From positions 1 to 64,000 of the forward strand of contig JADZCV010000045.1 of NCBI GenBank assembly GCA_020851375.1: a stretch of DNA of 64,000 nt, read 5' to 3'. The notes beneath the pieces are model-generated. The model did not search any database. It saw only the letters and a list, made by a program, of their open reading frames with translations, and had not been told where the DNA came from. The stretch is from Nitrospirota bacterium. Lineage in GTDB: Bacteria > Nitrospirota > 9FT-COMBO-42-15 > HDB-SIOI813. The position numbers were made by a program, and so were the translations under genes. Positions 1 through 64,000 of this stretch are shown one piece after another (position 1 is the stretch's first letter; the number at the start of each line of letters is the position of its first letter).

Positions 1-42
1 ATACTTCTCACCATACTGCTCTTCTTTATTGTTCTCCGACAT
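1..42 (-). CDS. Partial gene, N-terminus only, function unknown
   Basis: An ATG at 42 on the minus strand follows a strong purine-rich ribosome binding site (AAAGGGGGG, about 7 nt upstream). It opens a frame reading MSENNKEEQYGEKY before the window ends. Only 14 residues are visible, charged and hydrophilic, so no family can be named. It lies about 50 bp downstream of the truncated Nudix gene and could be co-transcribed with it. The start is well supported; the product is unknown. Confidence 0.5.
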   Translation of the reverse strand, partial: MSENNKEEQYGEKY

Positions 43-93
43 GATTGATCCCCCCTTTGTTATCTCCAGGATCATCATGTCATATCAGGTAAA

Positions 94-267
94 TCAGGGG
101 AAGATGGGGTTAATTAAACGCTTACCTATATTCTCCCCTTTTTCAACAAGTCCCTTGGGAAGACACCAAACCATCCCATCCTTGACTGCGATGAGTGCTA
201 CCTCCGTACGATCGTCAGTTCGACGAAAGACTACACCGCCTGCGGATATACGGCGTTCTGTTTTCAT
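94..267 (-). pseudogene. C-terminally truncated Nudix hydrolase
   Basis: This 57-codon frame begins like a Nudix (diphosphate-hydrolysing) enzyme: after MKTERR comes SAGGVVFRR, then strand residues VALIAV and VWCLPKG. The Nudix box starts correctly as G-x5-E (GLVEKGE), but the frame continues NIGKRLINPIFP and stops, where the family has x7-REUxEExGU. The metal-binding glutamates and the whole C-terminal half are missing, and the next ~50 bp do not contain them in another frame. An extended -10 (TGtTATAAT, 307-315) lies 39 nt upstream, so the remnant may still be transcribed. Most likely a deletion pseudogene; a sequencing gap is the alternative. Confidence 0.65.
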
Positions 268-353
268 AGCATTCGCCTGCTGATCCTTTCTTAAAGACCT
301 GCAACTATTATAACACCATTTTTAAATCAGACATTCTTTGAAAGTATTGAGAA

Positions 354-458
354 CTAAAACAGGGAACCCAAACCTGTAGACAGGTAATAGACAGAGGCAG
401 AAAGTGCCATAATAACAAGTAACATAAATATTAATAGTAGTGTTCTCATGCAATTCAT
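354..458 (-). CDS. Possible 34-residue single-span membrane peptide
   Basis: A short frame downstream of the ATP-grasp gene encodes a peptide starting MNCMRTLLLIFMLL, continuing through one hydrophobic stretch of about 20 residues and ending STGLGSLF. The basic residue before the hydrophobic segment and the absence of charge within it fit a single transmembrane helix or a leader peptide. It starts 27 nt after the stop of the upstream gene on the same strand. There is no convincing ribosome binding site and no family is recognised, so it may be a chance frame. Confidence 0.3.
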   Translation of the reverse strand: MNCMRTLLLIFMLLVIMALSASVYYLSTGLGSLF

Positions 459-484
459 ATCAATATCACTAACGGATTTTTCTC

Positions 485-1375
485 TCATCTGTAACTTCCA
501 GTCATCAGTAATCTTTTCCATGCGTCAAGGAGGCAATCCAGAGTCTCCCATGCAAGAAGGGCATTACTTCCAAGCCTCGCATTAATATCCAGAAGAACCG
601 GCAGATAATTGCTTCTTAATCCTATATCCATGCTAACAGGACCCTCAAGGTTTAGGATTCCAGCGGCCCTGGCACCTATTCTGACAATTTCCGGCCTGTC
701 AACCCTTTCGACAGAAAGGACATTCCCTGATAGGTCACTGTTTAAAGAGGTCTTTTCGAGCACTACTGCCGACATTATCCCGCCACCCTTTTCAACAAAC
801 AAATTCAGATTAAATACAGCGCCTGGTATAAGTTCCTGAAACACGAGGCCTTCCCTGGTCGTATCATACAGGTCCTCATATCTCTTGTAGATGACGACAT
901 CCCTGCCGTTCCTGCGAAAACGCGGTTTTGAAAGAAGAGGAAACCCGAGTCTTTCTGCGATTACATCTGCAGGCGTTACTTCGTCGCAATATGCCGGCAC
1001 TGCAATGCCATGGCCTGCCATTATTACTGCCGTCTTTAACCTGTCATTAGTAATATCAATTGCCGTTTGAGATGAAATTAATACACTGCATCCCTCCCAT
1101 TCAATCTCCTTTTTAATGGAAGAGATGACCGGAAGCTCTTCAATAATCGTCGGTATAAGCAACGAAGGGCGTTCTCTTCTTATAATATCCATCAGGGTTG
1201 AAACATAATTAAGATCATCCGCCTGCGGGGTAATATAGAATGTATCAACCGCGCGCCTGACATCACGCATGTCTGTACCTGTTATACTAAATGACTTCGC
1301 CTTGAAATAGGTTACAGCAGAACGTCCGGCAGGACTTCCTATACCAGTTATCAATATGCTTCTGTTGTGCAGCAT
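485..1375 (-). CDS. ATP-grasp domain protein (carbamoyl-phosphate-synthase-like)
   Basis: 296 residues. The N-terminus (ILITGIGSPAGRSAVTYF) is a Rossmann-like pre-ATP-grasp segment. The middle carries the ATP-binding lysine strand (GFPLLSKPRFRRNGRDV, about residues 155-171) and VFQELIPGAVFN, where an acidic residue reads the adenine. Near the C-terminus LLDINARLGSN is the metal-binding signature of ATP-grasp enzymes. The family ligates a carboxylate to an amine or thiol through an acyl phosphate; the substrate cannot be told. The start is the only in-frame ATG near the conserved N-terminus; ribosome binding is weak (CAGGT). The neighbours are unrelated, so no pathway is suggested. Confidence 0.75.
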   Translation of the reverse strand: MLHNRSILITGIGSPAGRSAVTYFKAKSFSITGTDMRDVRRAVDTFYITPQADDLNYVSTLMDIIRRERPSLLIPTIIEELPVISSIKKEIEWEGCSVLISSQTAIDITNDRLKTAVIMAGHGIAVPAYCDEVTPADVIAERLGFPLLSKPRFRRNGRDVVIYKRYEDLYDTTREGLVFQELIPGAVFNLNLFVEKGGGIMSAVVLEKTSLNSDLSGNVLSVERVDRPEIVRIGARAAGILNLEGPVSMDIGLRSNYLPVLLDINARLGSNALLAWETLDCLLDAWKRLLMTGSYR

Positions 1376-1433
1376 TGTTACCTGTCAAACACGACTCTTA
1401 TTAATAATTATAGTCGTCATGAGAATCATTATT

Positions 1434-2486
1434 CTAATGATCAGACGACTTTATATCTATCTCGCTGGCAATAAGGACGCCGTTTGCGTCTACTTTCCCC
1501 TCAACCTCGATCTTAACACCAGTCTGAATATCAACCACAGTAGCACCATCCTTAAATTTTGTTATACCCGTAATTATGCTAACCGGCAATCCATTAATCT
1601 CAAATTGCCCGCTTTCATCCACACTGCGTGTAACAAACCCTTCCAGCTCAATACTTTCGTCCCCGGCTTTATCAAAGATATCATCTTCAATTTCGATCTT
1701 ACTGGCTTTCAATACCATGCCGCTGCTCAAATCAATAGTGCCTTTCACTTCCACATACAAATTATTACTTAGCCCACCAGGCGGAAGTTCATTAACACTG
1801 TCACAGGCCACGGTTAGTGTACCTATGTTAAATGTACAGACTTCAGGAGTATCTGTTAAGTTCGCGATAACTCCCTTGATCTCCACTTTAGTTATGCCTG
1901 GCACGAAGTCATTTGATTTTAACTCAATATAAGCAGCCTGAATCGTACCATTGGAATCTACAACAAATCCACTTACCTCAATGACATTCCCTTGAACTAT
2001 CTCCCCAAGTATAGCATTGACGTCACCAGGAGGAATCTTCTCATCAGTTATTGAATTCTTAAACCATGTTGATACATCTACTTTAATCGTCTGCCCCATC
2101 ACATCAATCGTTTGAGCTGCAACATCAACGGCAGTCACAACCCCTTCAAGGTTATCTTTGAACTCAATCCGCTTTGCTACAGGATTCCCATTGGCATCGT
2201 TCTCCCAATGAACCGTCACTATCTTTCCTTCGTCCAATAAGCCACGGTCGTATGCCTGAGTTCCATCTGAAGTTGATTCACCACTTCCCTCGATCCAAAT
2301 AATAGCTCCAGATGTGGAATATTCAACACCGTTTACCCACACGCTTCCGAAGTTAGTTATCCTTCCCACACTTATCCCGGTTCCCCCAATTCCACCGCCT
2401 GCATAGTCAGTCGTTGTCCCGCATGAAGTAACCACCAGAAGCAATAACCACGGAAAAACCATTTTACTAACTGACCATCTATTCAT
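1434..2486 (-). CDS. DUF5666-repeat lipoprotein
   Basis: 350 residues from the ATG at 2486. The start is chosen because GGAGAAGGATA lies directly before it and because it overlaps the upstream stop as ATGAATAG (8 nt), showing translational coupling to the DUF6502 gene. The signal peptide ends in the lipobox VVTSC, predicting a lipid-anchored periplasmic or outer-membrane protein. A Gly-rich linker (GGGIGGTGISVG) leads into repeated beta-rich units of the type GVVTAVDxxxxTIDVMGQTIKV, which matches DUF5666 repeats. Function of the family is unknown. It sits in a two-gene operon with DUF6502 behind a palindromic operator. Confidence 0.8.
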   Translation of the reverse strand: MNRWSVSKMVFPWLLLLVVTSCGTTTDYAGGGIGGTGISVGRITNFGSVWVNGVEYSTSGAIIWIEGSGESTSDGTQAYDRGLLDEGKIVTVHWENDANGNPVAKRIEFKDNLEGVVTAVDVAAQTIDVMGQTIKVDVSTWFKNSITDEKIPPGDVNAILGEIVQGNVIEVSGFVVDSNGTIQAAYIELKSNDFVPGITKVEIKGVIANLTDTPEVCTFNIGTLTVACDSVNELPPGGLSNNLYVEVKGTIDLSSGMVLKASKIEIEDDIFDKAGDESIELEGFVTRSVDESGQFEINGLPVSIITGITKFKDGATVVDIQTGVKIEVEGKVDANGVLIASEIDIKSSDH

Positions 2487-3312
2487 TATCCTTCTCCTCT
2501 CTTGTTTCTTCTTCAAAGTAGTACACACCTATACCAGCCCGATGCCTGCCTGTGCCGCGGATAGATGGATTGTTATCCCTGTCATGTTGTGATAACCAGG
2601 CATCCAATTCTTCGAGGAGTACTTGCCCCTTTTGCACTGATACCTGCCGGATTTCCGGCAGAAACTCAGCAGGAAGATTATCATAGGAAACCTTTCTCTG
2701 AAGAAATCTCTGACCGGCTTCCCTGGTAATATTATTGTCAATCGTAGATATAAGATCTCTGACATCCGTACCAAGAATGCCAAGTTTTTCAACATCACTC
2801 GCAGCAGGAACATACGCCCGCGTAAGAAGACTGATACGGCCAGAAGGCAGATGGTCAATCACACCGACCCTTTCAAGCTCGTCAAGCACTGCCCTGACAG
2901 GCATGTCGCCGCTATAATGCCTTACAAGCTCACTGAACGTCGCCCCGCTCCCGTCAATTGCCAGTTCTGCCGGGTTACCCCTGCTATCAGTGAACCTGCT
3001 GTCACGAACCCAGCCGGTAACGACCCTTGCAGCCCTGTTATATCGCTCAACAGTCTCTTCATTTCCTGTGTCTGAAAGCCCCTGAACCCTGCTGACCTCC
3101 TTGCGTGTCAATCCGGTAATTACTGAAACACGGGAAGCCGTCTGCCTTTTATTGGGGAGTCCGAACTCTTCCATAGCAACCTTTACATAGACATACTTTG
3201 CAAGATCTGCAAATGTCCCGTATGGCACACCATTACGCAACAATATCCTGACCAAAGGTCGCAGAAGACTTACTATTGCTGCAAACAGTGTCTTTTTAAC
3301 ATCCTCGCTCAT
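2479..3312 (-). CDS. DUF6502 protein, candidate helix-turn-helix autoregulator
   Basis: 277 residues from the ATG at 3312. The N-terminus (MSEDVKKTLFAAIVSLLRPLVRI, then LLRNGVPYGTFADLAKYVYV) matches DUF6502. Residues around 50-75 (TASRVSVITGLTRKEVSRV) read as a helix-turn-helix, so DNA binding is plausible. The upstream in-frame codons are rejected as start because a near-consensus promoter lies exactly there: TTGACA-17-TATTAT with the -10 ending 7 nt before the ATG. This predicts a leaderless transcript. A palindrome covers the -10 and the start codon. The downstream DUF5666 lipoprotein gene is translationally coupled. Role as a repressor is an inference. Confidence 0.8.
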   Translation of the reverse strand: MSEDVKKTLFAAIVSLLRPLVRILLRNGVPYGTFADLAKYVYVKVAMEEFGLPNKRQTASRVSVITGLTRKEVSRVQGLSDTGNEETVERYNRAARVVTGWVRDSRFTDSRGNPAELAIDGSGATFSELVRHYSGDMPVRAVLDELERVGVIDHLPSGRISLLTRAYVPAASDVEKLGILGTDVRDLISTIDNNITREAGQRFLQRKVSYDNLPAEFLPEIRQVSVQKGQVLLEELDAWLSQHDRDNNPSIRGTGRHRAGIGVYYFEEETREEKDNE

Positions 3313-3348
3313 ATTTGGGATAATATTCCCAAATAAGATGAATGTCAA
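3312..3348 (-). promoter_or_regulatory. Promoter with palindromic operator over the -10 (DUF6502 operon)
   Basis: Minus strand: TTGACA (3343-3348), 17 nt, TATTAT (3320-3325), 7 nt, ATG (3310-3312). An inverted repeat with 9-bp arms TATTTGGGA-N6-TCCCAAATA spans 3312-3335 and is centred on the -10. The same arrangement is found before the DUF4382 gene at 18167-18202. A protein bound here would block RNA polymerase directly. Confidence 0.75.
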
Positions 3349-3354
3349 GTCTTT

Positions 3355-4998
3355 TTATTTAAGAACACTAAGAATTCTTGGAACAAGCTGCTTCTTCCTT
3401 GAAAGGACCCCTTTAAGATCAGCAATATTTGGGGTAATAACAGGATAACCTATTTTTGTAATTATGCCGGAATCTCCGGTAAATAACAGAAGACTGTTTT
3501 CATAAATTATATCAGACACAAGCAGGCAGGCAAGTGTCAACCTGTCTTCAATCATAATCTTGTTGAGAGATTCGAGAAGCGACTCTTTTATCTTTTCAAA
3601 CGTCATCATCTCAATTACTTCAATCTGCCCTATCCCTATTTTTTCCTTTCCGACTTCGTAAACCTTGTAATCAGTCCTGATTATCTCATCAGGCGACTTC
3701 TTCAAAAGATCTGAACTCGCATTAAACAACTCCTCACCCAACTGTTGAATGTCCAGGCCCGCTATACCAGCCAGATAAGCAGCGGCCTTCCGGTCCCTGT
3801 CTGTCGTAGTGGGTGACTTAAGTATGACTGTATCAGATAATATTGCTGCCAACATGATACCTGCATAAGGCGGCTCAGGCTCCACACCATGTTTCAGGTA
3901 TAACTCGGCGATGAGTGTATTCGTGCAGCCAACCGGTTCAACAACAAAAAGGATCGGATGAAGCGTCTGAAAACTCCCTATACGGTGATGATCAAATACT
4001 TCTGTTACTTCTGCCTCTTCGATTCCAGGGATAGCCTGGCTTGCCTCATTGTGATCAACAAGTATGACCTTTTTTCTGATATCCTTAAGCATATTAGTCC
4101 TTGTCAGGATGCCTGTGAGCTTTCCGTCAGTATCAACGACAGGACAACCCCGAAGTGAGGAATCAAGCATCTTTGACTTGACATCAAGCAGAAGGTCATA
4201 CGGTGAAACAGAGAAGAATTCACTTGAGAAGACCTCTTTTGCAGGTGTACTCAGGTGCATCAATCTGACAGTAGTCGCTGTATCATATGGCGATGAAATA
4301 ACGCTGACCCTGTTTTTCTGCGCCATATCAAGGACTGATTTCTCCGGCAGGAAACCACCTGTTACAATAAGGCATCGCGCCTGCCCCTCAATTGCAAGTC
4401 TCTGAATCTCCCTCCTGTCTCCGACAATAACTACACATCCTTCTCCTGAATAGTATTCCATGACCTGCCGGAAGCCTTCTGTCTCCATTGCGCCGACAAC
4501 TATCCTGCCAGGCCTTGCGTCATTTTCATCAAATAGGAATAAGGAATTCCCCTGTATCGCCTTTGATATTCCAATTAAGGAGGCCACTATACGGTTGGAC
4601 GTAGCAGCATCTGCATGACGCGCATAGAATTTTGCAAGGTCATGAAGCGTTATAGCACCTCTGTAACGTCCGTCCCTGTCTGTCACCGGGACCATCAGGA
4701 GGTCATAGTTATTCATCAAATCAAGCACATCGCCTACAGGCATTTCAAGATGAACTGAGAGCGGCTCAGAGGTCATTACATCCTGCACCCGTATCCTCAC
4801 ATCCGGCAGATAAAGTGGTGGTTCAATGCCAAACCGGTTGAGGACAAATTCTGTCTGAACGTTTATAGCCCCTGCCCTGGCAGCAATTATATTCGTACTG
4901 CCCGTAAGCTGCTTAAGACGGGAATAGGCAATGGCAGCACATATGGAATCCGTGTCAGGATTTCGGTGACCAATTACATATATATTCTGATCTGACAT
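3355..4998 (-). CDS. Family II manganese-dependent inorganic pyrophosphatase with CBS-DRTGG insert
   Basis: 547 residues. The DHH-family catalytic domain is split by a regulatory insert. Motif HRNPDTDSICAA (residues 9-20) is the first metal-binding motif; two CBS segments (about 60-125 and 240-310) flank a DRTGG domain; then VDHNEAS and DHHRIG follow, with the substrate-binding SRKKQ near the C-terminus. The protein hydrolyses pyrophosphate in the cytoplasm, and in relatives with this insert adenine nucleotides binding the CBS pair modulate activity. The ATG at 4998 is chosen over upstream codons because the conserved GHRNPD motif follows at once. TATAAT lies 6 nt before it, inside the end of the VIT gene. 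Confidence 0.9.
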   Translation of the reverse strand: MSDQNIYVIGHRNPDTDSICAAIAYSRLKQLTGSTNIIAARAGAINVQTEFVLNRFGIEPPLYLPDVRIRVQDVMTSEPLSVHLEMPVGDVLDLMNNYDLLMVPVTDRDGRYRGAITLHDLAKFYARHADAATSNRIVASLIGISKAIQGNSLFLFDENDARPGRIVVGAMETEGFRQVMEYYSGEGCVVIVGDRREIQRLAIEGQARCLIVTGGFLPEKSVLDMAQKNRVSVISSPYDTATTVRLMHLSTPAKEVFSSEFFSVSPYDLLLDVKSKMLDSSLRGCPVVDTDGKLTGILTRTNMLKDIRKKVILVDHNEASQAIPGIEEAEVTEVFDHHRIGSFQTLHPILFVVEPVGCTNTLIAELYLKHGVEPEPPYAGIMLAAILSDTVILKSPTTTDRDRKAAAYLAGIAGLDIQQLGEELFNASSDLLKKSPDEIIRTDYKVYEVGKEKIGIGQIEVIEMMTFEKIKESLLESLNKIMIEDRLTLACLLVSDIIYENSLLLFTGDSGIITKIGYPVITPNIADLKGVLSRKKQLVPRILSVLK

Positions 4999-5004
4999 AA
5001 TCGT

Positions 5005-5010
5005 ATTATA
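5005..5010 (-). promoter_or_regulatory. Possible leaderless -10 element for the pyrophosphatase gene
   Basis: Minus-strand TATAAT ends 6 nt before the ATG at 4998 and there is no ribosome binding site. No good -35 is present, so this is weaker than the other leaderless promoters in the window. Confidence 0.35.
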
Positions 5011-5776
5011 CTGCGACAGAAAATATCCTGCCGAAGATATATCCAATGCCTGCGGCAAGAGAACCAAGCAGAACAGTCTCTGCGCTGCTCTTTAACCAGT
5101 GCGTCCTGGTCAGCACAGTCTTGCCGATCCCTAACCCTAAAAGAATGGCAAGGGCAAGCGCGATGCTGAACTTTAGCGCACCCATTGAGTCATGAATAAA
5201 AGCAAACGGGAATATCAGCGGCAGCCCGCCTATGATAAATGATATCCCCATGATCACGCCCACCTTTACCGGATTGTCAAAGTCTTCATCTACAATCCCA
5301 AGCTCATCCCTCATCATGAACTTAATCCATCTATCCTTATCTGAAGTAACCCTGTGCACTATCATCTCAACCTCATCCTCTGTAAATCCGTGGTCAGTAA
5401 ATATATCTCTTATCTCCTGACGCTCCTTCTCAGGGGACTCAATTATCTCTCTCTTTTCACGCTCTATCTCCCGCTCAAAGAACTCTTTCTGTGACTTGGA
5501 TGCAAGATAGGCCCCGAGGAACATGGAAACAGCGCCGGCAATCATCGCAGCCATGCCTGTGAGAAAGACTATCCGGCTGTTATTGATGGAGCCTGTAACT
5601 CCTGCCACAAAGCCAACAGTACTTACAAGCCCGTCATTCATCCCAAAGACCACTTCCCGGATCTGCCTCCCTTTGGGCGTATGCCAGTCCTCATCATGAT
5701 ACCTTTTATGAGGATGCTGCACCTCATCCCTGTTTCCAAACCAGGTCTTTACGATTTGTGGCAATGTTATCTGCAC
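5006..5776 (-). CDS. VIT1/CCC1-family membrane transporter
   Basis: 256 residues, GTG start at 5776. REVVFGMNDGLVSTVGFVAGV is the first-helix signature of the VIT1/CCC1 family, whose members move iron or manganese across membranes. It is followed by a second helix with GAVSMFLGAYLASKSQ, a long charged cytoplasmic stretch (about 115-175, rich in E/K, matching the metal-binding domain between helices 2 and 3), and three C-terminal helices. The promoter TTGTCA-18-TATAAT sits so that the -10 ends 8 nt before the GTG, predicting a leaderless mRNA. Specificity (Fe or Mn) cannot be read from sequence; its neighbour is a Mn-dependent enzyme. Confidence 0.85.
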   Translation of the reverse strand: MQITLPQIVKTWFGNRDEVQHPHKRYHDEDWHTPKGRQIREVVFGMNDGLVSTVGFVAGVTGSINNSRIVFLTGMAAMIAGAVSMFLGAYLASKSQKEFFEREIEREKREIIESPEKERQEIRDIFTDHGFTEDEVEMIVHRVTSDKDRWIKFMMRDELGIVDEDFDNPVKVGVIMGISFIIGGLPLIFPFAFIHDSMGALKFSIALALAILLGLGIGKTVLTRTHWLKSSAETVLLGSLAAGIGYIFGRIFSVAV

Positions 5777-5784
5777 AATGATTG

Positions 5785-5814
5785 ATTATATGGCATTTGC
5801 AGGTGATTTGACAA
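5785..5814 (-). promoter_or_regulatory. Leaderless-type promoter of the VIT transporter gene
   Basis: TTGTCA (5809-5814), 18-nt spacer, TATAAT (5785-5790), then 8 nt to the GTG start at 5776. No Shine-Dalgarno sequence intervenes. Confidence 0.6.
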
Positions 5815-5844
5815 CTGAAAGAAGAGGATACGGCAATCTGCTGT

Positions 5845-6159
5845 CTATGACAGATTTAATGCGAAAGAGATAGCGCTGCGCACTTCAAACATTTTTTCCA
5901 TTGATAACGTAGTGATCAAGGAACCAATGTTTGCCTTTGATACGGTCTGTAAGTGATCGCAATTAATAGCACAATCATTATTCATACCGTCATTCTTCGA
6001 TAAAAATACTTCGCTCGGGATGTCTCTGATTGCAGAAGTTACAGGGGCAACTGTAACTTCACCCAAATATTCCAATATGGAATTCCTGGTTAATATGACA
6101 ACAGGGCGCATTTTGTCAGGGTTCGTGAATTTGTACCACCTCACCTCTCCACGCTTCAT
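5845..6159 (-). CDS. MazF/PemK-type mRNA endonuclease toxin
   Basis: 104 residues. MKRGEVRWYKF..MRPVVILTRN is the MazF/PemK N-terminus: the RGEV/RPVVIL strands form the SH3-like core. The middle (VTVAPVTSAIRDIPSEVFL) has the family Thr/Ser-rich strand and Arg, and CDHLQTVSKANI matches the C-terminal dimer region. The family cleaves mRNA at short motifs and stops growth when the antitoxin is lost. The start overlaps the antitoxin stop by 4 nt (ATGA), the usual coupling. All parts of a complete toxin are present. Confidence 0.9.
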   Translation of the reverse strand: MKRGEVRWYKFTNPDKMRPVVILTRNSILEYLGEVTVAPVTSAIRDIPSEVFLSKNDGMNNDCAINCDHLQTVSKANIGSLITTLSMEKMFEVRSAISFALNLS

Positions 6160-6389
6160 TCATCACCCCAGTTCTGCTCTGATTCCCAAACACTGAATTC
6201 GGTCTTATCAACAGGATAACGAGCGTAGCCTCTTTTATGTTTTTTTTCAAGAAGTTCCGTGTTTACTTGCTTAATAGCCTCTTTCAATGCCTTCCTGGTA
6301 AAAGCAGAACGTGTTGTGTGCAATTTCCTGACAATTCCATCAACGGCTTCCACAAGGTCGTCATCCAGCGTCATTTGAATAGTCCTCAT
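6156..6389 (-). CDS. Ribbon-helix-helix antitoxin of the MazF pair
   Basis: 77 residues. The N-terminal MRTIQMTLDDDLVEAVDGIV, then TTRSAFTRKALKEAI, is a ribbon-helix-helix DNA-binding fold with the conserved helix-start pattern RSAFTR. The C-terminal 35 residues are charged and end WESEQNWGDE, the flexible tail expected to wrap the toxin. It starts after AGAGGGGCTT, a good ribosome binding site. Two palindromes in its promoter make autorepression by the antitoxin-toxin complex likely. Upstream in the two-gene operon with mazF. Confidence 0.85.
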   Translation of the reverse strand: MRTIQMTLDDDLVEAVDGIVRKLHTTRSAFTRKALKEAIKQVNTELLEKKHKRGYARYPVDKTEFSVWESEQNWGDE

Positions 6390-6398
6390 AAGCCCCTC

Positions 6399-6451
6399 TA
6401 AATAATGTGATTATTTATAGCTATAATATCCAACATGAGATCTAATGTCAA
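6399..6451 (-). promoter_or_regulatory. Toxin-antitoxin promoter with two palindromic operators
   Basis: Minus strand TTGACA (6446-6451), 17 nt, TATTAT (6423-6428). Two inverted repeats follow: TTATAGCTATAA (6415-6426), a perfect 12-mer overlapping the -10 and the start site, and TAAATAAT-N3-ATTATTTA (6399-6417) in the leader. They abut each other and fit cooperative binding of ribbon-helix-helix dimers. Confidence 0.75.
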
Positions 6452-6460
6452 TTCCACTAC

Positions 6461-6491
6461 GGGGAAAATAGTCGCTGTCCCTATTTTCCCC
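6461..6491 (-). terminator. Hairpin across the aspA stop codon
   Basis: GGGGAAAATAG-N9-CTATTTTCCCC is a perfect 11-bp stem whose 3' side on the plus strand includes the aspA stop (6481-6483). There is no long U tract, so it may be a transcription stop between aspA and the antitoxin promoter, or a copy of a dispersed palindrome. Confidence 0.45.
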
Positions 6492-7884
6492 GGGTCATTC
6501 TGAATGGATCTAATATACTTTCAGCTTCTCTTTTGGACATTATGCCTTTCTCTATGACAATGTCCCTGACAGTCCTGCCTGATGCCAGCGCCTCCTTTGT
6601 TATCCTGGCGGCGGCCTCATATCCTATAACCTGATTGAGTATTGTAGCAAGAGATATGCTCCTGTCGGCAAACTCCCTGCAACGTTCCTTATTTGCCTCA
6701 ATCCCCTTTACACACCTGTCAGCAAACAATTGCAGGACATTCGTCATCAGGTGGATGGACTGCTGCAAATTGTGATTAATAACAGGCATCATGACATTTA
6801 GTTCGAGCTGGCCAGCCTGTGCCGCAAGTGTTATCGCCGTATCGTTTCCAATGACCTGAAAGGCGGTCATGTTTAGCACCTCTGCCATAACCGGATTGAC
6901 CTTGCCAGGCATGATTGAAGAACCGGGCTGGACTGCAGGGAGACGTATCTCAGCAAGGCCAGTCAGGGGACCTGAGCTCATAAGCCTTAGATCATTCGCA
7001 ATTTTTATCAATTCGATAGAAAGAAGGCGCAGGGCCCCGGACAGAGATACAAAATCTCCCATGCTCTGCATAGAGGCGATCAGATTGCCGGATCCGGTCA
7101 ATCTCAGGCCTGTAATCTCCCTTAGATGCCTGATTATTTTCTTTTGAAATTGGGGGTGCGTATTTAAACCTGTGCCTACGGCAGAACCACCTATGCCAGA
7201 GATGAGCATGCGTCCCCTTGCCTGTTGAATCTCATGTAGCACACTATCTATTATTACTCCGTATGCCCTAAATTCCTGACCAAGCCTTATTGGAACCGCA
7301 TCCTGAAGATGTGTCCTGCCTGATTTGATCACTTTATCAAATTCCCTGCCTTTTTTGTGAAACGCCTTCGACAATTCTTTCAGCACAGCAATCAGCTTAT
7401 CAGTTGCAATTACTGCCGCAATCCGCATTGCAGTGGGAAATACATCATTGGTTGATTGGGACATATTTACATGGTTATTCGGATGTATAACCGAGTAGTC
7501 GCCTCTTTTGCCTCCAAGTATCTCTATCGCCCTGTTTGCTATTATCTCATTGGCATTCATGTTGTGGGATGTACCGGCGCCTGCCTGAAAGACATCAACA
7601 ACGAACTGGTCGTGCAACATGCCTTCAACTATTTCTCCTGAAGCCTTTGTAATTGCATTACCTCTCTGCCTGTCAAGTTTTCCAACTTCCATATTTGCGA
7701 GCGCAGCAGCCTTTTTTATCATGGCTGTTGCAATAATGAATTCCTTATATTGCAGAATACCGCTTATAGGAAAGTTCTCAATAGCGCGTACAGTCTGGAT
7801 GCCGTAGTAAGCGCCCGCAGGGACATTTAGCTCACCCATTGTGTCTCGCTCAATCCTGAATTGTCGTCTTGCTTTTTTCATCAA
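6481..7884 (-). CDS. aspA: Aspartate ammonia-lyase
   Basis: 467 residues, full length for the fumarase/aspartase superfamily. GSSIMPGKVNP is the superfamily signature loop that covers the active site. The N-terminal YYGIQTVRAIENFPISG favours aspartase over class II fumarase, which has a GAQTQRS-type sequence here; TNDVFPTAMRIA and SGRTHLQDAVP are the other substrate-binding regions. It interconverts L-aspartate with fumarate and ammonia in the cytoplasm. Its first 35 bp overlap the end of the LVIVD gene; no strong ribosome binding site is seen, so coupling to that gene is likely. Assignment to fumarate hydratase is the less likely alternative. Confidence 0.88.
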   Translation of the reverse strand: MMKKARRQFRIERDTMGELNVPAGAYYGIQTVRAIENFPISGILQYKEFIIATAMIKKAAALANMEVGKLDRQRGNAITKASGEIVEGMLHDQFVVDVFQAGAGTSHNMNANEIIANRAIEILGGKRGDYSVIHPNNHVNMSQSTNDVFPTAMRIAAVIATDKLIAVLKELSKAFHKKGREFDKVIKSGRTHLQDAVPIRLGQEFRAYGVIIDSVLHEIQQARGRMLISGIGGSAVGTGLNTHPQFQKKIIRHLREITGLRLTGSGNLIASMQSMGDFVSLSGALRLLSIELIKIANDLRLMSSGPLTGLAEIRLPAVQPGSSIMPGKVNPVMAEVLNMTAFQVIGNDTAITLAAQAGQLELNVMMPVINHNLQQSIHLMTNVLQLFADRCVKGIEANKERCREFADRSISLATILNQVIGYEAAARITKEALASGRTVRDIVIEKGIMSKREAESILDPFRMTRGK

Positions 7885-9694
7885 TTATAAGTACCCTAAG
7901 ACCGTCACTTCCTGCTGCCACATAGATGTTGCCATCATCACCGATAAATATGTTTTCTATCCCATCAACAAACTCATATTCTATCGCCCACCTCAGTTTC
8001 CCGGGCTGACTAATATCAAAAGAAGTTATTTTTTTTCTGCCTGCCACATAAAGCCTGTTTTTATGCTGTAGTATATTCCTGATGGGATATGGCACCTTTT
8101 TAGTACTAATCTTCCTTATCAGCAAAGGATCAGAAACATCAAGCAAAACAATGCTGTCATCAGCCACTGCATAACCATATTTGCCATTGATATAAATATT
8201 ACCAATGTTATCCATACTAAATTGTGTCTTCTTTACTGGATCTTTCATTTCGCCTGCTTCAACGACACTAAGCCCCACCCCCCTCTCTGCAATATAAAGA
8301 TCCCCGTCTGATACAGCGATACCACAGGGGATATTCGCAGTCTTGTAATTTCCAATTAAGGCCGGTCTTGCAGGATCTGATACGTCAACCACCGCTATGC
8401 CATCTTCTCCATCAGCAATAAAGGCTTTATTACCCTCTACGACTACATGACTTGCTATACCCCTTGTGTCAAGACCACCAATTCTTCCTGGCCTGTATAT
8501 ATCACTGATATCAACGATGTGCAAACCGGCATCTCCGGCTCCGATAAACGCCAGATTGTCACGAACAAATAAATCTACTGAATTCCCCGGCAGTTCCAGT
8601 TCGGCAATCCATGCAGGGTTATCAGGATTGCTTATATCTATTACCTGCATTCCCTTTGAACCGGCAGCCAGATACACATACTTCCCCCTGACATAGAGAT
8701 CATGAGCATAACCATAATATCCATACCCCCCGGCTTCAATCGGTTTTTCCGGATCCCTGATATCAATAACCTTAATTCCGCCTTCCCAATCCGCCACATA
8801 CGCATAATCACCCTTAACCTTGACATCCCATGCCATACCTTTTGTATCGAGAGCGCCTTTAATCACAGGACTTGCGGGATTGCCTGCATCCACTATCTGC
8901 AGACCACTCTTCCAGTCAGCTATGTAGGCATATCGTCCAGCTGAAGTTATTCCCCTCGCATTCCCAGGCGTCTTCATCCTGCCTGCAATCACCGGATGCA
9001 CAGGATCCTTTACATCCAGGATGTGGAGTCCGGAATCATATGACACGACAAAGGCATATCCTTTATCAACAAATACATCCTCAGCTCCCACCGCTTCCGG
9101 ATAAGCGGAAGCGATTACAGGATTTACAGGATTACGCGCATCTACAATAAGAAGGCCGGACTTATCAGCTGCAACATATGCATATCCATCACTTACAGTT
9201 ATCCCCCATGCAAGCCCCTTTGTATCAAACCTGCTCAGTAGTTTGGGATCCCGTGGATCTTTGACATCAATAATTGAAACCCCTCCCCTGTGGTCAGCCA
9301 CATAGACCATGTTATCCACGACCTCTACAATATAGGCAAGTCCCTGGGTCTGATAGTGGCCTACTATCCTGGAGTTTAGAGGATCGCTCACATCAATGAT
9401 TTGAAGTCCATGGTCATCATCACCAACATAGGCAATGTTGTCTTTTACAAAAATCCCCTTAGGAGATCCCGGCGTATGGACATTTGTCAGGTGAACCGGC
9501 CGGTAGGGATATGTTATGTCATATATATGCAGCCCGGAATTCCAGTCTGCAAGGTAGAGGTAATTTCCGGATATGAATATCTTCCTCGCATAACCACCTT
9601 TTGTATTATCACTTACTGTAACACCTTCAGACACAGTGCACAGCATATTAAGTGTAACGATTAGCACTAATGAAATCCATATACCCTTTTTCAT
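7850..9694 (-). CDS. Secreted LVIVD-repeat beta-propeller protein
   Basis: 614 residues from the ATG at 9694, chosen because AGGAGG lies 4 nt upstream and a signal peptide (KKGIWISLVLIVTLNMLCTVSEG) follows. The rest is about 12-13 repeats of roughly 44 residues with the pattern AYVADxxxGLxIIDVxDPxxPxxxG, the LVIVD repeat. Such repeats fold as bladed propellers on the cell surface or in the periplasm; ligands are unknown. It follows cstA by 7 nt and overlaps aspA by 35 bp, so the three probably share a transcript, which is an odd partnership of uptake, lyase and surface protein. Confidence 0.85.
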   Translation of the reverse strand: MKKGIWISLVLIVTLNMLCTVSEGVTVSDNTKGGYARKIFISGNYLYLADWNSGLHIYDITYPYRPVHLTNVHTPGSPKGIFVKDNIAYVGDDDHGLQIIDVSDPLNSRIVGHYQTQGLAYIVEVVDNMVYVADHRGGVSIIDVKDPRDPKLLSRFDTKGLAWGITVSDGYAYVAADKSGLLIVDARNPVNPVIASAYPEAVGAEDVFVDKGYAFVVSYDSGLHILDVKDPVHPVIAGRMKTPGNARGITSAGRYAYIADWKSGLQIVDAGNPASPVIKGALDTKGMAWDVKVKGDYAYVADWEGGIKVIDIRDPEKPIEAGGYGYYGYAHDLYVRGKYVYLAAGSKGMQVIDISNPDNPAWIAELELPGNSVDLFVRDNLAFIGAGDAGLHIVDISDIYRPGRIGGLDTRGIASHVVVEGNKAFIADGEDGIAVVDVSDPARPALIGNYKTANIPCGIAVSDGDLYIAERGVGLSVVEAGEMKDPVKKTQFSMDNIGNIYINGKYGYAVADDSIVLLDVSDPLLIRKISTKKVPYPIRNILQHKNRLYVAGRKKITSFDISQPGKLRWAIEYEFVDGIENIFIGDDGNIYVAAGSDGLRVLIIDEKSKTTIQD

Positions 9695-9701
9695 TTTCCT
9701 C

Positions 9702-11642
9702 CTACCGCACCTCCATCTCAGTTGCCCATTCAACAACCTCACTCGTAATAACCTCCCGCTTCCCTGCAAGATAACCGTACCACTTAACAAATGAATCTAT
9801 GACAACGATAATCGCGAGTATTGCCATAGCTGCCACGAGTCCGGCATCAAGCCTGAATGCAATGGCCTCGGTAGGTGTTGCAGCCTTAGTCGCCTTCCCT
9901 AAAAACATGTAGAGGAGTTTATATGAGGCTGTCATTGTCATTACAAACATAAAGACCATGGGGATAAATGTCACCCATGCATACTTAAGCCTGTCCATTT
10001 TTATGAGGATAGTCGTTCCGACGCAGAATGCGAGGGCTGCCAGGAGCTGATTTGCAACACCAAACATAGGCCATATGGTGGATATACTGCCTGAGTATAT
10101 CAGGTAGCCCCATGCACCAACTACTACAAGGCTTGTAAGGATGGTACCGGGCATCCAGTTTGTCCTGGCGAGCGGTCTGTAAGCATAACCGCCTAATTCC
10201 TGCAATATAAACCTTGCGACCCTTGTCCCTGTGTCTACTGTTGTCAGGATAAAGAGCGCCTCAAACATCAGTGCAAAGTTATACCAGTACGGCATCAGTC
10301 CCTTCATTCCCGGAAGGTTCGAGAATATGTACGCCATCCCAACGGCAAGGGATACTGCCCCGCCGGGCCGTCCGGCCACATCAGTCCCAACCATGCCTGA
10401 CAACTCCTGAACTTTAGAGACAGGGAAACCCATTTGAGCAAGCACATCAAAGGGCAAGGTAGTGTTTATTGCAAAATAATCACCTGGTATCAGTATTGTT
10501 GCTGCAACTACAGCGATGACTGCAACAAAACCCTCTGTCAGCATGGCTCCAAAACCTATCACCTTAATCTCCGACTCTTTCTGAATCATCTTGGGCGTAG
10601 TCCCTGAAGAAATGAGGGAGTGAAATCCTGAGATTGCACCGCATGCTATAGTTATAAACATGAAGGGAAACACAGCCCCGGGGATTACCGGGCCGCCCCC
10701 GCCAACAAACGCTGTAACTGCAGGCATCTGGATATCAGGGGCAAGGATTATGACACCGGAAGCAAGGAGCGCGACTGTCCCTATCTTCATATAAGTTGAG
10801 AGATAATCCCTGGGACACAGAAGAAGCCAGACAGGAAGAACTGATGCTATAAAACCATATGCAGCCATGCAAAAGACAAGGGTGGTGCGCGAGAGATTAA
10901 AATAAGGTTCAAGGAAAGAACCAGGAACATACCTCCCGGCAATTACAGCGGTCAGGAGGAGAATAACCCCAATGGCGCTTACCTCACCAACCTTTCCATA
11001 CCGGATTTTATACAGATAAATGCCCATAAACAATGCTATTGGCATGGTAGCAGCTATGGTAAATGTCCCCCATGCACTCTTCGTAAGCGCATTAACCACA
11101 GCAAGTCCAAGTCCTGCAAGGGCAACCAGGATAATGAAGAGAATGGCAAGGGCGGCTGTAACACCGGCAACCGGACCAACCTCATCCTTTGCAATCTGCG
11201 CGAGAGACCTGCCGTTTCTCCTCACAGATGCTGCGAGGATGACAGTATCATGCACAGCCCCTCCAAAAGAGGCCCCAATCAAAATCCATAAAAATCCCGG
11301 AAGATATCCGAATTGCGCTGCAAGGACAGGTCCTATAAGGGGACCAGCGCCGGCTATTGCCGCAAAGTGGTGGCCAAACAACACCCACTTATGAGTAGGA
11401 TGATAGTCCCGCCCGTCTGCCAGCCTTTTCGATGGTGTAAGCCGCCTGTCATCCAGTGAAAGCACCTTTGCAGTTATGAATGCTCCATATAGCCTGTATA
11501 CGATTATAAAAAGACATGCAGCAGCAACAACAAGCCAGAGCGCATTAACCTTCTCAGCAGGGTTTATTATTCTGGTAACAACAGAAAGGGCGAATGACCC
11601 GACAATAGCAAGTATTACAGTAATTAGCGTTGACAGTTTCAT
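9702..11642 (-). CDS. cstA: CstA-family carbon starvation transporter
   Basis: 646 residues from the ATG at 11642, which overlaps the upstream stop as ATGA and has AGGGGA upstream. About 16 hydrophobic segments are visible. FGHHFAAIAGAGPLIGPVLAAQFGYLPG is the hallmark CstA segment, followed by FGGAVHDTVIL; the length suits the pyruvate/peptide uptake family (CstA, BtsT). It takes up pyruvate or small peptides across the inner membrane. It lies between a nuclease gene and the LVIVD gene in one apparent operon. Which substrate is carried cannot be told from sequence. Confidence 0.88.
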   Translation of the reverse strand: MKLSTLITVILAIVGSFALSVVTRIINPAEKVNALWLVVAAACLFIIVYRLYGAFITAKVLSLDDRRLTPSKRLADGRDYHPTHKWVLFGHHFAAIAGAGPLIGPVLAAQFGYLPGFLWILIGASFGGAVHDTVILAASVRRNGRSLAQIAKDEVGPVAGVTAALAILFIILVALAGLGLAVVNALTKSAWGTFTIAATMPIALFMGIYLYKIRYGKVGEVSAIGVILLLTAVIAGRYVPGSFLEPYFNLSRTTLVFCMAAYGFIASVLPVWLLLCPRDYLSTYMKIGTVALLASGVIILAPDIQMPAVTAFVGGGGPVIPGAVFPFMFITIACGAISGFHSLISSGTTPKMIQKESEIKVIGFGAMLTEGFVAVIAVVAATILIPGDYFAINTTLPFDVLAQMGFPVSKVQELSGMVGTDVAGRPGGAVSLAVGMAYIFSNLPGMKGLMPYWYNFALMFEALFILTTVDTGTRVARFILQELGGYAYRPLARTNWMPGTILTSLVVVGAWGYLIYSGSISTIWPMFGVANQLLAALAFCVGTTILIKMDRLKYAWVTFIPMVFMFVMTMTASYKLLYMFLGKATKAATPTEAIAFRLDAGLVAAMAILAIIVVIDSFVKWYGYLAGKREVITSEVVEWATEMEVR

Positions 11643-12403
11643 GATCGGGTCCCCTGAATATATTTGCTGCACAGCCGTTTATAAAACATCTCAGCAAGAT
11701 CGAACAGGTTTCTTGTATCCGCCTCATTATATCTTATCAGCAGGTCCAATGCCCTGTTGTCGCCATTGATATAACGGTTCCACAGAATAACTGCATCATA
11801 ACCGCTCATTCCTGTGATGTCATCATCCCTCCTTATCCCCAGATATGCCTCAAACTTCTTAAGACCACCCCTCATCCCGAGTTTGTGTCCTGCCAGACAG
11901 AGGTCAAAATGCGGGAAATTTATATTAAACCCGGGCATACACTTTTTAAGAAATGGGACATCAAAACTGCGCCCTGAGAATGTAATCAGGAGTTTATAGC
12001 CTGACAGGACATCAGACAATGCCCTTTGGTCCAGATTTATTCCCTGAATATATGTCTTCATGCCATTACAGTCATACAATCCAACAACAGTCACGGCATC
12101 TTCACCAGGATAAGTCCCTGTTGTCTCAATATCAAGACATACCGAATCCTTCCGGAACTCATCAAAGAGTCTCCAGTGTTCATTGTGATTCAATCTTGAT
12201 ACAAAGTAAGAACTGTCACAATTGTTCAATGCCGATAATGCCCCCGTCAGCCTCATGTCAAGCATATGTTTTCTTACCGGAGAAATGCCCCTGATATGAC
12301 TTTTCCCAAGAAAGTCATTCCAGGTGACAGCCCCCTCCTTCCATATATGCCTCTCAAACCTTGTGCCGATACCCGGCAGGAAACAGAAAGTACGTCTGAT
12401 CAT
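11639..12403 (-). CDS. YprB-type ribonuclease H-like exonuclease
   Basis: 254 residues. VCLDIETTG (about residues 87-95) is the first DEDD motif; ITFSGRSFDVPFL is the second (Phe-Asp), and YNEADTRNL contains the closing Asp motif. This matches the RNase_H_2 (YprB) family of 3'-5' exonucleases acting on nucleic acid. The first 80 residues are a poorly conserved lead-in. Its promoter TTGATT-17-TAAAAT ends 7 nt before the ATG, so the message is probably leaderless. It runs divergently from the sensor kinase of nitrate module A and is coupled to cstA by ATGA. Confidence 0.8.
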   Translation of the reverse strand: MIRRTFCFLPGIGTRFERHIWKEGAVTWNDFLGKSHIRGISPVRKHMLDMRLTGALSALNNCDSSYFVSRLNHNEHWRLFDEFRKDSVCLDIETTGTYPGEDAVTVVGLYDCNGMKTYIQGINLDQRALSDVLSGYKLLITFSGRSFDVPFLKKCMPGFNINFPHFDLCLAGHKLGMRGGLKKFEAYLGIRRDDDITGMSGYDAVILWNRYINGDNRALDLLIRYNEADTRNLFDLAEMFYKRLCSKYIQGTRS

Positions 12404-12410
12404 TCAGTCA

Positions 12411-12439
12411 ATTTTAATATCATAATGAAGTTTAATCAA
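12411..12439 (-). promoter_or_regulatory. Leaderless-type promoter of the YprB nuclease gene
   Basis: TTGATT (12434-12439), 17-nt spacer, TAAAAT (12411-12416), 7 nt to the ATG at 12403. It overlaps the first in-frame ATG (12425) of the divergent kinase gene, one reason to prefer the later kinase start. Confidence 0.6.
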
Positions 12440-12466
12440 GGGTGTGATAATATTACAGACCTCACC

Positions 12467-14644
12467 ATGTTCAGAAAAAGATTCGGGATACAGCTTAAAA
12501 TTGTCATTGCCCTGCTGGCCGTAGGACTGATATCCGGACTTGTCAGCCTTATCTTTACCTTCATGACAGAAACCCGTGGTATTGAGGACTCCTTTGGCCC
12601 TGTATTCCAGACAATTGCAACAGAGACTTCCAGAAAGATTGACATGATAATAGATAAGAAGGCTCAGGATGCAAGATCACTCGCCGCAATGCTGGGCACA
12701 AACTTCAATTCTCTCTCCGGCTCAGATATTGAACGTTATATTGAGCGGTACCAGAAGGAGCGTGGTGATGAGGTAATCTCGATCCTTGTCACAAACAAAA
12801 AAGGCGTCACCATGGCCGCAACCCAGGGCAGAATATATTCCCGGAAACAGTCCACAAGGACATTTGTTGAAAGATTCTTCCTCTATGACATTGATATTGA
12901 CGGACTCAATCAGACCTCTTCAATATCAATGTCAGCTCCAATTACAGAAAGTTTGACGGGTGAAATAGCCGGAACACTCAACATACTATATGACCTCAGG
13001 GAGGTTTTTAGTGTCATCTACAACCTCAGGATATGGAAAACCGGCCATACTGACCTTGTTTCCTCAGACGGGACACTTCTGGCGTGCTCTCTTTCATCTT
13101 TCCCGGGCCACAATATCAGCAACAGCATGCTTCACCAGCTCTCATCAACGAAACCAGGCTGGATGAGGACACATAGTGAAGAACATGGCATTACAAGCAG
13201 CATAACAGGCTACTCTCCGGTCAGTACTGAAATTGATTCAGGAGAAACTGTTTCAGAGGGAAGAAAGCTGTATGTACTTGTGAGCCAATTTTATCAGGAC
13301 TCATATTCCCCTTTTTATGATCTCCTCAGGAAGACTTTATTAATAAGTCCTGCTGCCATACTCCTTCTTTCCTTCTTTGTATATGTTACCGGAAAATGGA
13401 TTGCAAAACCGATCAAAGACCTGAGCAGGGGTGTGGAGCTAATGGGACAGGGCGAACTAAATCATGACCTGAATATAAATACCGGTGATGAGATTGAACA
13501 GCTCGCTGATAATTTTACACAGATGGCAAAGAACCTGGGAAGCAAATTTGACGAGATACGGCTTGAGAAGGATAAATTAAACACTGTAATGGATAATATC
13601 GGAGATGGGTTGATCATACTGGATCAGGACTGCAGGATCAAACATATGAACACAAAATTCATAAAAGAACTTGGCAGGGACTCTATCGGAAAGTCCTGCA
13701 GAGAGGTATTCGGATTTGAGGATCTGCCCTGCAATAACTGCTCCGTCAGAAAAGAAGAGGATTTCAGGCCCCATACGCTTGAGGCTGATACAAACAAAGG
13801 CCGCTCATATATAATTACACACTCCAGGATAAAGAACCTTGACGGCACATCATCAACCATAGAGGTATTTACAGATATAACTGAGAGGAAACGGCTTGAA
13901 CAGCAGCTACTCAACACAGAGCGGGTCGCTGCCCTGAGCCGGTTTTCATCCACATTTGCCCACGACCTGAGAAATCCCATCATTGCGGTAAAAAAGACGC
14001 TTGAAATGTTAAGGGATGCACCCTCATTAACAGGTGCCCCGGCAAACAGCGGGATATATACTGACTTGATTTCTACCTGCGAGCTTACCCTTTGTCTTAT
14101 AAACGATGTCCTTGATGTGCACCAGGTAAGCTACAGCGAACTTCCGTTGATTTACTCATCTTTTTCATTGTCTGATGCGCTGTCTGAGGTCGTATCTCTT
14201 TTAAGGATTGAAGCAATGGAGAAAAAAAATATTATCGAAATAAACGGCAGAGATGACATATCAGTCGAAGGTGACAAGAGACGTATCCAGCGCGTCTTCA
14301 TAAACCTGATGAGTAATGCGATCAGACACTCGCCGCCTGAAGGGACGATCAGGATTGAATTCCAATCCAATCAACAGCACATCCCTGATGATAATTCATC
14401 GCTCGTATTTTCCATTGAAGATGAGGGACCGGGAATCCCATTATCTGACTTGTCAAATGTGTTCGATCTGTTCTATAAAAAGGATATCGAAAATATCAAG
14501 TCAGGAACTGGTTTGGGACTCTATTTTTGCAAGGTTGTAGTGAACGCACATGGCGGAAGGATATGGGCCGAGAACAAAATCAGCGGTGGCGCTGTATTCA
14601 AAATAGAGATGCCACTCGTCAGAAGGAGCGGGAATGCCAATTAA
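12467..14644 (+). CDS. Membrane sensor histidine kinase of nitrate module A
   Basis: 725 residues. Order: membrane helix (about 8-32), extracytoplasmic dCache-like sensor (33-290, ending NLRIWKTGHTDLVSSDG and FYQDSYSPFYDLL), second helix (292-312), HAMP (KWIAKPIKDLSRG...), PAS (375-470), HisKA with His in FAHDLRNP (about 498), and HATPase with N box NLMSNAIRHSP and G boxes DEGPGIP and GTGLGLYF. It should phosphorylate the coupled NarL-type regulator. The sensor is similar to that of the module B kinase (43719-46349), including the TGHxxLV and KPGW segments. An ATG at 12425 is possible, but it lies inside the divergent promoter. Signal (nitrate?) is inferred from context. Confidence 0.85.
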   Translation: MFRKRFGIQLKIVIALLAVGLISGLVSLIFTFMTETRGIEDSFGPVFQTIATETSRKIDMIIDKKAQDARSLAAMLGTNFNSLSGSDIERYIERYQKERGDEVISILVTNKKGVTMAATQGRIYSRKQSTRTFVERFFLYDIDIDGLNQTSSISMSAPITESLTGEIAGTLNILYDLREVFSVIYNLRIWKTGHTDLVSSDGTLLACSLSSFPGHNISNSMLHQLSSTKPGWMRTHSEEHGITSSITGYSPVSTEIDSGETVSEGRKLYVLVSQFYQDSYSPFYDLLRKTLLISPAAILLLSFFVYVTGKWIAKPIKDLSRGVELMGQGELNHDLNINTGDEIEQLADNFTQMAKNLGSKFDEIRLEKDKLNTVMDNIGDGLIILDQDCRIKHMNTKFIKELGRDSIGKSCREVFGFEDLPCNNCSVRKEEDFRPHTLEADTNKGRSYIITHSRIKNLDGTSSTIEVFTDITERKRLEQQLLNTERVAALSRFSSTFAHDLRNPIIAVKKTLEMLRDAPSLTGAPANSGIYTDLISTCELTLCLINDVLDVHQVSYSELPLIYSSFSLSDALSEVVSLLRIEAMEKKNIIEINGRDDISVEGDKRRIQRVFINLMSNAIRHSPPEGTIRIEFQSNQQHIPDDNSSLVFSIEDEGPGIPLSDLSNVFDLFYKKDIENIKSGTGLGLYFCKVVVNAHGGRIWAENKISGGAVFKIEMPLVRRSGNAN

Positions 14645-15314
14645 AATTCTTATTGCCGATGACCAGCGTCTGTTTCGCCAGAGTCTTAAATATCTGATTG
14701 AACAGGAGAGGGATATCAGGGTTGTAGCTGAGGCTGCAAATGGTCAGGACGCCTGCACCCTGTCCCAGGAATTCAATCCTGACATAGTGCTGATGGATGT
14801 AGATATGCCGAAAATGGATGGCATAGATGCCACCCGACTGATCCTTGAACGAAAACAGGATTCAAAGATATTGATGCTTTCAGTTCATGACGATGATGAA
14901 AGAATAATCTCCGCTATGCGCAATGGCGCACTCGGCTATATACTCAAGGATGCAGACCACAGGGAATTTATTCGCATAATAAAGAGCACTTACAAGGGCG
15001 AAGAAATTATATCGCCGTTTATTGCGAACCGGACACCACGAATTATTTCAAGGATAAGCATGGCAACTAAAGACAATTTGCACTTTACACCCGGCAATGC
15101 ATCAAAATTGTCAGCACTGACCGATAGAGAGGTCCAGATCGTGAAACTGCTGGCAGACGGTAGAAGCAATAAGGAGATTGCCGATTCCATGTTTATTTCC
15201 ATTGAAACAGTCAAATCCCACCTTCAGACTATTTATAAAAAACTGGAAGTGAAGGGGAGGACAGAGGCAGCAGTCTGCTATCTGCGCGAGAAGCCCGCAC
15301 AAGACACCCTATAG
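14634..15314 (+). CDS. NarL/FixJ-type response regulator
   Basis: 226 residues. Receiver domain: acidic pocket DD (10-11), phosphoacceptor Asp in IVLMDVDMP, Thr/Ser in MLSVHDDD, Lys in GYILKDA. C-terminal LuxR-type helix-turn-helix: LTDREVQIVKLLADGRSNKEIA, then SIETVKSHLQTIYKKL. Its start overlaps the kinase stop by 11 nt. It is expected to bind promoters when phosphorylated; narK, 125 bp downstream, is the obvious candidate target. No symbol is given because NarL itself cannot be told from its many paralogues. Confidence 0.9.
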   Translation: MPIKILIADDQRLFRQSLKYLIEQERDIRVVAEAANGQDACTLSQEFNPDIVLMDVDMPKMDGIDATRLILERKQDSKILMLSVHDDDERIISAMRNGALGYILKDADHREFIRIIKSTYKGEEIISPFIANRTPRIISRISMATKDNLHFTPGNASKLSALTDREVQIVKLLADGRSNKEIADSMFISIETVKSHLQTIYKKLEVKGRTEAAVCYLREKPAQDTL

Positions 15315-15439
15315 TGTTAGCCGAAATCACTCGCCTGAGCCATTTCCTGCGCCCCATAGTTAGCTGTTTTCATCCTTATGAGCGATTTACTGCCTTATTG
15401 CAATTTTGCTATTTTTAGCTCCATTAAAGGAGGTGCATC

Positions 15440-16681
15440 ATGGCAAAAGGATTCTGGAAATCGGGCCACCCCCCCACTCTTCTTATGGCATTTCTTTACT
15501 TCGACATGAGCTTCATGTGCTGGATGGTAAACGCGGCAATGGCACCATTTATAAGCCAGCAACTTGGTCTTTCACCTTCACAAAAGGGACTCATGTTGTC
15601 AATACCCGTCCTGGCCGGGTCTGTACTTAGGATCCCCCTTGGGCTTGTGGCTGAAATAGTTGGTCGAAAAACTGCAGCAATAATCGGACTTGCTATAACT
15701 ATTGCAGCCATGTTCTATGGATTTGCCTTTGTAAATACCTATGCTGAGGTACTTTTAATGGGGGCTCTCCTTGGTGTGGCAGGGGCAAGTTTTGCAGTCG
15801 CCCTTCCACTTGGGGCCGGCTGGTTCCCACCACAGTACCAGGGACTGGCTATGGGTATAGCCGGCGCCGGAAACAGCGGAACAATATTCGCCGGACTTTT
15901 TGCCCCGCCCCTTGCTGAGATGTATGGCTGGAATGTCGTATACGGCTTTTTCGCAATCCCTATTATCGTCGTTCTTGTCCTTATGTGGATTGTTGCAAAA
16001 GAACCACCTGATAAGATGGAGAAGAAAAAGGCTACCCAATACCTTAAGGTATTGGCAGAAAAGGATATATGGGTATTTAACATCCTTTATTGGGTGACCT
16101 TCGGTGGATTTGTCGGGTTCGCCAGTTTCGTGCCAACCTTTGTAGCAGACCAGTATGGAATAAGCAAGGTTGCGGCCGGACAATTCATGATCCTCGTTGG
16201 GTTCTCCGCAAGTGCGGTACGTGTAGTCGGCGGCTGGTTCGCTGACAGGTTTGGCGGCATACGAGCCCTGAGCGGCATATACATAATCATTCTTATAGGC
16301 GCCCTGGCAGCAAGTTCACTCCCGTCACTATATGTCTTGCTAATTGCACTTTTTATTATGGCAGCAGGGATGGGGGCAGGCAATGGTTCAGTCTTCCAGT
16401 TGCTGCCTCTCCGCTTTCCACAGGCCAAGGCCATTACGTCTGGCATAGTGGGAGAATTCGGATCTCTTGGGGGTGCGTTTATCCCGATGATTATGGGCTG
16501 GTCCATGCAGTATATAGGAAATTACTCTTTAGGGTTTATCATATATGGCATAACTGCAATAATAGCCTTGTCTATACTTCTCATCGTCCAGAGAAAGTGG
16601 ACCACCAGCTGGGTGGGGAAAGGTGGCAAGGCTCTGCCTGAGACGAGAGAATATTCAAGTGAACCGACATGGGAAGCATAA
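15440..16681 (+). CDS. narK: NarK-family nitrate/nitrite transporter (module A)
   Basis: 413 residues, 12 hydrophobic segments. GIAGAGNSGTIFAGLFAPPLAE is the nitrate signature of helix 5 and GEFGSLGGAFIP the matching one in helix 11; both are diagnostic of the nitrate/nitrite porter family of the major facilitator superfamily. The start has a strong ribosome binding site (AAAGGAGGTG). It imports nitrate or exchanges it for nitrite at the inner membrane. It follows the kinase-regulator pair and overlaps the uspA-like gene by 13 nt. A close paralogue is at 40620-41846. Confidence 0.9.
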   Translation: MAKGFWKSGHPPTLLMAFLYFDMSFMCWMVNAAMAPFISQQLGLSPSQKGLMLSIPVLAGSVLRIPLGLVAEIVGRKTAAIIGLAITIAAMFYGFAFVNTYAEVLLMGALLGVAGASFAVALPLGAGWFPPQYQGLAMGIAGAGNSGTIFAGLFAPPLAEMYGWNVVYGFFAIPIIVVLVLMWIVAKEPPDKMEKKKATQYLKVLAEKDIWVFNILYWVTFGGFVGFASFVPTFVADQYGISKVAAGQFMILVGFSASAVRVVGGWFADRFGGIRALSGIYIIILIGALAASSLPSLYVLLIALFIMAAGMGAGNGSVFQLLPLRFPQAKAITSGIVGEFGSLGGAFIPMIMGWSMQYIGNYSLGFIIYGITAIIALSILLIVQRKWTTSWVGKGGKALPETREYSSEPTWEA

Positions 16682-17151
16682 AAGAATACAAATCACCACC
16701 CACAGAAGATCAAAATGAATACAGGAGTATAGTATGTCCTGTCAACGACTCTGCCTTGTCCATCAAGGGAGAGGAAACGGCTGCATACCTGAGCAAACTA
16801 TCCGGTGCCCGCCTCATTCTTCTGACTGTTGTAAACAAATGGAATAAAGCTGAACCAATGACGACGGATTCCCGTGAATGGAGTGACATTCATGATACGT
16901 GGCTGGGCGAGGGACGGGCATTACTGGAGAAGGCAGAAGATAATCTCAGGGAACAGGGCGTAATTAATATTGAGACAGTGCTCAGGGAAGGAGAAATCAT
17001 TACTGAAATACTTGCAGAGGCAAGGAAACGAAAGGCTGACCTGATAGTAATGTCTCTGCACAGGATTCCAATGAAACGCTTCCTTCCCTGGAGCATAATG
17101 AACAAGATAACCAGAAAAGCGCCTTGTCCTGTTTACTGGGTCTTTGATTAG
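16669..17151 (+). CDS. UspA-family protein lacking the ATP-binding signature
   Basis: 160 residues, coupled to narK by a 13-nt overlap. YRSIVCPVNDSALS starts the Usp fold; LIVMSLH and CPVYWVF are its later strands. The ATP-binding pattern G-x2-G-x9-G-S/T is absent: the region reads LHRIPMKRFLPWSI. The three Usp genes here share a family-specific segment, TTDSREWSDIHDTWLGEG in this copy. Location next to narK in both nitrate modules suggests a link to nitrate respiration, but the role is not known. Confidence 0.85.
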   Translation: MGSIKEYKSPPTEDQNEYRSIVCPVNDSALSIKGEETAAYLSKLSGARLILLTVVNKWNKAEPMTTDSREWSDIHDTWLGEGRALLEKAEDNLREQGVINIETVLREGEIITEILAEARKRKADLIVMSLHRIPMKRFLPWSIMNKITRKAPCPVYWVFD

Positions 17152-17168
17152 TCCAGTGATACGCCTGA

Positions 17169-18137
17169 TTATTCCATCTCTATCTTATCAGCTGTCATAG
17201 TCCCATCACTTGAGAGACTAACATGCAACTCTACTTTCTGACCTGGTAGTAAGAAACCGCATGTAACAAACTCAGCTGAATCATCAAGTGATATAACGGC
17301 CTCTGTTATATCAATACTGACATTGACCCCATCATTCTCAGAAGAAAGAATCAGAGTATCCGGCAGATCAGGGTTGTCACAACCGATTATCTCTGTAATC
17401 AGCCCTTTGACTTCCTCTACTTTCATATCATCCCAGCCCTTGTCATCAATCAATGATGGCATTGTATAAGCGAGAATAACCGGCCTCAACTGATATTCAT
17501 CAAGACCAGCAGGATTTGCAATCTTGATAGAATCCGCAGGAAGCAGATCAAAGACTATGTATTCAGTCGTGTCAGGACCAAGATAAATATCGTTCTTAAA
17601 TTTTATATCAATCTTCCCGGAAGGGACATTAAGCAGATAAGCATCGTTATCCGTACATGGGTTCAATGGGTCATCAGCAACACCATCAGGAAGTGCATAG
17701 AAACAGTTTTTGCCTGTTGTTTCATCCAATTCAATCCTTGCCTTTTCATAATAACCAGCCATGTCTGCCGGGACTGGGACCAGTGACATGAGGGACGCAT
17801 TATTACCCTGTAGTGTAAGCAGGTCATATCTGGCAGTTCCCTCGAATACAGTCAACCATTTATCTTCATCCATGCTACCACAATCATTGTCATTTTCAAT
17901 ACTGCCCTTCATGATAGAAACTTTTTTGATGGTCACCCATAGTTGTGAGAGTTCCGGAATGTCATTTGCTCTGTCAGACGGACGAGAAAGCAGATCGTCT
18001 TTGATGAGTATCCCTACTTTTCCTGCATTAGCGCCGCTGGATTGCTCTCCTCCTGTACTGCCCGTACTGCCGCATCCAACAATTCCGGTGAAGAAAATAA
18101 TGCCTGCAATTGCAATAAGACCAGATTTTAACTTCAT
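17169..18137 (-). CDS. DUF4382 lipoprotein
   Basis: 322 residues. The signal peptide (LIAIAGIIFFTGIVGCG) contains a lipobox ending in Cys at about residue 22, followed by a Gly/Ser-rich linker. GKVGILIKDD through LWVTIKKVSIMK and YDLLTLQGN match DUF4382, a beta-sandwich found in secreted lipoproteins of unknown function. The C-terminal third (VEEVKGLITEIIGCD...) resembles a DUF5666-like strand pattern. It has its own promoter, with the same operator as the DUF6502-DUF5666 operon, so it probably belongs to the same regulon. Confidence 0.8.
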   Translation of the reverse strand: MKLKSGLIAIAGIIFFTGIVGCGSTGSTGGEQSSGANAGKVGILIKDDLLSRPSDRANDIPELSQLWVTIKKVSIMKGSIENDNDCGSMDEDKWLTVFEGTARYDLLTLQGNNASLMSLVPVPADMAGYYEKARIELDETTGKNCFYALPDGVADDPLNPCTDNDAYLLNVPSGKIDIKFKNDIYLGPDTTEYIVFDLLPADSIKIANPAGLDEYQLRPVILAYTMPSLIDDKGWDDMKVEEVKGLITEIIGCDNPDLPDTLILSSENDGVNVSIDITEAVISLDDSAEFVTCGFLLPGQKVELHVSLSSDGTMTADKIEME

Positions 18138-18166
18138 AGTTGTCCTTTCCTGTTTAAGTTTGCTTC

Positions 18167-18202
18167 ATTTGGGATTTTATTCCCATTTTAATGTCTTGTC
18201 AA
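18167..18202 (-). promoter_or_regulatory. DUF4382 promoter with the same operator as DUF6502
   Basis: TTGACA (18197-18202), 17 nt, TAAAAT (18174-18179). The plus-strand sequence ATTTGGGATTTTATTCCCA (18167-18185) matches the DUF6502 operator except at two central bases, and is again centred on the -10. The promoter overlaps the 3' end of the upstream phosphatase gene. Unlike DUF6502 it has a leader of about 35 nt with AGGAAAGGA. Confidence 0.75.
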
Positions 18203-18850
18203 GACATTTATTAGCTCACTCATTTTTTTAATTATCACATCACATCCTGCCTCTTCAAGCTCTTTCCTGCTGCGGAAACCATATTCAACACCAATTGTTG
18301 CAATACCTGCCTTCTTGCCGGCCTCGCAATCTACAGGACTGTCTCCTACAATAAGACTCCTCTCTCTCTCTACCCCTGTGTAAGAAATAACCTTCTCAAG
18401 AGGCTCAGGATCAGGTTTTCTGTTTGTGACAGAATCACCGCCAAGTACCATCCTGAAATACTTTATAATACCCAATTCAGTGAGTATCTTTTCTGAAAAT
18501 TTAGCAGGTTTATTTGTTACCACTGCCATAATCGTGTCTCTCTGACTAAAATATTCTATAGTCTCCATTACCCCAGGATAAATATACGTACTTACAACAC
18601 TGTGCCCCCAATAATACTCAAGGAACTTTACCCTTGCATATTCTATACGGTCTGCCCCTTCATCCGGCATCATCTTGCCAAGCAGTGACTTCACCCCCCA
18701 CCCAATCCCCTCTTTCACCTTCTCCGTGCTCACCTTCCCGTGCCCCAGATCAGCTATGGCCATATTTGCAGCCCATGCTATGTCCTCACTTGAATCTATT
18801 AATGTTCCATCGAGATCAAATATAATAAGGTCTGCAGTAATATTCTTCAC
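18188..18850 (-). CDS. gph: HAD-family phosphoglycolate phosphatase
   Basis: 220 residues, GTG start with GGGGGG about 3 nt upstream. FDLDGTLID holds the nucleophile Asp and acid/base Asp; VVTNKPAK is motif II (Thr); KPDPEPLEKV gives the Lys; GDSPVDCEAGKKAG is motif IV with the two metal-binding aspartates. The alpha-helical cap after motif I (SSEDIAWAANMAI...) is typical of Gph/PGP enzymes, which dephosphorylate 2-phosphoglycolate in the cytoplasm. Pyrophosphatase PpaX-like activity is the alternative. The stop codon lies within the DUF4382 promoter. Confidence 0.85.
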   Translation of the reverse strand: MKNITADLIIFDLDGTLIDSSEDIAWAANMAIADLGHGKVSTEKVKEGIGWGVKSLLGKMMPDEGADRIEYARVKFLEYYWGHSVVSTYIYPGVMETIEYFSQRDTIMAVVTNKPAKFSEKILTELGIIKYFRMVLGGDSVTNRKPDPEPLEKVISYTGVERERSLIVGDSPVDCEAGKKAGIATIGVEYGFRSRKELEEAGCDVIIKKMSELINVLTRH

Positions 18851-18976
18851 AATCCCCCCATTTTTTATTCGTCTGACTTTTTTTAAAATACACCATTCAG
18901 GTGATTTACACTACATTTTTTACATGCTACAGTGTTTATGAGATTGATTATCATTACCATTAGTAAGGAGGTGAGT

Positions 18977-19237
18977 ATGATGGAAAGATACATAATTGAG
19001 TCACCACACACAAAGGAGGAGTGTCTGAAGGCATTAGACGAAATGCTGTCAGAAGGACCATCTGTTCTTAGCAAGTTCGATTGGGGTTGTACTGCAGGGG
19101 ACCACACTGGCTATGCCATTATTAATGCAAACAGCGAAAATGAGGCAATGAATCTGGTTCCCCGATTTATCCGGAACAAGGCGCGCGTTGTCCGGGTAGA
19201 CAAATTTACCCCTGAGCAGATCAAATCCTTCCATTAA
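18977..19237 (+). CDS. Conserved-looking small protein of unknown function
   Basis: 86 residues starting MMERYIIESPHTKEE. AAGGAGGTGAG just upstream fixes the start at 18977 or the adjacent ATG at 18980. The alternation of strands and helices (RYIIESP, CLKALDEML, GYAIINAN, EAMNLVPRF, ARVVRVDKF) suggests a small ferredoxin-like alpha/beta fold. No family is recognised. It is a single-gene unit: it has its own ribosome binding site, a gene in the opposite direction before it and a strong terminator directly after it. Confidence 0.75.
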   Translation: MMERYIIESPHTKEECLKALDEMLSEGPSVLSKFDWGCTAGDHTGYAIINANSENEAMNLVPRFIRNKARVVRVDKFTPEQIKSFH

Positions 19238-19267
19238 TTTCATTCTGACACAACAATCCTTCCTTAT

Positions 19268-19306
19268 AACCCTTATCCCATATAATCCTGGGATAAGGGT
19301 TTTTTT
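19268..19306 (+). terminator. Strong intrinsic terminator
   Basis: AACCCTTATCCCA (19268-19280), 8-nt loop, TGGGATAAGGGTT (19289-19301), then a T tract to 19306. A perfect 13-bp stem that ends the transcript of the small gene before it. Confidence 0.9.
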
Positions 19307-19313
19307 ATGATTG

Positions 19314-19322
19314 TGATATAAT
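19314..19322 (+). promoter_or_regulatory. Extended -10 promoter of uspA
   Basis: TGaTATAAT directly after the terminator T tract, 31 nt before the ATG at 19354. No recognisable -35. The identical element precedes the AAA-M41 operon. Confidence 0.5.
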
Positions 19323-19353
19323 AACGTGTTTTACTGAAATCAGGAGTCACTGC

Positions 19354-19794
19354 ATGGAATATCGAATTGTTCTCTGTCCAATTGATACCCCGGAGCATTC
19401 TCACAAAGGGATAGATACTGCAATGTATCTTAGCAGGATTTCAGGGGCAAGACTTGTCCTGCTACATGTAGTTGAGAACTGGTACAGGTCTCAGTCATTT
19501 ACCACAAACTCGCCTGAGTGGACTGCAATCCACAAGGAGTGGCTGGATGAGGGCAGAAAACTGCTGGAAGATGCTGAGTCAGCGGTGCGCAAATCAGGGG
19601 TCAATAATGTGGAAACAGTCCTTGCAGAAGGGGACATATCGCACGAAATAATTGCTGAGGCTAAAAAAAGACGGGTTGACCTGATCGTAATGACAACTGA
19701 ACGCTACTCAGGGATTGAAAAATTATTTATAGGAAGTGTAACAGACAGGGTGACACGGAACACCCCCTGCCCTGTCTTACTGATAAACGAATAG
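19354..19794 (+). CDS. UspA-family universal stress protein
   Basis: 146 residues, AGGAG 8 nt before the ATG. YRIVLCPIDTPEHS opens the Usp fold; VDLIVMTTERYSG, KLFIGSVTDRVTRNTPCPVLLI closes it. GS of the ATP motif is kept but the preceding G-x2-G is replaced (TTERYS), so ATP binding is doubtful. The segment TTNSPEWTAIHKEWLDEG is shared with the Usp proteins of both nitrate modules. It is transcribed alone from an extended -10 promoter and converges with the FmdB gene. Confidence 0.88.
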   Translation: MEYRIVLCPIDTPEHSHKGIDTAMYLSRISGARLVLLHVVENWYRSQSFTTNSPEWTAIHKEWLDEGRKLLEDAESAVRKSGVNNVETVLAEGDISHEIIAEAKKRRVDLIVMTTERYSGIEKLFIGSVTDRVTRNTPCPVLLINE

Positions 19795-19812
19795 TAATCA
19801 GCCGGCGCATAT

Positions 19813-20037
19813 TTAAACCATGCCGCACTGGCCGCGTCCCGGGGATTCACAAGACCCGCATGGTGAGGGAGGCATGTCTCCGGATCTGCCATGAGAAACC
19901 GATGCGGCAAATACTGAAAACTGCTTTTTTACGCGTTCACTACCGCAATTAACACAGGCAGTCTGAATGTTTGTTTGTGAGACAAGCCTTTCAAACAGCG
20001 CCCCGCAATCCTCACACTTATACTCATACAATGGCAT
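19813..20037 (-). CDS. FmdB-type zinc ribbon protein
   Basis: 74 residues from the ATG at 20037, immediately preceded by GGAAGG within GAGGAGGTTGGAAGG. MPLYEYKCEDCGALFE and ACVNCGSERVKKQFSVF form a CxxC...CxxC zinc ribbon of the FmdB_N (CxxC_CXXC_SSSS) family, proposed as regulators or chaperones in formamidase and other systems. The tail is Cys/Gly/Pro-rich (PCGSCESPGRGQCGMV), which may bind additional metal. No functional partner is adjacent. Confidence 0.85.
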   Translation of the reverse strand: MPLYEYKCEDCGALFERLVSQTNIQTACVNCGSERVKKQFSVFAASVSHGRSGDMPPSPCGSCESPGRGQCGMV

Positions 20038-20152
20038 CCTTCCAACCTCCTCTGATGAACCTGATATTAGCACCGCAGAAAGCGTTTTGTCAATTTACCT
20101 GTATACCGCCTCATAATGGCTATTGATTTTTTCAGATTACTATGATAAGAAC

Positions 20153-20182
20153 TTGACTAATCAAACTCTTTTTCTATATACA
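20153..20182 (+). promoter_or_regulatory. Leaderless-type promoter of nth
   Basis: TTGACT (20153-20158), 18-nt spacer, TATACA (20177-20182), then 6 nt to the ATG at 20189. No Shine-Dalgarno sequence. Confidence 0.55.
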
Positions 20183-20188
20183 AATACC

Positions 20189-20821
20189 ATGACTGGCCGT
20201 GATAAGGTTTTAGAAATTATCAAACGTCTGAAACTCAAATATCCAAAGGCTGGCACTTCTCTCAATTTCAGCACGCCTTTTGAAATCCTTGCGGCCACAA
20301 TCCTCTCTGCCCAGACTACAGACAATCACGTCAACAAAATCACCGGTGAACTTTTTAAGAAATACCGTTCAATAAAGGATTTCTCAGAGACCTCATTGGA
20401 ATCCCTGCAAAAAGATGTACGCTCTGTAAATTTCTATAAGACTAAGGCAAAGAATATTCAGGCGGCTGCAACATTGATTATAGACAGGTTCAGGGGTAAT
20501 GTACCAAAGACCATGAAGGAACTTACTATCCTGCCAGGCGTTGCCCGAAAGACCGCCAACATAGTCCTTTATAATGCGTACGGGATAAACGAGGGTATTG
20601 CCGTGGATACCCATGTTAAAAGGGTCTCGTTCAGGCTCGGCCTAACAAAATATGAGGATCCCGTAAAGATAGAAATGGATCTGATGAATATTACAGAAAA
20701 ACAGGAATGGGGACATTTATCTCATCTGCTGATATTTCACGGCAGGGCTGTTTGTATGGCTAAAAAACCAAAACACAATGAGTGTGCACTCTATGACATT
20801 TGTCCGTCTAATGGGATGTGA
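20189..20821 (+). CDS. nth: Endonuclease III with a Cys-to-His change in its iron-sulfur loop
   Basis: 210 residues. LSAQTTDNHVNKIT, the helix-hairpin-helix LPGVARKTANIV with catalytic Lys, and GIAVDTHVKRVS with catalytic Asp identify a bifunctional DNA glycosylase/AP lyase for oxidised pyrimidines. The C-terminal [4Fe-4S] loop should be C-x6-C-x2-C-x5-C; here it reads C-MAKKPK-H-NE-C-ALYDI-C, so the second ligand is His. The start at 20189 is preferred over an upstream TTG because a promoter lies between them. cobO follows 3 nt after the stop. Confidence 0.88.
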   Translation: MTGRDKVLEIIKRLKLKYPKAGTSLNFSTPFEILAATILSAQTTDNHVNKITGELFKKYRSIKDFSETSLESLQKDVRSVNFYKTKAKNIQAAATLIIDRFRGNVPKTMKELTILPGVARKTANIVLYNAYGINEGIAVDTHVKRVSFRLGLTKYEDPVKIEMDLMNITEKQEWGHLSHLLIFHGRAVCMAKKPKHNECALYDICPSNGM

Positions 20822-20824
20822 TAA

Positions 20825-21376
20825 TTGAAAGTTCTTGAGCCACTGAAAAAGACAGGACTTGTCATAGTTATTACAGGCAGCGGTAAAGGCAAGACTACAT
20901 CAGCCCTTGGCATTGCGTTAAGGGCCGCCGGCCATAACATGAAGGTTTGTATAATATGTTTTATTAAAGGAGATATGTATTCCGGCGAGTTTGACGGTAT
21001 AAAGCGATTAGCCCCTGAGGTTGAATTACATGTGACAGGAAAAGGCTTTTTAGCTATAATTGAAAGTCCATATACCTTTGAGGAGCACAGAGAAAGCGCA
21101 CAAAAGGGATTGCAGCTGGCTCTGGATAAAATGATCTCCGGGGGTTTCGACATTCTGATACTTGACGAGATCAACAATGCCGTAGAACTTGGCCTTGTTG
21201 ATCTTCAGCAAGTCATAGGGTTAATTAACAGCAAACCAAAACTGATGCATCTGATACTTACAGGCCGGGATGCCTGCCAGGAGGTGATTGAGAAGGCACA
21301 TACAGTTACAGAGATGAAGGACATCAAGCACGCTTTTAAAACCGGGATTGAGCCCCAAAAAGGTATAGATTATTAG
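20825..21376 (+). CDS. cobO: Cob(I)alamin adenosyltransferase, CobO/BtuR type
   Basis: 183 residues, apparent TTG start 3 nt after nth. GLVIVITGSGKGKTTSALG is the reversed-orientation P loop of the CobA/CobO/BtuR family, and DILILDEINNAV is Walker B. SPYTFEEHRESAQ and ILTGRDACQEVIEKAHTVTEMK match the rest of the family. It transfers the adenosyl group of ATP to cob(I)alamin or cobyrinic acid a,c-diamide. No other cobalamin gene or cobalamin riboswitch is nearby, so salvage rather than synthesis is the safer reading. Confidence 0.85.
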   Translation: MKVLEPLKKTGLVIVITGSGKGKTTSALGIALRAAGHNMKVCIICFIKGDMYSGEFDGIKRLAPEVELHVTGKGFLAIIESPYTFEEHRESAQKGLQLALDKMISGGFDILILDEINNAVELGLVDLQQVIGLINSKPKLMHLILTGRDACQEVIEKAHTVTEMKDIKHAFKTGIEPQKGIDY

Positions 21377-21412
21377 TCCTGACATTGATATAGTTTATAA
21401 GGAGGGTTTACT

Positions 21413-21657
21413 ATGAGTCTATTAGATAATGTATTAGAGTCAATAGGTGTTACAGACACCCCTTCAAAGGTCATTGAAAACCCGTCTGAGACATTCTCAG
21501 GCACGCCGATTTCGCCTATAAAGTTTGGCATGCCAAAGGAGATAGAATCTATCTGTCCTGAATGCAAGGTATCACTTAGGTACTGAAAGAGAAGATAATT
21601 TCCGAAGGAAGGCCCAGGGAAGTTGAGATATTTGCAAAAAAGACGGGTATTGAGTGA
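21413..21657 (+). pseudogene. Small Cys-containing gene, apparently frameshifted
   Basis: The first frame (21413-21586, 57 codons) starts MSLLDNVLESIG after AAGGAGGGTTTACT and ends ICPECKVSLRY-stop. A frame one base back begins at CTG (21583) and runs LKEKIISEGRPREVEIFAKK to 21657. Restoring one C in TAC-TGA gives a continuous 81-residue protein with a CxxC. This looks like a one-base deletion, a sequencing error, or a -1 frameshift site. No family is recognised. It lies between cobO and the AAA-M41 operon. Confidence 0.5.
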
Positions 21658-21677
21658 TGATAATGTTGAGGCAGTTG

Positions 21678-21686
21678 TGATATAAT
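21678..21686 (+). promoter_or_regulatory. Extended -10 promoter of the AAA-M41 operon
   Basis: TGaTATAAT, 9 nt before the ATG at 21696, with no ribosome binding site between. A start site about 7 nt after the -10 leaves a leader of 2-3 nt, that is, a practically leaderless mRNA. Confidence 0.5.
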
Positions 21687-21695
21687 GAGATTATC

Positions 21696-23846
21696 ATGAA
21701 TGCGAAAGAATTTAAGAATGAAATAAAGATTCACGTTGAAGCAAGATATCCTGTGCTATGGCTTGTTTCCTTCGAGGAGCGCAGGGTAGAGAAACTTCTT
21801 GAAGGCCTGGCCGCTGAAACTGACTTCAAATACTGGTGCTGGTCTGTATCAAGGGGGCTGTACAGCGGTGAAAAAAAGAAGTGGGAGGCACTCGGCAGGG
21901 AAAAGGTACTGACGACGATTGAAGAGAAAATAGCAAAGAGCCAGAATGATAATAATCTCTTCCTGCTGAAAGACATATCAGGATATTTTAACTCACACGA
22001 ATTTCTAAGAAAATTCAGGGACTTGCCTGCTATTATAGAAGAGAACCACCCCCTGAACACAGTATGCATCCTGTCACCTACCCTGACAGAGATTCCACCT
22101 GAGCTGGAAGAGGATATCGTGGTAATTGAGTTGTCGCTTCCTGACTATGATGAGATTGAGGAGATGGTCACAACGACCTTTGGGAAACTTATTCCTGAGA
22201 AATGGTATCCTTCAACGAGGGCAATATTGTACAAGTCCCTTCAGGGACTTTCGATGGATAACATTCGAAGGGTTGTCAGAAAGGCTATCACGCGGAATAA
22301 CGGTAAACTTACAGAAGACTGCATAACATTCATCCAGGAAGAGAAGCAGCAGATTATCAAAAAACAGAAGACACTCGATTACTATACACATAAGGAAACA
22401 ATTGAGCATATTGGCGGCCTTGGAGAAATCAAGAAGTGGTTCATTGAAAGGGAGCATGTATTCCGCCTTAGCAAGGAGAGGATTGACACACTCGGCCTTG
22501 ACATCCCAAGGGGACTTATGCTTATCGGCGTTCCAGGATCAGGTAAAAGCCTTTGCTGCAAGGCCCTTGCCGGAATATGGAACCTGCCGCTGCTTAGACT
22601 CGATGTTGGAAGATTATTTGGATCAACAGTCGGTGAGTCTGAAAAGAATATCAGAAAATGCATCCAGCTTGCAGAGGCTGTAAGCCCCTGCATCCTCTGG
22701 ATTGATGAGATAGACAAGGCATTTGGCGGAGTGGGAGGCTATCAGGGTGATTCAGGTACGCAGCTTAGGGTATTTGGGACATTTGTTACCTGGCTGCAGG
22801 AAAAAGAAAAACCTGTTTTTGTTATAGCAACGGCAAATGAGCCAAAAAACCTGCCTCCTGAGTTGTGGCGCAAAGGAAGATATGATGAGGTCTTTTTTGT
22901 AGACCTGCCAAGTGTCGAGGAGAGGGAAGAAATATTCAAGATACACATGGAGAACCGTGGACAGAAGACAACACCGTCTGATTTAAGGGAATATGCACAG
23001 AATAGTCACGGATACACGGGTGCCGAGATTGAGCAGGCTGTGAAAGATTCCATTGTGACGACCTTTAACAGGCTGCATGAGGGTAAGGCGGGTGAAGATG
23101 CTGAAGTGATGGTCAGCGAACTGTCAGGCCTTGATGTAAACAAGGCTACGGTTCTTGCTTCCGTCAGGAGCATAACGCCCCTTTCAATCCTGAAAAAGGA
23201 AGAGATAGACGAGCTTAGAAAATGGAGTCACAGGAGGGCAAGGCCTGCCTCACGCTCCCTCTTCCTGCAACGTGTGGAAAATCTTGGTGAACAGGAAAAG
23301 AGGAATATCGCCATACACGAGGCTTCTCACACTATCATGATGTGGCACCATTTCAGAAAGACTCCTGTTTTTATCAGTCTGGACACATATAAGGATTACA
23401 CTGTCTACCTGCCCCTTACAGATTCAATGGAACATACCTTTACCAAGAAAGAGCTCGAGAAAGAGATCGGGATCATACTTGCAGGCATGGTCGCTGAAGA
23501 GGAGCTTATTGGAAATGACTCCAAGACAGTTGGCGCATCACATGACCTTATTGCGGCTACGGTTATCGCAAGGAAGATGGTCGTTGAATTCGGATTTGGT
23601 GACATAATAAGAAATACAAGCCTTTTGGCATTGCAGGACTTTGCACTGACATCAGGCAAGGAAATATTTGACGATGTACAAAGAATATTGGAAAATGCAA
23701 AGGCAGAGACAGAAGCTGTAATCAAGAGAAACCGGGACGTTCTCATGAGCCTCGTTGCAGAACTTGAAAAAGAGGTGCTGCTGAATGGTGAGGCTCTGGG
23801 TAAGTTTTTCAGCTATCATCACGTAGTGGACAAAATGGGCGTTTGA
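21696..23846 (+). CDS. Ycf46-like AAA+ ATPase fused to an FtsH-type M41 peptidase
   Basis: 716 residues, no membrane helix. Residues 1-230 are the Ycf46-type N-terminal domain. AAA+ core: HIGGLGEIKKWF (238-249), Walker A GVPGSGKS (278-285), RLDVGRLFGSTVGESE, Walker B ILWIDEID (333-340), sensor ATANEP (378-383), WRKGRYDE (391-397). From about 500 the sequence turns into an FtsH-like M41 peptidase: HEASH (541-545, zinc motif HExxH), AGMVAEEELIG, and GASHDLIAATVIARKMV, where Asp617 aligns with the third zinc ligand of FtsH. Unlike FtsH it is soluble. First gene of the operon with DUF1257, DUF2997, radical SAM and Hsp70-like genes. Probably an ATP-driven cytosolic protease; substrate unknown. Confidence 0.85.
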   Translation: MNAKEFKNEIKIHVEARYPVLWLVSFEERRVEKLLEGLAAETDFKYWCWSVSRGLYSGEKKKWEALGREKVLTTIEEKIAKSQNDNNLFLLKDISGYFNSHEFLRKFRDLPAIIEENHPLNTVCILSPTLTEIPPELEEDIVVIELSLPDYDEIEEMVTTTFGKLIPEKWYPSTRAILYKSLQGLSMDNIRRVVRKAITRNNGKLTEDCITFIQEEKQQIIKKQKTLDYYTHKETIEHIGGLGEIKKWFIEREHVFRLSKERIDTLGLDIPRGLMLIGVPGSGKSLCCKALAGIWNLPLLRLDVGRLFGSTVGESEKNIRKCIQLAEAVSPCILWIDEIDKAFGGVGGYQGDSGTQLRVFGTFVTWLQEKEKPVFVIATANEPKNLPPELWRKGRYDEVFFVDLPSVEEREEIFKIHMENRGQKTTPSDLREYAQNSHGYTGAEIEQAVKDSIVTTFNRLHEGKAGEDAEVMVSELSGLDVNKATVLASVRSITPLSILKKEEIDELRKWSHRRARPASRSLFLQRVENLGEQEKRNIAIHEASHTIMMWHHFRKTPVFISLDTYKDYTVYLPLTDSMEHTFTKKELEKEIGIILAGMVAEEELIGNDSKTVGASHDLIAATVIARKMVVEFGFGDIIRNTSLLALQDFALTSGKEIFDDVQRILENAKAETEAVIKRNRDVLMSLVAELEKEVLLNGEALGKFFSYHHVVDKMGV

Positions 23847-23847
23847 T

Positions 23848-24189
23848 ATGTCATTTTATTGCGTAATAAAGACTGAATTATCCAGAAAGAAATATGTCAT
23901 CGCCGCCCTTGCAGAGATGCAGAGGAAGGGCGAGATTACGAACTATTCAGTAAGTCAGACTAAGGACAAGATTGAGGTTGACAGGGATGGCGAGGTGGTT
24001 ACAGTATCAAGGACAAAGGAAGCTGCCAACTACGAGATTGGCGGAATCTCCCGTCCGGCACGGGAAATCAGTGACAGGATAAAACAGTTGTACGCCTATG
24101 AATCTATTAAAGACAACCTGCCGCTTGACTTCGAGATCTCAAAGGAAACGGAAGAGGCAGGGGAAATACATATAACGCTTAAGGGATGA
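23848..24189 (+). CDS. DUF1257 (Ycf35-like) protein
   Basis: 113 residues, starting 1 nt after the AAA-M41 stop. MSFYCVIKTELSRKKYVIAALAEM through EVVTVSRTKEAANYEIGG and ISDRIKQLYAYESI matches DUF1257, the family of plastid and cyanobacterial Ycf35. The family has no assigned function. Pairing with a Ycf46-like ATPase recalls plastid genomes, where both families occur as unassigned conserved frames. Soluble, mixed alpha/beta. Likely a partner or substrate adaptor of the operon's machine (inference). Confidence 0.8.
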   Translation: MSFYCVIKTELSRKKYVIAALAEMQRKGEITNYSVSQTKDKIEVDRDGEVVTVSRTKEAANYEIGGISRPAREISDRIKQLYAYESIKDNLPLDFEISKETEEAGEIHITLKG

Positions 24190-24236
24190 ATGTGTAAACA
24201 GACGGAAGGTAGATAGGCAGAAGACTGAAGGTAGTA

Positions 24237-24425
24237 ATGATGGACAGGCAAATAAAAATAAAGATTACTAAAGACGGAAAGGTTGAGGTGGACTCGTCAG
24301 TATTTAAGGATTGCATGGATGTCGCAGACAAGCTGAAAGATCTTCTTGGAAGTGTTGAAAAGATTGATGTAAAGGATGAGACTGAAATTGCCCTTGAAAA
24401 GAAATTGAAGGTCGAGAGGGAATAG
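24237..24425 (+). CDS. DUF2997 small protein
   Basis: 62 residues. IKIKITKDGKVEVDSSVFKDCMDVADKL, then LLGSVEKIDVKDE, fits DUF2997, a family of about 60-70 residues with strand-strand-helix character. AAGG is 8 nt before the first ATG; an adjacent second ATG is also possible. It lies 47 nt after the DUF1257 gene; the gap contains an imperfect direct repeat of a CAGACGGAAGGTAG-like unit. Function unknown; conserved neighbour of DUF1257 genes in other bacteria as far as I recall. Confidence 0.75.
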   Translation: MMDRQIKIKITKDGKVEVDSSVFKDCMDVADKLKDLLGSVEKIDVKDETEIALEKKLKVERE

Positions 24426-24446
24426 TATAGTCAATAGACTGTTCAA

Positions 24447-25010
24447 ATGAACTATGAAGTCATCATTAATGTACATTCCATAATACCTGTATCCTGCATA
24501 AACGGCCCGGGAAAAAGGATGGTCGTATTCTTTCAGGGTTGCAACAACAAATGTCCCGGATGCTTTAATCCGGATACGCATGCGTTCGTAAAAAAAACCG
24601 GATATTCTCCCAAATCTCTTATAGGAAAGTATTTTCGCGCTGGCATTGAGGGATTAACTGTCAGCGGCGGCGAACCATTCTACCAGCGGAGGGGGCTCTT
24701 GCAGCTTCTCATATCAGCCAGGGAGGATTATGGACTTTCAACTGTTGTATATACCGGATTCTCCTATGAAAGGCTTTCTGCATCGCCCCCCGCCAGGGCA
24801 ATCTTAAAATACACTGATGTACTTGTGGATGGCAGGTTTGAGATTGCAGGGAAAGAGCCTACGATGCTGGCCCGTGGCTCGACAAATCAGAGATTTCATT
24901 TTCTGAGTGATAAATACACGGAAGCAGATTTTGTCATGGATGGAAAAATTGAAATGATAATAGCTCCGGACGGGACAATTACCCAGACGGGTTTCAGCAA
25001 GGTGGCTTGA
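24447..25010 (+). CDS. NrdG-like radical SAM activating enzyme
   Basis: 187 residues. FFQGCNNKCPGCFNP carries the CX3CX2C cluster motif, and LTVSGGEPF is the SAM-binding GGE motif; IIAPDGTI is near the C-terminus. The N-terminus (VIINVHSIIPVSCINGPGKRMVVF) resembles anaerobic ribonucleotide reductase activases. No NrdD or other glycyl-radical enzyme gene is in the window, so its radical target is probably not NrdD; a protein of this operon is a more likely partner (inference). It starts 21 nt after DUF2997 and its stop overlaps the next ATG by one base (TGATG). Confidence 0.85.
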   Translation: MNYEVIINVHSIIPVSCINGPGKRMVVFFQGCNNKCPGCFNPDTHAFVKKTGYSPKSLIGKYFRAGIEGLTVSGGEPFYQRRGLLQLLISAREDYGLSTVVYTGFSYERLSASPPARAILKYTDVLVDGRFEIAGKEPTMLARGSTNQRFHFLSDKYTEADFVMDGKIEMIIAPDGTITQTGFSKVA

Positions 25011-27823
25011 TGGAAGAGAACAGGGAAGACATAGCCTGCATACTTGAGACATTTCCGAAGATCACGGACGTAATTGAACCGGAATCCAGGAAAAGTATCC
25101 TTTCACAGTGCGTCAATTGCATCAAAAAGATACCTAAAAAAATTGAATCCATGGCCGGCTACGAGTTATGCGTATCGTTAACCAGCCGGCTGGAGAACGC
25201 GTCGGAGAGAAAATGGCTGCTGCTTGCCATTGCCCGTGAACTGCCCAGGACACCGGAATTCCATATCCTTAGCCTTGATATATTTTCCCAGTCTGTCAGA
25301 GCGGCAAATGCGATTAAAGATGCGCGGATAAGGAAGGATGCGCTTCTCGATATAATACACAGCCTCCCTGAAAAGCAAGACTTCCAGCCCCTTTTTAGCG
25401 AGGCAATGAATCACGCAATAAAAGCGGCAGATGAGATAGGTGATCAACAGTACAGAGTGCACGCACTGCTAAGTCTTGCTAATGAAATTCCGGGGACTCT
25501 GGAATTTAATCACCTTCGGCTGCGGGCATTTAAGCTTGCACTCAATCTAGCGACCAATGTCAATCAGGCCCAGTACGATCAGCTCAGGCTCAAGCAGATC
25601 GCAAAGACCCTTCCCAAGGCCAGTGACTATGAGTTCTACAGACAGTATACCCTTCTCGGAATTGCAAAGGAGATTCCCAGGACAGGTGAATTTCTGGATC
25701 TTTACAAAGAGGCGATGATGCTCGCCATTGCAGCGGCAGTAACAATTGAAGTGCCTTATTACAGGAAATATGCACTCTGTTATATTGCAGAGGAACTTGC
25801 GGGAACGCCTGCACTGGCAGCCTTGTACAGGCATACCATGTCAGAGGCTCATAAGGCTGCATCATGCATTGAAGAACCGATTGTCAGGGTTCATGCCATG
25901 ATTGATCTTCTGAAGCTCTTCCCTAAATCAGCAGACTTCTTTCCGCAGTTGAGTGAGGCGCTGACAAGTATCCTTGACTTCTATACTGTTCAAAGCAGGA
26001 TAAAAGACATTACTCCAATGGATGTCCTGGATTTCGTCCTGCTGATGGACGAAAAAACCGTTGGAGACTCCAAGAAATCCAAATTTACAAAGGACAAGTA
26101 TGCACACATACTTGCCAGGGATCTGGAACAATTCGGCCTCCTGCTAAACGATATCAGGCTGATTGAGGTCTTGAAACCATATACCCATGTCTGGATACGG
26201 CCAAAGACGCTGCGTACTGCAGTGAATAAAATAGTGGGACATCTGGAAAGCCTGAAGAATAGTTATCATGGCAGTGAGATAGAGCGGCCTGATTTTTCGG
26301 GTGAATTCTTCCATTCGGCTGACAGGCATCCCTCTTCTGAAGTCAGTAAAACAACTTCAGTGAAGGAATGTATGTCCATTGACCTTGGAGCAACAAACAC
26401 TGTCATCATGAAACGCAAATGGGACATGCAGCCGGAATTTATTGACATAAAGGGAATTACACGGCACTACGATGAAGTTCCTATTGTCCCTACTCTGCTT
26501 AACATGGAGACGGAGTCCATTGGGACAGCTGCCGGAAGTGATAATGTCGCTTTCAACTTCAAGAGGCTGCTTCTTGAAGGACACCCTGACGGAGAGAAAT
26601 ATTTGGCGAAGTATTTTTCTGCACTCTGCAGGCACCTGAAAGATGAAATTAAACGCCCGGGCTGGCTGTCAGTATTTTCAAACTCTCTTACAGACAAGCT
26701 GTACATTACTGCGCCAATAGGATTTCCTGACTATAGAAATGCATTAAAAAATATAGTTTCAAAGACCTTACGTGGTGTGGATACAGATATCCTCGAAGAA
26801 CCGCTTGCCGCAGCCATCGGATATCAAATGGCTGAAAAGGATGATAAGGTCGTACTTCTGATTGACTTCGGCGGCAGCACACTCGATATTATAATTGCCA
26901 GGCTTAATATAAATGAGGCGCATGTTGTTGCCAAACCTGACAGATCCAAGATTATCGGTGGCCATGACATAGACAGATGGATTGCCGGGTACCTCTGCAA
27001 AAAACTCGGTATGGAAGGTGACAAGCCCCCGCGGGAGTTAATAGATAAGGCAGAAGAGATTAAGATCGCCCTTTCCGGCAGCAGGGAAGTTATGTTCCGG
27101 TGGGACAATTATGCTGTATGCCCTGTAACCAGGAAAGATGTCGAAGATATACTGAATAAACATGGTTTTTACGATTCGGTTGACAGGACCATATCGTACG
27201 TGCTCTGGAAGGCTGGAAAGGTCGGTGTAAAAAGGGAGAAGATTGATGCCGTACTGCTTACCGGAGGCTCATCCCAGATACCTTCTTTCAGGGAAAAGAT
27301 TGAATCCCTCTTCCCGGAACTTTACAGACAAAACTGCATTTATAACCATAGTCCATTCTCTGCAGTTGCTGTCGGAGCTGCCATGTATGCCACAAGGAAA
27401 ATAAGCGACAAACACCTGAGGCTGTCATATGCAATCCGCTATAAGACAAGGGACAAGGATGTGCCATTCGCATATGATATAATTTTCGAGAAAGGCGAGT
27501 CATATCCGTTTGAAAAGACATTCAGGGTCACACCTGCAAAAACACTCGGCGAGCAGAAACAGATATACATTGAACTATTCGAGGTGCCTGACAGGTATAT
27601 CATAAGGAGATGGGAAAGAGAAGGGGGTATGGAATTTATTAAACAGGTGCTAAAGCCTGCAGATGACATGACCTTAAAGGATCTGAGGATCATTACACTG
27701 TCTTATGATGAACCTGTTGAGGATTATTCCCAAATAACATTCTGCGTGGATGAAACCGGCCTGCTGAAGGTCCGATACGGAAAACATGACAGAGAGGCTG
27801 CCACCGGAATAAGGCTCCAGTAA
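25010..27823 (+). CDS. Helical-repeat protein fused to an Hsp70-like ATPase
   Basis: 937 residues from the ATG at 25010 (TGATG overlap). Residues 1-450 are a helical array of repeated units with the recurring pattern ALLDII..LPE, followed by AxKAAxxI and IAKEIPRT. From about 455 an Hsp70/actin ATPase follows: phosphate 1 MSIDLGATNTVIMK, connect 1 EEPLAAAIGY, phosphate 2 LLIDFGGSTLDIIIAR (about 616), IIGGHDIDRWI, and adenosine motif LLTGGSSQIPSF (about 749). A C-terminal beta-rich part (795-937) may stand for a short substrate domain. An Hsp70 with an N-terminal repeat array is unusual. Likely client or scaffold binding through the array. Confidence 0.8.
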   Translation: MEENREDIACILETFPKITDVIEPESRKSILSQCVNCIKKIPKKIESMAGYELCVSLTSRLENASERKWLLLAIARELPRTPEFHILSLDIFSQSVRAANAIKDARIRKDALLDIIHSLPEKQDFQPLFSEAMNHAIKAADEIGDQQYRVHALLSLANEIPGTLEFNHLRLRAFKLALNLATNVNQAQYDQLRLKQIAKTLPKASDYEFYRQYTLLGIAKEIPRTGEFLDLYKEAMMLAIAAAVTIEVPYYRKYALCYIAEELAGTPALAALYRHTMSEAHKAASCIEEPIVRVHAMIDLLKLFPKSADFFPQLSEALTSILDFYTVQSRIKDITPMDVLDFVLLMDEKTVGDSKKSKFTKDKYAHILARDLEQFGLLLNDIRLIEVLKPYTHVWIRPKTLRTAVNKIVGHLESLKNSYHGSEIERPDFSGEFFHSADRHPSSEVSKTTSVKECMSIDLGATNTVIMKRKWDMQPEFIDIKGITRHYDEVPIVPTLLNMETESIGTAAGSDNVAFNFKRLLLEGHPDGEKYLAKYFSALCRHLKDEIKRPGWLSVFSNSLTDKLYITAPIGFPDYRNALKNIVSKTLRGVDTDILEEPLAAAIGYQMAEKDDKVVLLIDFGGSTLDIIIARLNINEAHVVAKPDRSKIIGGHDIDRWIAGYLCKKLGMEGDKPPRELIDKAEEIKIALSGSREVMFRWDNYAVCPVTRKDVEDILNKHGFYDSVDRTISYVLWKAGKVGVKREKIDAVLLTGGSSQIPSFREKIESLFPELYRQNCIYNHSPFSAVAVGAAMYATRKISDKHLRLSYAIRYKTRDKDVPFAYDIIFEKGESYPFEKTFRVTPAKTLGEQKQIYIELFEVPDRYIIRRWEREGGMEFIKQVLKPADDMTLKDLRIITLSYDEPVEDYSQITFCVDETGLLKVRYGKHDREAATGIRLQ

Positions 27824-27902
27824 TCACTTCAACGCTCTGCATCTGTCGCAAATTTTGTTAAATAATTCCGGCATCCGGGATTGAAGCTCAAATTCCACAT
27901 CC

Positions 27903-27965
27903 TGACGCTGCACGACCCATTGCATTTACTTCGCAGCAATGGGTACCCCGCCTTTTTCAGCGTCA
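27903..27965. other. Nested two-stem hairpin between convergent genes
   Basis: Outer arms TGACGCTG (27903-27910) and CAGCGTCA (27958-27965), 8 bp; inner arms ACCCATTGC (27915-27923) and GCAATGGGT (27936-27944), 9 bp. Both stems are perfect. It lies 80 bp after the Hsp70-like gene and directly next to the stop of the minus-strand membrane gene. It could end transcription from both sides or be a mobile palindrome. Confidence 0.6.
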
Positions 27966-27968
27966 ATC

Positions 27969-28337
27969 TCAAGTTATGTGCTGGTATATGATATAAAGCC
28001 ACGAAAGAAACAGCAGCATCCCAACCCTGCTGGCATACTTGACGTACTTCCGGTTTCTGACTATCAGTATCTTTAATATAATCAATCCGAGTCCGGCAAT
28101 CCACCCGATTACAGGCCACAATCTTATACCGCCATTGCTCAATGAAAGTCCTGCTACAGCAAGGTATATTAGGCAGGTTATATATCCGTCAAACCTGTGC
28201 ATCCTGACCATCACAAAGGCAGAACTGCGATGTTTGCTTACGGTCTGTATCCCTGTAATAAAGCTCATTGTTGCCGTTATCAAACCGATCGAGGCAACGA
28301 TAGTATTAATATCAAGTATTCTGCTAATGCTTGTCAT
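27969..28337 (-). CDS. Four-helix membrane protein, unknown
   Basis: 122 residues with four hydrophobic segments (about 10-30, 50-68, 72-92 and 102-120) and basic loops (VSKHRSSAFVMVRMHRFDGY, RNRKYVKYASR), so loops with positive charge should be cytoplasmic. The start overlaps the NosD-like stop by 4 nt (ATGA), which supports it as a real gene at the end of the DUF2769-hemerythrin operon. No family is recognised. Confidence 0.65.
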   Translation of the reverse strand: MTSISRILDINTIVASIGLITATMSFITGIQTVSKHRSSAFVMVRMHRFDGYITCLIYLAVAGLSLSNGGIRLWPVIGWIAGLGLIILKILIVRNRKYVKYASRVGMLLFLSWLYIIYQHIT

Positions 28338-29158
28338 GATTCTCTGTATATCAGGATGAATATCTTTCTCTGAATAAAAAACAAAACTATGCCAATGTAT
28401 ATCAGCAGAATAGGCAATATAACATAGAGATTCGTCCAGGTACTGTTGTCATTTACTATATTGCCTGTCGAGCCGCTCAGGATAATGCTATACGTATTTC
28501 GCATTACCTCATTCTTCTCTACCTTGTTATTATTGGAGACCCAGAGGGTTATTCCATTCCACTCATTCCTGTTGGCGATATTATCAACAATATTATTATT
28601 GTTGGATGAATTGAGGAATATCCCCTTCTCCTTATTTAAACTGGCCTCATTCTTTTCCAGCGTGTTATTGTGAGAGGAATCGAGATAAATGCCTGCAAGC
28701 TTGTTATACGCCGTATAATTATGTGCAAGTATATTGTTTCCGGATGAATCAAGAAAGATGCCATGCCGGTTATTGACAGCCTTATTGTCCCGTAGTTCAA
28801 TATTTGCTGCATTATTGAGATAGATGCCGGCCACTGATGAATCAGAGACGGTAAATCCTGAGACAGTGACTTTACTTACCCCTGCAACCAGAATTACCGG
28901 CTCTGATGGTTTTGAAGCCCTTATCACAGTCTTGTCAGACCCATGTTCAGACTTAACTGTCACAGGTTTTGAGATTACGATGTTTTCGGCATACTCACCA
29001 TCCCTCACTATAATGGTATCATTGGGAGCGGCATTGTTTATTGCGTCCTGAATATTCTTATAGTTATCCCTTACATAGCTTGTAGCCGCTTCCGAGATGT
29101 GAGATACGCCATGGGAAAGCAAACAGACAAGAAGGACGCTCAGTACTCTCAGGAACAT
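28334..29158 (-). CDS. NosD-like right-handed beta-helix protein
   Basis: 274 residues from the ATG at 29158, 1 nt after the hemerythrin stop; a TTG at 29185 is the alternative. A signal peptide (LSVLLVCLLSHGVSHISEA) leads into the entry strand NIQDAINNAAPNDTIIVRDGEY, then repeats of about 22-23 residues with Asn ladders (GIYLDSSHNNTLEKNEA, GIFLNSSNNNNIVDN). This is the NosD/CASH beta-helix. The protein ends in a single membrane helix and basic tail (about 240-274). Although NosD serves nitrous oxide reductase maturation elsewhere, no nosZ is here, so the substrate is open. Confidence 0.8.
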   Translation of the reverse strand: MFLRVLSVLLVCLLSHGVSHISEAATSYVRDNYKNIQDAINNAAPNDTIIVRDGEYAENIVISKPVTVKSEHGSDKTVIRASKPSEPVILVAGVSKVTVSGFTVSDSSVAGIYLNNAANIELRDNKAVNNRHGIFLDSSGNNILAHNYTAYNKLAGIYLDSSHNNTLEKNEASLNKEKGIFLNSSNNNNIVDNIANRNEWNGITLWVSNNNKVEKNEVMRNTYSIILSGSTGNIVNDNSTWTNLYVILPILLIYIGIVLFFIQRKIFILIYRES

Positions 29159-29159
29159 C

Positions 29160-29984
29160 TCAGTGACAGTGATCCTTTTCTGCAAGCTGTCTCGCCGTGA
29201 ATACAGCTTCCCTGTATTTCATCTGTTCAGGCGATGCATCTTCATGTTCATGAGCACCATGTGTGCGTTCACCCGCAGTTATTACAACATGAGACTGTTC
29301 GGCCTTGCCCATTTCTTCAACAAGGAACCGTCTGTCATCTGAATTGAGGCATTCCTCAATCATGGCAAAGAATTCCTCATCCTCTTTACTGATATGACTT
29401 CTCAGGTTGGATAATGCAGAACGAAGAACATTGTCCGGGATATCATCATCACACATTGCATTCCTGACAGAATGAAGGAGAACCATCAGCTCACGGTGAT
29501 CCTCCTTGATAATCTCAATGTACTTTTCATTTAGCGGATCCAGCTTAATCAGTAGTGGGAACAGGACACCCTCTTCTTTGCGCAGAGAGTGCAGTACTAT
29601 ATCATTTTCCACCTCTGCCATAGCAATCCACAAACCATTGATGTCTCTCCTGATGATCATGTCCTCAATAACATCGAGTCTCCTAAGCACCCCTTGATGC
29701 TCCTCTCTCAGAATGGAAACAGGATTTATCTCCTCAGATTCTGCCTCAATACCGGCATCTTCGGATATATCACTTACCCGCCTTACATCCAGCGCCTTGA
29801 ATGTCTGTGAGAACCCAAGCCTGCAAATGTTGCGGGGACTCCTGAACAATGTCTTGTCATCCTGCGATGAAGACATCTCTTCAAACACATCCTGATCAAG
29901 GTCAATTTCACCGGTACGGCAGCTCTTAATCTGACAGTCCGGATGCTGACATCTGTACTTTATTCTTAGATGATCTTTTGTCAT
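29160..29984 (-). CDS. Hemerythrin-domain protein
   Basis: 274 residues. The first 75 residues contain Cys and His (YRCQHPDCQIKSC) and a charged linker. From about 88 the four-helix HHE domain reads ILREEHQGVL, IVLHSLRKEEGVLFP, IKEDHRELM and SHISKEDEEFFAM, giving the His/Glu ligands of a di-iron site. The C-terminus is His-rich (ERTHGAHEHED and EKDHCH), possibly metal-binding. Such proteins sense or handle oxygen or nitric oxide; the place beside a nitrate reductase operon fits nitrosative stress defence (inference). AGAGGATAA precedes the ATG. Confidence 0.8.
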   Translation of the reverse strand: MTKDHLRIKYRCQHPDCQIKSCRTGEIDLDQDVFEEMSSSQDDKTLFRSPRNICRLGFSQTFKALDVRRVSDISEDAGIEAESEEINPVSILREEHQGVLRRLDVIEDMIIRRDINGLWIAMAEVENDIVLHSLRKEEGVLFPLLIKLDPLNEKYIEIIKEDHRELMVLLHSVRNAMCDDDIPDNVLRSALSNLRSHISKEDEEFFAMIEECLNSDDRRFLVEEMGKAEQSHVVITAGERTHGAHEHEDASPEQMKYREAVFTARQLAEKDHCH

Positions 29985-30001
29985 AATATATTATCCTCTC
30001 A

Positions 30002-30505
30002 TCAGACGTTTAGTGTCTCAGGAGCCTGTTTCATCTCAGGAATGCCGAATTTATCATTAAACTTTGTCACAAAATACATCAGCACCCTGTAATTAAAAAG
30101 CAGCGCCTTAAAGGTCTGAGTCTTTGTAAGCCCGTCAAAATAGAACTCATAAGAGAACTGCACCTGCTTGGCAATACCCTCTTGATCAAGATTAAGGTCA
30201 TAACTTACCTCGGAAAACATCAGGTCTTTCCGGATCTCATTATAAAACTCCTCTCTCTCCTCATCTTTCATTTTCTTTAATTTTTCCGCATGCTCAGGCG
30301 CTATGGAAACTCCGTTTAAGATCAACACGAGTTGTGGATAATCCTTAGGCTGAATAATCCTCTGTTTTTTCATCGTCCCAACCGGAAAATCAATTTCAAA
30401 ATGAAAATTAGCATTTTCATCCTTGAACTCATCTATCTGATGATGATTATCCTTCAGCCATTTTAATATTGTTTCCTTTGCCTGCTCTACTGTTGTAATC
30501 TCCAA
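30002..30505 (-). CDS. DUF2299-like protein
   Basis: 167 residues with a TTG start fixed by GGGAGG 6 nt upstream. Helix TTVEQAKETILKWLKDN is followed by strands (NFHFEIDFPVG, QLVLILNGVSIAPEH) and a C-terminal helical part (FKALLFNYRVLMYFVTKFNDKFG). This resembles DUF2299, best known from archaea. Function unknown. It follows the DUF2769 gene by 43 nt and precedes the hemerythrin gene by 17 nt in the same operon. Confidence 0.65.
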   Translation of the reverse strand: MEITTVEQAKETILKWLKDNHHQIDEFKDENANFHFEIDFPVGTMKKQRIIQPKDYPQLVLILNGVSIAPEHAEKLKKMKDEEREEFYNEIRKDLMFSEVSYDLNLDQEGIAKQVQFSYEFYFDGLTKTQTFKALLFNYRVLMYFVTKFNDKFGIPEMKQAPETLNV

Positions 30506-30548
30506 CTTATTCCTCCCTTTCTGTTAATAAAGCACACATCCTGCTTCC

Positions 30549-30860
30549 CTATTCGTGACCAGCGCCTATTTCCATCTTGTATGCCTGACACAACTGAGAG
30601 CACCTTGTACAGTAAAAGGTGTGCGTGAGGTCATACTCCTTGTGAATCTGGCATTTTTCACAAATACAATCCTTCTCCCATTTTATACTCTTGCTTGTCC
30701 CTACAAGCGGGAAACAATAACCGGTTGGAGCGTCACCCTTTACATACGTCGGACATGTTGTGCAAAGACACTTTCCTGTAACATATGCCTGCCTGGCATC
30801 AAACTCCTCCCTCTTCATGGATTCAATACCAAACTTATCAAAAGCACTGATTTCCGCCAT
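30549..30860 (-). CDS. Cys-rich DUF2769-like protein
   Basis: 103 residues with 11 cysteines. After about 28 residues the core CLCTTCPTYVKGD is the DUF2769 signature; further pairs are CICEKC and CTRCSQLC, enough for two metal or Fe-S sites. AAAGGAGGTGGGTC precedes the ATG. DUF2769 is known chiefly from methanogens and some anaerobic bacteria. First gene of the operon that continues with DUF2299, hemerythrin, NosD-like and a membrane protein. A redox role is plausible but unproven. Confidence 0.75.
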   Translation of the reverse strand: MAEISAFDKFGIESMKREEFDARQAYVTGKCLCTTCPTYVKGDAPTGYCFPLVGTSKSIKWEKDCICEKCQIHKEYDLTHTFYCTRCSQLCQAYKMEIGAGHE

Positions 30861-30923
30861 GACCCACCTCCTTTGTTATGTCCCGATAAGAACCTACTTA
30901 AAGAATTACAGCCTGATGTATTT

Positions 30924-30953
30924 ATCTTAAAGCTACTGCCACGCCTATGTCAA
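30924..30953 (-). promoter_or_regulatory. Promoter of the DUF2769-hemerythrin operon
   Basis: TTGACA (30948-30953), 18 nt, TAAGAT (30924-30929). The predicted leader is about 57 nt and ends in a strong ribosome binding site at the DUF2769 start. Confidence 0.6.
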
Positions 30954-30961
30954 GGAAAAGA

Positions 30962-30996
30962 AAAATGGGGACAGGAAATAAATCTGTCCCCATTTT
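30962..30996. terminator. Palindromic bidirectional terminator of the GGGGACAG type
   Basis: AAAATGGGGACAG (30962-30974), 9-nt loop, CTGTCCCCATTTT (30984-30996): a perfect 13-bp stem. On the minus strand it lies 25 bp after the narK stop and is followed by a T-rich run. A half copy of the same sequence occurs at 49136-49147, so it is also a dispersed repeat. Confidence 0.7.
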
Positions 30997-31020
30997 CAAT
31001 GATTCCAGTCAACCTGATGT

Positions 31021-32670
31021 TTATGGATTCTCGCTTATGTATCTCTGTCTTTCAGCTTCGGATAACTTTGTCCACCAGGTGTTGCCAACACCCCAGTCGC
31101 CTCTTTCAGCTCCTGGCCTGTTATAATATATCCAGTTGAGAATTGTCCCTATAATGCAGAATATGGCTATCCCCCCGAAGAAGGGGATCGCTGATCCATA
31201 TTTGGCAATGGCCGATCCCATCAGGGAAGAGAATATGAACGGGCCATATGCTGCCCACGCACCTGTCCAACCAAGAATCTGCGCCCCCCTTCGCGGAGAA
31301 AAGGCGTACGCAATCGGAAATTGGCGGAACGTTGAGAAGTTGCCTACCCCTGCGAAGAAGAATATCCCAAGCATGATATAGACAAACACAGGGAACTGAT
31401 CAAGAGAGACAGGCGTCAGGAAACCACCGAATATCAGGCCCGCACACCCAGCTATGATCCCTAACCCTGAGATTGTTGTAAAGATCGCCCCTCCGAATTT
31501 GTCAGAAAGAGGCCCACCGGCAAACCGGATTACCGAGCCTACCAAGGGTCCGAGATACGCGTATTTCAGCGGATCAGGCGCCAGGGCCGGGTCCATGCCG
31601 GGGATATTTCCGTATATGATCTTTATCATGAGGGGGAATGTCGCCGCAAAACCGGAGAAGGAACCGAATGTCATGACATAGATCCAGGTCATAAACCATC
31701 CATGCTTATTGTCAGTCATATTCTTTATCATCGCTCCGATTGAGACCTTTTTCATAGGGATGCTCTTCAGGTAAAACCAACTGATCACACCGGCGATTAT
31801 AAGAAACGGGATAAACCAGAAGGAGGCGTTCTGTAGCCATATATTCTTCTTGACCACCTTCTTTACCAGCACTTCCTGAATCTTGCCTGCCTCGTTCCTC
31901 TTGATCTCGGTAGTCATTCCCTTTGTCCGTTCTGTCTCAGCAATGACGATCTCCTTTATCTCCCCACTCTCAGTCTTCACCACTTGAATATCCGTGGCAA
32001 GATCCCCTTTCACAAAGACATCGGTGACTACCCCGGCCTCTTTCTGAACCTTCACATCAAAAACCGGTGCTGCCTTTGTAAAGAGCTGCGGTCCGCCGGC
32101 TGCTCCAATGACAACAAAACCGATGATAGCAGGCGCCACAAACTGGGTGACACTCACACCCAGATTCCCGAGCCCTGCCTGAAGCCCCATGGCCGTCCCC
32201 TGTAATCTTTTCGGGAAGAAGAGACTCGTTGAGGGCATAAACGATGAAAAGTCACCGCCTCCGAATCCGCATAGAAACGCTATGATAAGAAAATGCATGT
32301 AAGGAGTATCCGGGTTCTGTACAGCATAACCGAGCCAAACCATTGGAATAAGTTTTAAAAAAGCAGCAACTGTTACGGTATATCTTGTGCCGAATATGGG
32401 GATCAGGAAGGCATGAACTGTACGCAATGCGCCGGCAGCAAGCCCTGGCATTGCCGCGAGCCAGAAGAGCTGCATAGTGCCAAATCCCTTTTCAGGGGTA
32501 AAACCGATATTCGGCATTCGGACAACCACAGCGCTCATGACAAACCATGTAGCAAATGAAAAAAACAGGCCAAATGTGGTAATAGCCAGCGTCCCCCATG
32601 CACGTCCGCTGCCTTCTGATTTCCAGAATTGTGGGTCTTCAGGTTCCCACCTTTTTAACCAAGTAGACAT
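31021..32670 (-). CDS. narK: NarK-family transporter with a large periplasmic insertion
   Basis: 549 residues, about 120 more than the other two NarK proteins. Helix 5 has GLQAGLGNLGVSVTQFVAPAII, the nitrate signature, and the C-terminal half has the remaining helices. Between helices 5 and 6, residues about 200-275 form a soluble, strand-rich insert (VVTDVFVKGDLATDIQVV, then GEIKEIVIAETER, IQEVLVKKVVKK) without hydrophobic spans, which topology puts in the periplasm. The N-terminus is extended by about 25 residues before helix 1. AGGAGTGTGAG precedes the ATG. It lies after the narI terminator and has its own upstream AT-rich region. Confidence 0.88.
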   Translation of the reverse strand: MSTWLKRWEPEDPQFWKSEGSGRAWGTLAITTFGLFFSFATWFVMSAVVVRMPNIGFTPEKGFGTMQLFWLAAMPGLAAGALRTVHAFLIPIFGTRYTVTVAAFLKLIPMVWLGYAVQNPDTPYMHFLIIAFLCGFGGGDFSSFMPSTSLFFPKRLQGTAMGLQAGLGNLGVSVTQFVAPAIIGFVVIGAAGGPQLFTKAAPVFDVKVQKEAGVVTDVFVKGDLATDIQVVKTESGEIKEIVIAETERTKGMTTEIKRNEAGKIQEVLVKKVVKKNIWLQNASFWFIPFLIIAGVISWFYLKSIPMKKVSIGAMIKNMTDNKHGWFMTWIYVMTFGSFSGFAATFPLMIKIIYGNIPGMDPALAPDPLKYAYLGPLVGSVIRFAGGPLSDKFGGAIFTTISGLGIIAGCAGLIFGGFLTPVSLDQFPVFVYIMLGIFFFAGVGNFSTFRQFPIAYAFSPRRGAQILGWTGAWAAYGPFIFSSLMGSAIAKYGSAIPFFGGIAIFCIIGTILNWIYYNRPGAERGDWGVGNTWWTKLSEAERQRYISENP

Positions 32671-32797
32671 TTTCTCACACTCCTTTTATTCTTGGAAGAA
32701 AATTCAGGATGAATTATCAATTAATAAAACAATCACCAATCTGCAATCAATTATTATTACAATATAGTTTCCACATCACCGCCTTTGGTTTGACATT

Positions 32798-32831
32798 AAA
32801 AAAGCGGGAGTCAGGGAAACCTGACCCCCGC
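32798..32831 (-). terminator. Intrinsic terminator of the nar operon
   Basis: Minus strand: GCGGGGGTCAGG, loop TTTC, CCTGACTCCCGC, then TTTTTT. A 12-bp stem with one G-T pair, 28 nt after the narI stop. Confidence 0.9.
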
Positions 32832-32858
32832 CTGAGTATTTGCTGCAATCATGTCCAA

Positions 32859-33578
32859 CTACTTAGACTGGACGATATTCTCAGGAGCCTCTCTCCTGTA
32901 CCACCTGACAACCTGATACGGCCTCCAGAGATATGCATATGGCCTGATGACCACAAAATGTGCAAGTCTTGTGAAAGGAATCAATGCGATAAATATCATG
33001 GCATTGAAGATGTGCACCTTGGTTATCAACCTCAGACCGGATACATAAGACGGATCAGGCTGTAGTGTGAATATTGACCACATCCACGGCACTGCTGTAG
33101 CAGCATACCAGTTGGAACCCCATCTGTAGAAGATGGCATTGATAAGCCCCGTCGCAACCTGGATAAGGAGTACGATAAGAACGAGCACATCCCATCCTGA
33201 TGTAACGGCCTTTACCCTGACATCAGTCAGTCTCCTGTATGTAAATACGAGGAGGCCGAAGAATGCGAGGAACCCGAGGGCAAGCCCTGAAAGCTCCAGC
33301 AGGTAAAGCCTTAGCGGCACGCCATTCCATGCCAGTATAGCCCTTGGGAAAATCAGGGCAAATATGTGGGTCAACAAGATGATCAAAATACCGTAATGCC
33401 ATGGGAATGAACCATAAAACAGAACTGAGTTTTCAAGAAACTCAGACGACTGGCTCGACCAGGAATAACGGTTTGATGTATACCGCCATATTGAACCAAC
33501 CACACAGATGGTCAGCAATATGTACGGCATAGCGCCAAACAAGAGAAAATGAAGTACATCAACTTGCACTGAATACAT
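32859..33578 (-). CDS. narI: Respiratory nitrate reductase gamma subunit
   Basis: 239 residues, five membrane helices (VLHFLLFGAMPYILLTICVVG; HYGILIILLTHIFALIF; LELSGLALGFLAFFGLLVF; DVLVLIVLLIQVATGLI; VHIFNAMIFIALIPFTRLAHF). His residues in HYGILIILLTH and in the last helix (KVHIFNAM, RLAHFVV) suit the two b-type haem sites. It anchors NarGH to the inner membrane and passes quinol electrons to NarH. AAAGGAGGTTAAATAG precedes the ATG, 2 nt after narJ. Last gene of the operon. Confidence 0.92.
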   Translation of the reverse strand: MYSVQVDVLHFLLFGAMPYILLTICVVGSIWRYTSNRYSWSSQSSEFLENSVLFYGSFPWHYGILIILLTHIFALIFPRAILAWNGVPLRLYLLELSGLALGFLAFFGLLVFTYRRLTDVRVKAVTSGWDVLVLIVLLIQVATGLINAIFYRWGSNWYAATAVPWMWSIFTLQPDPSYVSGLRLITKVHIFNAMIFIALIPFTRLAHFVVIRPYAYLWRPYQVVRWYRREAPENIVQSK

Positions 33579-33580
33579 TT

Positions 33581-34138
33581 CTATTTAACCTCCTTTACAT
33601 CCCTGTCTATAACTTTATAGACAGCAGTAATAATGTGCCTGTATGGGTTTTCCTGATTATGTTGAAAGTTCTTGTATAGTTTTTCCACGGCCCTGATGAC
33701 AAAGTCCCTTCTGAAATCCTTTTTTACCTGCTCATCCTTTACATAAGCGAGGAATCTCAGCACAAGAGGGAGGTGATCAGGCAACTCCCCCTTGCTGAGA
33801 CTTTCATACGGAAACTCAAACCTTCTGAACATCGTTTTGATGTTGACAAGGTTTCCGGACCTTTTAAAACCCTCAAGAATATGAGAACCAAGATCAAGAG
33901 AATAATCAGAGCTCATCTCAAAGGTATAAGAGTATACACCCTGCAGGTCATCAAGACTCATCTCTGTGAGTTCCTTCTTGAATTCCCTTAAAGAGTCTGA
34001 TACCTCTTTTGGATATTCAGGATGACCGCTGATAATATTAATTGCCTCTTCTATTTTACCCTGCATTTCTTCATGAGGATAATCAAGAAGTCCTGCAAGC
34101 AGTGAATATGGATCTTTACCCAGGAGCGTCTCTGTCAT
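33581..34138 (-). CDS. narJ: Nitrate reductase assembly chaperone
   Basis: 185 residues, all helical, in the TorD/NarJ family: LLAGLLDYPHEEMQGKI at the start, LQGVYSYTFEMSSDYSLDLGSHILE in the middle (the conserved Y-x2-TF-x8-L-x2-H region), and FRRFEFPYESLSKGELPDHLPLVLRFLAY. It binds the NarG N-terminus and assists molybdenum cofactor insertion before membrane docking. Located between narH and narI as usual (gaps of 3 and 2 nt). Confidence 0.92.
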   Translation of the reverse strand: MTETLLGKDPYSLLAGLLDYPHEEMQGKIEEAINIISGHPEYPKEVSDSLREFKKELTEMSLDDLQGVYSYTFEMSSDYSLDLGSHILEGFKRSGNLVNIKTMFRRFEFPYESLSKGELPDHLPLVLRFLAYVKDEQVKKDFRRDFVIRAVEKLYKNFQHNQENPYRHIITAVYKVIDRDVKEVK

Positions 34139-34141
34139 ATT

Positions 34142-35662
34142 TTACCACTCCCTTGAAGGGAACTCCTTTCTCTTTGGACCAAAGCCTACTGAACCCCTCT
34201 TCTCAAACATGTTTCTCGGGTCCACAGTGGTCTTGTTCTCACGATGTGTTTCAGGTATCACAAACCTCTCATTGTATGTTGCAAGCGAGTTGATCCTGTA
34301 TATACCATGCACATCTTCTTCAGAAAGGCCTGTGGACGAAAGGGCATTTCTTACGGCCCCTTCTCCTACATCACCCACACGCTTCTGCCTCCAGTACATC
34401 CTGACTGCCATCTGCTTCTTCAGTGATTCCATTACAAGGGCCTCATTGCCGGCGGCAAGCAGATTTGCAATATACTTCACCGGAACCCTCATCTTGTCAA
34501 TCTCATTGAAGAAATCATCCGCCTCAGGATCGAACGTACCTCCCCTGTCCGCCTTTGCCTGATGAAGGATCGGCGATAGCGGCGGAACATAGAAGTTCAT
34601 CGGCAGAGTCCTGAACTCAGGATGATTCGGGAGGGATATCCTCCATTTTTTGAACAGGAAGTATGCCGGTGACCTCTGTGCTGCCATTATCCAGTTGTCT
34701 TCTGCACCACCCTTGCGGGCTGCTTCTATGACTTTTGGATCAAACGGATCAAGTATCAGGTCTCTCATACCCTCGACAATCCTGTCTTCAGGCAGTTTTG
34801 CCGTATCCTCTATCCTGTCAGCATCATACATCAAAACACCTACTGTCCTGATCCTTCCTGTGCAGGCATGTGCACATGCATTTGCCTGTCCGGTCTCGGT
34901 CCTCGGGTAGCAGAATATGCACTTCTCCGATTTACCGTTTGCCCAGTTGTAGTAAGGCTTTTTGTACGGACATGCGCTTACACAGAATCTCCATGCACGG
35001 CAGATATTCTGATCAAGAAGGACTATTCCGTCTTCTCCCCTCTTATACAATGCACCGGAAGGACATGATGCCACACAGCCTGGATTGAGGCAGTGATTGC
35101 ATATTCTCGGCACATAGAAATAGAAGAGTTTATGGAATTTTGTCAACAGCTCCTTCTGCGATGCAGAGAGGTTTCTGAGATTAGGATCATTGGTTGCATA
35201 AAGCGGTGATCCTCCCATATCATCGTCCCAGTTAGGGCCGAGCGATACCTTCTCCATAAACTCGCCTGTAATTAATGACTTTGGCCTTGCAACCGGCTGG
35301 TCATCACCAAGCGGCGCATTAAACAGGTTCTGATAATCAAAGGTGAACGGCTCATAATAGTCATCAATAGTAGGCAGGTTCGGCTGAAAGAAGATATTGG
35401 CAAGGGTCCGTATCTTACCGGGCCCTTTGAGCAGTTTCAGACGGAGATTACCTCCGCTGAGCTCCCAGCCACCTCTGTACCTTTCCTGATCCTCCCAGGT
35501 TACAGGATAACCTGTACCCGGCTTCGTCTCCACGTTGTTCCACCACATATACTCAGCTCCCTGACGCGATGTCCAGACATTCTTGCAGGAGACACTGCAA
35601 GTGTGACATCCGATACACTTGTCAAGGTTAAAGCTCATTGATAGTTGAAATCTGACGTCCAT
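34142..35662 (-). CDS. narH: Nitrate reductase beta subunit
   Basis: 506 residues from the ATG at 35662, which overlaps the narG stop as TAATG. Four Cys groups are seen: CIGCHTCSVSC (residues 16-26), CNHCLNPGCVASCP, CRAWRFCVSACP and CIFCYPRTETGQANACAHAC. The Trp in CRAWRFC replaces a Cys, as expected for the [3Fe-4S] cluster of NarH. It carries electrons from NarI to NarG on the cytoplasmic face. The length suits the family. Confidence 0.95.
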   Translation of the reverse strand: MDVRFQLSMSFNLDKCIGCHTCSVSCKNVWTSRQGAEYMWWNNVETKPGTGYPVTWEDQERYRGGWELSGGNLRLKLLKGPGKIRTLANIFFQPNLPTIDDYYEPFTFDYQNLFNAPLGDDQPVARPKSLITGEFMEKVSLGPNWDDDMGGSPLYATNDPNLRNLSASQKELLTKFHKLFYFYVPRICNHCLNPGCVASCPSGALYKRGEDGIVLLDQNICRAWRFCVSACPYKKPYYNWANGKSEKCIFCYPRTETGQANACAHACTGRIRTVGVLMYDADRIEDTAKLPEDRIVEGMRDLILDPFDPKVIEAARKGGAEDNWIMAAQRSPAYFLFKKWRISLPNHPEFRTLPMNFYVPPLSPILHQAKADRGGTFDPEADDFFNEIDKMRVPVKYIANLLAAGNEALVMESLKKQMAVRMYWRQKRVGDVGEGAVRNALSSTGLSEEDVHGIYRINSLATYNERFVIPETHRENKTTVDPRNMFEKRGSVGFGPKRKEFPSREW

Positions 35663-38600
35663 TACCACTTCACCTCCTGATTCTTCATTCTTCTCACAAG
35701 GACATTTGTATCCCTGATGATTGGTATTGGCCCCCACGCGTTGAATCCATAAGAGAACTGTCCGTAACCACCTGTACTGAGAGTCGGGAGTTTCAGTCTC
35801 TGTCTTGTCAGACTGTTATGGAACCCACCCCTTCTCTTCTCTCTCTGCTCTGATTTGGGGACATTAATGGTCCTCTCCTGTGAGTGATATGCAAAAGCAA
35901 CGCCTGATGGTATCCTTGCACTGACAACTGCCCTGGCACAGAATATTCCATTGTCGTTATATGCCTCAACCCAATCATTATCCTGGATACCAACGCTCTC
36001 AGCGTCCTTATCATTGATCCAGATCGAGTTGCCTCCGCGGGACAGGGTCAACATCCTCAGGTTATCATAGTGAGTAGAGTGGATCTGCCACTTACCATGC
36101 GGTGTAATATAATTGAGTACGAGAGCGCCGCTCTTGTCACTCTTTACAAGCTCATTCATCTTGTTTGGATCCAGCTTGTATTTGTGCGTAGGCAGTGCCT
36201 CTCCGAAGTTAAAGTACTCCGGATGATCCAGATAGAAGTGCTGACGGCCTGTCAGTGTCCTCCATGGAATCCTGTACTCGGTCTGCAGGCAGTAGGCGCT
36301 GTAGGTACGTTTATTAAGTACGATACCAGTCCATACTGGTGATGTGAGCCACCTCTTTGGCTGTGCAACAATGTCCTCATAGGTAATCTTCACATCTCTT
36401 GTAGGTGCTGCCAGTTCATCTGCAAGACCATGCATATGCTCATCAACCTTGATCTCATCACCGAATACAGCCTTAACAGAGTTCTTGGCTTCAAGGAACT
36501 GATCGCCATGAAGACCGGTGTGGTGCTCCTCTATCTGCCAGCCCTCATAGTTTACCTCGCCATTTGTCAGATTGGAGAAGTGCATGATCACATTTGCAAG
36601 CTCTCTGGCATCCTTAATACATATATACTTCTCGCCATCGAACTCGTGCTTGCGAGTATGCTCATTCCTCATGTACTGTTCATAGTACTTTTTGCCATCC
36701 ACCATGATACCGTGGAAGCCGTACTTGCCCCTCTGATTCGGTCCAACCGAAACCTGCCTGTTATAGAGATTTGTAAAGTCTCTGGTAACAACAGTCAGAT
36801 TCGGCATGGTCACTCCGGGGATAGCCTCACACTGTCCCTTCTTCCAATCCTCAATGCCGTTCAGAGCAGCCTGTGCAATTTCACCAGGTGAATCATGGGC
36901 AAGCGGTGTAGCCACAACGTCCTTCATTGGCCTTGGAAGATGTTTCTTTGCAAGCTCGGAAAATTTCAAGGCAAGGAACTGATATGCATCCCAGTCGCTC
37001 TTTGCCTCCCAGTTTGGCTGAACTCCTGCGCCCATCGGCACATAATATGAGTGAAGGTCAGTTGAGTTGAGATCCTCCTTCTCATACCAGTGTGCTGCCG
37101 GCATGACTATGTCGCAGTATGTCGGTGTGGTATTCATACGCATATTGAGATCGCAGAGCAGGTCAAGTTTACCAAGCGGGCTCTCCCTGTACTTCATCTC
37201 CTTAAGGTAGGGCTTTGCCACCTCAGTACAATCCATATTATGGTGCGTACCGAGCAGGAATTTAAAGAAGTATTCCTGACCTCTTGCACTTGAACCAAGT
37301 GCGTTACCACGCCATATCATCCAGACCCTCGGCCAGTTTTCCGGGGCATCCGGATCTTCTATGGCAAACTGAAGGGCTCCGCTCTTCAACTGCTTTACCG
37401 TGTAATCAACTATCTCGGCATCAGTCTTTGCGCCGGCCCTCTGCGCCTCTTCAGCTAAAACAAGACTGCTCTTGTTAAACTGAGGATACCACGGCAGATG
37501 ACCCATCCTGACCGCACGAATCTGATAATCAGCACAATGCTCATAATCAAGGACGCTTGCATCCGGGACAGGCACATAGTCGGTAATCTTCATGTCATAT
37601 TTCCACATCTGGGTATTGATATACCAGAAGCTCGGTGTATTCTGAAGGCGTGGCGGCCTGATCCAGTCGAGAGAATGAGCAAACTGGCCCCATGAATCGA
37701 ACGCGGCAAGCTTCTCCTGTCCCACATAATGGTTCTGTCCTCCGCCGTTTCTTCCGATACATCCGCACAGCATCAGTGCACCGATGAATGACCTGTAGAT
37801 AAGATCTGAATGATACCAGTGGTTACTGCTTGCACCGCTGATAACCATGGAACGTCCCTTTGTGACCTCAGCATTGGATGCGAATTCCCTTGCAACTTGA
37901 ATAACTGTATCACGGCCTATTCCGGTGTACTTCTCCTGCCATGCAGGTGAGAAACCCTTGTCATCATCATAGTTTCTTGCAAAGTCACCCGTTAGTCCGG
38001 GACGTGCAATGCCAAGATGAGATACAAAGAGATCAAATATGGTAGTAACAGGGATCTTGCCCTCTTTTGTCTCTACATATTTGAAAGGAACCTGTCTCTT
38101 GTAGACCTCACCGGTATCAAGTTCGTAGAAGGCACATTCGAGAGCCCCGTCCTTGCTGTCAATAAAGGTAAGTGCCGGGTCAAACTGCTCCCCTGACTTC
38201 TCATCCTTTATCATGGTATTCCACTTCCCTTCACTTTCATGTCTCTTTGGATAACGGAATCCCATGCCGCCATAGACTATCCTGGCCTTGCTGGTCTTCG
38301 TATCCCACATGGCAAACTTCCACTCAGGATTATCCGTCTCAGCATATTCCTTCATGTCGCATGCCCTTAAGAGACGGCCGCCTTCATACCCGTTCTTTGC
38401 CTTGCGGAACTTGATAAGGTGCGGCATGTCTGTGTACTGCTTAAGATAATTCATAAAATACGGCACCTGACGGTCAATGTAGAATTCCTTCGTTATGACG
38501 TGGTTGATACCCATCCATAACGCACCATCAGATCCGGTCTTGACAGGGATCCAGAGGTCTGCATATTTAGCAACCTCTGCATAATCCGGAGAACACACAA

Positions 38601-39387
38601 CCACCTTGGCTCCTCCTATACGGAGCTCGGAAACATAGTGGCAGTCTGCAGTCCTGGTCCTGTTTGGTGTTGCGCCGGTAATAACCACATAACCTGTGTT
38701 ATACCAGTCAGCGCTCTCACACACATCTGTCTGCTCACCCCATACCTGAGGGTGTGCATTCGGAAGGTCAGTGTAGTAGTCATAGAAGCTCAGACTTACA
38801 CCACCCATAAGCTGGTGATATCTTGCACCTGATGAGTAACTGATCTGAGACATAGCCGGAATCGGCGAAAAACTGATGTTCCTGTCCGGACCGTATGTCT
38901 TAATGGTATGGATCTGTGCTGCTGTTATGATCTCAGCGCACATGTCCCACGTACTCCTCCTGAATCCACCCTTACCCCTCGACCATTTGATCTTTTTATG
39001 GAGTTCTGCATTATCAACAATGCTCTTCCATGCATCCACAGGGTCTGCATGTCTTGATCTTGCATCTTTCCATGCATCAAGCAGCGGGCCGCGGATATAT
39101 GGGTACTTCACCCTCACCGGGCTGTAAACATACCATGATGCGGAAATACCTCTCTGACAGCCTCTCGGTTCATACGGCGGAACCCTGTCGTCAATCGCCT
39201 CATAATCAGTCGCCTGTAGTTCCCAGGTTATGATGCCGTCCTTCACATAGACCATCCAACTGCATCCACCTGTACAGTTGTTGCCATGCGTACTTCTGAC
39301 AGTTCTGTCATACTGCCAGCGGTTTCTGTAAAACTCTTCCCAGCCTCTCTTGGCCGGGTCAACAATATCCTGAATCCATGTAGCCAT
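35662..39387 (-). CDS. narG: Nitrate reductase alpha subunit (molybdenum catalytic)
   Basis: 1241 residues. The N-terminal STHGNNCTGGCSW gives the H-x3-C-x3-C ligands of the FS0 cluster, and PRGCQRGIS the fourth. YTDLPNAHPQVWGEQTD contains the Asp-bearing segment near molybdenum (SFYDYYTDLP). No Tat signal is present: the start is MATWIQDIVDPAKRGW, close to cytoplasmic NarG proteins rather than exported ones. The protein reduces nitrate to nitrite with bis-MGD molybdenum. AAAGGAGGGAAATAATTAA precedes the ATG. It lies 5 nt after the cytochrome gene. Nitrite oxidoreductase-type orientation is unlikely given the missing signal. Confidence 0.95.
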   Translation of the reverse strand: MATWIQDIVDPAKRGWEEFYRNRWQYDRTVRSTHGNNCTGGCSWMVYVKDGIITWELQATDYEAIDDRVPPYEPRGCQRGISASWYVYSPVRVKYPYIRGPLLDAWKDARSRHADPVDAWKSIVDNAELHKKIKWSRGKGGFRRSTWDMCAEIITAAQIHTIKTYGPDRNISFSPIPAMSQISYSSGARYHQLMGGVSLSFYDYYTDLPNAHPQVWGEQTDVCESADWYNTGYVVITGATPNRTRTADCHYVSELRIGGAKVVVCSPDYAEVAKYADLWIPVKTGSDGALWMGINHVITKEFYIDRQVPYFMNYLKQYTDMPHLIKFRKAKNGYEGGRLLRACDMKEYAETDNPEWKFAMWDTKTSKARIVYGGMGFRYPKRHESEGKWNTMIKDEKSGEQFDPALTFIDSKDGALECAFYELDTGEVYKRQVPFKYVETKEGKIPVTTIFDLFVSHLGIARPGLTGDFARNYDDDKGFSPAWQEKYTGIGRDTVIQVAREFASNAEVTKGRSMVISGASSNHWYHSDLIYRSFIGALMLCGCIGRNGGGQNHYVGQEKLAAFDSWGQFAHSLDWIRPPRLQNTPSFWYINTQMWKYDMKITDYVPVPDASVLDYEHCADYQIRAVRMGHLPWYPQFNKSSLVLAEEAQRAGAKTDAEIVDYTVKQLKSGALQFAIEDPDAPENWPRVWMIWRGNALGSSARGQEYFFKFLLGTHHNMDCTEVAKPYLKEMKYRESPLGKLDLLCDLNMRMNTTPTYCDIVMPAAHWYEKEDLNSTDLHSYYVPMGAGVQPNWEAKSDWDAYQFLALKFSELAKKHLPRPMKDVVATPLAHDSPGEIAQAALNGIEDWKKGQCEAIPGVTMPNLTVVTRDFTNLYNRQVSVGPNQRGKYGFHGIMVDGKKYYEQYMRNEHTRKHEFDGEKYICIKDARELANVIMHFSNLTNGEVNYEGWQIEEHHTGLHGDQFLEAKNSVKAVFGDEIKVDEHMHGLADELAAPTRDVKITYEDIVAQPKRWLTSPVWTGIVLNKRTYSAYCLQTEYRIPWRTLTGRQHFYLDHPEYFNFGEALPTHKYKLDPNKMNELVKSDKSGALVLNYITPHGKWQIHSTHYDNLRMLTLSRGGNSIWINDKDAESVGIQDNDWVEAYNDNGIFCARAVVSARIPSGVAFAYHSQERTINVPKSEQREKRRGGFHNSLTRQRLKLPTLSTGGYGQFSYGFNAWGPIPIIRDTNVLVRRMKNQEVKW

Positions 39388-39391
39388 TTAA

Positions 39392-40009
39392 TTATTTCCC
39401 TCCTTTCCCACCATAATTCCTCCAAATTGCCTCATGCGCTGTTCCACCAACGCGTTTTCTGTATCTGCCGCTCCATACGATGCTGAAGAAGATAAGAATA
39501 CCGACAAATCCTGCAGCACTAATACCAATGAATGCACCGGTTTTGGATGCCTGCTCTGCCGGCAGCGTGCTGAAGAATGCCTTCAAATGAGTCACCTCAT
39601 CATCAGTTACATTCTTTCTTGAAAAGACCGGCCCCATTATAGGTGTGCCTGTGCTGTTAATCCAGGCTGCTGCTATAAGAGGGTTCTGAGGAGCAGGGCC
39701 AACCCCGTATTTCTCGTTCGGCAGCATCAGGTTCGGGCCCAGCGTTCCTCCACCGAGGGTGCCAAGACCTACACTGTGACAGGAAATACATGCAGGACCG
39801 CCATTCTCAAACCTCTTCTCTCCTGTGAACAACATCCTCCCGATGGCAGCATCACCCTGGACTACCTGAACCTCAGGCGCTGCCTCAGCCGCAGCCTGGT
39901 CCTGAGCGGTTTCAGCCGTTGCCATGACAGGCAGACTCACAAGGCCTGCAATCAGGAGCACTACGAACATCAAAACCTCCAACCTCCTACCAACGATTGA
40001 TTTAACCAT
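39392..40009 (-). CDS. Membrane-anchored monohaem cytochrome c of the nar operon
   Basis: 205 residues. A signal anchor or signal peptide (LEVLMFVVLLIAGLVSLPVMATAE) is followed by an Ala/Glu linker and a cytochrome c domain with CISCH (about 76-80) and a likely distal Met in GTPIMGPVF. A C-terminal helix (GAFIGISAAGFVGILIFFSIVW, about 162-183) anchors it, with a basic tail on the cytoplasmic side. AAAGGAGGTGTAAGC precedes the start. A periplasmic electron carrier fused to the nar operon suggests an alternative electron route to or from NarI. Confidence 0.88.
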   Translation of the reverse strand: MVKSIVGRRLEVLMFVVLLIAGLVSLPVMATAETAQDQAAAEAAPEVQVVQGDAAIGRMLFTGEKRFENGGPACISCHSVGLGTLGGGTLGPNLMLPNEKYGVGPAPQNPLIAAAWINSTGTPIMGPVFSRKNVTDDEVTHLKAFFSTLPAEQASKTGAFIGISAAGFVGILIFFSIVWSGRYRKRVGGTAHEAIWRNYGGKGGK

Positions 40010-40043
40010 ATTCTGCTTACACCTCCTTTCTTATTGTTAGATT

Positions 40044-40072
40044 AAAAAACAGGCCTGCTTCTTCAGGCCTGT
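40044..40072 (-). terminator. Hairpin between uspA and the cytochrome c-narGHJI genes
   Basis: Minus strand ACAGGCCTG, 6-nt loop, CAGGCCTGT, then TTTTTAA: a perfect 9-bp stem with a U tract. Only about 35 nt separate it from the cytochrome c start codon and no promoter is visible in them, so it may attenuate rather than end transcription into the nar genes. Confidence 0.75.
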
Positions 40073-40081
40073 CATCCCAAA

Positions 40082-40522
40082 TCAGCCAAAAACCCACATC
40101 ACAGGACATGGAGACTTCTTTGTCACCCTGTCAGTAACACTTCCCAAAAAGAATTTGCCTGCTGAAGAATAACGATGCGTCGCCATAACTATCATGTCAG
40201 CCCTGTTCTTGATGGCCTCTGCTACTATTTCGTGAGCGGCATCTCCCTCACTCAGGATAGTCTCCACGTTCTTATGCCCCTGATCCACCAGCTTCCTTGC
40301 TTCTGACTCGAGGAGAGACCTGCCCTCGTTCAACCAATCCTCATGTATGCTTGTCCATTGCGGTGAGTCTGTAACCATAGGCTCAGAACGATACCACTTT
40401 TCAACAACATTTAGCAATATTAATTTAGCACCGGACAATCCTGAGATGTATGATGCCACCTCAACTGACTTATCCTTTAACCCGGAGCTATCAATGGGAC
40501 ACAGTATCACTTTATAATCCAT
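40082..40522 (-). CDS. UspA-family protein of nitrate module B
   Basis: 146 residues from the ATG at 40522 (AGAGG 7 nt upstream). YKVILCPIDSSG starts the Usp fold; MIVMATHRYSSAGKFFLGSVTDRVTKKSPCPVMWVF ends it in pieces that match the Usp core. The ATP motif G-x2-G is degenerate (ATHR), though GS remains. VTDSPQWTSIHEDWLNEG is the segment shared with the other two Usp proteins in this window. It sits between narK and the cytochrome c-narGHJI genes, mirroring narK-usp in module A. Confidence 0.88.
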   Translation of the reverse strand: MDYKVILCPIDSSGLKDKSVEVASYISGLSGAKLILLNVVEKWYRSEPMVTDSPQWTSIHEDWLNEGRSLLESEARKLVDQGHKNVETILSEGDAAHEIVAEAIKNRADMIVMATHRYSSAGKFFLGSVTDRVTKKSPCPVMWVFG

Positions 40523-40551
40523 GCGGAACCTCTTGTCTGCCTCCAGCAAAA

Positions 40552-40586
40552 CCTCTCACACCTTCCTTGCATCAAGGTATGAGAGG
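40552..40586 (-). terminator. Imperfect hairpin after narK of module B
   Basis: Minus strand CCTCTCATACCTT and AAGGAAGGTGTGAGAGG form an imperfect stem of about 11 pairs, followed by TTTTG. A weak terminator or an mRNA-stabilising stem between narK and uspA. Confidence 0.45.
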
Positions 40587-40619
40587 CATGAATCCATCAA
40601 GTTCGTTAATTTGTCTCAA

Positions 40620-41846
40620 TTATCCATACATCTTTTCTTCATGATGCAGGGCCTTGCCGCCGACACCAATCCATTTCCCCTGCCAGCTGCCCTGAACAAC
40701 CTTGAATACTATCAAAACAAAAATAGCAAAAATGCCAAAGGCAATAAATCCACCGCTGAATGATCCCGAATACTGTTTGGAAAATCCCATTGCATTCGGG
40801 AGGAAACCTCCGCCAAGGGCTCCGATCTCGCCTACGAGACTCATTGCCACAGGTGTTGCATAAGGGAACCTGAACGGCACCAACTGGAAGGTTGAGCCAT
40901 TTGCTGTTCCAAGGGCAGAAAATATCACGATAAATATACCGGTTATAACATAAACGTTTGGCATTAAGGCTGCAGCAAAAAGGCTTAATATAATAATGTA
41001 GTAGAGTACATTTAATACCCTGATGCCGCCAAAGCGATCTGCCGCCCATCCTCCAAGCACCCTGAAGACGCTTGCAGATATGGCAATAACAGCAGCGAAT
41101 TGTCCCATGTGAGCCTTGGGTATATCGTAGGCATCATGAAAGAAGGTTGGAAGAAACGTAGTAAATCCAATATAGCCTCCGAAGGAGACGATATACATGA
41201 TATTAAATACCCAAGCGTCTTTTTCTATGATAACCTTCAGGTAATCCTTCATCTTTTTTCTTTCCTGATCAGGCGGTTCCTTTGCGAACAACGCCATCAG
41301 GATCATAGGTATAAGCATCAGTATGATATAAAAACCGTAAACGCTTCTCCAGCCGTAGGCCGCCGCAAGTGGAGGAGCGGTCAGCATCGCGATAACTGCC
41401 CCGCTGTTTCCTGCCCCGGATATACCTATTGCGAGCCCCTTGTATTTGGGAGGAAACCAGCCTCCGCCAAGGGAAAGCGCTATTCCAAATGAGGCTCCTG
41501 CTATGCCAAGTGGTATACCCATCCAGATGACCTCCCGGTAGGTATCAACAAACAAGTAGCCATAGGCCAGCCCGCAGGTAATCAAACTCATCTCAAGCAT
41601 TGCAGCCCATTTGCGGGTTATGTACTGGGCCAGGAGACCTGTTGGAAAGCGCATGAAGGCTCCGGCAAGAACCGGTACAGACAACATGAACCCCTTTTGT
41701 ACAGGGGTCAGATTAAATTGCTCACTAATGAATGGCGCTACTGCGCCATTAACAACCCAGATTGCAAAACAAAAATCAAAGTATAAAAATGCGCAGAAGA
41801 GTGTGGGCCAGTGCCCTGATTTCAAAAATTCCTTAAATCCAGCCAT
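40620..41846 (-). CDS. narK: NarK-family nitrate/nitrite transporter (module B)
   Basis: 408 residues, 12 hydrophobic segments. GISGAGNSGAVIAMLTAPPLAA and GEIGALGGGFLPNAMG are the two nitrate signatures. The sequence is very close to the module A NarK (15440-16681) through FKEFLKSGHWPTLFCAFLYFD-like starts and KEPPD loops, so the two are paralogues. GGAAGGAGATAACATC gives the ribosome binding site. It is preceded by a 235-nt leader from a sigma-54 promoter with two enhancer-like palindromes. First structural gene of the module B run. Confidence 0.9.
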   Translation of the reverse strand: MAGFKEFLKSGHWPTLFCAFLYFDFCFAIWVVNGAVAPFISEQFNLTPVQKGFMLSVPVLAGAFMRFPTGLLAQYITRKWAAMLEMSLITCGLAYGYLFVDTYREVIWMGIPLGIAGASFGIALSLGGGWFPPKYKGLAIGISGAGNSGAVIAMLTAPPLAAAYGWRSVYGFYIILMLIPMILMALFAKEPPDQERKKMKDYLKVIIEKDAWVFNIMYIVSFGGYIGFTTFLPTFFHDAYDIPKAHMGQFAAVIAISASVFRVLGGWAADRFGGIRVLNVLYYIIILSLFAAALMPNVYVITGIFIVIFSALGTANGSTFQLVPFRFPYATPVAMSLVGEIGALGGGFLPNAMGFSKQYSGSFSGGFIAFGIFAIFVLIVFKVVQGSWQGKWIGVGGKALHHEEKMYG

Positions 41847-42092
41847 GATGTTATCTCCTTCCCCATATAGGCATATGGGTATTTACATAAATACGCGCTG
41901 TTGATTATTTCAAATCATAATTTCCTTATCAGTCATAATAAAACTTATTCCTGTACCTTCATAAACAATGAATCAACCGGTAATTTACTCCACCCCCTTT
42001 CCAATTCCTCTGGAATTTGAAATTACCTTCCTGATTCATCTATTTCATAATAACTGAATCACAAAAATATGATGATATTGAAGGATAGATTC

Positions 42093-42108
42093 TGCAAGAC
42101 AGATGCCA
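42093..42108 (-). promoter_or_regulatory. Sigma-54 promoter of narK (module B)
   Basis: Minus strand TGGCAT-N5-TTGCA: GG at -24 and GC at -12 with correct spacing, one mismatch to TGGCAC-N5-TTGCA. The next gene upstream encodes a sigma-54 activator. Predicted start site near 42081. Confidence 0.75.
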
Positions 42109-42186
42109 CGCAGTGGGCACACTCTTAACTACTTGATATTATGGCGTTAATTGTCGTTTTATGGGCTCTAAATTGAATTCTTGTTA

Positions 42187-42202
42187 GTTACCTTGCAGTA
42201 AC
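42187..42202 (-). promoter_or_regulatory. Enhancer-like palindrome 1 (GTTAC-N6-GTAAC)
   Basis: GTTACCTTGCAGTAAC, centred about 113 bp upstream of the predicted start site, the normal place for an NtrC-family activator site. Same arms as palindrome 2. Confidence 0.65.
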
Positions 42203-42285
42203 GTTATAGAATGGAAGGATGTTGGAAGACCTTATATCAGGCCATGTTTGCGGTAGTTGATGATTTGTGTGAAAATATCAAAACT

Positions 42286-42301
42286 GTTACGCAATCGTAA
42301 C
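42286..42301 (-). promoter_or_regulatory. Enhancer-like palindrome 2 (GTTAC-N6-GTAAC)
   Basis: GTTACGCAATCGTAAC, 99 bp from palindrome 1 centre to centre and 5 bp from the stop codon of the activator gene. The remaining bases of 41847-42306 show no gene or other signal I can support. Confidence 0.65.
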
Positions 42302-42306
42302 GCATC

Positions 42307-43719
42307 TTATGCACGATTATCATCGTCAATATCTTCATCTTCCTTTTTTAACATTCCATACAACCTTGATTTTTCCCAGAGTGTTTTTCTTGAAATACCA
42401 AGCACTTTGGCGGCAAGGGTTTTATTACCTTTAGTCTCTTCAAGCACCCTCAATATATACTGTTTCTCAAATAGTGATATCGCAGTTGGAAGGGTTTCTG
42501 AGTATCCAAGTTTCCCGCCTATCCTATCCCCTTCTCCGCAGATAGTGCACATATCTTCAGGCAGGTCCCATGGCTGAATCTCTTTGTCCCTTGATAAGGT
42601 AACCGCCCTCCTTACAGCATTCTCAAGTTCCCGAATATTGCCGGGAAAGTCATATTTTAGAATAAATTCCTTTGCGTCCACTGATATCCCCTTGAGAGGT
42701 TTATTCATATGCCTGGCATGCATTTTCAGGAAATGGTCTGTTAGCAGCAGGATGTCCTCCTTGCGGTCTCTCAATGGCGGCAGCTGAACAGGGACTACGT
42801 TCAACCGGTAATAGAGATCTTCGCGGAAGTTTCCCTTTTGGACTTCCTTCTTCAAATCCCTCTGCGTAGCGCCTATAATCCTCACGTCTACGTTGATAGT
42901 GTTTGTACCACCAAGTCTTTCAAATTCACGCTCCTGAAGCACCCTGAGAAGCTTTACCTGTACAGTCTGGTTTATTTCGCCTATTTCATCAAGAAAAAGG
43001 GTACCTTTATGGGCAAGCTCAAACCTCCCCTTTTTCTGCTTCAATGCCCCTGTAAATGCGCCCCGCTCGTGACCAAACAACTCTGCCTCAAGAAGTGTCT
43101 CAGGCAGAGCAGCGCAGCTTACTTTAATAAACGCCTCGCTCTTCCGAGGGCTGTTATAATGTATGGCATTTGCGACAAGTTCCTTGCCTGTGCCGCTCTC
43201 CCCTGAGATGAGTACAGTCGTGTCTGTAGGCGCAATTATCCTGATCTTTTCGAAGACATCCTGCATCTTATCGCTCTTGCCGATGATTCCGCTGAAGTGA
43301 TATTTCTGCTCAATCTTCTCCTTGAGGTAGATATTTTCATCTTCAAGGTCTCTCAACTCAATCAGTCTTTTCACTGTCAGAATAAGTTCATCCATCGAGA
43401 ACGGCTTTGTTATATAATCATAAGCTCCTGTCTTCATGGCCTCGACTGCACTATCCACTGAGCCGTATGCAGTGATCATGAGCACCTTCGTGTGCTGTGA
43501 CACCTGCCTGCACATTTTTAATATCTGAACCCCATCCACCTGAGGCAGCCGCAGGTCTGTTATCACAATATCATAGACAGCCTCTTTAACAGCCTTCAAT
43601 CCTTCACTTCCGGTTGCAGCGCTTGAAACATTACATCCTTCAGCCTTTAATGCATCGCTGATGGATATCCGCATGAGCGGCTCATCATCTATAATTAATA
43701 CTTCCGGTAACCTGTGCAT
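42307..43719 (-). CDS. Sigma-54-dependent response regulator (NtrC family)
   Basis: 470 residues. Receiver domain 1-120 with DD (11-12) and phospho-Asp in IVITDLRLP; AAA+ domain about 140-375 with GESGTGKE (Walker A), GAFTGA (the sigma-54 contact loop), FLDEIGE (Walker B) and FREDLYYRL; Fis-type helix-turn-helix at the end (KTLAAKVLGISRKTLWEK). It should activate sigma-54 polymerase when phosphorylated by the coupled kinase (stop/start overlap TAATG). The sigma-54 promoter with paired palindromes just downstream is its obvious target. Confidence 0.93.
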   Translation of the reverse strand: MHRLPEVLIIDDEPLMRISISDALKAEGCNVSSAATGSEGLKAVKEAVYDIVITDLRLPQVDGVQILKMCRQVSQHTKVLMITAYGSVDSAVEAMKTGAYDYITKPFSMDELILTVKRLIELRDLEDENIYLKEKIEQKYHFSGIIGKSDKMQDVFEKIRIIAPTDTTVLISGESGTGKELVANAIHYNSPRKSEAFIKVSCAALPETLLEAELFGHERGAFTGALKQKKGRFELAHKGTLFLDEIGEINQTVQVKLLRVLQEREFERLGGTNTINVDVRIIGATQRDLKKEVQKGNFREDLYYRLNVVPVQLPPLRDRKEDILLLTDHFLKMHARHMNKPLKGISVDAKEFILKYDFPGNIRELENAVRRAVTLSRDKEIQPWDLPEDMCTICGEGDRIGGKLGYSETLPTAISLFEKQYILRVLEETKGNKTLAAKVLGISRKTLWEKSRLYGMLKKEDEDIDDDNRA

Positions 43720-46349
43720 TAAAACTCCATTTTAATAGGTAACTTAATTGTAAATGTAGCTCCTATTCCCTCTTCACTCCTTACATCAATCTTTCCAGAG
43801 TGTTTTTCAACAATGCCAAGACTTACCGCAAGCCCCAGTCCTGTCCCTTTCCCAACATCCTTCGTTGTAAAAAAAGGATCAAAAATCCTTGGCATAATAT
43901 GCGGTGGTATCCCGCCTCCGTTATCTGAAACTGCAATACAGCACCAGCCATTATCGGAATAGGTCTTCACATGTATTTCCCCTTCTTCCTTAACCGCCTG
44001 TAAGGCATTTAACAACATATTCATAACTACCTGACCTATCTTATGCTGGTCGAGCATCACCTTCGGAAGGTTTGAATCAAGTTCCTTCCTGAGATGGATG
44101 CCAGTCTTGGTAACCGCATAACTCATAAGCGATAGTACGTCCTCAACAAGGATATTGATATCCACTGCCAAAAGCCTTGGCTCATGCTGCTGAGAAAAAT
44201 CGAGTAACTGTTCCACAGTCCTCTGTACCCTCTGTATCCCGTCTTCCATGGATTTAAGATACACATCTTCCCTCTCCTTGGGCAGCCGCTTATTCCGGAT
44301 ATTATAAAGACAATTCATTATGCCGCCAATCGGATTATTTATTTCGTGTGCAATGCCGGCGGCCAATTGCCCTATAGCCGACATCTTCTCTGCCTGAGCC
44401 ACCCTCTGTTCAAGCCTGTTCCTCTCTGTGATGTCATTTGCTATAACAAGTACACCGGCCATGTTCTCGTCACCAGTCCTGAGCGGAGAAATGCTCAGAA
44501 CTGCATTTTTCATGTTTCCGGACTTGTCTACTATCTCGACCTCGTATGTCTGACGTATTCCTTCTGCAAGAGTCCTCCTTAATCTCTCACCCTTGTGCTT
44601 TTTCGATAATACTCCGAGGAACTGACTCCCCACGAGGTCTTCCTTCTTATAACCCCATTCCTCAACCTTCTTGTTGACATACGTAATAATGCCTGACGGA
44701 TTAAGGGTAAAGATAACATCATTAGCCCCTTCCAGCAGGTTTTCAAGATAATCCTTGGTCTCACTTAATTCCTTTGTTCTGTCTGATACCCTCTGTTCGA
44801 GTATTTCATGGTACTCTCTCAGATGTCTCTCCAGCCTCTTTCTGTCAGTAATATCGCGGACAAATGCCCTCGTCTTTACAAACTGTCCTGTGATCGGATG
44901 GTACAGGGCAGTAGCCGATATCTCGACGTCAATCTTCTTGCCGTCGCTGTTGATAAACTGTATCTCCATCCTGCTTTTACCCTCTTTAATGACCCTTTCC
45001 ACATGCTTTCGTACTCTTTCCCTGTATTCGTCCGGGACTATATCTTCAAGCCTCTTGTTGCGCATCTCTTCAATTGAATATCCGAGGGTGTTAAGCTCTG
45101 TCTTGTTTACCCCGACAAAATATCTATCTGCATTGGCAGAGTGGATCATTTCCGGGGAATTCTCAACAAGGTCCTTGTATCTCTCCTCTGATGTTTCGAG
45201 CTCTTTGTTCCTCTCCTCAAGGGTCGTGTATGTCTTTTTCAGCTCCTCTGCCATTTTATTAAACTCATCTGCAAGCTTTTCTATCTCATCATCTGTCTTG
45301 ACATACAGACGGTGGTCAAGTTTGCCCTGTCCGATAAGTTCCACTCCTCTGTACAGCTCATTAATGGGTTTCACTATATCTCCAGCCGCATAAACTGCAG
45401 TCAGCGCCAGGAAAATAATCAGGACACAGGCAAATATGGTAACTCTTGCAAGAAGTGAGTAAATAGGGGCGTACATCTCTCCGGGACTCTGCCGTAAAAA
45501 GACATACCACTTGTTGCCGTCAAGCCATCCCGACTCAGGATTCATGGATGAAAGTACAGGTGCGAAACCAACTATAGAGTCCCTTCCGCCGTGTGCATCA
45601 TCTTTTGCGACTCCCCAGCCTGGTTTGACGCTTGATACGAGCCTTACCAGGTCACTGCTGATATGATGACTTTTAAGAGGGAATATGGGACACATGATAA
45701 TCGTACCAGTTGAATCTACAAGATTTGCGTGACCCGTGTTGCCAATCCTTACGTTGGTTATGATCTCAAAAAGGCTGTCCACAGTATAACTTATTGCAAC
45801 AACACCAATTGCCCTGCCGCTATCCATGACTGGTGCCGCTATGTTCATCAGATACTTGCCGGTCTTTTTATCCAGATTTACGTCTCCAACATATACTTTT
45901 CCCGCCCCCTCGTTATATGCAACGCTGTACCACCGCTCACTTCTGAAATTATCTCCGGAACCCGCATTTATGCCGGCAACATATTTTGCATTGCTGTCAA
46001 CAATGACAAGGCTGTGAACCTCCTTTTCATCATAACTCCTGAATGCACTTATATAGCGCTCCAATTCCCTGCTGCCAGAAGTCCTGTTCCTGATTGCCTG
46101 TCTGACATCTGCAGACACAGTCAGTCTCTGGACCTCAACCGTCTCGGCATTAATTACCATCTCTATCTTATGAGCAATCTCATTAGCCTCCTCCTGAAAA
46201 GATTTTCCTATGGAATCCCGGAGGGCGCCGCTTACATCAAGATATGTGAGATAAAGCCCGGCAACAAGCGGCATAATACTGATAATGAGCATGGACCTGA
46301 TAATCCTTTTCCTGATGCCGCTTTTTACGCCAGGGAATTGCATTATCAT
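43719..46349 (-). CDS. Membrane sensor histidine kinase of nitrate module B
   Basis: 876 residues. Order: helix (about 14-37), dCache-type periplasmic sensor to about 305 (with NVRIGNTGHANLVDSTG and SVKPGWGVAKDD), helix (308-330), HAMP (331-385), PAS 1 (VENSPEMIHSAN...), PAS 2 (LLEGANDVIFTL...), HisKA with GIAHEINNPIGG (His about 666), HATPase with NALQAVK, DNGGGIPP and GKGTGLGL. Sensor similarity to the module A kinase suggests the same class of ligand; nitrate or nitrite is the contextual guess. TATAAT lies 8 nt before the ATG, without a ribosome binding site and without a clear -35; radC ends 9 nt upstream. Confidence 0.92.
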   Translation of the reverse strand: MIMQFPGVKSGIRKRIIRSMLIISIMPLVAGLYLTYLDVSGALRDSIGKSFQEEANEIAHKIEMVINAETVEVQRLTVSADVRQAIRNRTSGSRELERYISAFRSYDEKEVHSLVIVDSNAKYVAGINAGSGDNFRSERWYSVAYNEGAGKVYVGDVNLDKKTGKYLMNIAAPVMDSGRAIGVVAISYTVDSLFEIITNVRIGNTGHANLVDSTGTIIMCPIFPLKSHHISSDLVRLVSSVKPGWGVAKDDAHGGRDSIVGFAPVLSSMNPESGWLDGNKWYVFLRQSPGEMYAPIYSLLARVTIFACVLIIFLALTAVYAAGDIVKPINELYRGVELIGQGKLDHRLYVKTDDEIEKLADEFNKMAEELKKTYTTLEERNKELETSEERYKDLVENSPEMIHSANADRYFVGVNKTELNTLGYSIEEMRNKRLEDIVPDEYRERVRKHVERVIKEGKSRMEIQFINSDGKKIDVEISATALYHPITGQFVKTRAFVRDITDRKRLERHLREYHEILEQRVSDRTKELSETKDYLENLLEGANDVIFTLNPSGIITYVNKKVEEWGYKKEDLVGSQFLGVLSKKHKGERLRRTLAEGIRQTYEVEIVDKSGNMKNAVLSISPLRTGDENMAGVLVIANDITERNRLEQRVAQAEKMSAIGQLAAGIAHEINNPIGGIMNCLYNIRNKRLPKEREDVYLKSMEDGIQRVQRTVEQLLDFSQQHEPRLLAVDINILVEDVLSLMSYAVTKTGIHLRKELDSNLPKVMLDQHKIGQVVMNMLLNALQAVKEEGEIHVKTYSDNGWCCIAVSDNGGGIPPHIMPRIFDPFFTTKDVGKGTGLGLAVSLGIVEKHSGKIDVRSEEGIGATFTIKLPIKMEF

Positions 46350-46358
46350 GACATTATA

Positions 46359-47051
46359 TTATAAAAGTCCCTTGTCTGCAAAACTAACATACTCTTTTTC
46401 GCCCATTATTATGTGATCAAGGACTTTTATCCCGATAAGCTCACCGGCAGCTACCAGCCTTTTTGTAATGTCAACATCTTCAGGACTGGGGGAGGGGTCC
46501 CCGCTCGGGTGATTATGAAGAAATATAACCGACGCAGCGGAATTCCTTATAGCCTGGATATAGACCTCTCTCGGGTGGACAATGCTTGATGTAAGACATC
46601 CCTCTGACACCAGGTAGTCGGCAAATATCCTGTTCTTGCCGTCAAGCATAAGGAGCCTGAAGATCTCCTTCTTAATCCCCTGATAAATCGGGATGTAATG
46701 ACGATAGACGTTATACACATCCCGGCTCGACAGAATGCGGACCTTCCTGCTTAGCGGGTATGAAGAGATCCTCTTGCCTATTTCTATGGCCGCCTTTATC
46801 TGAGCGGCCTTTGCAGGGCCAATTCCCTTGATAGTACACAGCTCGTGCACGGTTGCCCCGGCTATCGAACTTAAGTCGCTGTATCGCTGCAGCACCTCCA
46901 TGGCAAGTTCCACGGCGCTCTTTCCTTCACTTCCTGTATGAAGCACAATTGCAAGCAGTTGAGCCGGTGACAGATGCTCTGGTCCGGTCCTCAGTAACCG
47001 CTCCCTTGGCCTCTCATCCTCAGGCCACAGGTTTATCTTAATCCTTGACAT
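46359..47051 (-). CDS. radC: RadC/JAB-domain protein
   Basis: 230 residues. The N-terminal helix-hairpin-helix (LCTIKGIGPAKAAQIKAAIE) is followed by the JAB/MPN domain with HNHPSGDPSPSPEDVDITKRL, the metal-binding H-x-H-x10-D motif, plus the upstream Glu region (VSEGCLTSSIVHPREVY). Named RadC historically, the family is not a proven repair factor. AGGTGA lies 8 nt before the ATG. It precedes the module B kinase with a 9-nt gap. Confidence 0.92.
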   Translation of the reverse strand: MSRIKINLWPEDERPRERLLRTGPEHLSPAQLLAIVLHTGSEGKSAVELAMEVLQRYSDLSSIAGATVHELCTIKGIGPAKAAQIKAAIEIGKRISSYPLSRKVRILSSRDVYNVYRHYIPIYQGIKKEIFRLLMLDGKNRIFADYLVSEGCLTSSIVHPREVYIQAIRNSAASVIFLHNHPSGDPSPSPEDVDITKRLVAAGELIGIKVLDHIIMGEKEYVSFADKGLL

Positions 47052-47070
47052 GATATATTCACCTGAAATT

Positions 47071-47112
47071 CTCCGTTCAAATCCCGCTATCCCCCCTTTA
47101 CTAAAGGGGGGG
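47071..47112. repeat. Dispersed CCCCCCTTTA palindrome
   Basis: CTCCGTTCAAATCCC flank followed by CCCCCCTTTA-C-TAAAGGGGGG (47091-47111). The same flank and palindrome recur in opposite orientation at 51096-51140. Confidence 0.75.
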
Positions 47113-47171
47113 AACTAATTTCCCCATTTTATACAAGGATGGGGTTCATCCCAGACTTGAAGTTTGACTAC

Positions 47172-47200
47172 TTGACCGCTTCACCTCTGTATCATATACT
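47172..47200 (+). promoter_or_regulatory. Leaderless-type promoter of the TrkA-C gene
   Basis: TTGACC (47172-47177), 17 nt, TATACT (47195-47200), then 6 nt to the ATG at 47207. No Shine-Dalgarno sequence. Confidence 0.65.
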
Positions 47201-47206
47201 CTACTC

Positions 47207-47803
47207 ATGCTCATCTGGAACAGGATATACAAGGAACTTGAGATCTCGCTGGATGGCCTCAGGAAGAGTCTCATGGAGATAGCAATTACCATGAGTGAGA
47301 ATACCCGGATCGCAAGGCTCCTCTATCAGATATTTGAGCTGCAGAAATCAATGGATAAATTATATGTAAAAACAGGTCAGACAGTACATGAATTACGCCC
47401 CTTGTCGGTCTCTGAAATTACAGAACAGGAGCAGATTCGGGAAAATATCTCCAGAATCAGGATTCTGCAGTCTGATATAACCAAAATTGAAAAGGAGTTA
47501 AACCTCCTGAGAGAAGAACGCGTAAAATCAAAACTCGACGAACTGACGAGATATATGAGACGCGGCGGATTTACGGTTGAAGATTTTACAGTCTCCCTGG
47601 ACTCCGGTGCATTTAATAAATATGCTCATCAATTATCACTGCCTCATGACAGCATCATAATTGCGATAATCCACAATGAAAGGTTTTGCATTCCCCATGA
47701 GAGGGTGCTGCTAACAGAAGGAGACCGTGTCTTTATCCTGAGTTCTGTAAGTTCTGCACTGGAGACGGCATCTGTCTTTTCATCAGCCACGCAGGCTGCC
47801 TGA
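47207..47803 (+). CDS. Coiled-coil protein with C-terminal TrkA-C (RCK_C) domain
   Basis: 198 residues. Residues 1-110 are helical with heptad character (LYQIFELQKSMDKLY, ENISRIRILQSDITKIEKELNLL), and the last 70 (VEDFTVSLDSGAFNKYAHQ, then DSIIIAIIHNERFCIPH and LTEGDRVFILSS) match TrkA-C, a ligand-binding domain of K+ channel and transporter regulators. No transporter gene is nearby. The start is set by the leaderless promoter. The 3' end overlaps the convergent mtaB by 21 nt. The specific ligand is unknown. Confidence 0.75.
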   Translation: MLIWNRIYKELEISLDGLRKSLMEIAITMSENTRIARLLYQIFELQKSMDKLYVKTGQTVHELRPLSVSEITEQEQIRENISRIRILQSDITKIEKELNLLREERVKSKLDELTRYMRRGGFTVEDFTVSLDSGAFNKYAHQLSLPHDSIIIAIIHNERFCIPHERVLLTEGDRVFILSSVSSALETASVFSSATQAA

Positions 47804-49123
47804 GAGGCTGCTGCCCTTAATGCCTGTTACTTTAACACTTACAATCCTGTTCGTTACGCCTTCAACCTCAGTCATTGCAGAGCGGCCTCCTTTAATTAAA
47901 ACTCTCAGGTAATTTCCTGTATATCCTTTCATCATTCCGCTCATATCATCCCTGTCATCTTCAACCAGCACATCAACTATCCTGCCTATATGCGCTTTTT
48001 TGAACATCATATTCTTATCTTCACCAAGACGTCTTAAGATTTCACTCCTCTCTGCCTTGACATCACCAGTCACAGTTTCCCCGTTTCTGAATGCCGAAGT
48101 CCCTTCTCTCGGAGAATATGCAAATACATGAAGATATGTTAAAGGCAGTCGTTCTATTAATCTGTATGTATTCTCAAAGTGACGATCCTCTTCACCCGGA
48201 TAACCTGCCATTACATCACAACCAATCCCTGCATCATGAATCTTATCCCGGATTTTTGCAATCAAATCCTCATAAAACCAGCTGTCGTAATTTCTGTTCA
48301 TACTGCGGAGTATATAATTGTCGCCGCTCTGAAGCGGGATATGTAAATGTTTGCATATCCGGCTTTCTCCGGCCATCAGTTCAATCAACTCATCAGTAAT
48401 TTCACGGGGCTCTATTGATGAGAGCCTGATGCGCTTTATACCTGTCTCAGACAATATCCTTCTAATCACAGCAGGCAATGATGTCCCTGGAAAGAGGTCC
48501 CGTCCATAGCCGCCAAGATGCACGCCGCTCAGCACAATCTCCATGTAATTCTTCCTCCACAACAATGCCGCCTGCTGAATCAGCTCATCAGGAGAAAGAC
48601 TGCGGCTTACCCCTCTTGCAAATGGCACTATGCAATATGAACACCTGCTGTTGCAGCCATCCTGAATCTTAAGAATTGCACGGGACCTGCCCTGAAACCC
48701 ATTAATGGCTGACATGTGCATGGATTTGGTTTCGAGGATGTCGCTTACATGAATATCGCTGCTCCTGCCTGATGACGAACCGGGATCATGTCCCAGATAA
48801 TCCTTTAATATTACTTTCTCATTATTTCCAAGGACAGATGAAACACCCGGTATTTCCGCAACCTCCTGCGGGTTTGTCTGTGCATAGCATCCTGTTACAA
48901 CAATACGTGCATTCCTGTTCCTCTTCAATGCCCGTCTGACCTGGCGCCTCGACTCAGAATCACTCTTGCCTGTAACAGTGCATGTATTTATAACATATAT
49001 GTCTGCCTCATCATCAAAAGATACGACACTGTACTCATCACCCTCCGTTACAGAAGACTTCATTACGGCTGTGTCATACTGATTTATCTTACACCCCAGC
49101 GTTGAAAAGGCAATTCTTGGCAT
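47783..49123 (-). CDS. mtaB: tRNA t6A37 methylthiotransferase MtaB
   Basis: 446 residues. UPF0004 domain with IAFSTLGCKINQYDTAVM, VINTCTVTGKSD and VVTGCYAQTNP (three Cys of the auxiliary cluster); radical SAM core with CNSRCSYCIVPFARG; TRAM-like end. TLGCKxNQxD separates MtaB from MiaB (which here is at 49546-50880). It converts t6A37 to ms2t6A37 in tRNAs that read ANN codons. GGTGAG lies before the ATG. Both methylthiotransferases stand side by side with a VanZ gene between. Confidence 0.92.
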   Translation of the reverse strand: MPRIAFSTLGCKINQYDTAVMKSSVTEGDEYSVVSFDDEADIYVINTCTVTGKSDSESRRQVRRALKRNRNARIVVTGCYAQTNPQEVAEIPGVSSVLGNNEKVILKDYLGHDPGSSSGRSSDIHVSDILETKSMHMSAINGFQGRSRAILKIQDGCNSRCSYCIVPFARGVSRSLSPDELIQQAALLWRKNYMEIVLSGVHLGGYGRDLFPGTSLPAVIRRILSETGIKRIRLSSIEPREITDELIELMAGESRICKHLHIPLQSGDNYILRSMNRNYDSWFYEDLIAKIRDKIHDAGIGCDVMAGYPGEEDRHFENTYRLIERLPLTYLHVFAYSPREGTSAFRNGETVTGDVKAERSEILRRLGEDKNMMFKKAHIGRIVDVLVEDDRDDMSGMMKGYTGNYLRVLIKGGRSAMTEVEGVTNRIVSVKVTGIKGSSLSGSLRG

Positions 49124-49135
49124 TTACGCTCACCC

Positions 49136-49160
49136 AAAAATGGGGACAGACTTATTTTTC
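49136..49160. repeat. Half copy of the GGGGACAG repeat
   Basis: AAAATGGGGACAG followed by an AT-rich run, matching one arm and part of the loop of the palindrome at 30962-30996. It spans the vanZ stop and the mtaB ribosome binding region. Confidence 0.5.
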
Positions 49161-49544
49161 TGCCGGCCCCTTATCCTTGCAGAAAAATCTCCTCCAGATA
49201 TACAATATTGTAACAGCTGCTATTGCCCCGGTTCCGTCTGCGACAATGTCCCGCAAATCAGATTCCCTCGTTGGAACAAAGGACTGATGAAACTCGTCAC
49301 TCATACCATAAGCAACAGCGACAACTACCGTAAGAATCGAAATCAAAAAATAATTTTTATTACTGGTTGTCCGTACTATACCCCGGAATATCAGAAAGGC
49401 AAAGAGGCCATATACCACAAAATGTGCTGCCTTGTCAGAGTATGGAAATGGCACGCTGACATCCTGAGAAGAAAGGGAAGACATCGCGAATATAAAAGCG
49501 GCAAAGAGGATTACCGGTCCCCATATAAGAAAAAACCTCTTCAT
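49152..49544 (-). CDS. VanZ-family membrane protein
   Basis: 130 residues, four membrane helices (about 5-22, 37-55, 63-83, 98-118). FAMSSLSSQDVSVPFPYSDKAAHFVVYGLFAFL and YGMSDEFHQSFVPTRESDLRDIVADGTGAI show the VanZ pattern, with conserved Asp-Lys-His and the DEFHQ-x-FVP-x-R-x2-D motif. Members affect teicoplanin resistance or envelope lipids; most have no assigned role. It starts 1 nt after miaB and is probably co-transcribed with it. Confidence 0.88.
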   Translation of the reverse strand: MKRFFLIWGPVILFAAFIFAMSSLSSQDVSVPFPYSDKAAHFVVYGLFAFLIFRGIVRTTSNKNYFLISILTVVVAVAYGMSDEFHQSFVPTRESDLRDIVADGTGAIAAVTILYIWRRFFCKDKGPAEK

Positions 49545-49545
49545 A

Positions 49546-50880
49546 TCAGATAACTTTCCCTGTCAGAGCAGAAAGTGTTGCAGATATGATCCTTACATTA
49601 ATAATATCGCCGGTCTTAATACCTGAATCCCCTGGAAGATGAACAAGTTTGTTGGTGCGGGTACGACCGGTCAACATGTCATTATCCTTTTTACTTTCGC
49701 CTTCAATCAGGATGTCATACACTCTGCCAATGCATTCCTGATTCCTGGACAGCGTAATACTGTTCTGGAGATCTATAACCCTGTTAAGCCTCTCCCTTCC
49801 CACTGTAAATGGTATTTGTGCCTCATAAAGGCGGGCAGGCGAATACGGCCTCTTCGAGTACTGAAAGGCAAAGGCAGCATCATATTGGATTTCCTCCAGG
49901 ACATCCATTGTACGGTTAAAATCGTCTTCTGTCTCACCGGGGAATCCTGCAATTATATCCGTTGTAATTGAAATACCAGGGATGGCATCTCTGAGCCTTT
50001 TTACCTTTCCCCTGTAATCACTCAATGAATAGTTTCTCTTCATCCTTTCCAGGACTGAATCAGAACCGGACTGAAGTGGAAGGTGCACATGTTCGCATAC
50101 ACCTGGAATGGTCGAAATGGCACCGATAAGTTTATCATCAATATCTGCAGGATGTGATGTGACAAACCTGATCCTCTCAATGCCGTCAATATCATTTACC
50201 ATCTTCAACAGGCAGGCAAGGTCAGCTTCGCCCCGAAGGTCCTTCCCATAAGAATCCACATTCTGTCCCAGCAATGTCACCTCTTTATATCCCCTGCCCG
50301 CAAGTCCTGTAATCTCTTTGCATATGTCATCAGGCTGCCTGCTAGTCTCGCGTCCCCGGGTAAACGGGACGACACAGAATGTACAGAACTTATCACATCC
50401 ATCAACGATTCCAACCCATGCCTTAACAGGGTGTGCCCGCTTGAAAAAGACTGAAGTCTCATAATAGGCCTTATTCAAATACTTATTTCTGCGGCGGGCA
50501 GTAGAAACCCTTTCTGCCGGTGCACTTCTTTTCTTCTCAAGAAGGCGCGGTATGTCCGGTATATTATCAGTCCCAAAGACCATATCAACATAGGGGGCTT
50601 TTTTTACAATATTAGCACCCTCCTGCTGGGCAACACACCCGCCAACACCAATAATCATGTCAGGATTGGCTTTCTTAAGTTCATTGATCCTGCCAAGGTC
50701 GCTGTAGCACTTATGCTCCGCCTTCTCCCTCACACTGCACGTATTCAGAATAACCATGTCTGCCTTCTCAGGAGTGTCGGTCACAGTATAGCCCAACTCT
50801 GATAACACACCGGTTATCTTTTCCGTATCATGCTCATTCATCTGGCATCCGAATGTCTTGATAAAAAACTGTTTTGACAT
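49546..50880 (-). CDS. miaB: tRNA i6A37 methylthiotransferase MiaB
   Basis: 444 residues. UPF0004 domain: FIKTFGCQMNEHDTEKI, LNTCSVREKAE and GVGGCVAQQEG; radical SAM CDKFCTFCVVPFTRG; TRAM domain at the C-terminus (VYDILIEGESKKDNDMLTGRTRTNKLVHL). It adds the methylthio group to i6A37 of tRNAs reading UNN codons, using two Fe-S clusters. No Shine-Dalgarno sequence is visible before the ATG (GTTTATATTCAAT), so this may be another leaderless message, although no spaced -35 fits well. Confidence 0.95.
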   Translation of the reverse strand: MSKQFFIKTFGCQMNEHDTEKITGVLSELGYTVTDTPEKADMVILNTCSVREKAEHKCYSDLGRINELKKANPDMIIGVGGCVAQQEGANIVKKAPYVDMVFGTDNIPDIPRLLEKKRSAPAERVSTARRRNKYLNKAYYETSVFFKRAHPVKAWVGIVDGCDKFCTFCVVPFTRGRETSRQPDDICKEITGLAGRGYKEVTLLGQNVDSYGKDLRGEADLACLLKMVNDIDGIERIRFVTSHPADIDDKLIGAISTIPGVCEHVHLPLQSGSDSVLERMKRNYSLSDYRGKVKRLRDAIPGISITTDIIAGFPGETEDDFNRTMDVLEEIQYDAAFAFQYSKRPYSPARLYEAQIPFTVGRERLNRVIDLQNSITLSRNQECIGRVYDILIEGESKKDNDMLTGRTRTNKLVHLPGDSGIKTGDIINVRIISATLSALTGKVI

Positions 50881-51026
50881 ATTGAATATAAACTACATTG
50901 TTTGGCTCCAAAAATCAACACAGGATGAATATCATAGCATCTTTCGTGCCAGGGAAATAACGGCCTGACTGGACAGGGGTGTATTTTCGGGTGAACCGTC
51001 ATGAGACAGGCTCACAAAGGCAGATG

Positions 51027-51143
51027 AAAATCCCCCTTAGTCCCCCTTTATAAAGGGGGAGAGTAATTCTTCTCTGCATAAAAGAGGGAAATCAGTGCCC
51101 CCCTTTAGTAAAGGGGGGCGAGGGGGGATTTGAACGGAGATTT
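51027..51143. repeat. Pair of CCCCCTTTA palindromes with shared flanks
   Basis: Copy 1: TCCCCCTTTA-TAAAGGGGGA core (51040-51060) preceded by AAAATCCCCCTTAG. Copy 2: GCCCCCCTTTA-G-TAAAGGGGGGC core (51097-51119), followed by GGGGGGATTTGAACGGAG. The outer ends AAAATCCCCC and GGGGGATTT...ATTTT are inverted relative to each other, giving an element of about 117 bp. The rest of the 392-bp miaB-xerD gap holds only the xerD promoter. Confidence 0.7.
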
Positions 51144-51235
51144 TCGAGTGAAACTGTGCATTTTCCCTCTTGTGATGCACTGAACATTGTGCATTCAGGA
51201 GCAATGTGGAGCAACAGCCGTTTTATTGCCGCAGG

Positions 51236-51264
51236 TTGCCTTTTACTGCCTTTGATAGTAATAT
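51236..51264 (+). promoter_or_regulatory. Leaderless-type promoter of xerD
   Basis: TTGCCT (51236-51241), 17 nt, TAATAT (51259-51264), 8 nt to the GTG at 51273. No Shine-Dalgarno sequence. Confidence 0.5.
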
Positions 51265-51272
51265 CCTGATAA

Positions 51273-52172
51273 GTGATTTGCAAACTGAATACACACCTAA
51301 ACCATTTCATCAGCTATATCAGGATTGAGAAAGGCCTGTCAGGTAATACAATAGAATCATACAGAAATGACCTGACACGTTATCTGGCATATCTTGATAA
51401 GAATAACCTGGACACCCCGGGAGAAATCACCCTTAAAAACCTGCGTGATTTTACAGCTGAACTGCTGAGAAACAGGATGTCCGTATCAACTGTCAAACGC
51501 TGTATCTCCTCCATACGCCACTTTCATAAATTCCTGATAACAGAGGGGCACACTGATAATGATCCGACTGCGTATCTTGAATCACCTCGGGGATGGCGCA
51601 GGCTTCCAGATACACTCACCTTTTCTGAGGTGGATGCACTGTTGAAACAGCCTGATGAAACGGTCAGCGAAGGCATCCGGGATTCAGCCATGCTCGAGCT
51701 TTTATACGCAACCGGACTTAGGGTGTCCGAACTCATATCAATGAAATACGGCAACATAAATCTCGAAGTCGGCTATATTATTACAACAGGCAAGGGAGGC
51801 AAAGAGAGAATAGTTCCTGCCGGAGATTATGCACTTGACAGGATAAAGGAATACCTCAGGTCTGCAAGAAATAAGCTTATGAAAAACCGCCAGTCTCCGC
51901 ACCTGTTTGTAACAGCCCGCGGCAAGGGAATGACACGGCAGGGTTTCTGGAAGATTATAAAGAAATATGCAGCAGAGTCAGGAATAGGCAGGGATATTTC
52001 CCCTCATACATTGCGCCATTCTTTTGCAACCCACCTCCTTGAGAGAGGCGCAGACCTTCGCTCAGTACAGATGATGCTCGGCCATTCCGACATTTCAACA
52101 ACACAGATATATACGCATATAAACCGTGACAGGCTTAAAAGAATTCACGAGAAATGCCATCCGAGGCCATGA
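51273..52172 (+). CDS. xerD: Tyrosine recombinase, XerD-like
   Basis: 299 residues, GTG start. N-terminal SAM-like domain: HFISYIRIEKGLSGNTIESYRNDL. Catalytic residues: Arg in YATGLRVSELI, Lys in TGKGGKERIV, H-x2-R in HTLRHSFATHLLERGADLRSVQ and the closing GHSDISTTQIYTH with His and the nucleophile Tyr. Length and organisation fit chromosomal XerC/XerD dimer resolvases rather than an integrated element; no phage or transposon genes are nearby. Its stop overlaps the next start by ATGA. XerC is the alternative name. Confidence 0.88.
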   Translation: MICKLNTHLNHFISYIRIEKGLSGNTIESYRNDLTRYLAYLDKNNLDTPGEITLKNLRDFTAELLRNRMSVSTVKRCISSIRHFHKFLITEGHTDNDPTAYLESPRGWRRLPDTLTFSEVDALLKQPDETVSEGIRDSAMLELLYATGLRVSELISMKYGNINLEVGYIITTGKGGKERIVPAGDYALDRIKEYLRSARNKLMKNRQSPHLFVTARGKGMTRQGFWKIIKKYAAESGIGRDISPHTLRHSFATHLLERGADLRSVQMMLGHSDISTTQIYTHINRDRLKRIHEKCHPRP

Positions 52173-54796
52173 CAATAATGGAGATTATTACTTCACATAC
52201 TAATGCTGACTTCGACGCCCTGGCGGCAATGATTGCGGTTAAGAAGCTTTATCCCGAAGCTGAATTAATTTTTCAGGGCACACAGGAAACAAATGTAAGG
52301 AACTATATCGCAGAAAACAATATCGTATTCAGAAGTATTAAGGATGTACCCTTTGATAAAGTCACGCGTCTTGTCATTGTTGATAACAAGAATGCCGGCC
52401 GGCTTGGGAAGTTGAGCTCCTTGCTGAACAAACCGGATATCAGCCTCCATATTTATGATCACCACCCTGTCTCTCCGGGGGATTTGCGGGGCGAGCTTGA
52501 GGTAATTGAGTTGGTTGGAGCTGCCACTACCATTCTTGTCGAGGTGATTAAAGAGAAGGGGTTGCATATAAGCCCCTCTGAGGCAACGCTGTTTGCAATA
52601 GCCATATATGAAGAAACAGGATCTTTCACTTTCCAGTCGACCACACAGAGAGACATCCTCGCAGTTGCATATCTGATGTCATGCGGCCTTGATCTGAGGA
52701 TATTATCGGGATATCTCGTGCATGAGATGGATGCCGGTCAGATAGCCCTTCTGGATGAGCTAATCCACAATGCAAAGAGTTTTTACATTGACAGCGTCAA
52801 GATTGTCATTGCAAAGGGGGACACAGAGAAATATATATCAGAACTTTCCACAATTACACACAGGGTGCGGGACATGGAGAACCTTGATATTCTTTTTGTA
52901 ATTGTAAGGATGGAGGACAAGATACAGCTTGTTGCACGGGGCAGACTTCCTGACATTGATCTCGGCGCCATTGCGAGGGAATTCGGCGGTGGAGGTCATG
53001 CTACTGCCGCCTCGGCAAGCATTAAAGATCTGACATCCATACAGGTTGAAGAGCGGATTTTAGAGCTCCTCCGGGAGATGATAAAACCCATCAAAACTGC
53101 TAGGGATATCATGACTGCCCCTGTCAAGACCGTAAATAATACTGCAACTGTTGTACAGGCCGGCGACCTAATGACCCGTTATGGCGTAAACGTACTGCCT
53201 GTAACTGACGGCGACAGGCTTACGGGCCTTATATACAGAGAGGTTATTCATAAGGCTATATTTCACAGGTTTTCTGATGCACCGGTAACAGACTTTATGT
53301 CCACTGAATTTGAAAGAGTAACAGGTGATACCCCATTCAGAGAAATTCAATCCTCCATGATTGAACATAATCAGCGTTTCATCCCTGTCGTTGATGGCGA
53401 CAGGGTCATAGGGGCTATTACAAGGACTGACATTTTACGGACTATGCATGAAGATATATCCGGACCGTGGATATCAACGGGTCAGGCAGGACCAAAGAAA
53501 CCACATGAGAGAAATCTGCGTGCGCTGTTAAGAGAAAAACTTCCCGCAGGAATTGAACAATTGCTTATACGCATAGGCGAAACCGCGGATTCAATGGGGC
53601 TTAATGCCTATGCAGTCGGGGGATTTGTAAGGGACCTCTTCTTTGGTTATAAAAATTATGACATTGACATTGTGGTGGAGGGAAATGGGATAGAGTTTGC
53701 AGAATACTTCGCGTCAACAGCAGGGGCAAGGGTAAAGAGTCATCAGAAATTCGGCACTGCAGTCCTTATTTTCCCTGATGGTTTCAAGATAGACGTTGCA
53801 ACTGCAAGGACAGAATACTATGAATATCCTACGGCCCTGCCAAAGGTGGAGGTATCTTCCATAAAAAAAGACCTGTACAGGAGAGACTTTACCATTAATA
53901 CCCTTGCAATCAGACTGAACATGAAGGAATTCGGACGTCTCATTGACTTCTTCGGCGGCCAGCGTGACATTAAGGAGAAGACCATCAGGGTATTGCATAA
54001 TCTGAGCTTCATTGAAGACCCTACCCGCATATACAGGGCCATAAGATTCGAACAGAGGTTTGGGCTTAGAATAGCGAGGCACACCCAGAATCTGATCAGA
54101 AGTACAGTAAAGATTGATCTCTTTCACAGACTTTCAGGCAAGAGACTATTTGCTGAGATTATCCTGCTCCTGAGTGAAGATGACCCTGCAAAACCCTTCG
54201 CAAGGCTTTCAGAGTTCGATCTCCTGAGATTCATTCATCCGTCCCTGCAATGGGACAGCAATACAATATCCGTGTTTGAATCTGTCAATAAAACCATTGC
54301 GTGGTACAAGCTCCTGTTTCTTGACCGGAAATGTGAGACATGGAAGGTCTATCTATACGGGCTCCTTGATCAACTGTCATATGCAGAAACCAGGGATGCC
54401 TGCTGCAGGTTGATGATAAGGGAGCGCATGCTTGGAGAAATACTCGCAGTAAAGAAAGACACCCCTGTCCTGATCAATCAGCTCAGTCAGATGAATAATG
54501 CATCGCCGGGAATGATCTATGCTCTGTGTACACATCATTCACAGGAACAGCTGCTGTTCTTAATGGCAAAGATTGACAGGGAAGATTTGAAGAAAAAGAT
54601 CTCCCTGTACCTCAGCAATTTGCAGGATGTAAAACTATCTATAACCGGAAAAGATTTGGTCAGCCTTGGAATTAAGCCCGGCCCTGTCTTCACAAAAGCG
54701 CTGAACCTTACATTAAACGCTAAACTAAATGGGATAGTCAGGAACCGTGAGGAAGAGATGGAGTATGCCAAAAATCTTATAGCTGAATGGAGCTGA
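52169..54796 (+). CDS. DHH-CBS-tRNA nucleotidyltransferase fusion
   Basis: 875 residues from the ATG that overlaps the xerD stop (ATGA). Residues 1-310: DHH phosphoesterase with SHTNADFDALAA, VDNK and DHHPVSP, plus DHHA1 (FGGGGHATAASA). About 315-445: two CBS domains (TARDIMTAPVKTV; VTDFMSTEFERV). About 470-875: class II polymerase beta-like nucleotidyltransferase with GGFVRDLFFGY, DIDIVVEG (catalytic Asp pair), RRDFTINTLAI and EDPTRIYRAIRFEQR. It adds CCA, or only the terminal A, to tRNA 3' ends. The N-terminal half probably works as a nanoRNase-like phosphodiesterase under nucleotide control. Confidence 0.9.
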   Translation: MTIMEIITSHTNADFDALAAMIAVKKLYPEAELIFQGTQETNVRNYIAENNIVFRSIKDVPFDKVTRLVIVDNKNAGRLGKLSSLLNKPDISLHIYDHHPVSPGDLRGELEVIELVGAATTILVEVIKEKGLHISPSEATLFAIAIYEETGSFTFQSTTQRDILAVAYLMSCGLDLRILSGYLVHEMDAGQIALLDELIHNAKSFYIDSVKIVIAKGDTEKYISELSTITHRVRDMENLDILFVIVRMEDKIQLVARGRLPDIDLGAIAREFGGGGHATAASASIKDLTSIQVEERILELLREMIKPIKTARDIMTAPVKTVNNTATVVQAGDLMTRYGVNVLPVTDGDRLTGLIYREVIHKAIFHRFSDAPVTDFMSTEFERVTGDTPFREIQSSMIEHNQRFIPVVDGDRVIGAITRTDILRTMHEDISGPWISTGQAGPKKPHERNLRALLREKLPAGIEQLLIRIGETADSMGLNAYAVGGFVRDLFFGYKNYDIDIVVEGNGIEFAEYFASTAGARVKSHQKFGTAVLIFPDGFKIDVATARTEYYEYPTALPKVEVSSIKKDLYRRDFTINTLAIRLNMKEFGRLIDFFGGQRDIKEKTIRVLHNLSFIEDPTRIYRAIRFEQRFGLRIARHTQNLIRSTVKIDLFHRLSGKRLFAEIILLLSEDDPAKPFARLSEFDLLRFIHPSLQWDSNTISVFESVNKTIAWYKLLFLDRKCETWKVYLYGLLDQLSYAETRDACCRLMIRERMLGEILAVKKDTPVLINQLSQMNNASPGMIYALCTHHSQEQLLFLMAKIDREDLKKKISLYLSNLQDVKLSITGKDLVSLGIKPGPVFTKALNLTLNAKLNGIVRNREEEMEYAKNLIAEWS

Positions 54797-54800
54797 CCCC

Positions 54801-55931
54801 TTACGGATATACTACAGAATAACCCCGCTGCACGGTTTGCAGGAATATTTCGTTCTCATCATAAAAATAGACCCAAAGCCTTCTTGTAGAATATACAGGC
54901 AGGGAGTATGAGAGTTCAGTCGAACCTCTGGGCAATAGCTCCCTGTCCTCTCCTTTGCCGTCATAATATATTTTTATCCGGCGAGCCCTGTTTTCGTAGT
55001 TCCAAAGCCTGATTGTAAAATCAGCTTTGTCTCCGGCCATGTATATTTCATCATCCGACTGAACTGAGAATCCAATCGGCGGCAGGGGAACAGGAAGTGC
55101 TGCCCTAAGGCCGGTTCGTCTGTTTCTATTGTCAGGCATTTCGCCCATGGCCAGGCCTGACCATTTGATCAGCCCTGCAAAAAGGTTTATCTCATCCCTC
55201 GTTGCCTGCTGGTGCAAATAGGCCCAGTCTGTAAATAGCGTAGTCGCAACAACTGTACCCTTTCCATATTTGTAGACGATCATTACAGGCTGACCGCTTA
55301 TCCTGTTTCTGAGAATCGGTTTGCTATTTTCAGGAAAGGACTCAAGTGTTCCATCAATATTCAGGTTCAATAATGATGCAGTAAGCCCTGAGACAATCGG
55401 GTGCGACATTGACAGGAATGTAGATGAGGCCAGCCTGCTCTGCTCTTCGCTCCACCCGTATACTGTCAAAGGTTTTCCATCAGGTACAGGCAGAATAGAA
55501 TAATCATTTCCGGTCCTTTGGGAAAAAACAAAAAGTGTTCCCCCTTCACCGGTAAATTCCTTCAGGGCGGCGCCTAATTTGTCCCTGTCCGGGACAGACG
55601 TGAGACCTCCTGAAGGAATGATGAGCATCCGGATGAATGATGTCCTTTGACGGAGATCATCTTCAGAAATCATACGAACCGGGAGGAATAATCCAAATAA
55701 CATGGCAGAATGCCTGCTGTATCCATTATCAAGTATGGCGACAGCAGAATCCCTGCTGATTTTTAAGGATATTTTTTCAAGGTCTGTCGGGTATAAGTCA
55801 TCACCAAGAAGGGCACTGTCATCAGGCTGGTCAGCTCCGGGATTATCATTGTCCCTGAACTGAGCTGAAGACAGCAGTGGTATTGCAATAATTGCTGCTG
55901 CAATAAATATCAGAATAATACTTTTAAACAT
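54801..55931 (-). CDS. Secreted protein with glutamine-amidotransferase-like fold
   Basis: 376 residues. A signal peptide (SIILIFIAAAIIAIPLLSSAQ) precedes an acidic linker. The body (VAILDNGYSRHSAMLFGLF, MLIIPSGGLTSVPDRDKLGAALKEFTGEGGTLFVFSQ, MSHPIVSGL, GKGTVVATTLFTDWAYLH) resembles the class I amidotransferase-like domain in trehalose-utilisation (ThuA-like) and related secreted proteins, without a visible catalytic Cys. The last 90 residues are a beta sandwich (FTIRLWNYENRARRIKIYYDG). It starts 6 nt after ppx and is the last gene of that run. Specific function unknown. Confidence 0.65.
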   Translation of the reverse strand: MFKSIILIFIAAAIIAIPLLSSAQFRDNDNPGADQPDDSALLGDDLYPTDLEKISLKISRDSAVAILDNGYSRHSAMLFGLFLPVRMISEDDLRQRTSFIRMLIIPSGGLTSVPDRDKLGAALKEFTGEGGTLFVFSQRTGNDYSILPVPDGKPLTVYGWSEEQSRLASSTFLSMSHPIVSGLTASLLNLNIDGTLESFPENSKPILRNRISGQPVMIVYKYGKGTVVATTLFTDWAYLHQQATRDEINLFAGLIKWSGLAMGEMPDNRNRRTGLRAALPVPLPPIGFSVQSDDEIYMAGDKADFTIRLWNYENRARRIKIYYDGKGEDRELLPRGSTELSYSLPVYSTRRLWVYFYDENEIFLQTVQRGYSVVYP

Positions 55932-55937
55932 TGCTGA

Positions 55938-56882
55938 TCAGCTTATCCCTGAGTATATTTCTGCCACCAATCCTTCCCGTAATCCTGCATCACTGACTGT
56001 CATATCTTCAAACCCAAACCAATCCATTACCCTGTACACTACCATTACACCTGCTAATATTATATCCTCCCGCCCATATTCAATTCCAGGCAGGTCCATC
56101 CTCTCCCTGTTAGTCATACCCCTGAGAATATCAAGTATGCCCCTGACATTCTCTTTTTTCATCCTGTATCCGTTGATCTTTTCCGGATCGTATGTCTTCA
56201 TCATCTGATCTATGGCAGCCAGGGTTGTCACAGTGCCGGCAGTCCCTATAAATTTAACAGCAGCCGGTACCCTTCCGCTTTTTTTCAAATCTGTGAAGTA
56301 CTCTTCTCTTTCAAGGCGCTCTTCGACAGCCCTGTCAAGCAGCTTCATTTCATTGATATCAGGAGGGTCTGATTTAATAAATTGCTCAGTAAACCTTACC
56401 ACACCAATATCTGTACTCTTCTTAAACTCAATCTCACCGTTTGAGACTATTATTAACTCAGTGCTTCCTCCACCTATGTCCATCACCAATGCATCCTCTC
56501 CTGACAGTCCAAGGGCTGTCGAAACACCAAGCAACGTGAGCCTTGCCTCTTCATCGCCGGAGATAATCTCCGCATCAATGCCTGTCTCCTCTCTTATTCT
56601 ATTGATGAAATCATGGCCATTAGCAGATTCACGCACAGCGCTGGTAGCAACAGCATATATTTTATCAACATGATTTCCTTCGCACTTGCCGGCATAATCC
56701 TTCAGTACTCTAATAGCCCTGTCCATGGCCTCATCCTTAAGACTTCCTGAAGAGGACAACCCTTCACCAAGCCTCGTTATATGACGGTCAGAATCCAGTG
56801 TCCGGCATCTTTTACCGGAAGAAATTTCAGAAATCAGGAGCCTTAGTGTATTAGTACCAATATCTATACCCGCTATTTTCAT
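55938..56882 (-). CDS. ppx: Ppx/GppA phosphatase
   Basis: 314 residues. IAGIDIGTNTLRLLI (P loop 1), AVATSAVRESANG, ISGDEEARLTLLGV and VMDIGGGSTELIIV (P loop 2) and GTAGTVTTLAAID identify the actin-like exopolyphosphatase/pppGpp phosphatase family. It lacks the C-terminal HD domain, as in short Ppx proteins. It degrades polyphosphate or pppGpp in the cytoplasm. AAGGATAA precedes the ATG, 4 nt after the coiled-coil gene. Confidence 0.9.
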   Translation of the reverse strand: MKIAGIDIGTNTLRLLISEISSGKRCRTLDSDRHITRLGEGLSSSGSLKDEAMDRAIRVLKDYAGKCEGNHVDKIYAVATSAVRESANGHDFINRIREETGIDAEIISGDEEARLTLLGVSTALGLSGEDALVMDIGGGSTELIIVSNGEIEFKKSTDIGVVRFTEQFIKSDPPDINEMKLLDRAVEERLEREEYFTDLKKSGRVPAAVKFIGTAGTVTTLAAIDQMMKTYDPEKINGYRMKKENVRGILDILRGMTNRERMDLPGIEYGREDIILAGVMVVYRVMDWFGFEDMTVSDAGLREGLVAEIYSGIS

Positions 56883-56886
56883 ATTA

Positions 56887-57210
56887 TTATTTATCCTTCA
56901 ACTCCCTTAAGCTTTCGATTTCTTTCCTGTACTGGTCTTCCTCTATCCTTGCACCCTCAATCATCTCTATCAGGTTTTTTGTATCATCTCTGTCAAAGAA
57001 GGTGGTGTCCTTCTTGTCTGCTGCCTCGGAAAATTTCTCCCCCAGTTCCCTGTAAAGGGCTGACAGGCGGCTGTGAGCCTTGTAAATATCAAACCTGTAT
57101 TTGACCATGTCTATTTCTGTCATTGATTTAAGGAACAGGGTTGTGCCCTCTTTTCTGATTACAGAGAGCCCTTCTGAAATATCATGCTGTATCCTGTCAA
57201 GCATATCCAT
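56887..57210 (-). CDS. Small coiled-coil protein, unknown
   Basis: 107 residues, almost entirely helical and charged (IQHDISEGLSVIRKEGTTLFLK, SRLSALYRELGEKFSEAADK, MIEGARIEEDQYRKEIESLRELKDK). No family is recognised. Its promoter TTGATT-17-TAGTAT lies inside the end of recG, and the -10 ends 7 nt before the ATG, so it probably starts a leaderless ppx transcript. Confidence 0.7.
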   Translation of the reverse strand: MDMLDRIQHDISEGLSVIRKEGTTLFLKSMTEIDMVKYRFDIYKAHSRLSALYRELGEKFSEAADKKDTTFFDRDDTKNLIEMIEGARIEEDQYRKEIESLRELKDK

Positions 57211-57217
57211 AAGGTGA

Positions 57218-57246
57218 ATACTACATCGTTGTCAGCACAAAATCAA
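57218..57246 (-). promoter_or_regulatory. Leaderless-type promoter of the coiled-coil-ppx run
   Basis: TTGATT (57241-57246), 17 nt, TAGTAT (57218-57223), 7 nt to the ATG at 57210. Overlaps the recG 3' end. Confidence 0.55.
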
Positions 57247-59322
57247 CTTGTCCTTCCATCGGCGTTCAATTGCGCCCCTGAGCAATTTATTGTCCGGATG
57301 CGATAGCAACGGGTCCTTTCTTACAATGTCAAATGCCTCCTCGCGGGCATTTTCAAGGATTTTTGAATTCCTGAGGATATTTGCCACCTTCAGCTCTGGT
57401 ATTCCTGACTGTCTTGTGCCAAAAAATTCACCCGGGCCGCGAATGGAAAGGTCCTCTTCAGCTATCTCAAATCCATTATTTGTCCTGACCATCGCAGCAA
57501 GCCTCCTTCTCCCGTCATCAGTAACAAATCCTTCAGTCAAAAGCAGACAGGATGACTGTCCCTCTCCCCTGCCCACACGCCCCCTTAGTTGATGCAATTG
57601 AGAAAGGCCAAATCTCTGAGCGTTCTCTATAACCATAATAGTTGCATTGGGAACATCTATGCCTACCTCCACTACTGTAGTTGATACAAGGATATGAATT
57701 TCATTATTTTTAAATCCATTCATAATCGCATCTTTCTCAGCGTTCTTCATTCTTCCATGTAAAAGGGCAGTGTTGTAACCCTTAAATGCCTTTCTCAGCT
57801 TTTCCGACATCTCTGCAGCACATTTAAGATCAAGCTTCTCTGACTCCTCTACAAGAGGATAGACAACATATGCCTGCCTGCCCTTTGCAAGTTCATCCTG
57901 CATTAAATAATAGGCATCTTTTCTGCTGTTTCCATACAGCCACCTCGTCCTGACTGTTGTCCGCCCAGGCGGAAGCTCATCTATCACTGACAGGTTCAGG
58001 TCTCCGTATACAGTCAGGGCAAGCGTCCGCGGTATCGGAGTTGCCGTCATTATCAGGACATCAGGGCAGTACCCCTTTTCTTTAAGCGCTGCCCTCTGAA
58101 GCACGCCAAATTTATGCTGTTCATCTATCACAGCAAGACCCAGCCGGTCAAACTTGACGCCCTCCTCAATCAGTGAATGAGTGCCGACTATGATCTTTAC
58201 GTTCCCGTTTCTTATGTCATCAAGAACAGCATCCCTGTCCCCGGTTTTTACACTTCCGGTAAGAATGGCGGCAGGAACATTCAATGTTCCGAGATATTCC
58301 CTGATATTTCGATAGTGTTGTTCTGCCAGTATGCCTGTAGGTGCCATCATAACGGTCTGATAGCCGTTTTCAACAGCTATCAGCATGGCCGACAGAGCCA
58401 CTACTGTTTTACCGCACCCTACATCTCCCTGAAGAAGCCTGTTCATAGGGTGCGGGGCCTCCATATCAAGCTTTATTTCGCTGATCACCTTTCGTTGCGA
58501 TGATGTCAGTTTATAAGGCAGACAGGAATAAAACATCTCAGTAAGTTTGCATTGAACATTAAAGGCAATCCCGGTCTCTTTCCTTACAAAACCCTTTTTT
58601 ACGGCAAGTCCGGTTTCGAGCAGAAGAAATTCCTCAAATATAAGTCTGTTGTGATAAGATGACTCATTATTGTTAAGTGTGTCAGTCAATGAGCCTTCAG
58701 GCGGGAAATGGATCCCCCTGACTGCGTCATTCAGATGAGGAAGGCCATGTCTGTTCAGAAGGTCTTCAGGCAGGGTCTCCGGAATACTGCAGTTATCGAG
58801 AACTCCTTTTACTATACTCCTCATGATCTTTTGAGAAAGTCCACTTGTGACATGGTATATGGGGACAATCCTTCCGGCATGAATTAGATCATTATCCTCA
58901 GATTCAATAACCTCATATTCAGGGCCCTCCATGCAGATGCCATAACCGCGATAGTCGGTCTTAATCTGACCGCTCAACAATACTGTACTGCCCTTTCGAA
59001 GGACATCTTTAAGAAATGACTGATTGAACCATTTGGCTGTAAGAAAACCTGATTCGTCCCCTATTACAACTTCAAAAATCTTTTTCCTCTGCCTTGGTGT
59101 GATAACTACACTTGCTGAAACAATCCTGCCCTGCACAGAGGTAAGCCCGGGATTATCAGATTTATAAAGTTCTTTTATTGACTTGAGGTTTCCCCTGTCT
59201 TCATACCGGAAAGGTATGTAAAACAGGAGGTCCTCAACAGTGAAAATCCCCAGTTTGTTGAGGAGCCTGACCCGCGCCGGACCAACCCCTTTTACATATT
59301 GTATATCGCTCTGAAGATCCAT
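57232..59322 (-). CDS. recG: ATP-dependent DNA helicase RecG
   Basis: 696 residues from the ATG at 59322; a TTG at 59337 is possible. The wedge domain begins DIQYVKGVGPARVRLLNKLGIFTVEDLLFYIPFRYEDR, with OB-fold strands after it. Helicase motifs: LLQGDVGCGKTVVAL (I), MAPTGILAEQH (Ia), GTHSLIEEGVKF, VIDEQHKFGV (II), MTATPIPRTLALT (III), HGRMKNAEKD, STTVVEVGIDVPNA, QLRGRVGRGEG (VI). RecG reverses stalled forks and branches Holliday junctions. The length is standard. It diverges from rpmB across a palindrome. Confidence 0.95.
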   Translation of the reverse strand: MDLQSDIQYVKGVGPARVRLLNKLGIFTVEDLLFYIPFRYEDRGNLKSIKELYKSDNPGLTSVQGRIVSASVVITPRQRKKIFEVVIGDESGFLTAKWFNQSFLKDVLRKGSTVLLSGQIKTDYRGYGICMEGPEYEVIESEDNDLIHAGRIVPIYHVTSGLSQKIMRSIVKGVLDNCSIPETLPEDLLNRHGLPHLNDAVRGIHFPPEGSLTDTLNNNESSYHNRLIFEEFLLLETGLAVKKGFVRKETGIAFNVQCKLTEMFYSCLPYKLTSSQRKVISEIKLDMEAPHPMNRLLQGDVGCGKTVVALSAMLIAVENGYQTVMMAPTGILAEQHYRNIREYLGTLNVPAAILTGSVKTGDRDAVLDDIRNGNVKIIVGTHSLIEEGVKFDRLGLAVIDEQHKFGVLQRAALKEKGYCPDVLIMTATPIPRTLALTVYGDLNLSVIDELPPGRTTVRTRWLYGNSRKDAYYLMQDELAKGRQAYVVYPLVEESEKLDLKCAAEMSEKLRKAFKGYNTALLHGRMKNAEKDAIMNGFKNNEIHILVSTTVVEVGIDVPNATIMVIENAQRFGLSQLHQLRGRVGRGEGQSSCLLLTEGFVTDDGRRRLAAMVRTNNGFEIAEEDLSIRGPGEFFGTRQSGIPELKVANILRNSKILENAREEAFDIVRKDPLLSHPDNKLLRGAIERRWKDKLILC

Positions 59323-59345
59323 AACATAATCATTCAATCAAATAA

Positions 59346-59364
59346 AATAATGCTTTGCATTATT
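59346..59364. promoter_or_regulatory. Palindrome in the recG-rpmB divergent promoter region
   Basis: AATAATGC-N3-GCATTATT, a perfect 8-bp inverted repeat. It overlaps a possible rpmB promoter TTGCAT-18-TAGTAT (59355-59384) and lies 24 bp from the recG ATG. Suited to control both genes. Confidence 0.5.
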
Positions 59365-59428
59365 GACGTACTTTATGATAGTATTACACTGTTTTTTATA
59401 CAAGTCTTTAATCGTCAGGAGGAATACA

Positions 59429-59620
59429 GTGGCAAGGGAATGTTCAATATGCAGTAAAGGCAGGCGTTCAGGAAATAACGTAAGTCACGCAAACAACAGG
59501 ACAAAGAGGGTGTTCCAGCCCAACCTTCAGAGGGTACGGGTCATTATAAACAGTGCGCCAAAATACATCATGGCATGCACCCGGTGTCTCCGCTCCAACC
59601 GTGTTCAAAAAGCAGTATAA
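59429..59620 (+). CDS. rpmB: Ribosomal protein bL28
   Basis: 63 residues with a GTG start; AGGAGG lies 7 nt upstream. ARECSICSKGRRSGNNVSHANNRTKRVFQPNLQRV and the C-terminal MACTRCLRSNRVQKAV are the bL28 sequence with four cysteines (CxxC...CxxC), a zinc-binding (C+) form. It is part of the large subunit. The ORF is open further upstream, but the ribosome binding site and conserved N-terminus fix the start. Confidence 0.95.
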   Translation: MARECSICSKGRRSGNNVSHANNRTKRVFQPNLQRVRVIINSAPKYIMACTRCLRSNRVQKAV

Positions 59621-59642
59621 CACTCTCTGCTATTCCACATTT

Positions 59643-59760
59643 AGAACGCAGGAAATGCCTTTAGACAAGGCGGACGACGATGGAAACCGGAGGCGTACTT
59701 TTAGTACGTTGAGGATTTCCCGAGGAGTCCAACGCCGTATAAAGGCATTTATTGCGTTCT
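59643..59760. repeat. 118-nt near-palindromic element, MITE- or structured-RNA-like
   Basis: Outer arms AGAACGCA/TGCGTTCT (8 bp) and, after a 2-nt mismatch, AAATGCCTTTA/TAAAGGCATTT (11 bp). The inner part adds GGCG/CGCC, GGAAA/TTTCC and a terminal CGTAC-TTTTA-GTACG-type hairpin, so almost the whole element folds into one long arm. It fills the gap between convergent rpmB and ridA and encodes no protein. No target-site duplication is evident. Confidence 0.65.
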
Positions 59761-59767
59761 ATTCTAA

Positions 59768-60157
59768 TCAACGGCAGGCGATGGCTTCTATCTCTATATC
59801 AGCATCTTTGGGAAGTCCTGCGACCCCGACTGTGGATCTCGCCGGCGGGTTGTCTGAAAAATAAGTCTTGTAAATCCTGTTGACCCTGTCAAAGTCTTCA
59901 AGTCTCCTGATGAACAGTGTGGTCTTTACTACATCCCTCAAATCCATGCCTGCAGACTGAAGAATGGCAAGGATATTGGAAAGAACCTGCTCTGTCTGGG
60001 CTTCAATTGAACCCTTTACTATTTCCTTTGTATCAGGATTAACTGGTATCTGACCGGAGATAAACAGGAACCTGCCAAACTTTACAGCCTGGGAATAAGG
60101 GCCTATGGCTGGAGGCGCTTTTTGAGTTGAAAATAACTGTTTGACATCATCACTCAT
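59768..60157 (-). CDS. ridA: RidA-family enamine/imine deaminase
   Basis: 129 residues from the ATG at 60157. APPAIGPYSQAVKFGRFLFISGQIPVNPDT starts the YjgF/RidA fold; the conserved Arg lies in VVKTTLFIRRLEDF, and PARSTVGVAGLPKDADIEIEAIA is the closing motif with Arg and Glu that form the active site. It removes reactive 2-aminoacrylate and related imines. It overlaps the PilZ gene end by 8 nt. A GTG at 60166 is a possible earlier start. Confidence 0.92.
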   Translation of the reverse strand: MSDDVKQLFSTQKAPPAIGPYSQAVKFGRFLFISGQIPVNPDTKEIVKGSIEAQTEQVLSNILAILQSAGMDLRDVVKTTLFIRRLEDFDRVNRIYKTYFSDNPPARSTVGVAGLPKDADIEIEAIACR

Positions 60158-60755
60158 TTGTTCCACTTAACGTATGTAATTCCCCGCCTTTTTCTACTGC
60201 CCTGTCCCGCAGCATATCACGCTGTCTCTTAAATATATACCTTATCAGGGCCTCTCTGTCATCTTCCTTTATTGTGAGAAAATTTATTACGGTGCCGCAA
60301 GACGGCTCCTCATCCTGGGTAACATTGTCAGACATTTCACTCCTGATCACCTCTCCTGTAACAAATATACTGGCGGGTGGAAGAAAGGGGAGAATCAGGC
60401 ACAGCAGGATCATTTGACCTGCAATCACAGGGGTATCAAGCTGAATTCGCATTCCGGAGGCGCTGATGCAAACATTCCGCTCTCGTGGCACCTCAACTAT
60501 TGTCCTGTTTTCAGGCGAGACCGTCTCAATCAGGATGTCCAGCTTCCTGTGTAGTTCAACAATGTGGTGAAACAGTCTCGTATTATGTTCTTCAACTTCG
60601 TCTAACGGCAGCACCTGAGGATACTTATTCCATATAAACGGGAAGAATCTTGCCGGCCTGTCATTCCCTGCAATATCCTCTGCGCTTACAAGTCTGTAGG
60701 CAACCTGTATCCTGTCTTTAACCCTGACATTCTCTCTTCTGTCTATTGGAAGCAT
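60150..60755 (-). CDS. PilZ-domain protein with a degenerate c-di-GMP motif
   Basis: 201 residues. The N-terminus reads RRENVRVKDRIQVAYR, with Arg residues like the PilZ RxxxR motif; a helical section (EEHNTRLFHHIVELHRKLDILIE) follows, then ERNVCISASGMRIQL, where the second motif (D/N)xSxxG has Cys in place of Asp/Asn. Later strands (GQMILLCLILPF, GEVIRSE) complete the barrel. The layout resembles PilZN-PilZ proteins. It starts 8 nt after the GGDEF gene, whose product would make its ligand. Whether c-di-GMP still binds is open. Confidence 0.75.
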   Translation of the reverse strand: MLPIDRRENVRVKDRIQVAYRLVSAEDIAGNDRPARFFPFIWNKYPQVLPLDEVEEHNTRLFHHIVELHRKLDILIETVSPENRTIVEVPRERNVCISASGMRIQLDTPVIAGQMILLCLILPFLPPASIFVTGEVIRSEMSDNVTQDEEPSCGTVINFLTIKEDDREALIRYIFKRQRDMLRDRAVEKGGELHTLSGTNE

Positions 60756-60763
60756 ATCGGCAT

Positions 60764-61912
60764 CTAAAAAACGAATGGCCCCAGAAACGAATTATCCTGG
60801 GTAAACAGACTCTCGCTGACCTCTATCCTGTTTCTGCCATACTTCTTTGCATCATAGAGGGCCTTGTCTGCCACTGAAATCACGTCTTCAACTGACCTTA
60901 TTGTAGGATTGGGACAGCTTGCCACACCAAAGCTTGCCGTCACTTTAATATACTGTCCCCTGTAAAATACAGGCTTTTCTTCAAGAAGTCTCTTAAGTCG
61001 TTTTGCAGCGAAGAATGCCTGCTCGACAGATGTCTCCGGCAGGATGATAGCAATCTCATCTCCACCATATCGTGCCGGAACATCAATCTCTCTTAAACTT
61101 CTGATAAGCCTCTTTGAAATCTCCTGCAAAACGGCATCGCCACCCTGATGTCCATAACGGTCATTTATTTCCTTAAAGTTATCCATGTCAATCATCAGCA
61201 GAGAAACCGGGTTTTGATACCTCATTGTACTCTTGAATGTTCTTGTAAGGCTCTCATGAAAATATCTGCTGTTAAACAATCCGGTAAGGCTGTCAGTAGT
61301 TGCAAGCTCCTGTACCTCTCTATGTACCTCAGAGTTCCTGAGGGCAAGGGTCAGTGTGCTTACAAGCATAGAAACAAGATTTTGTTCATATCCGGAAAAT
61401 GCCTTGTCACTGTTTCTGATAAGGTGAAGGGCGCCGATCCTTGCTTCGCCAATCTCCATGGGATAGAACAACCTATTGGATGTCTCAGGTTTGAATTGCC
61501 CCGAGTCAGACTCATGATCCCTGAGACACCTGACCTCAACCTTATAAAGACTGTCGTCCCCTGTATCCACAATTGTCTTCATTGTCTCTAACACCAGCTT
61601 CTTTATCTCTTCCGCCTCTTCCACATAAAGTTTCATGGGTGAGAGCACCCACAACTTCTTCTGATTGTACAAAACCACGCAAGACACATCGTGAGGTACT
61701 ATTTCCTGCATTTTTGCGCACGCAGTCGTAACAATACTGTCAGAGTCAAGGGTACCTGCAATTGCCTTACTTAGATCGTTCAGGCTGCACAGATCATCGC
61801 CCCATTTCTTCAGCGCATTTCTCTCATCAAGTAGTTTCTTCTTTTGTAAGCGCAATTCGCTGTTTACCTTTTTCAGCTTCTTATAAAATTCAGGATCTAA
61901 TAACTTTTCCAT
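60764..61912 (-). CDS. GAF-GGDEF diguanylate cyclase
   Basis: 382 residues. A coiled-coil start (FYKKLKKVNSELRLQKKKLLDERN) is followed by a GAF-like domain (about 45-190) and a GGDEF domain (about 205-365) with DSLTGLFNSRYF, DNFKEINDRYGHQGGD and the active motif RYGGDEIAI. An inhibitory I site RxxD (REID) lies five residues before GGDEI, so feedback control by c-di-GMP is expected. No membrane helix: cytoplasmic. A sigma-54-like sequence lies close to its start. Confidence 0.9.
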   Translation of the reverse strand: MEKLLDPEFYKKLKKVNSELRLQKKKLLDERNALKKWGDDLCSLNDLSKAIAGTLDSDSIVTTACAKMQEIVPHDVSCVVLYNQKKLWVLSPMKLYVEEAEEIKKLVLETMKTIVDTGDDSLYKVEVRCLRDHESDSGQFKPETSNRLFYPMEIGEARIGALHLIRNSDKAFSGYEQNLVSMLVSTLTLALRNSEVHREVQELATTDSLTGLFNSRYFHESLTRTFKSTMRYQNPVSLLMIDMDNFKEINDRYGHQGGDAVLQEISKRLIRSLREIDVPARYGGDEIAIILPETSVEQAFFAAKRLKRLLEEKPVFYRGQYIKVTASFGVASCPNPTIRSVEDVISVADKALYDAKKYGRNRIEVSESLFTQDNSFLGPFVF

Positions 61913-61928
61913 GACATTTCACTGTTGA

Positions 61929-61944
61929 TGCACAAAATATGCCA
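61929..61944 (-). promoter_or_regulatory. Possible sigma-54 promoter of the GGDEF gene
   Basis: Minus strand TGGCAT-N5-GTGCA: correct -24 GG and -12 GC spacing, mismatches at two positions. The predicted start site would be only 6-8 nt before the ATG at 61912. No enhancer-like palindrome was seen upstream; the 190 bp to the DUF3108 stop hold nothing else I can support. Confidence 0.35.
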
Positions 61945-62135
61945 TCGTAAGAAATGGCCTAATACTTTCTAATTATATTTACATCTCATTGTTTTTATTG
62001 CTAAATATCAATTCATACTTCTGGTTCGTCTTCAAATAGTATGTCAATAAACCTCTTAAAACGTCATGCTATTGACAGATGTCCAGGTATTTTCATCCTT
62101 GTGACTATGGCATTTTGTGCCTCTGCACAGAAAAC

Positions 62136-62894
62136 TCAATCAGACAAATCAGCAATGCCATGCTTTTCAATTAACCTGGCTGTGATTACCCCGACCTTAA
62201 CCCTGCTCTCCATCTGTACCGGCATTTTAACGTCATCATCTGTAAACCAGATTATGACGTCTCCCTTATTGACAAGAAGTCCTTCGTATTTAACTAAAGT
62301 TTTTACCTTTATGGTATTGAATGTCCCTGCCGGCACACTCACCCTTTCTTTGGCCAGTCCCACGGCCACCAGAGTCCAGTTTTTTCTGCCGTCATTAACC
62401 TCAATATTTAATGTCTGACCGGCCTGGATGGGGATCGTGCGGAGATAGTACACGACTGATAATGGATCATGTACCCCTGCTGCAGTGTCAGATACCTGTT
62501 TCTTTCCACCTGATTTATGATTAATATACGTTGCAACATTTTTTTCTCTGTCAAAAAGTATCTCTTTGTCACTCCTGTATGAACCTTCCTGCTGTATCGA
62601 GCGGTAGCGATACGGCTGCAGATTCGTAACATCAACGTATGACTCAACAACGTCCTTTATTGGATAAAACATTGAGATGAACGAATTGGATTTGACCGTT
62701 GAACTTAATTTGAGAACAGGACGATCTTCATACACCGCATTACTGACCTCAAATACAGACGTCCCGCTTTTTACACCATACCAGGATAAATCAAATACGA
62801 GACGTTCACCGGAAGAAAACGGAACCGCTGCAGATGAAAGAAGGGAATAAGATACAATGAGGAATATAACAAAATAAGCCGCTATGGATTTTAT
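62136..62894 (-). CDS. DUF3108 secreted protein with an apparent ATA start codon
   Basis: 252 residues if started at ATA (62892-62894). The open frame has no ATG, GTG or TTG before residue 54 (GTG at 62735), yet the upstream codons read [22 protein letters not shown], a good signal peptide, then [18 protein letters not shown], the conserved DUF3108 N-terminus. GGGGG lies 8 nt before the ATA, and ATA overlaps the upstream stop as ATAA, where ATGA would be usual. DUF3108 proteins are periplasmic and of unknown role. Either a rare AUA start or a base change or error. Confidence 0.75.
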
Positions 62895-63832
62895 CTTACA
62901 ACCCCCATCTTTGTCCTGAAATACTCAATTGTCCTTATAAGCCCGTCTGACAAACCGACAACCGGTTTCCATCCCAGAATACGGATTGCCCGGGAAATAT
63001 CAGGCTGCCTTACCTTCGGATCATCTTCAGGAAGAGGCGCATTAATAATTCTGCTCTTGCTGCCTGTAAGTGATATTATCTCCCGCGCCATATCCACTAC
63101 AGTCATCTCAAGAGGATTTCCTATATTCACAGGCATATTGTAATCAGACATCAATAACCTGTATATGCCGTCAACCATGTCGTCAATATAGCAGAAACTC
63201 CTCGTCTGCATACCATCACCAAATACAGTCACATCCTCACCCCTGAGCGACTGTGCAATAAAGTTGGGGATTGCCCTGCCATCCCTAATCCTCATCCTTG
63301 GACCATAGGTATTAAATATCCTGACAATCCTTGTGTCTACATTGTGATACCGGTGATATGCCATAGTCATTGCCTCGGCAAACCGCTTGGCCTCATCATA
63401 GACTCCACGGGGGCCGACAGGATTTACATTACCCCAGTAGTCCTCATTCTGAGGATGGATCAGAGGATCGCCATATGTCTCTGAGGTTGATGCAAGGAGT
63501 ATTCGTGCCTTTTTCTCCTTTGCGAGACCAAGCACCTTATGGGTACCAAGAGATCCTACCTTGAGTGTCTGTATTGGATATTCCATGTAATCAAGGGGAC
63601 TTGCAGGACTGGCGAAGTGGAGGATGTAGTCAAGATGCCCCTTGATATATATATAATTGGTCACATCATAATTGATGAATAAAAATCTGCTATCCTGAAT
63701 ATGGCATATATTGTCCGCTGAGCCTGTTATGAGGTTATCCATGCATATAACCTCATCTCCTTCAGCAAGGAATCTTTCACAAAGATGCGATCCTATAAAA
63801 CCTGCACCGCCAGTAATCAATACCCTTGACAT
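62891..63832 (-). CDS. UDP-glucuronate decarboxylase (UDP-xylose synthase)
   Basis: 313 residues, short-chain dehydrogenase fold. [10 protein letters not shown] binds [18 protein letters not shown] contains the ASPASP sequence typical of UXS enzymes; STSETYGDP and YDEAKRFAE (catalytic Tyr-x3-Lys) and [10 protein letters not shown] follow. It decarboxylates UDP-glucuronate to UDP-xylose in the cytoplasm, giving a sugar donor for surface polysaccharide. AAGGAGGATCATCT precedes the ATG. The next gene, DUF3108, is coupled by overlap. Confidence 0.9.
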
Positions 63833-63948
63833 AGATGATCCTCCTTCACCTTAAAATCCCCCTGTGTACCTGTCATTCCCGATGTCTTTGTGAACCCTTA
63901 TAAGACCCGGTAAATAGTGGTTCACTTTAACACCCACGAAGGCTGCTA

Positions 63949-64000
63949 CTACTTTTTGCCCCTGGCTGCCGCCTCTGGTTTTACGTCTTCCTGTTTATGT
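63949..64000 (-). CDS. C-terminal end of a gene running off the window
   Basis: A frame open to the right edge ends KQEDVKPEAAARGKK-stop at 63949. The basic, Ala-rich tail is typical of many proteins and cannot be assigned. A 7-bp inverted repeat, GTGAACC/GGTTCAC (63890-63925), follows it before the UDP-xylose synthase gene. Confidence 0.3.
   Translation of the reverse strand, partial: HKQEDVKPEAAARGKK

Follow-up and report, generated by a model that had tools for sequence, protein, structure and literature searches.

The AAA+ protein Ycf46 and the small protein Ycf35 (DUF1257) are conserved in cyanobacteria and many algal plastids. The zinc protease FtsH possesses a single AAA+ tier and is held by a membrane anchor, and FtsHi-type pseudo-proteases are known for the loss of the zinc motif. 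In the open-access literature (subscription journals mostly lie outside this coverage), no biochemical activity was reported for Ycf46 or Ycf35 in the papers found, and no paper was retrieved on a fusion of Ycf46 with an M41 peptidase or on the five-gene module described here. For Synechocystis, it was described that loss of ycf46 (slr0374), which lies in a stress-induced operon, lowers the activity of the carbonic anhydrase EcaB (PMC7496141), and that ycf35 is clustered with fed7 and the DUF2997 gene (PMC4284462).

The window, i.e., the whole stretch of 64,000 nucleotides that was analyzed, encodes a protein (P0001) in which a Ycf46-type AAA+ part is followed by an M41 peptidase, as had been claimed in the original prediction. 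Its gene is the first gene of a conserved operon, the features of which are summarized in Table 1.

Table 1. Features of the fusion gene and of the downstream operon genes (positions in the window).
Feature	Position	Strand	Basis
Ycf46-type AAA+ protein with M41 peptidase, P0001, 716 aa	21696..23846	+	Pfam AAA and M41; alignment of 24 family members
N-domain (residues 1-230), predicted degenerate AAA+ fold lacking Walker A	21696..22385	+	hhalign; strand/helix order in AF2 model; Cdc48 match
Active AAA+ domain, residues 231-460	22386..23075	+	motif residues invariant in 42 Ycf46-like sequences; tree
Ycf46 C-terminal segment, residues 461-519, last residues RARPAS	23076..23252	+	alignment; ends of matches
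Peptidase M41 domain, residues 531-696	23286..23783	+	Pfam; model compared with FtsH
HEASH zinc/catalytic motif, H541 E542 H545	23316..23330	+	24/24 invariant; aligned to FtsH HEAGH
Asp617, presumed third zinc ligand	23544..23546	+	invariant 24/24 and in aligned FtsH
DUF1257 (Ycf35)-related protein, P0002, 113 aa	23848..24189	+	hhalign to DUF1257; phrog_20456; family HMM matches
DUF2997-related protein, 62 aa	24237..24425	+	sub-threshold Pfam DUF2997; phrog_23133; synteny 23/23
NrdG/PflA-like radical SAM protein, P0003, 187 aa	24447..25010	+	Fer4_12 111 bits; Radical_SAM; NrdG 114 bits
N-terminal repeat region (~1-440, boundary inferred) and Hsp70-type ATPase, P0004, 938 aa	25007..27823	+	Pfam HSP70 74 bits; internal repeats

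P0001 matched the Pfam models AAA (residues 274-403, 109 bits) and Peptidase_M41 (76 bits at a cut-off of 29.9 bits, E 4.7e-21, profile positions 4-184 of 191). The M41 similarity that the original prediction had left to a profile search was thus found; it rose slightly, to 78.7 bits, when the C-terminal region was used as a separate query, and both models were matched in all 21 family members scanned. In a phmmer search, the same region recovered FtsH structures (E 8.8e-13), and the alignment placed HEASH on HEAGH and GASHDL on GAENDL. Furthermore, no hydrophobic span was detected in P0001, where no 19-residue Kyte-Doolittle window reached the mean of at least 1.6 taken as the criterion for a membrane span (maximum 1.17, in the P-loop region); FtsH proteins tested on the same scale showed two such spans. 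By this hydropathy test, P0001 lacks an FtsH-type N-terminal transmembrane anchor, in agreement with the predicted soluble nature.

The active AAA+ domain features Walker A (GVPGSGKS), Walker B (WIDEID), sensor-1 N381, the arginine fingers R392 and R395, and the pore-loop residue F308, all but the last being recorded as invariant across the 42 Ycf46-like sequences. In the AAA tree, the fusions and the stand-alone Ycf46-like proteins formed one group (100/100), and grouping of the fusions with FtsH was rejected (p 7e-31); a second tree with more relatives gave the same result. On the grounds of these sequence comparisons, P0001 is a true domain fusion of a Ycf46-type AAA+ protein with M41. Among plasmid proteins, stand-alone AAA proteins, cyanobacterial ones included, were the best matches, with up to 38% identity over residues 2-519; the phage family phrog_8638 spanned residues 2-525 (E 6e-125). 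The Ycf46-type assignment accordingly covers the full length, N-domain and C-terminal segment included, the name resting on plasmid-borne cyanobacterial relatives annotated as 'AAA family ATPase'. It had been stated beforehand that Ycf46 proteins end after the AAA+ domain; for the plasmid-borne cyanobacterial and other relatives compared here, this held true, as they stop at ~519-522 (query numbering), just before M41. Full-length stand-alone Ycf46-like AAA proteins were also observed in mycobacteriophages (records PP763603, 58780-60339, KT281796, and others), with ~28% identity to residues 9-520.

For residues 1-230, no convincing Pfam family match was obtained. The N-domain profile of the Ycf46-like family matched the AAA domain of the same family in hhalign (prob 93.3%, E 2.7e-7, residues 37-195), strands and helices alternate through the N-domain in the AF2 model of P0001 (pLDDT 80), and the Foldseek alignment of this model to Cdc48 extended across 565 columns (TMq 0.52). 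A P-loop was absent from the Ycf46-like N-domains, apart from one chance-like motif in a single sequence. The N-domain therefore looks like a degenerate AAA+ domain, and the most plausible order in P0001 is a degenerate AAA+ tier, an active AAA+ tier, and M41. Neither this nature of the N-domain nor the conserved operon of five genes figured in the original prediction.

Within the M41 part, H541, E542, H545, and D617 were invariant in all 24 aligned family members, the first three aligning with the HEAGH motif of FtsH and D617, located in GASHDL, with its third-ligand Asp; AEEELIG was likewise present, so that the motifs named in the original prediction were all recovered. Membership in the M41 family is indicated by the profile match over the domain and by HExxH with a downstream Asp, the latter from sequence comparison only. 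Pairwise dN/dS values of 0.05-0.11 show strong purifying selection on the M41 part, which evolves faster than the AAA+ part (0.01-0.05) and is also the less conserved of the two; these low values indicate that both halves of the fusion are maintained. The E-values, the reappearance of the fusion at more than 20 loci, and the dN/dS values of the M41 codons together exclude a chance origin.

The isolated M41 domain, modelled from 25 sequences (pLDDT 75, pTM 0.76), retrieved FtsH-family proteases or FtsHi motor subunits in all 50 structure matches listed and superimposed on the isolated FtsH protease domain 2di4 with a target-normalised TM of 0.77, which bore out the claimed likeness to the FtsH fold; the alignments behind the models of P0001 and of M41 included four FtsH rows, which biases them toward an FtsH-like outcome. 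Model confidence was intermediate for the whole protein and for M41 alone and fell below 50 at residues 575-580 and 640-652. Since the whole P0001 model reached only a low query-normalised TM against FtsH (0.3), the predicted relative placement of the domains is unreliable. A phylogeny of the M41 part against FtsH, as proposed earlier, recovered the fusions as monophyletic (100/100) on a long stem (2.56); with regard to the donor, an origin of the domain inside FtsH and one outside it both remained compatible with the tree (AU p ~0.2).

A scan of bacterial genomes yielded 32 loci, 23 of them with full-length fusions (70-92% identity), the carriers being metagenome-assembled genomes (MAGs) of Nitrospirae and "Deltaproteobacteria". 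In a sample of 118 genomes taken around one "Deltaproteobacteria" carrier, the fusion occurred in five genomes (open frames of 711-743 aa, >1380 bits), and 16 genomes contained shorter matches only (not above 404 bits, in open frames that mostly measure 496-576 aa); nothing intermediate between these two classes of score and length was found in the sample. One longer open frame, in G024, was dismissed as an upstream frame extension only.

Synteny downstream of the fusion was conserved. All loci whose contig reaches far enough contained the respective partner, namely the DUF1257-related gene (24/24), the DUF2997-related gene (23/23), the radical SAM gene (22/22), and the Hsp70 gene (21/21). Gaps of 1, 47, and 21 bp occur after the fusion gene, and there is an overlap of 4 bp between the last gene and its neighbour. 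The family profile of P0002 matched annotated DUF1257 proteins over the full length (hhalign, prob 97.7%, E 1.4e-12), and its HMM also recognized DUF1257 genes of other modules; against Pfam PF06868, P0002 remained below threshold, four of 13 family members giving matches (best E 0.066). The 62-aa protein reached 20.2 bits (E 5.6e-4) against Pfam PF11211 (DUF2997), under the cut-off of 24.1 bits, and a weak hhalign match to DUF2997 (prob 46%), and shares phrog_23133 with a Pfam-confirmed DUF2997 protein. P0003 passed the general Radical_SAM cut-off of Pfam, scored under the cut-off of 126 bits of the NrdG model TIGR02491 (NCBIfam), and is 35-37% identical to radical SAM proteins encoded beside stand-alone Ycf46. 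For the N-terminal part of P0004, internal repeat matches were obtained, and no Pfam repeat family was matched.

Upstream of the fusion gene (21407-21651), a radical SAM gene of 570 aa survives only as a remnant, with ~53 N-terminal and 24 C-terminal residues left and the middle gone; in three other loci (L005, L056, and L058), it lies immediately before the fusion gene in intact form. Two similar small ORFs of UspA-type appearance, as judged by eye, lie ~2.2 kb apart at 16669-17151 and 19354-19794.

Relatives of the operon partners were also detected around stand-alone Ycf46-like genes on plasmids. A Pseudanabaena plasmid carries Hsp70, DUF1257, and DUF2997 in this setting; DUF1257 and DUF2997 accompany the gene on one plasmid each of Bacillus, where a 4Fe-4S protein is added, and of Planktothrix; and on plasmids of Treponema and Arthrobacter, an NrdG-like protein is encoded beside it. 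In the genomes sampled around fusion carriers, Ycf46, DUF1257, DUF2997, and Hsp70 genes cluster repeatedly, a HEAT-repeat protein being added twice. Where Ycf46 stands alone, these HEAT-repeat proteins (L107, 1488-3545; L111, 2820-4667) are encoded next to Hsp70, whereas Hsp70 of the window operon itself bears a fused repeat-like region. A separate M41 gene was found in none of 27 neighbourhoods of stand-alone Ycf46, in which the positive controls were recovered. Because the partner genes recur together with and without M41, the Synechocystis data included, we infer that Ycf46 and Ycf35 may be parts of one machine.

The proposed function is that of a soluble, self-contained, ATP-dependent zinc metalloprotease, in which a Ycf46-type AAA+ unfoldase carries a C-terminal FtsH-family M41 domain and works within the conserved module; we consider this likely, and the protein is probably an active AAA+ zinc protease of new architecture. 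The degenerate tier (1-230) and the active tier (231-460) would form a ring motor, presumably hexameric, drawing substrates past the F308 loop through the pore into a putative ring of six M41 domains for proteolysis, each with a zinc site of His541, His545, and Asp617 and Glu542 as general base. In relatives with Ycf46 alone, the module probably remodels proteins, and in the fusion lineage, remodelling would be coupled to destruction. Substrate choice and delivery may most likely be ascribed to the repeat-Hsp70 protein and/or the two small proteins, the protease probably being fed by its Hsp70 partner; for the small proteins this is a guess, as is a role of the radical SAM protein in sensing or modifying the substrate.

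Part of the evidence could also be explained in other ways. A gene-calling or assembly artefact uniting two genes is of negligible probability, as it draws on the general risk of MAGs, and the identical fusion in more than 20 loci, the selection on both halves, and the absence of a separate M41 gene beside the stand-alone relatives exclude it. It is likewise extremely improbable that P0001 represents a divergent FtsH with a lost membrane anchor: the M41 domain and the domain order are FtsH-like and FtsH_fam (NCBIfam) is the top match, but its 172 bits compare with a cut-off of 600 bits, the N-domain and segment 461-519 are of Ycf46 type, and canonical FtsH coexists with the fusion in the window's genome and in four other fusion genomes checked. 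The AAA tree rules this origin out.

More substantial is the idea that M41 serves mainly as a structural ring scaffold, as in plastid FtsHi, the protein acting as a motor or chaperone that does not cut. The models of P0001 and M41 also matched Ycf2-FtsHi motor subunits, M41 is the less conserved part, and the stand-alone relatives act without it; however, the invariance of the two His, the Glu, and the Asp in 24 family members differs from the zinc-motif loss of FtsHi, which makes a mainly structural role quite improbable. A conflict (anti-phage or anti-plasmid) module, with the fused protease as effector or regulator, appears unlikely as well. That plasmids carry stand-alone Ycf46 modules and phage contigs stand-alone Ycf46-like genes would fit such a role, as would the similarity of the AAA domain to IetA ATPase models and the occurrence of AAA+ and Hsp70 parts in published NTP-dependent conflict systems (PMC7159879). 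On the other hand, the IetA matches are confined to the AAA domain, the content of the fusion operon is highly conserved with no variable effector seen there, and the conservation of Ycf46/Ycf35 in plastids and cyanobacteria suggests a housekeeping function. Concerning known defence systems, PADLOC returned IetA (AAA domain), pVip (radical SAM fold), and, weakly, PDC-M61B (Hsp70 part), all of which were rejected.

The natural fusion to a protease points to unfolding and threading of proteins as the task of the Ycf46 motor, and the shared operon connects Ycf46 with Ycf35 and DUF2997 as well as with Hsp70 and a partner of the Fe-S/radical SAM type. The fusion makes the job of Ycf46/Ycf35 in chloroplasts and cyanobacteria easier to test, and it would add an architecture of ATP-dependent proteases beyond the motors of FtsH, Lon, Clp, HslUV, and the proteasome. 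Only tentatively, we envisage that Ycf46 forms a single machine for protein remodelling with Ycf35/DUF1257, DUF2997, a partner of the Fe-S or radical SAM type, and an Hsp70/helical-repeat protein. This machine would be ancient and widely transferred; plastid ycf46 and ycf35 could be its remnants, and in the bacterial lineage of the fusion it may have turned into a cytosolic zinc protease that depends on ATP and uses Hsp70 as the basis of its substrate adaptor.

Compared to known systems, residues 1-519 of P0001 align end to end with stand-alone Ycf46-like proteins, which stop there, whereas P0001 continues into M41. With FtsH and the i-AAA and m-AAA proteases (MEROPS M41), it shares an M41 domain of matching fold with HExxH...D, located C-terminal to AAA+, but it differs in its non-FtsH AAA+ part, the missing transmembrane anchor, and the extra degenerate AAA+ tier; M41 scores amounted to 72-82 bits in fusions compared with 217-257 bits in most complete FtsH matches, and within the window's phylum they separated into an FtsH set (fragments scoring lower than complete matches) and a fusion set (73-82 bits). 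The model suggests a two-tier AAA+ arrangement as in Cdc48/p97, although the first tier is degenerate and a protease is attached. The cyanobacterial DUF2997-Ycf35 (DUF1257)-fed7 cluster (PMC4284462) contains relatives of two small operon partners together with a ferredoxin, whereas the operon in the window features the radical SAM protein, Ycf46-M41, and Hsp70.

A counterpart without a clear anchor is an unrelated family of plasmid proteins from Bosea, Rhizobium, Azospirillum, and Methylorubrum (661-689 aa, annotated as 'AAA family ATPase'), in which AAA+ is followed by an M41 domain containing HEAGH; a clear transmembrane span is missing (one borderline hydropathy window of 1.67 in the Azospirillum protein). 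Its members form a separate AAA clade near FtsH and possess another N-domain; DUF1257, DUF2997, radical SAM, and Hsp70 genes were absent from the short flanks seen. Metallophosphoesterase genes lie near three of these four loci (L116, 772-2829; L117, 910-2895; L118, 796-2793; L119, 766-2835). The original prediction of a new class of cytosolic M41 protease was therefore too broad, as this alphaproteobacterial family shows that M41 without a membrane anchor is not unique to Ycf46-M41; by the comparisons made here, what is new is the Ycf46-type motor together with its module.
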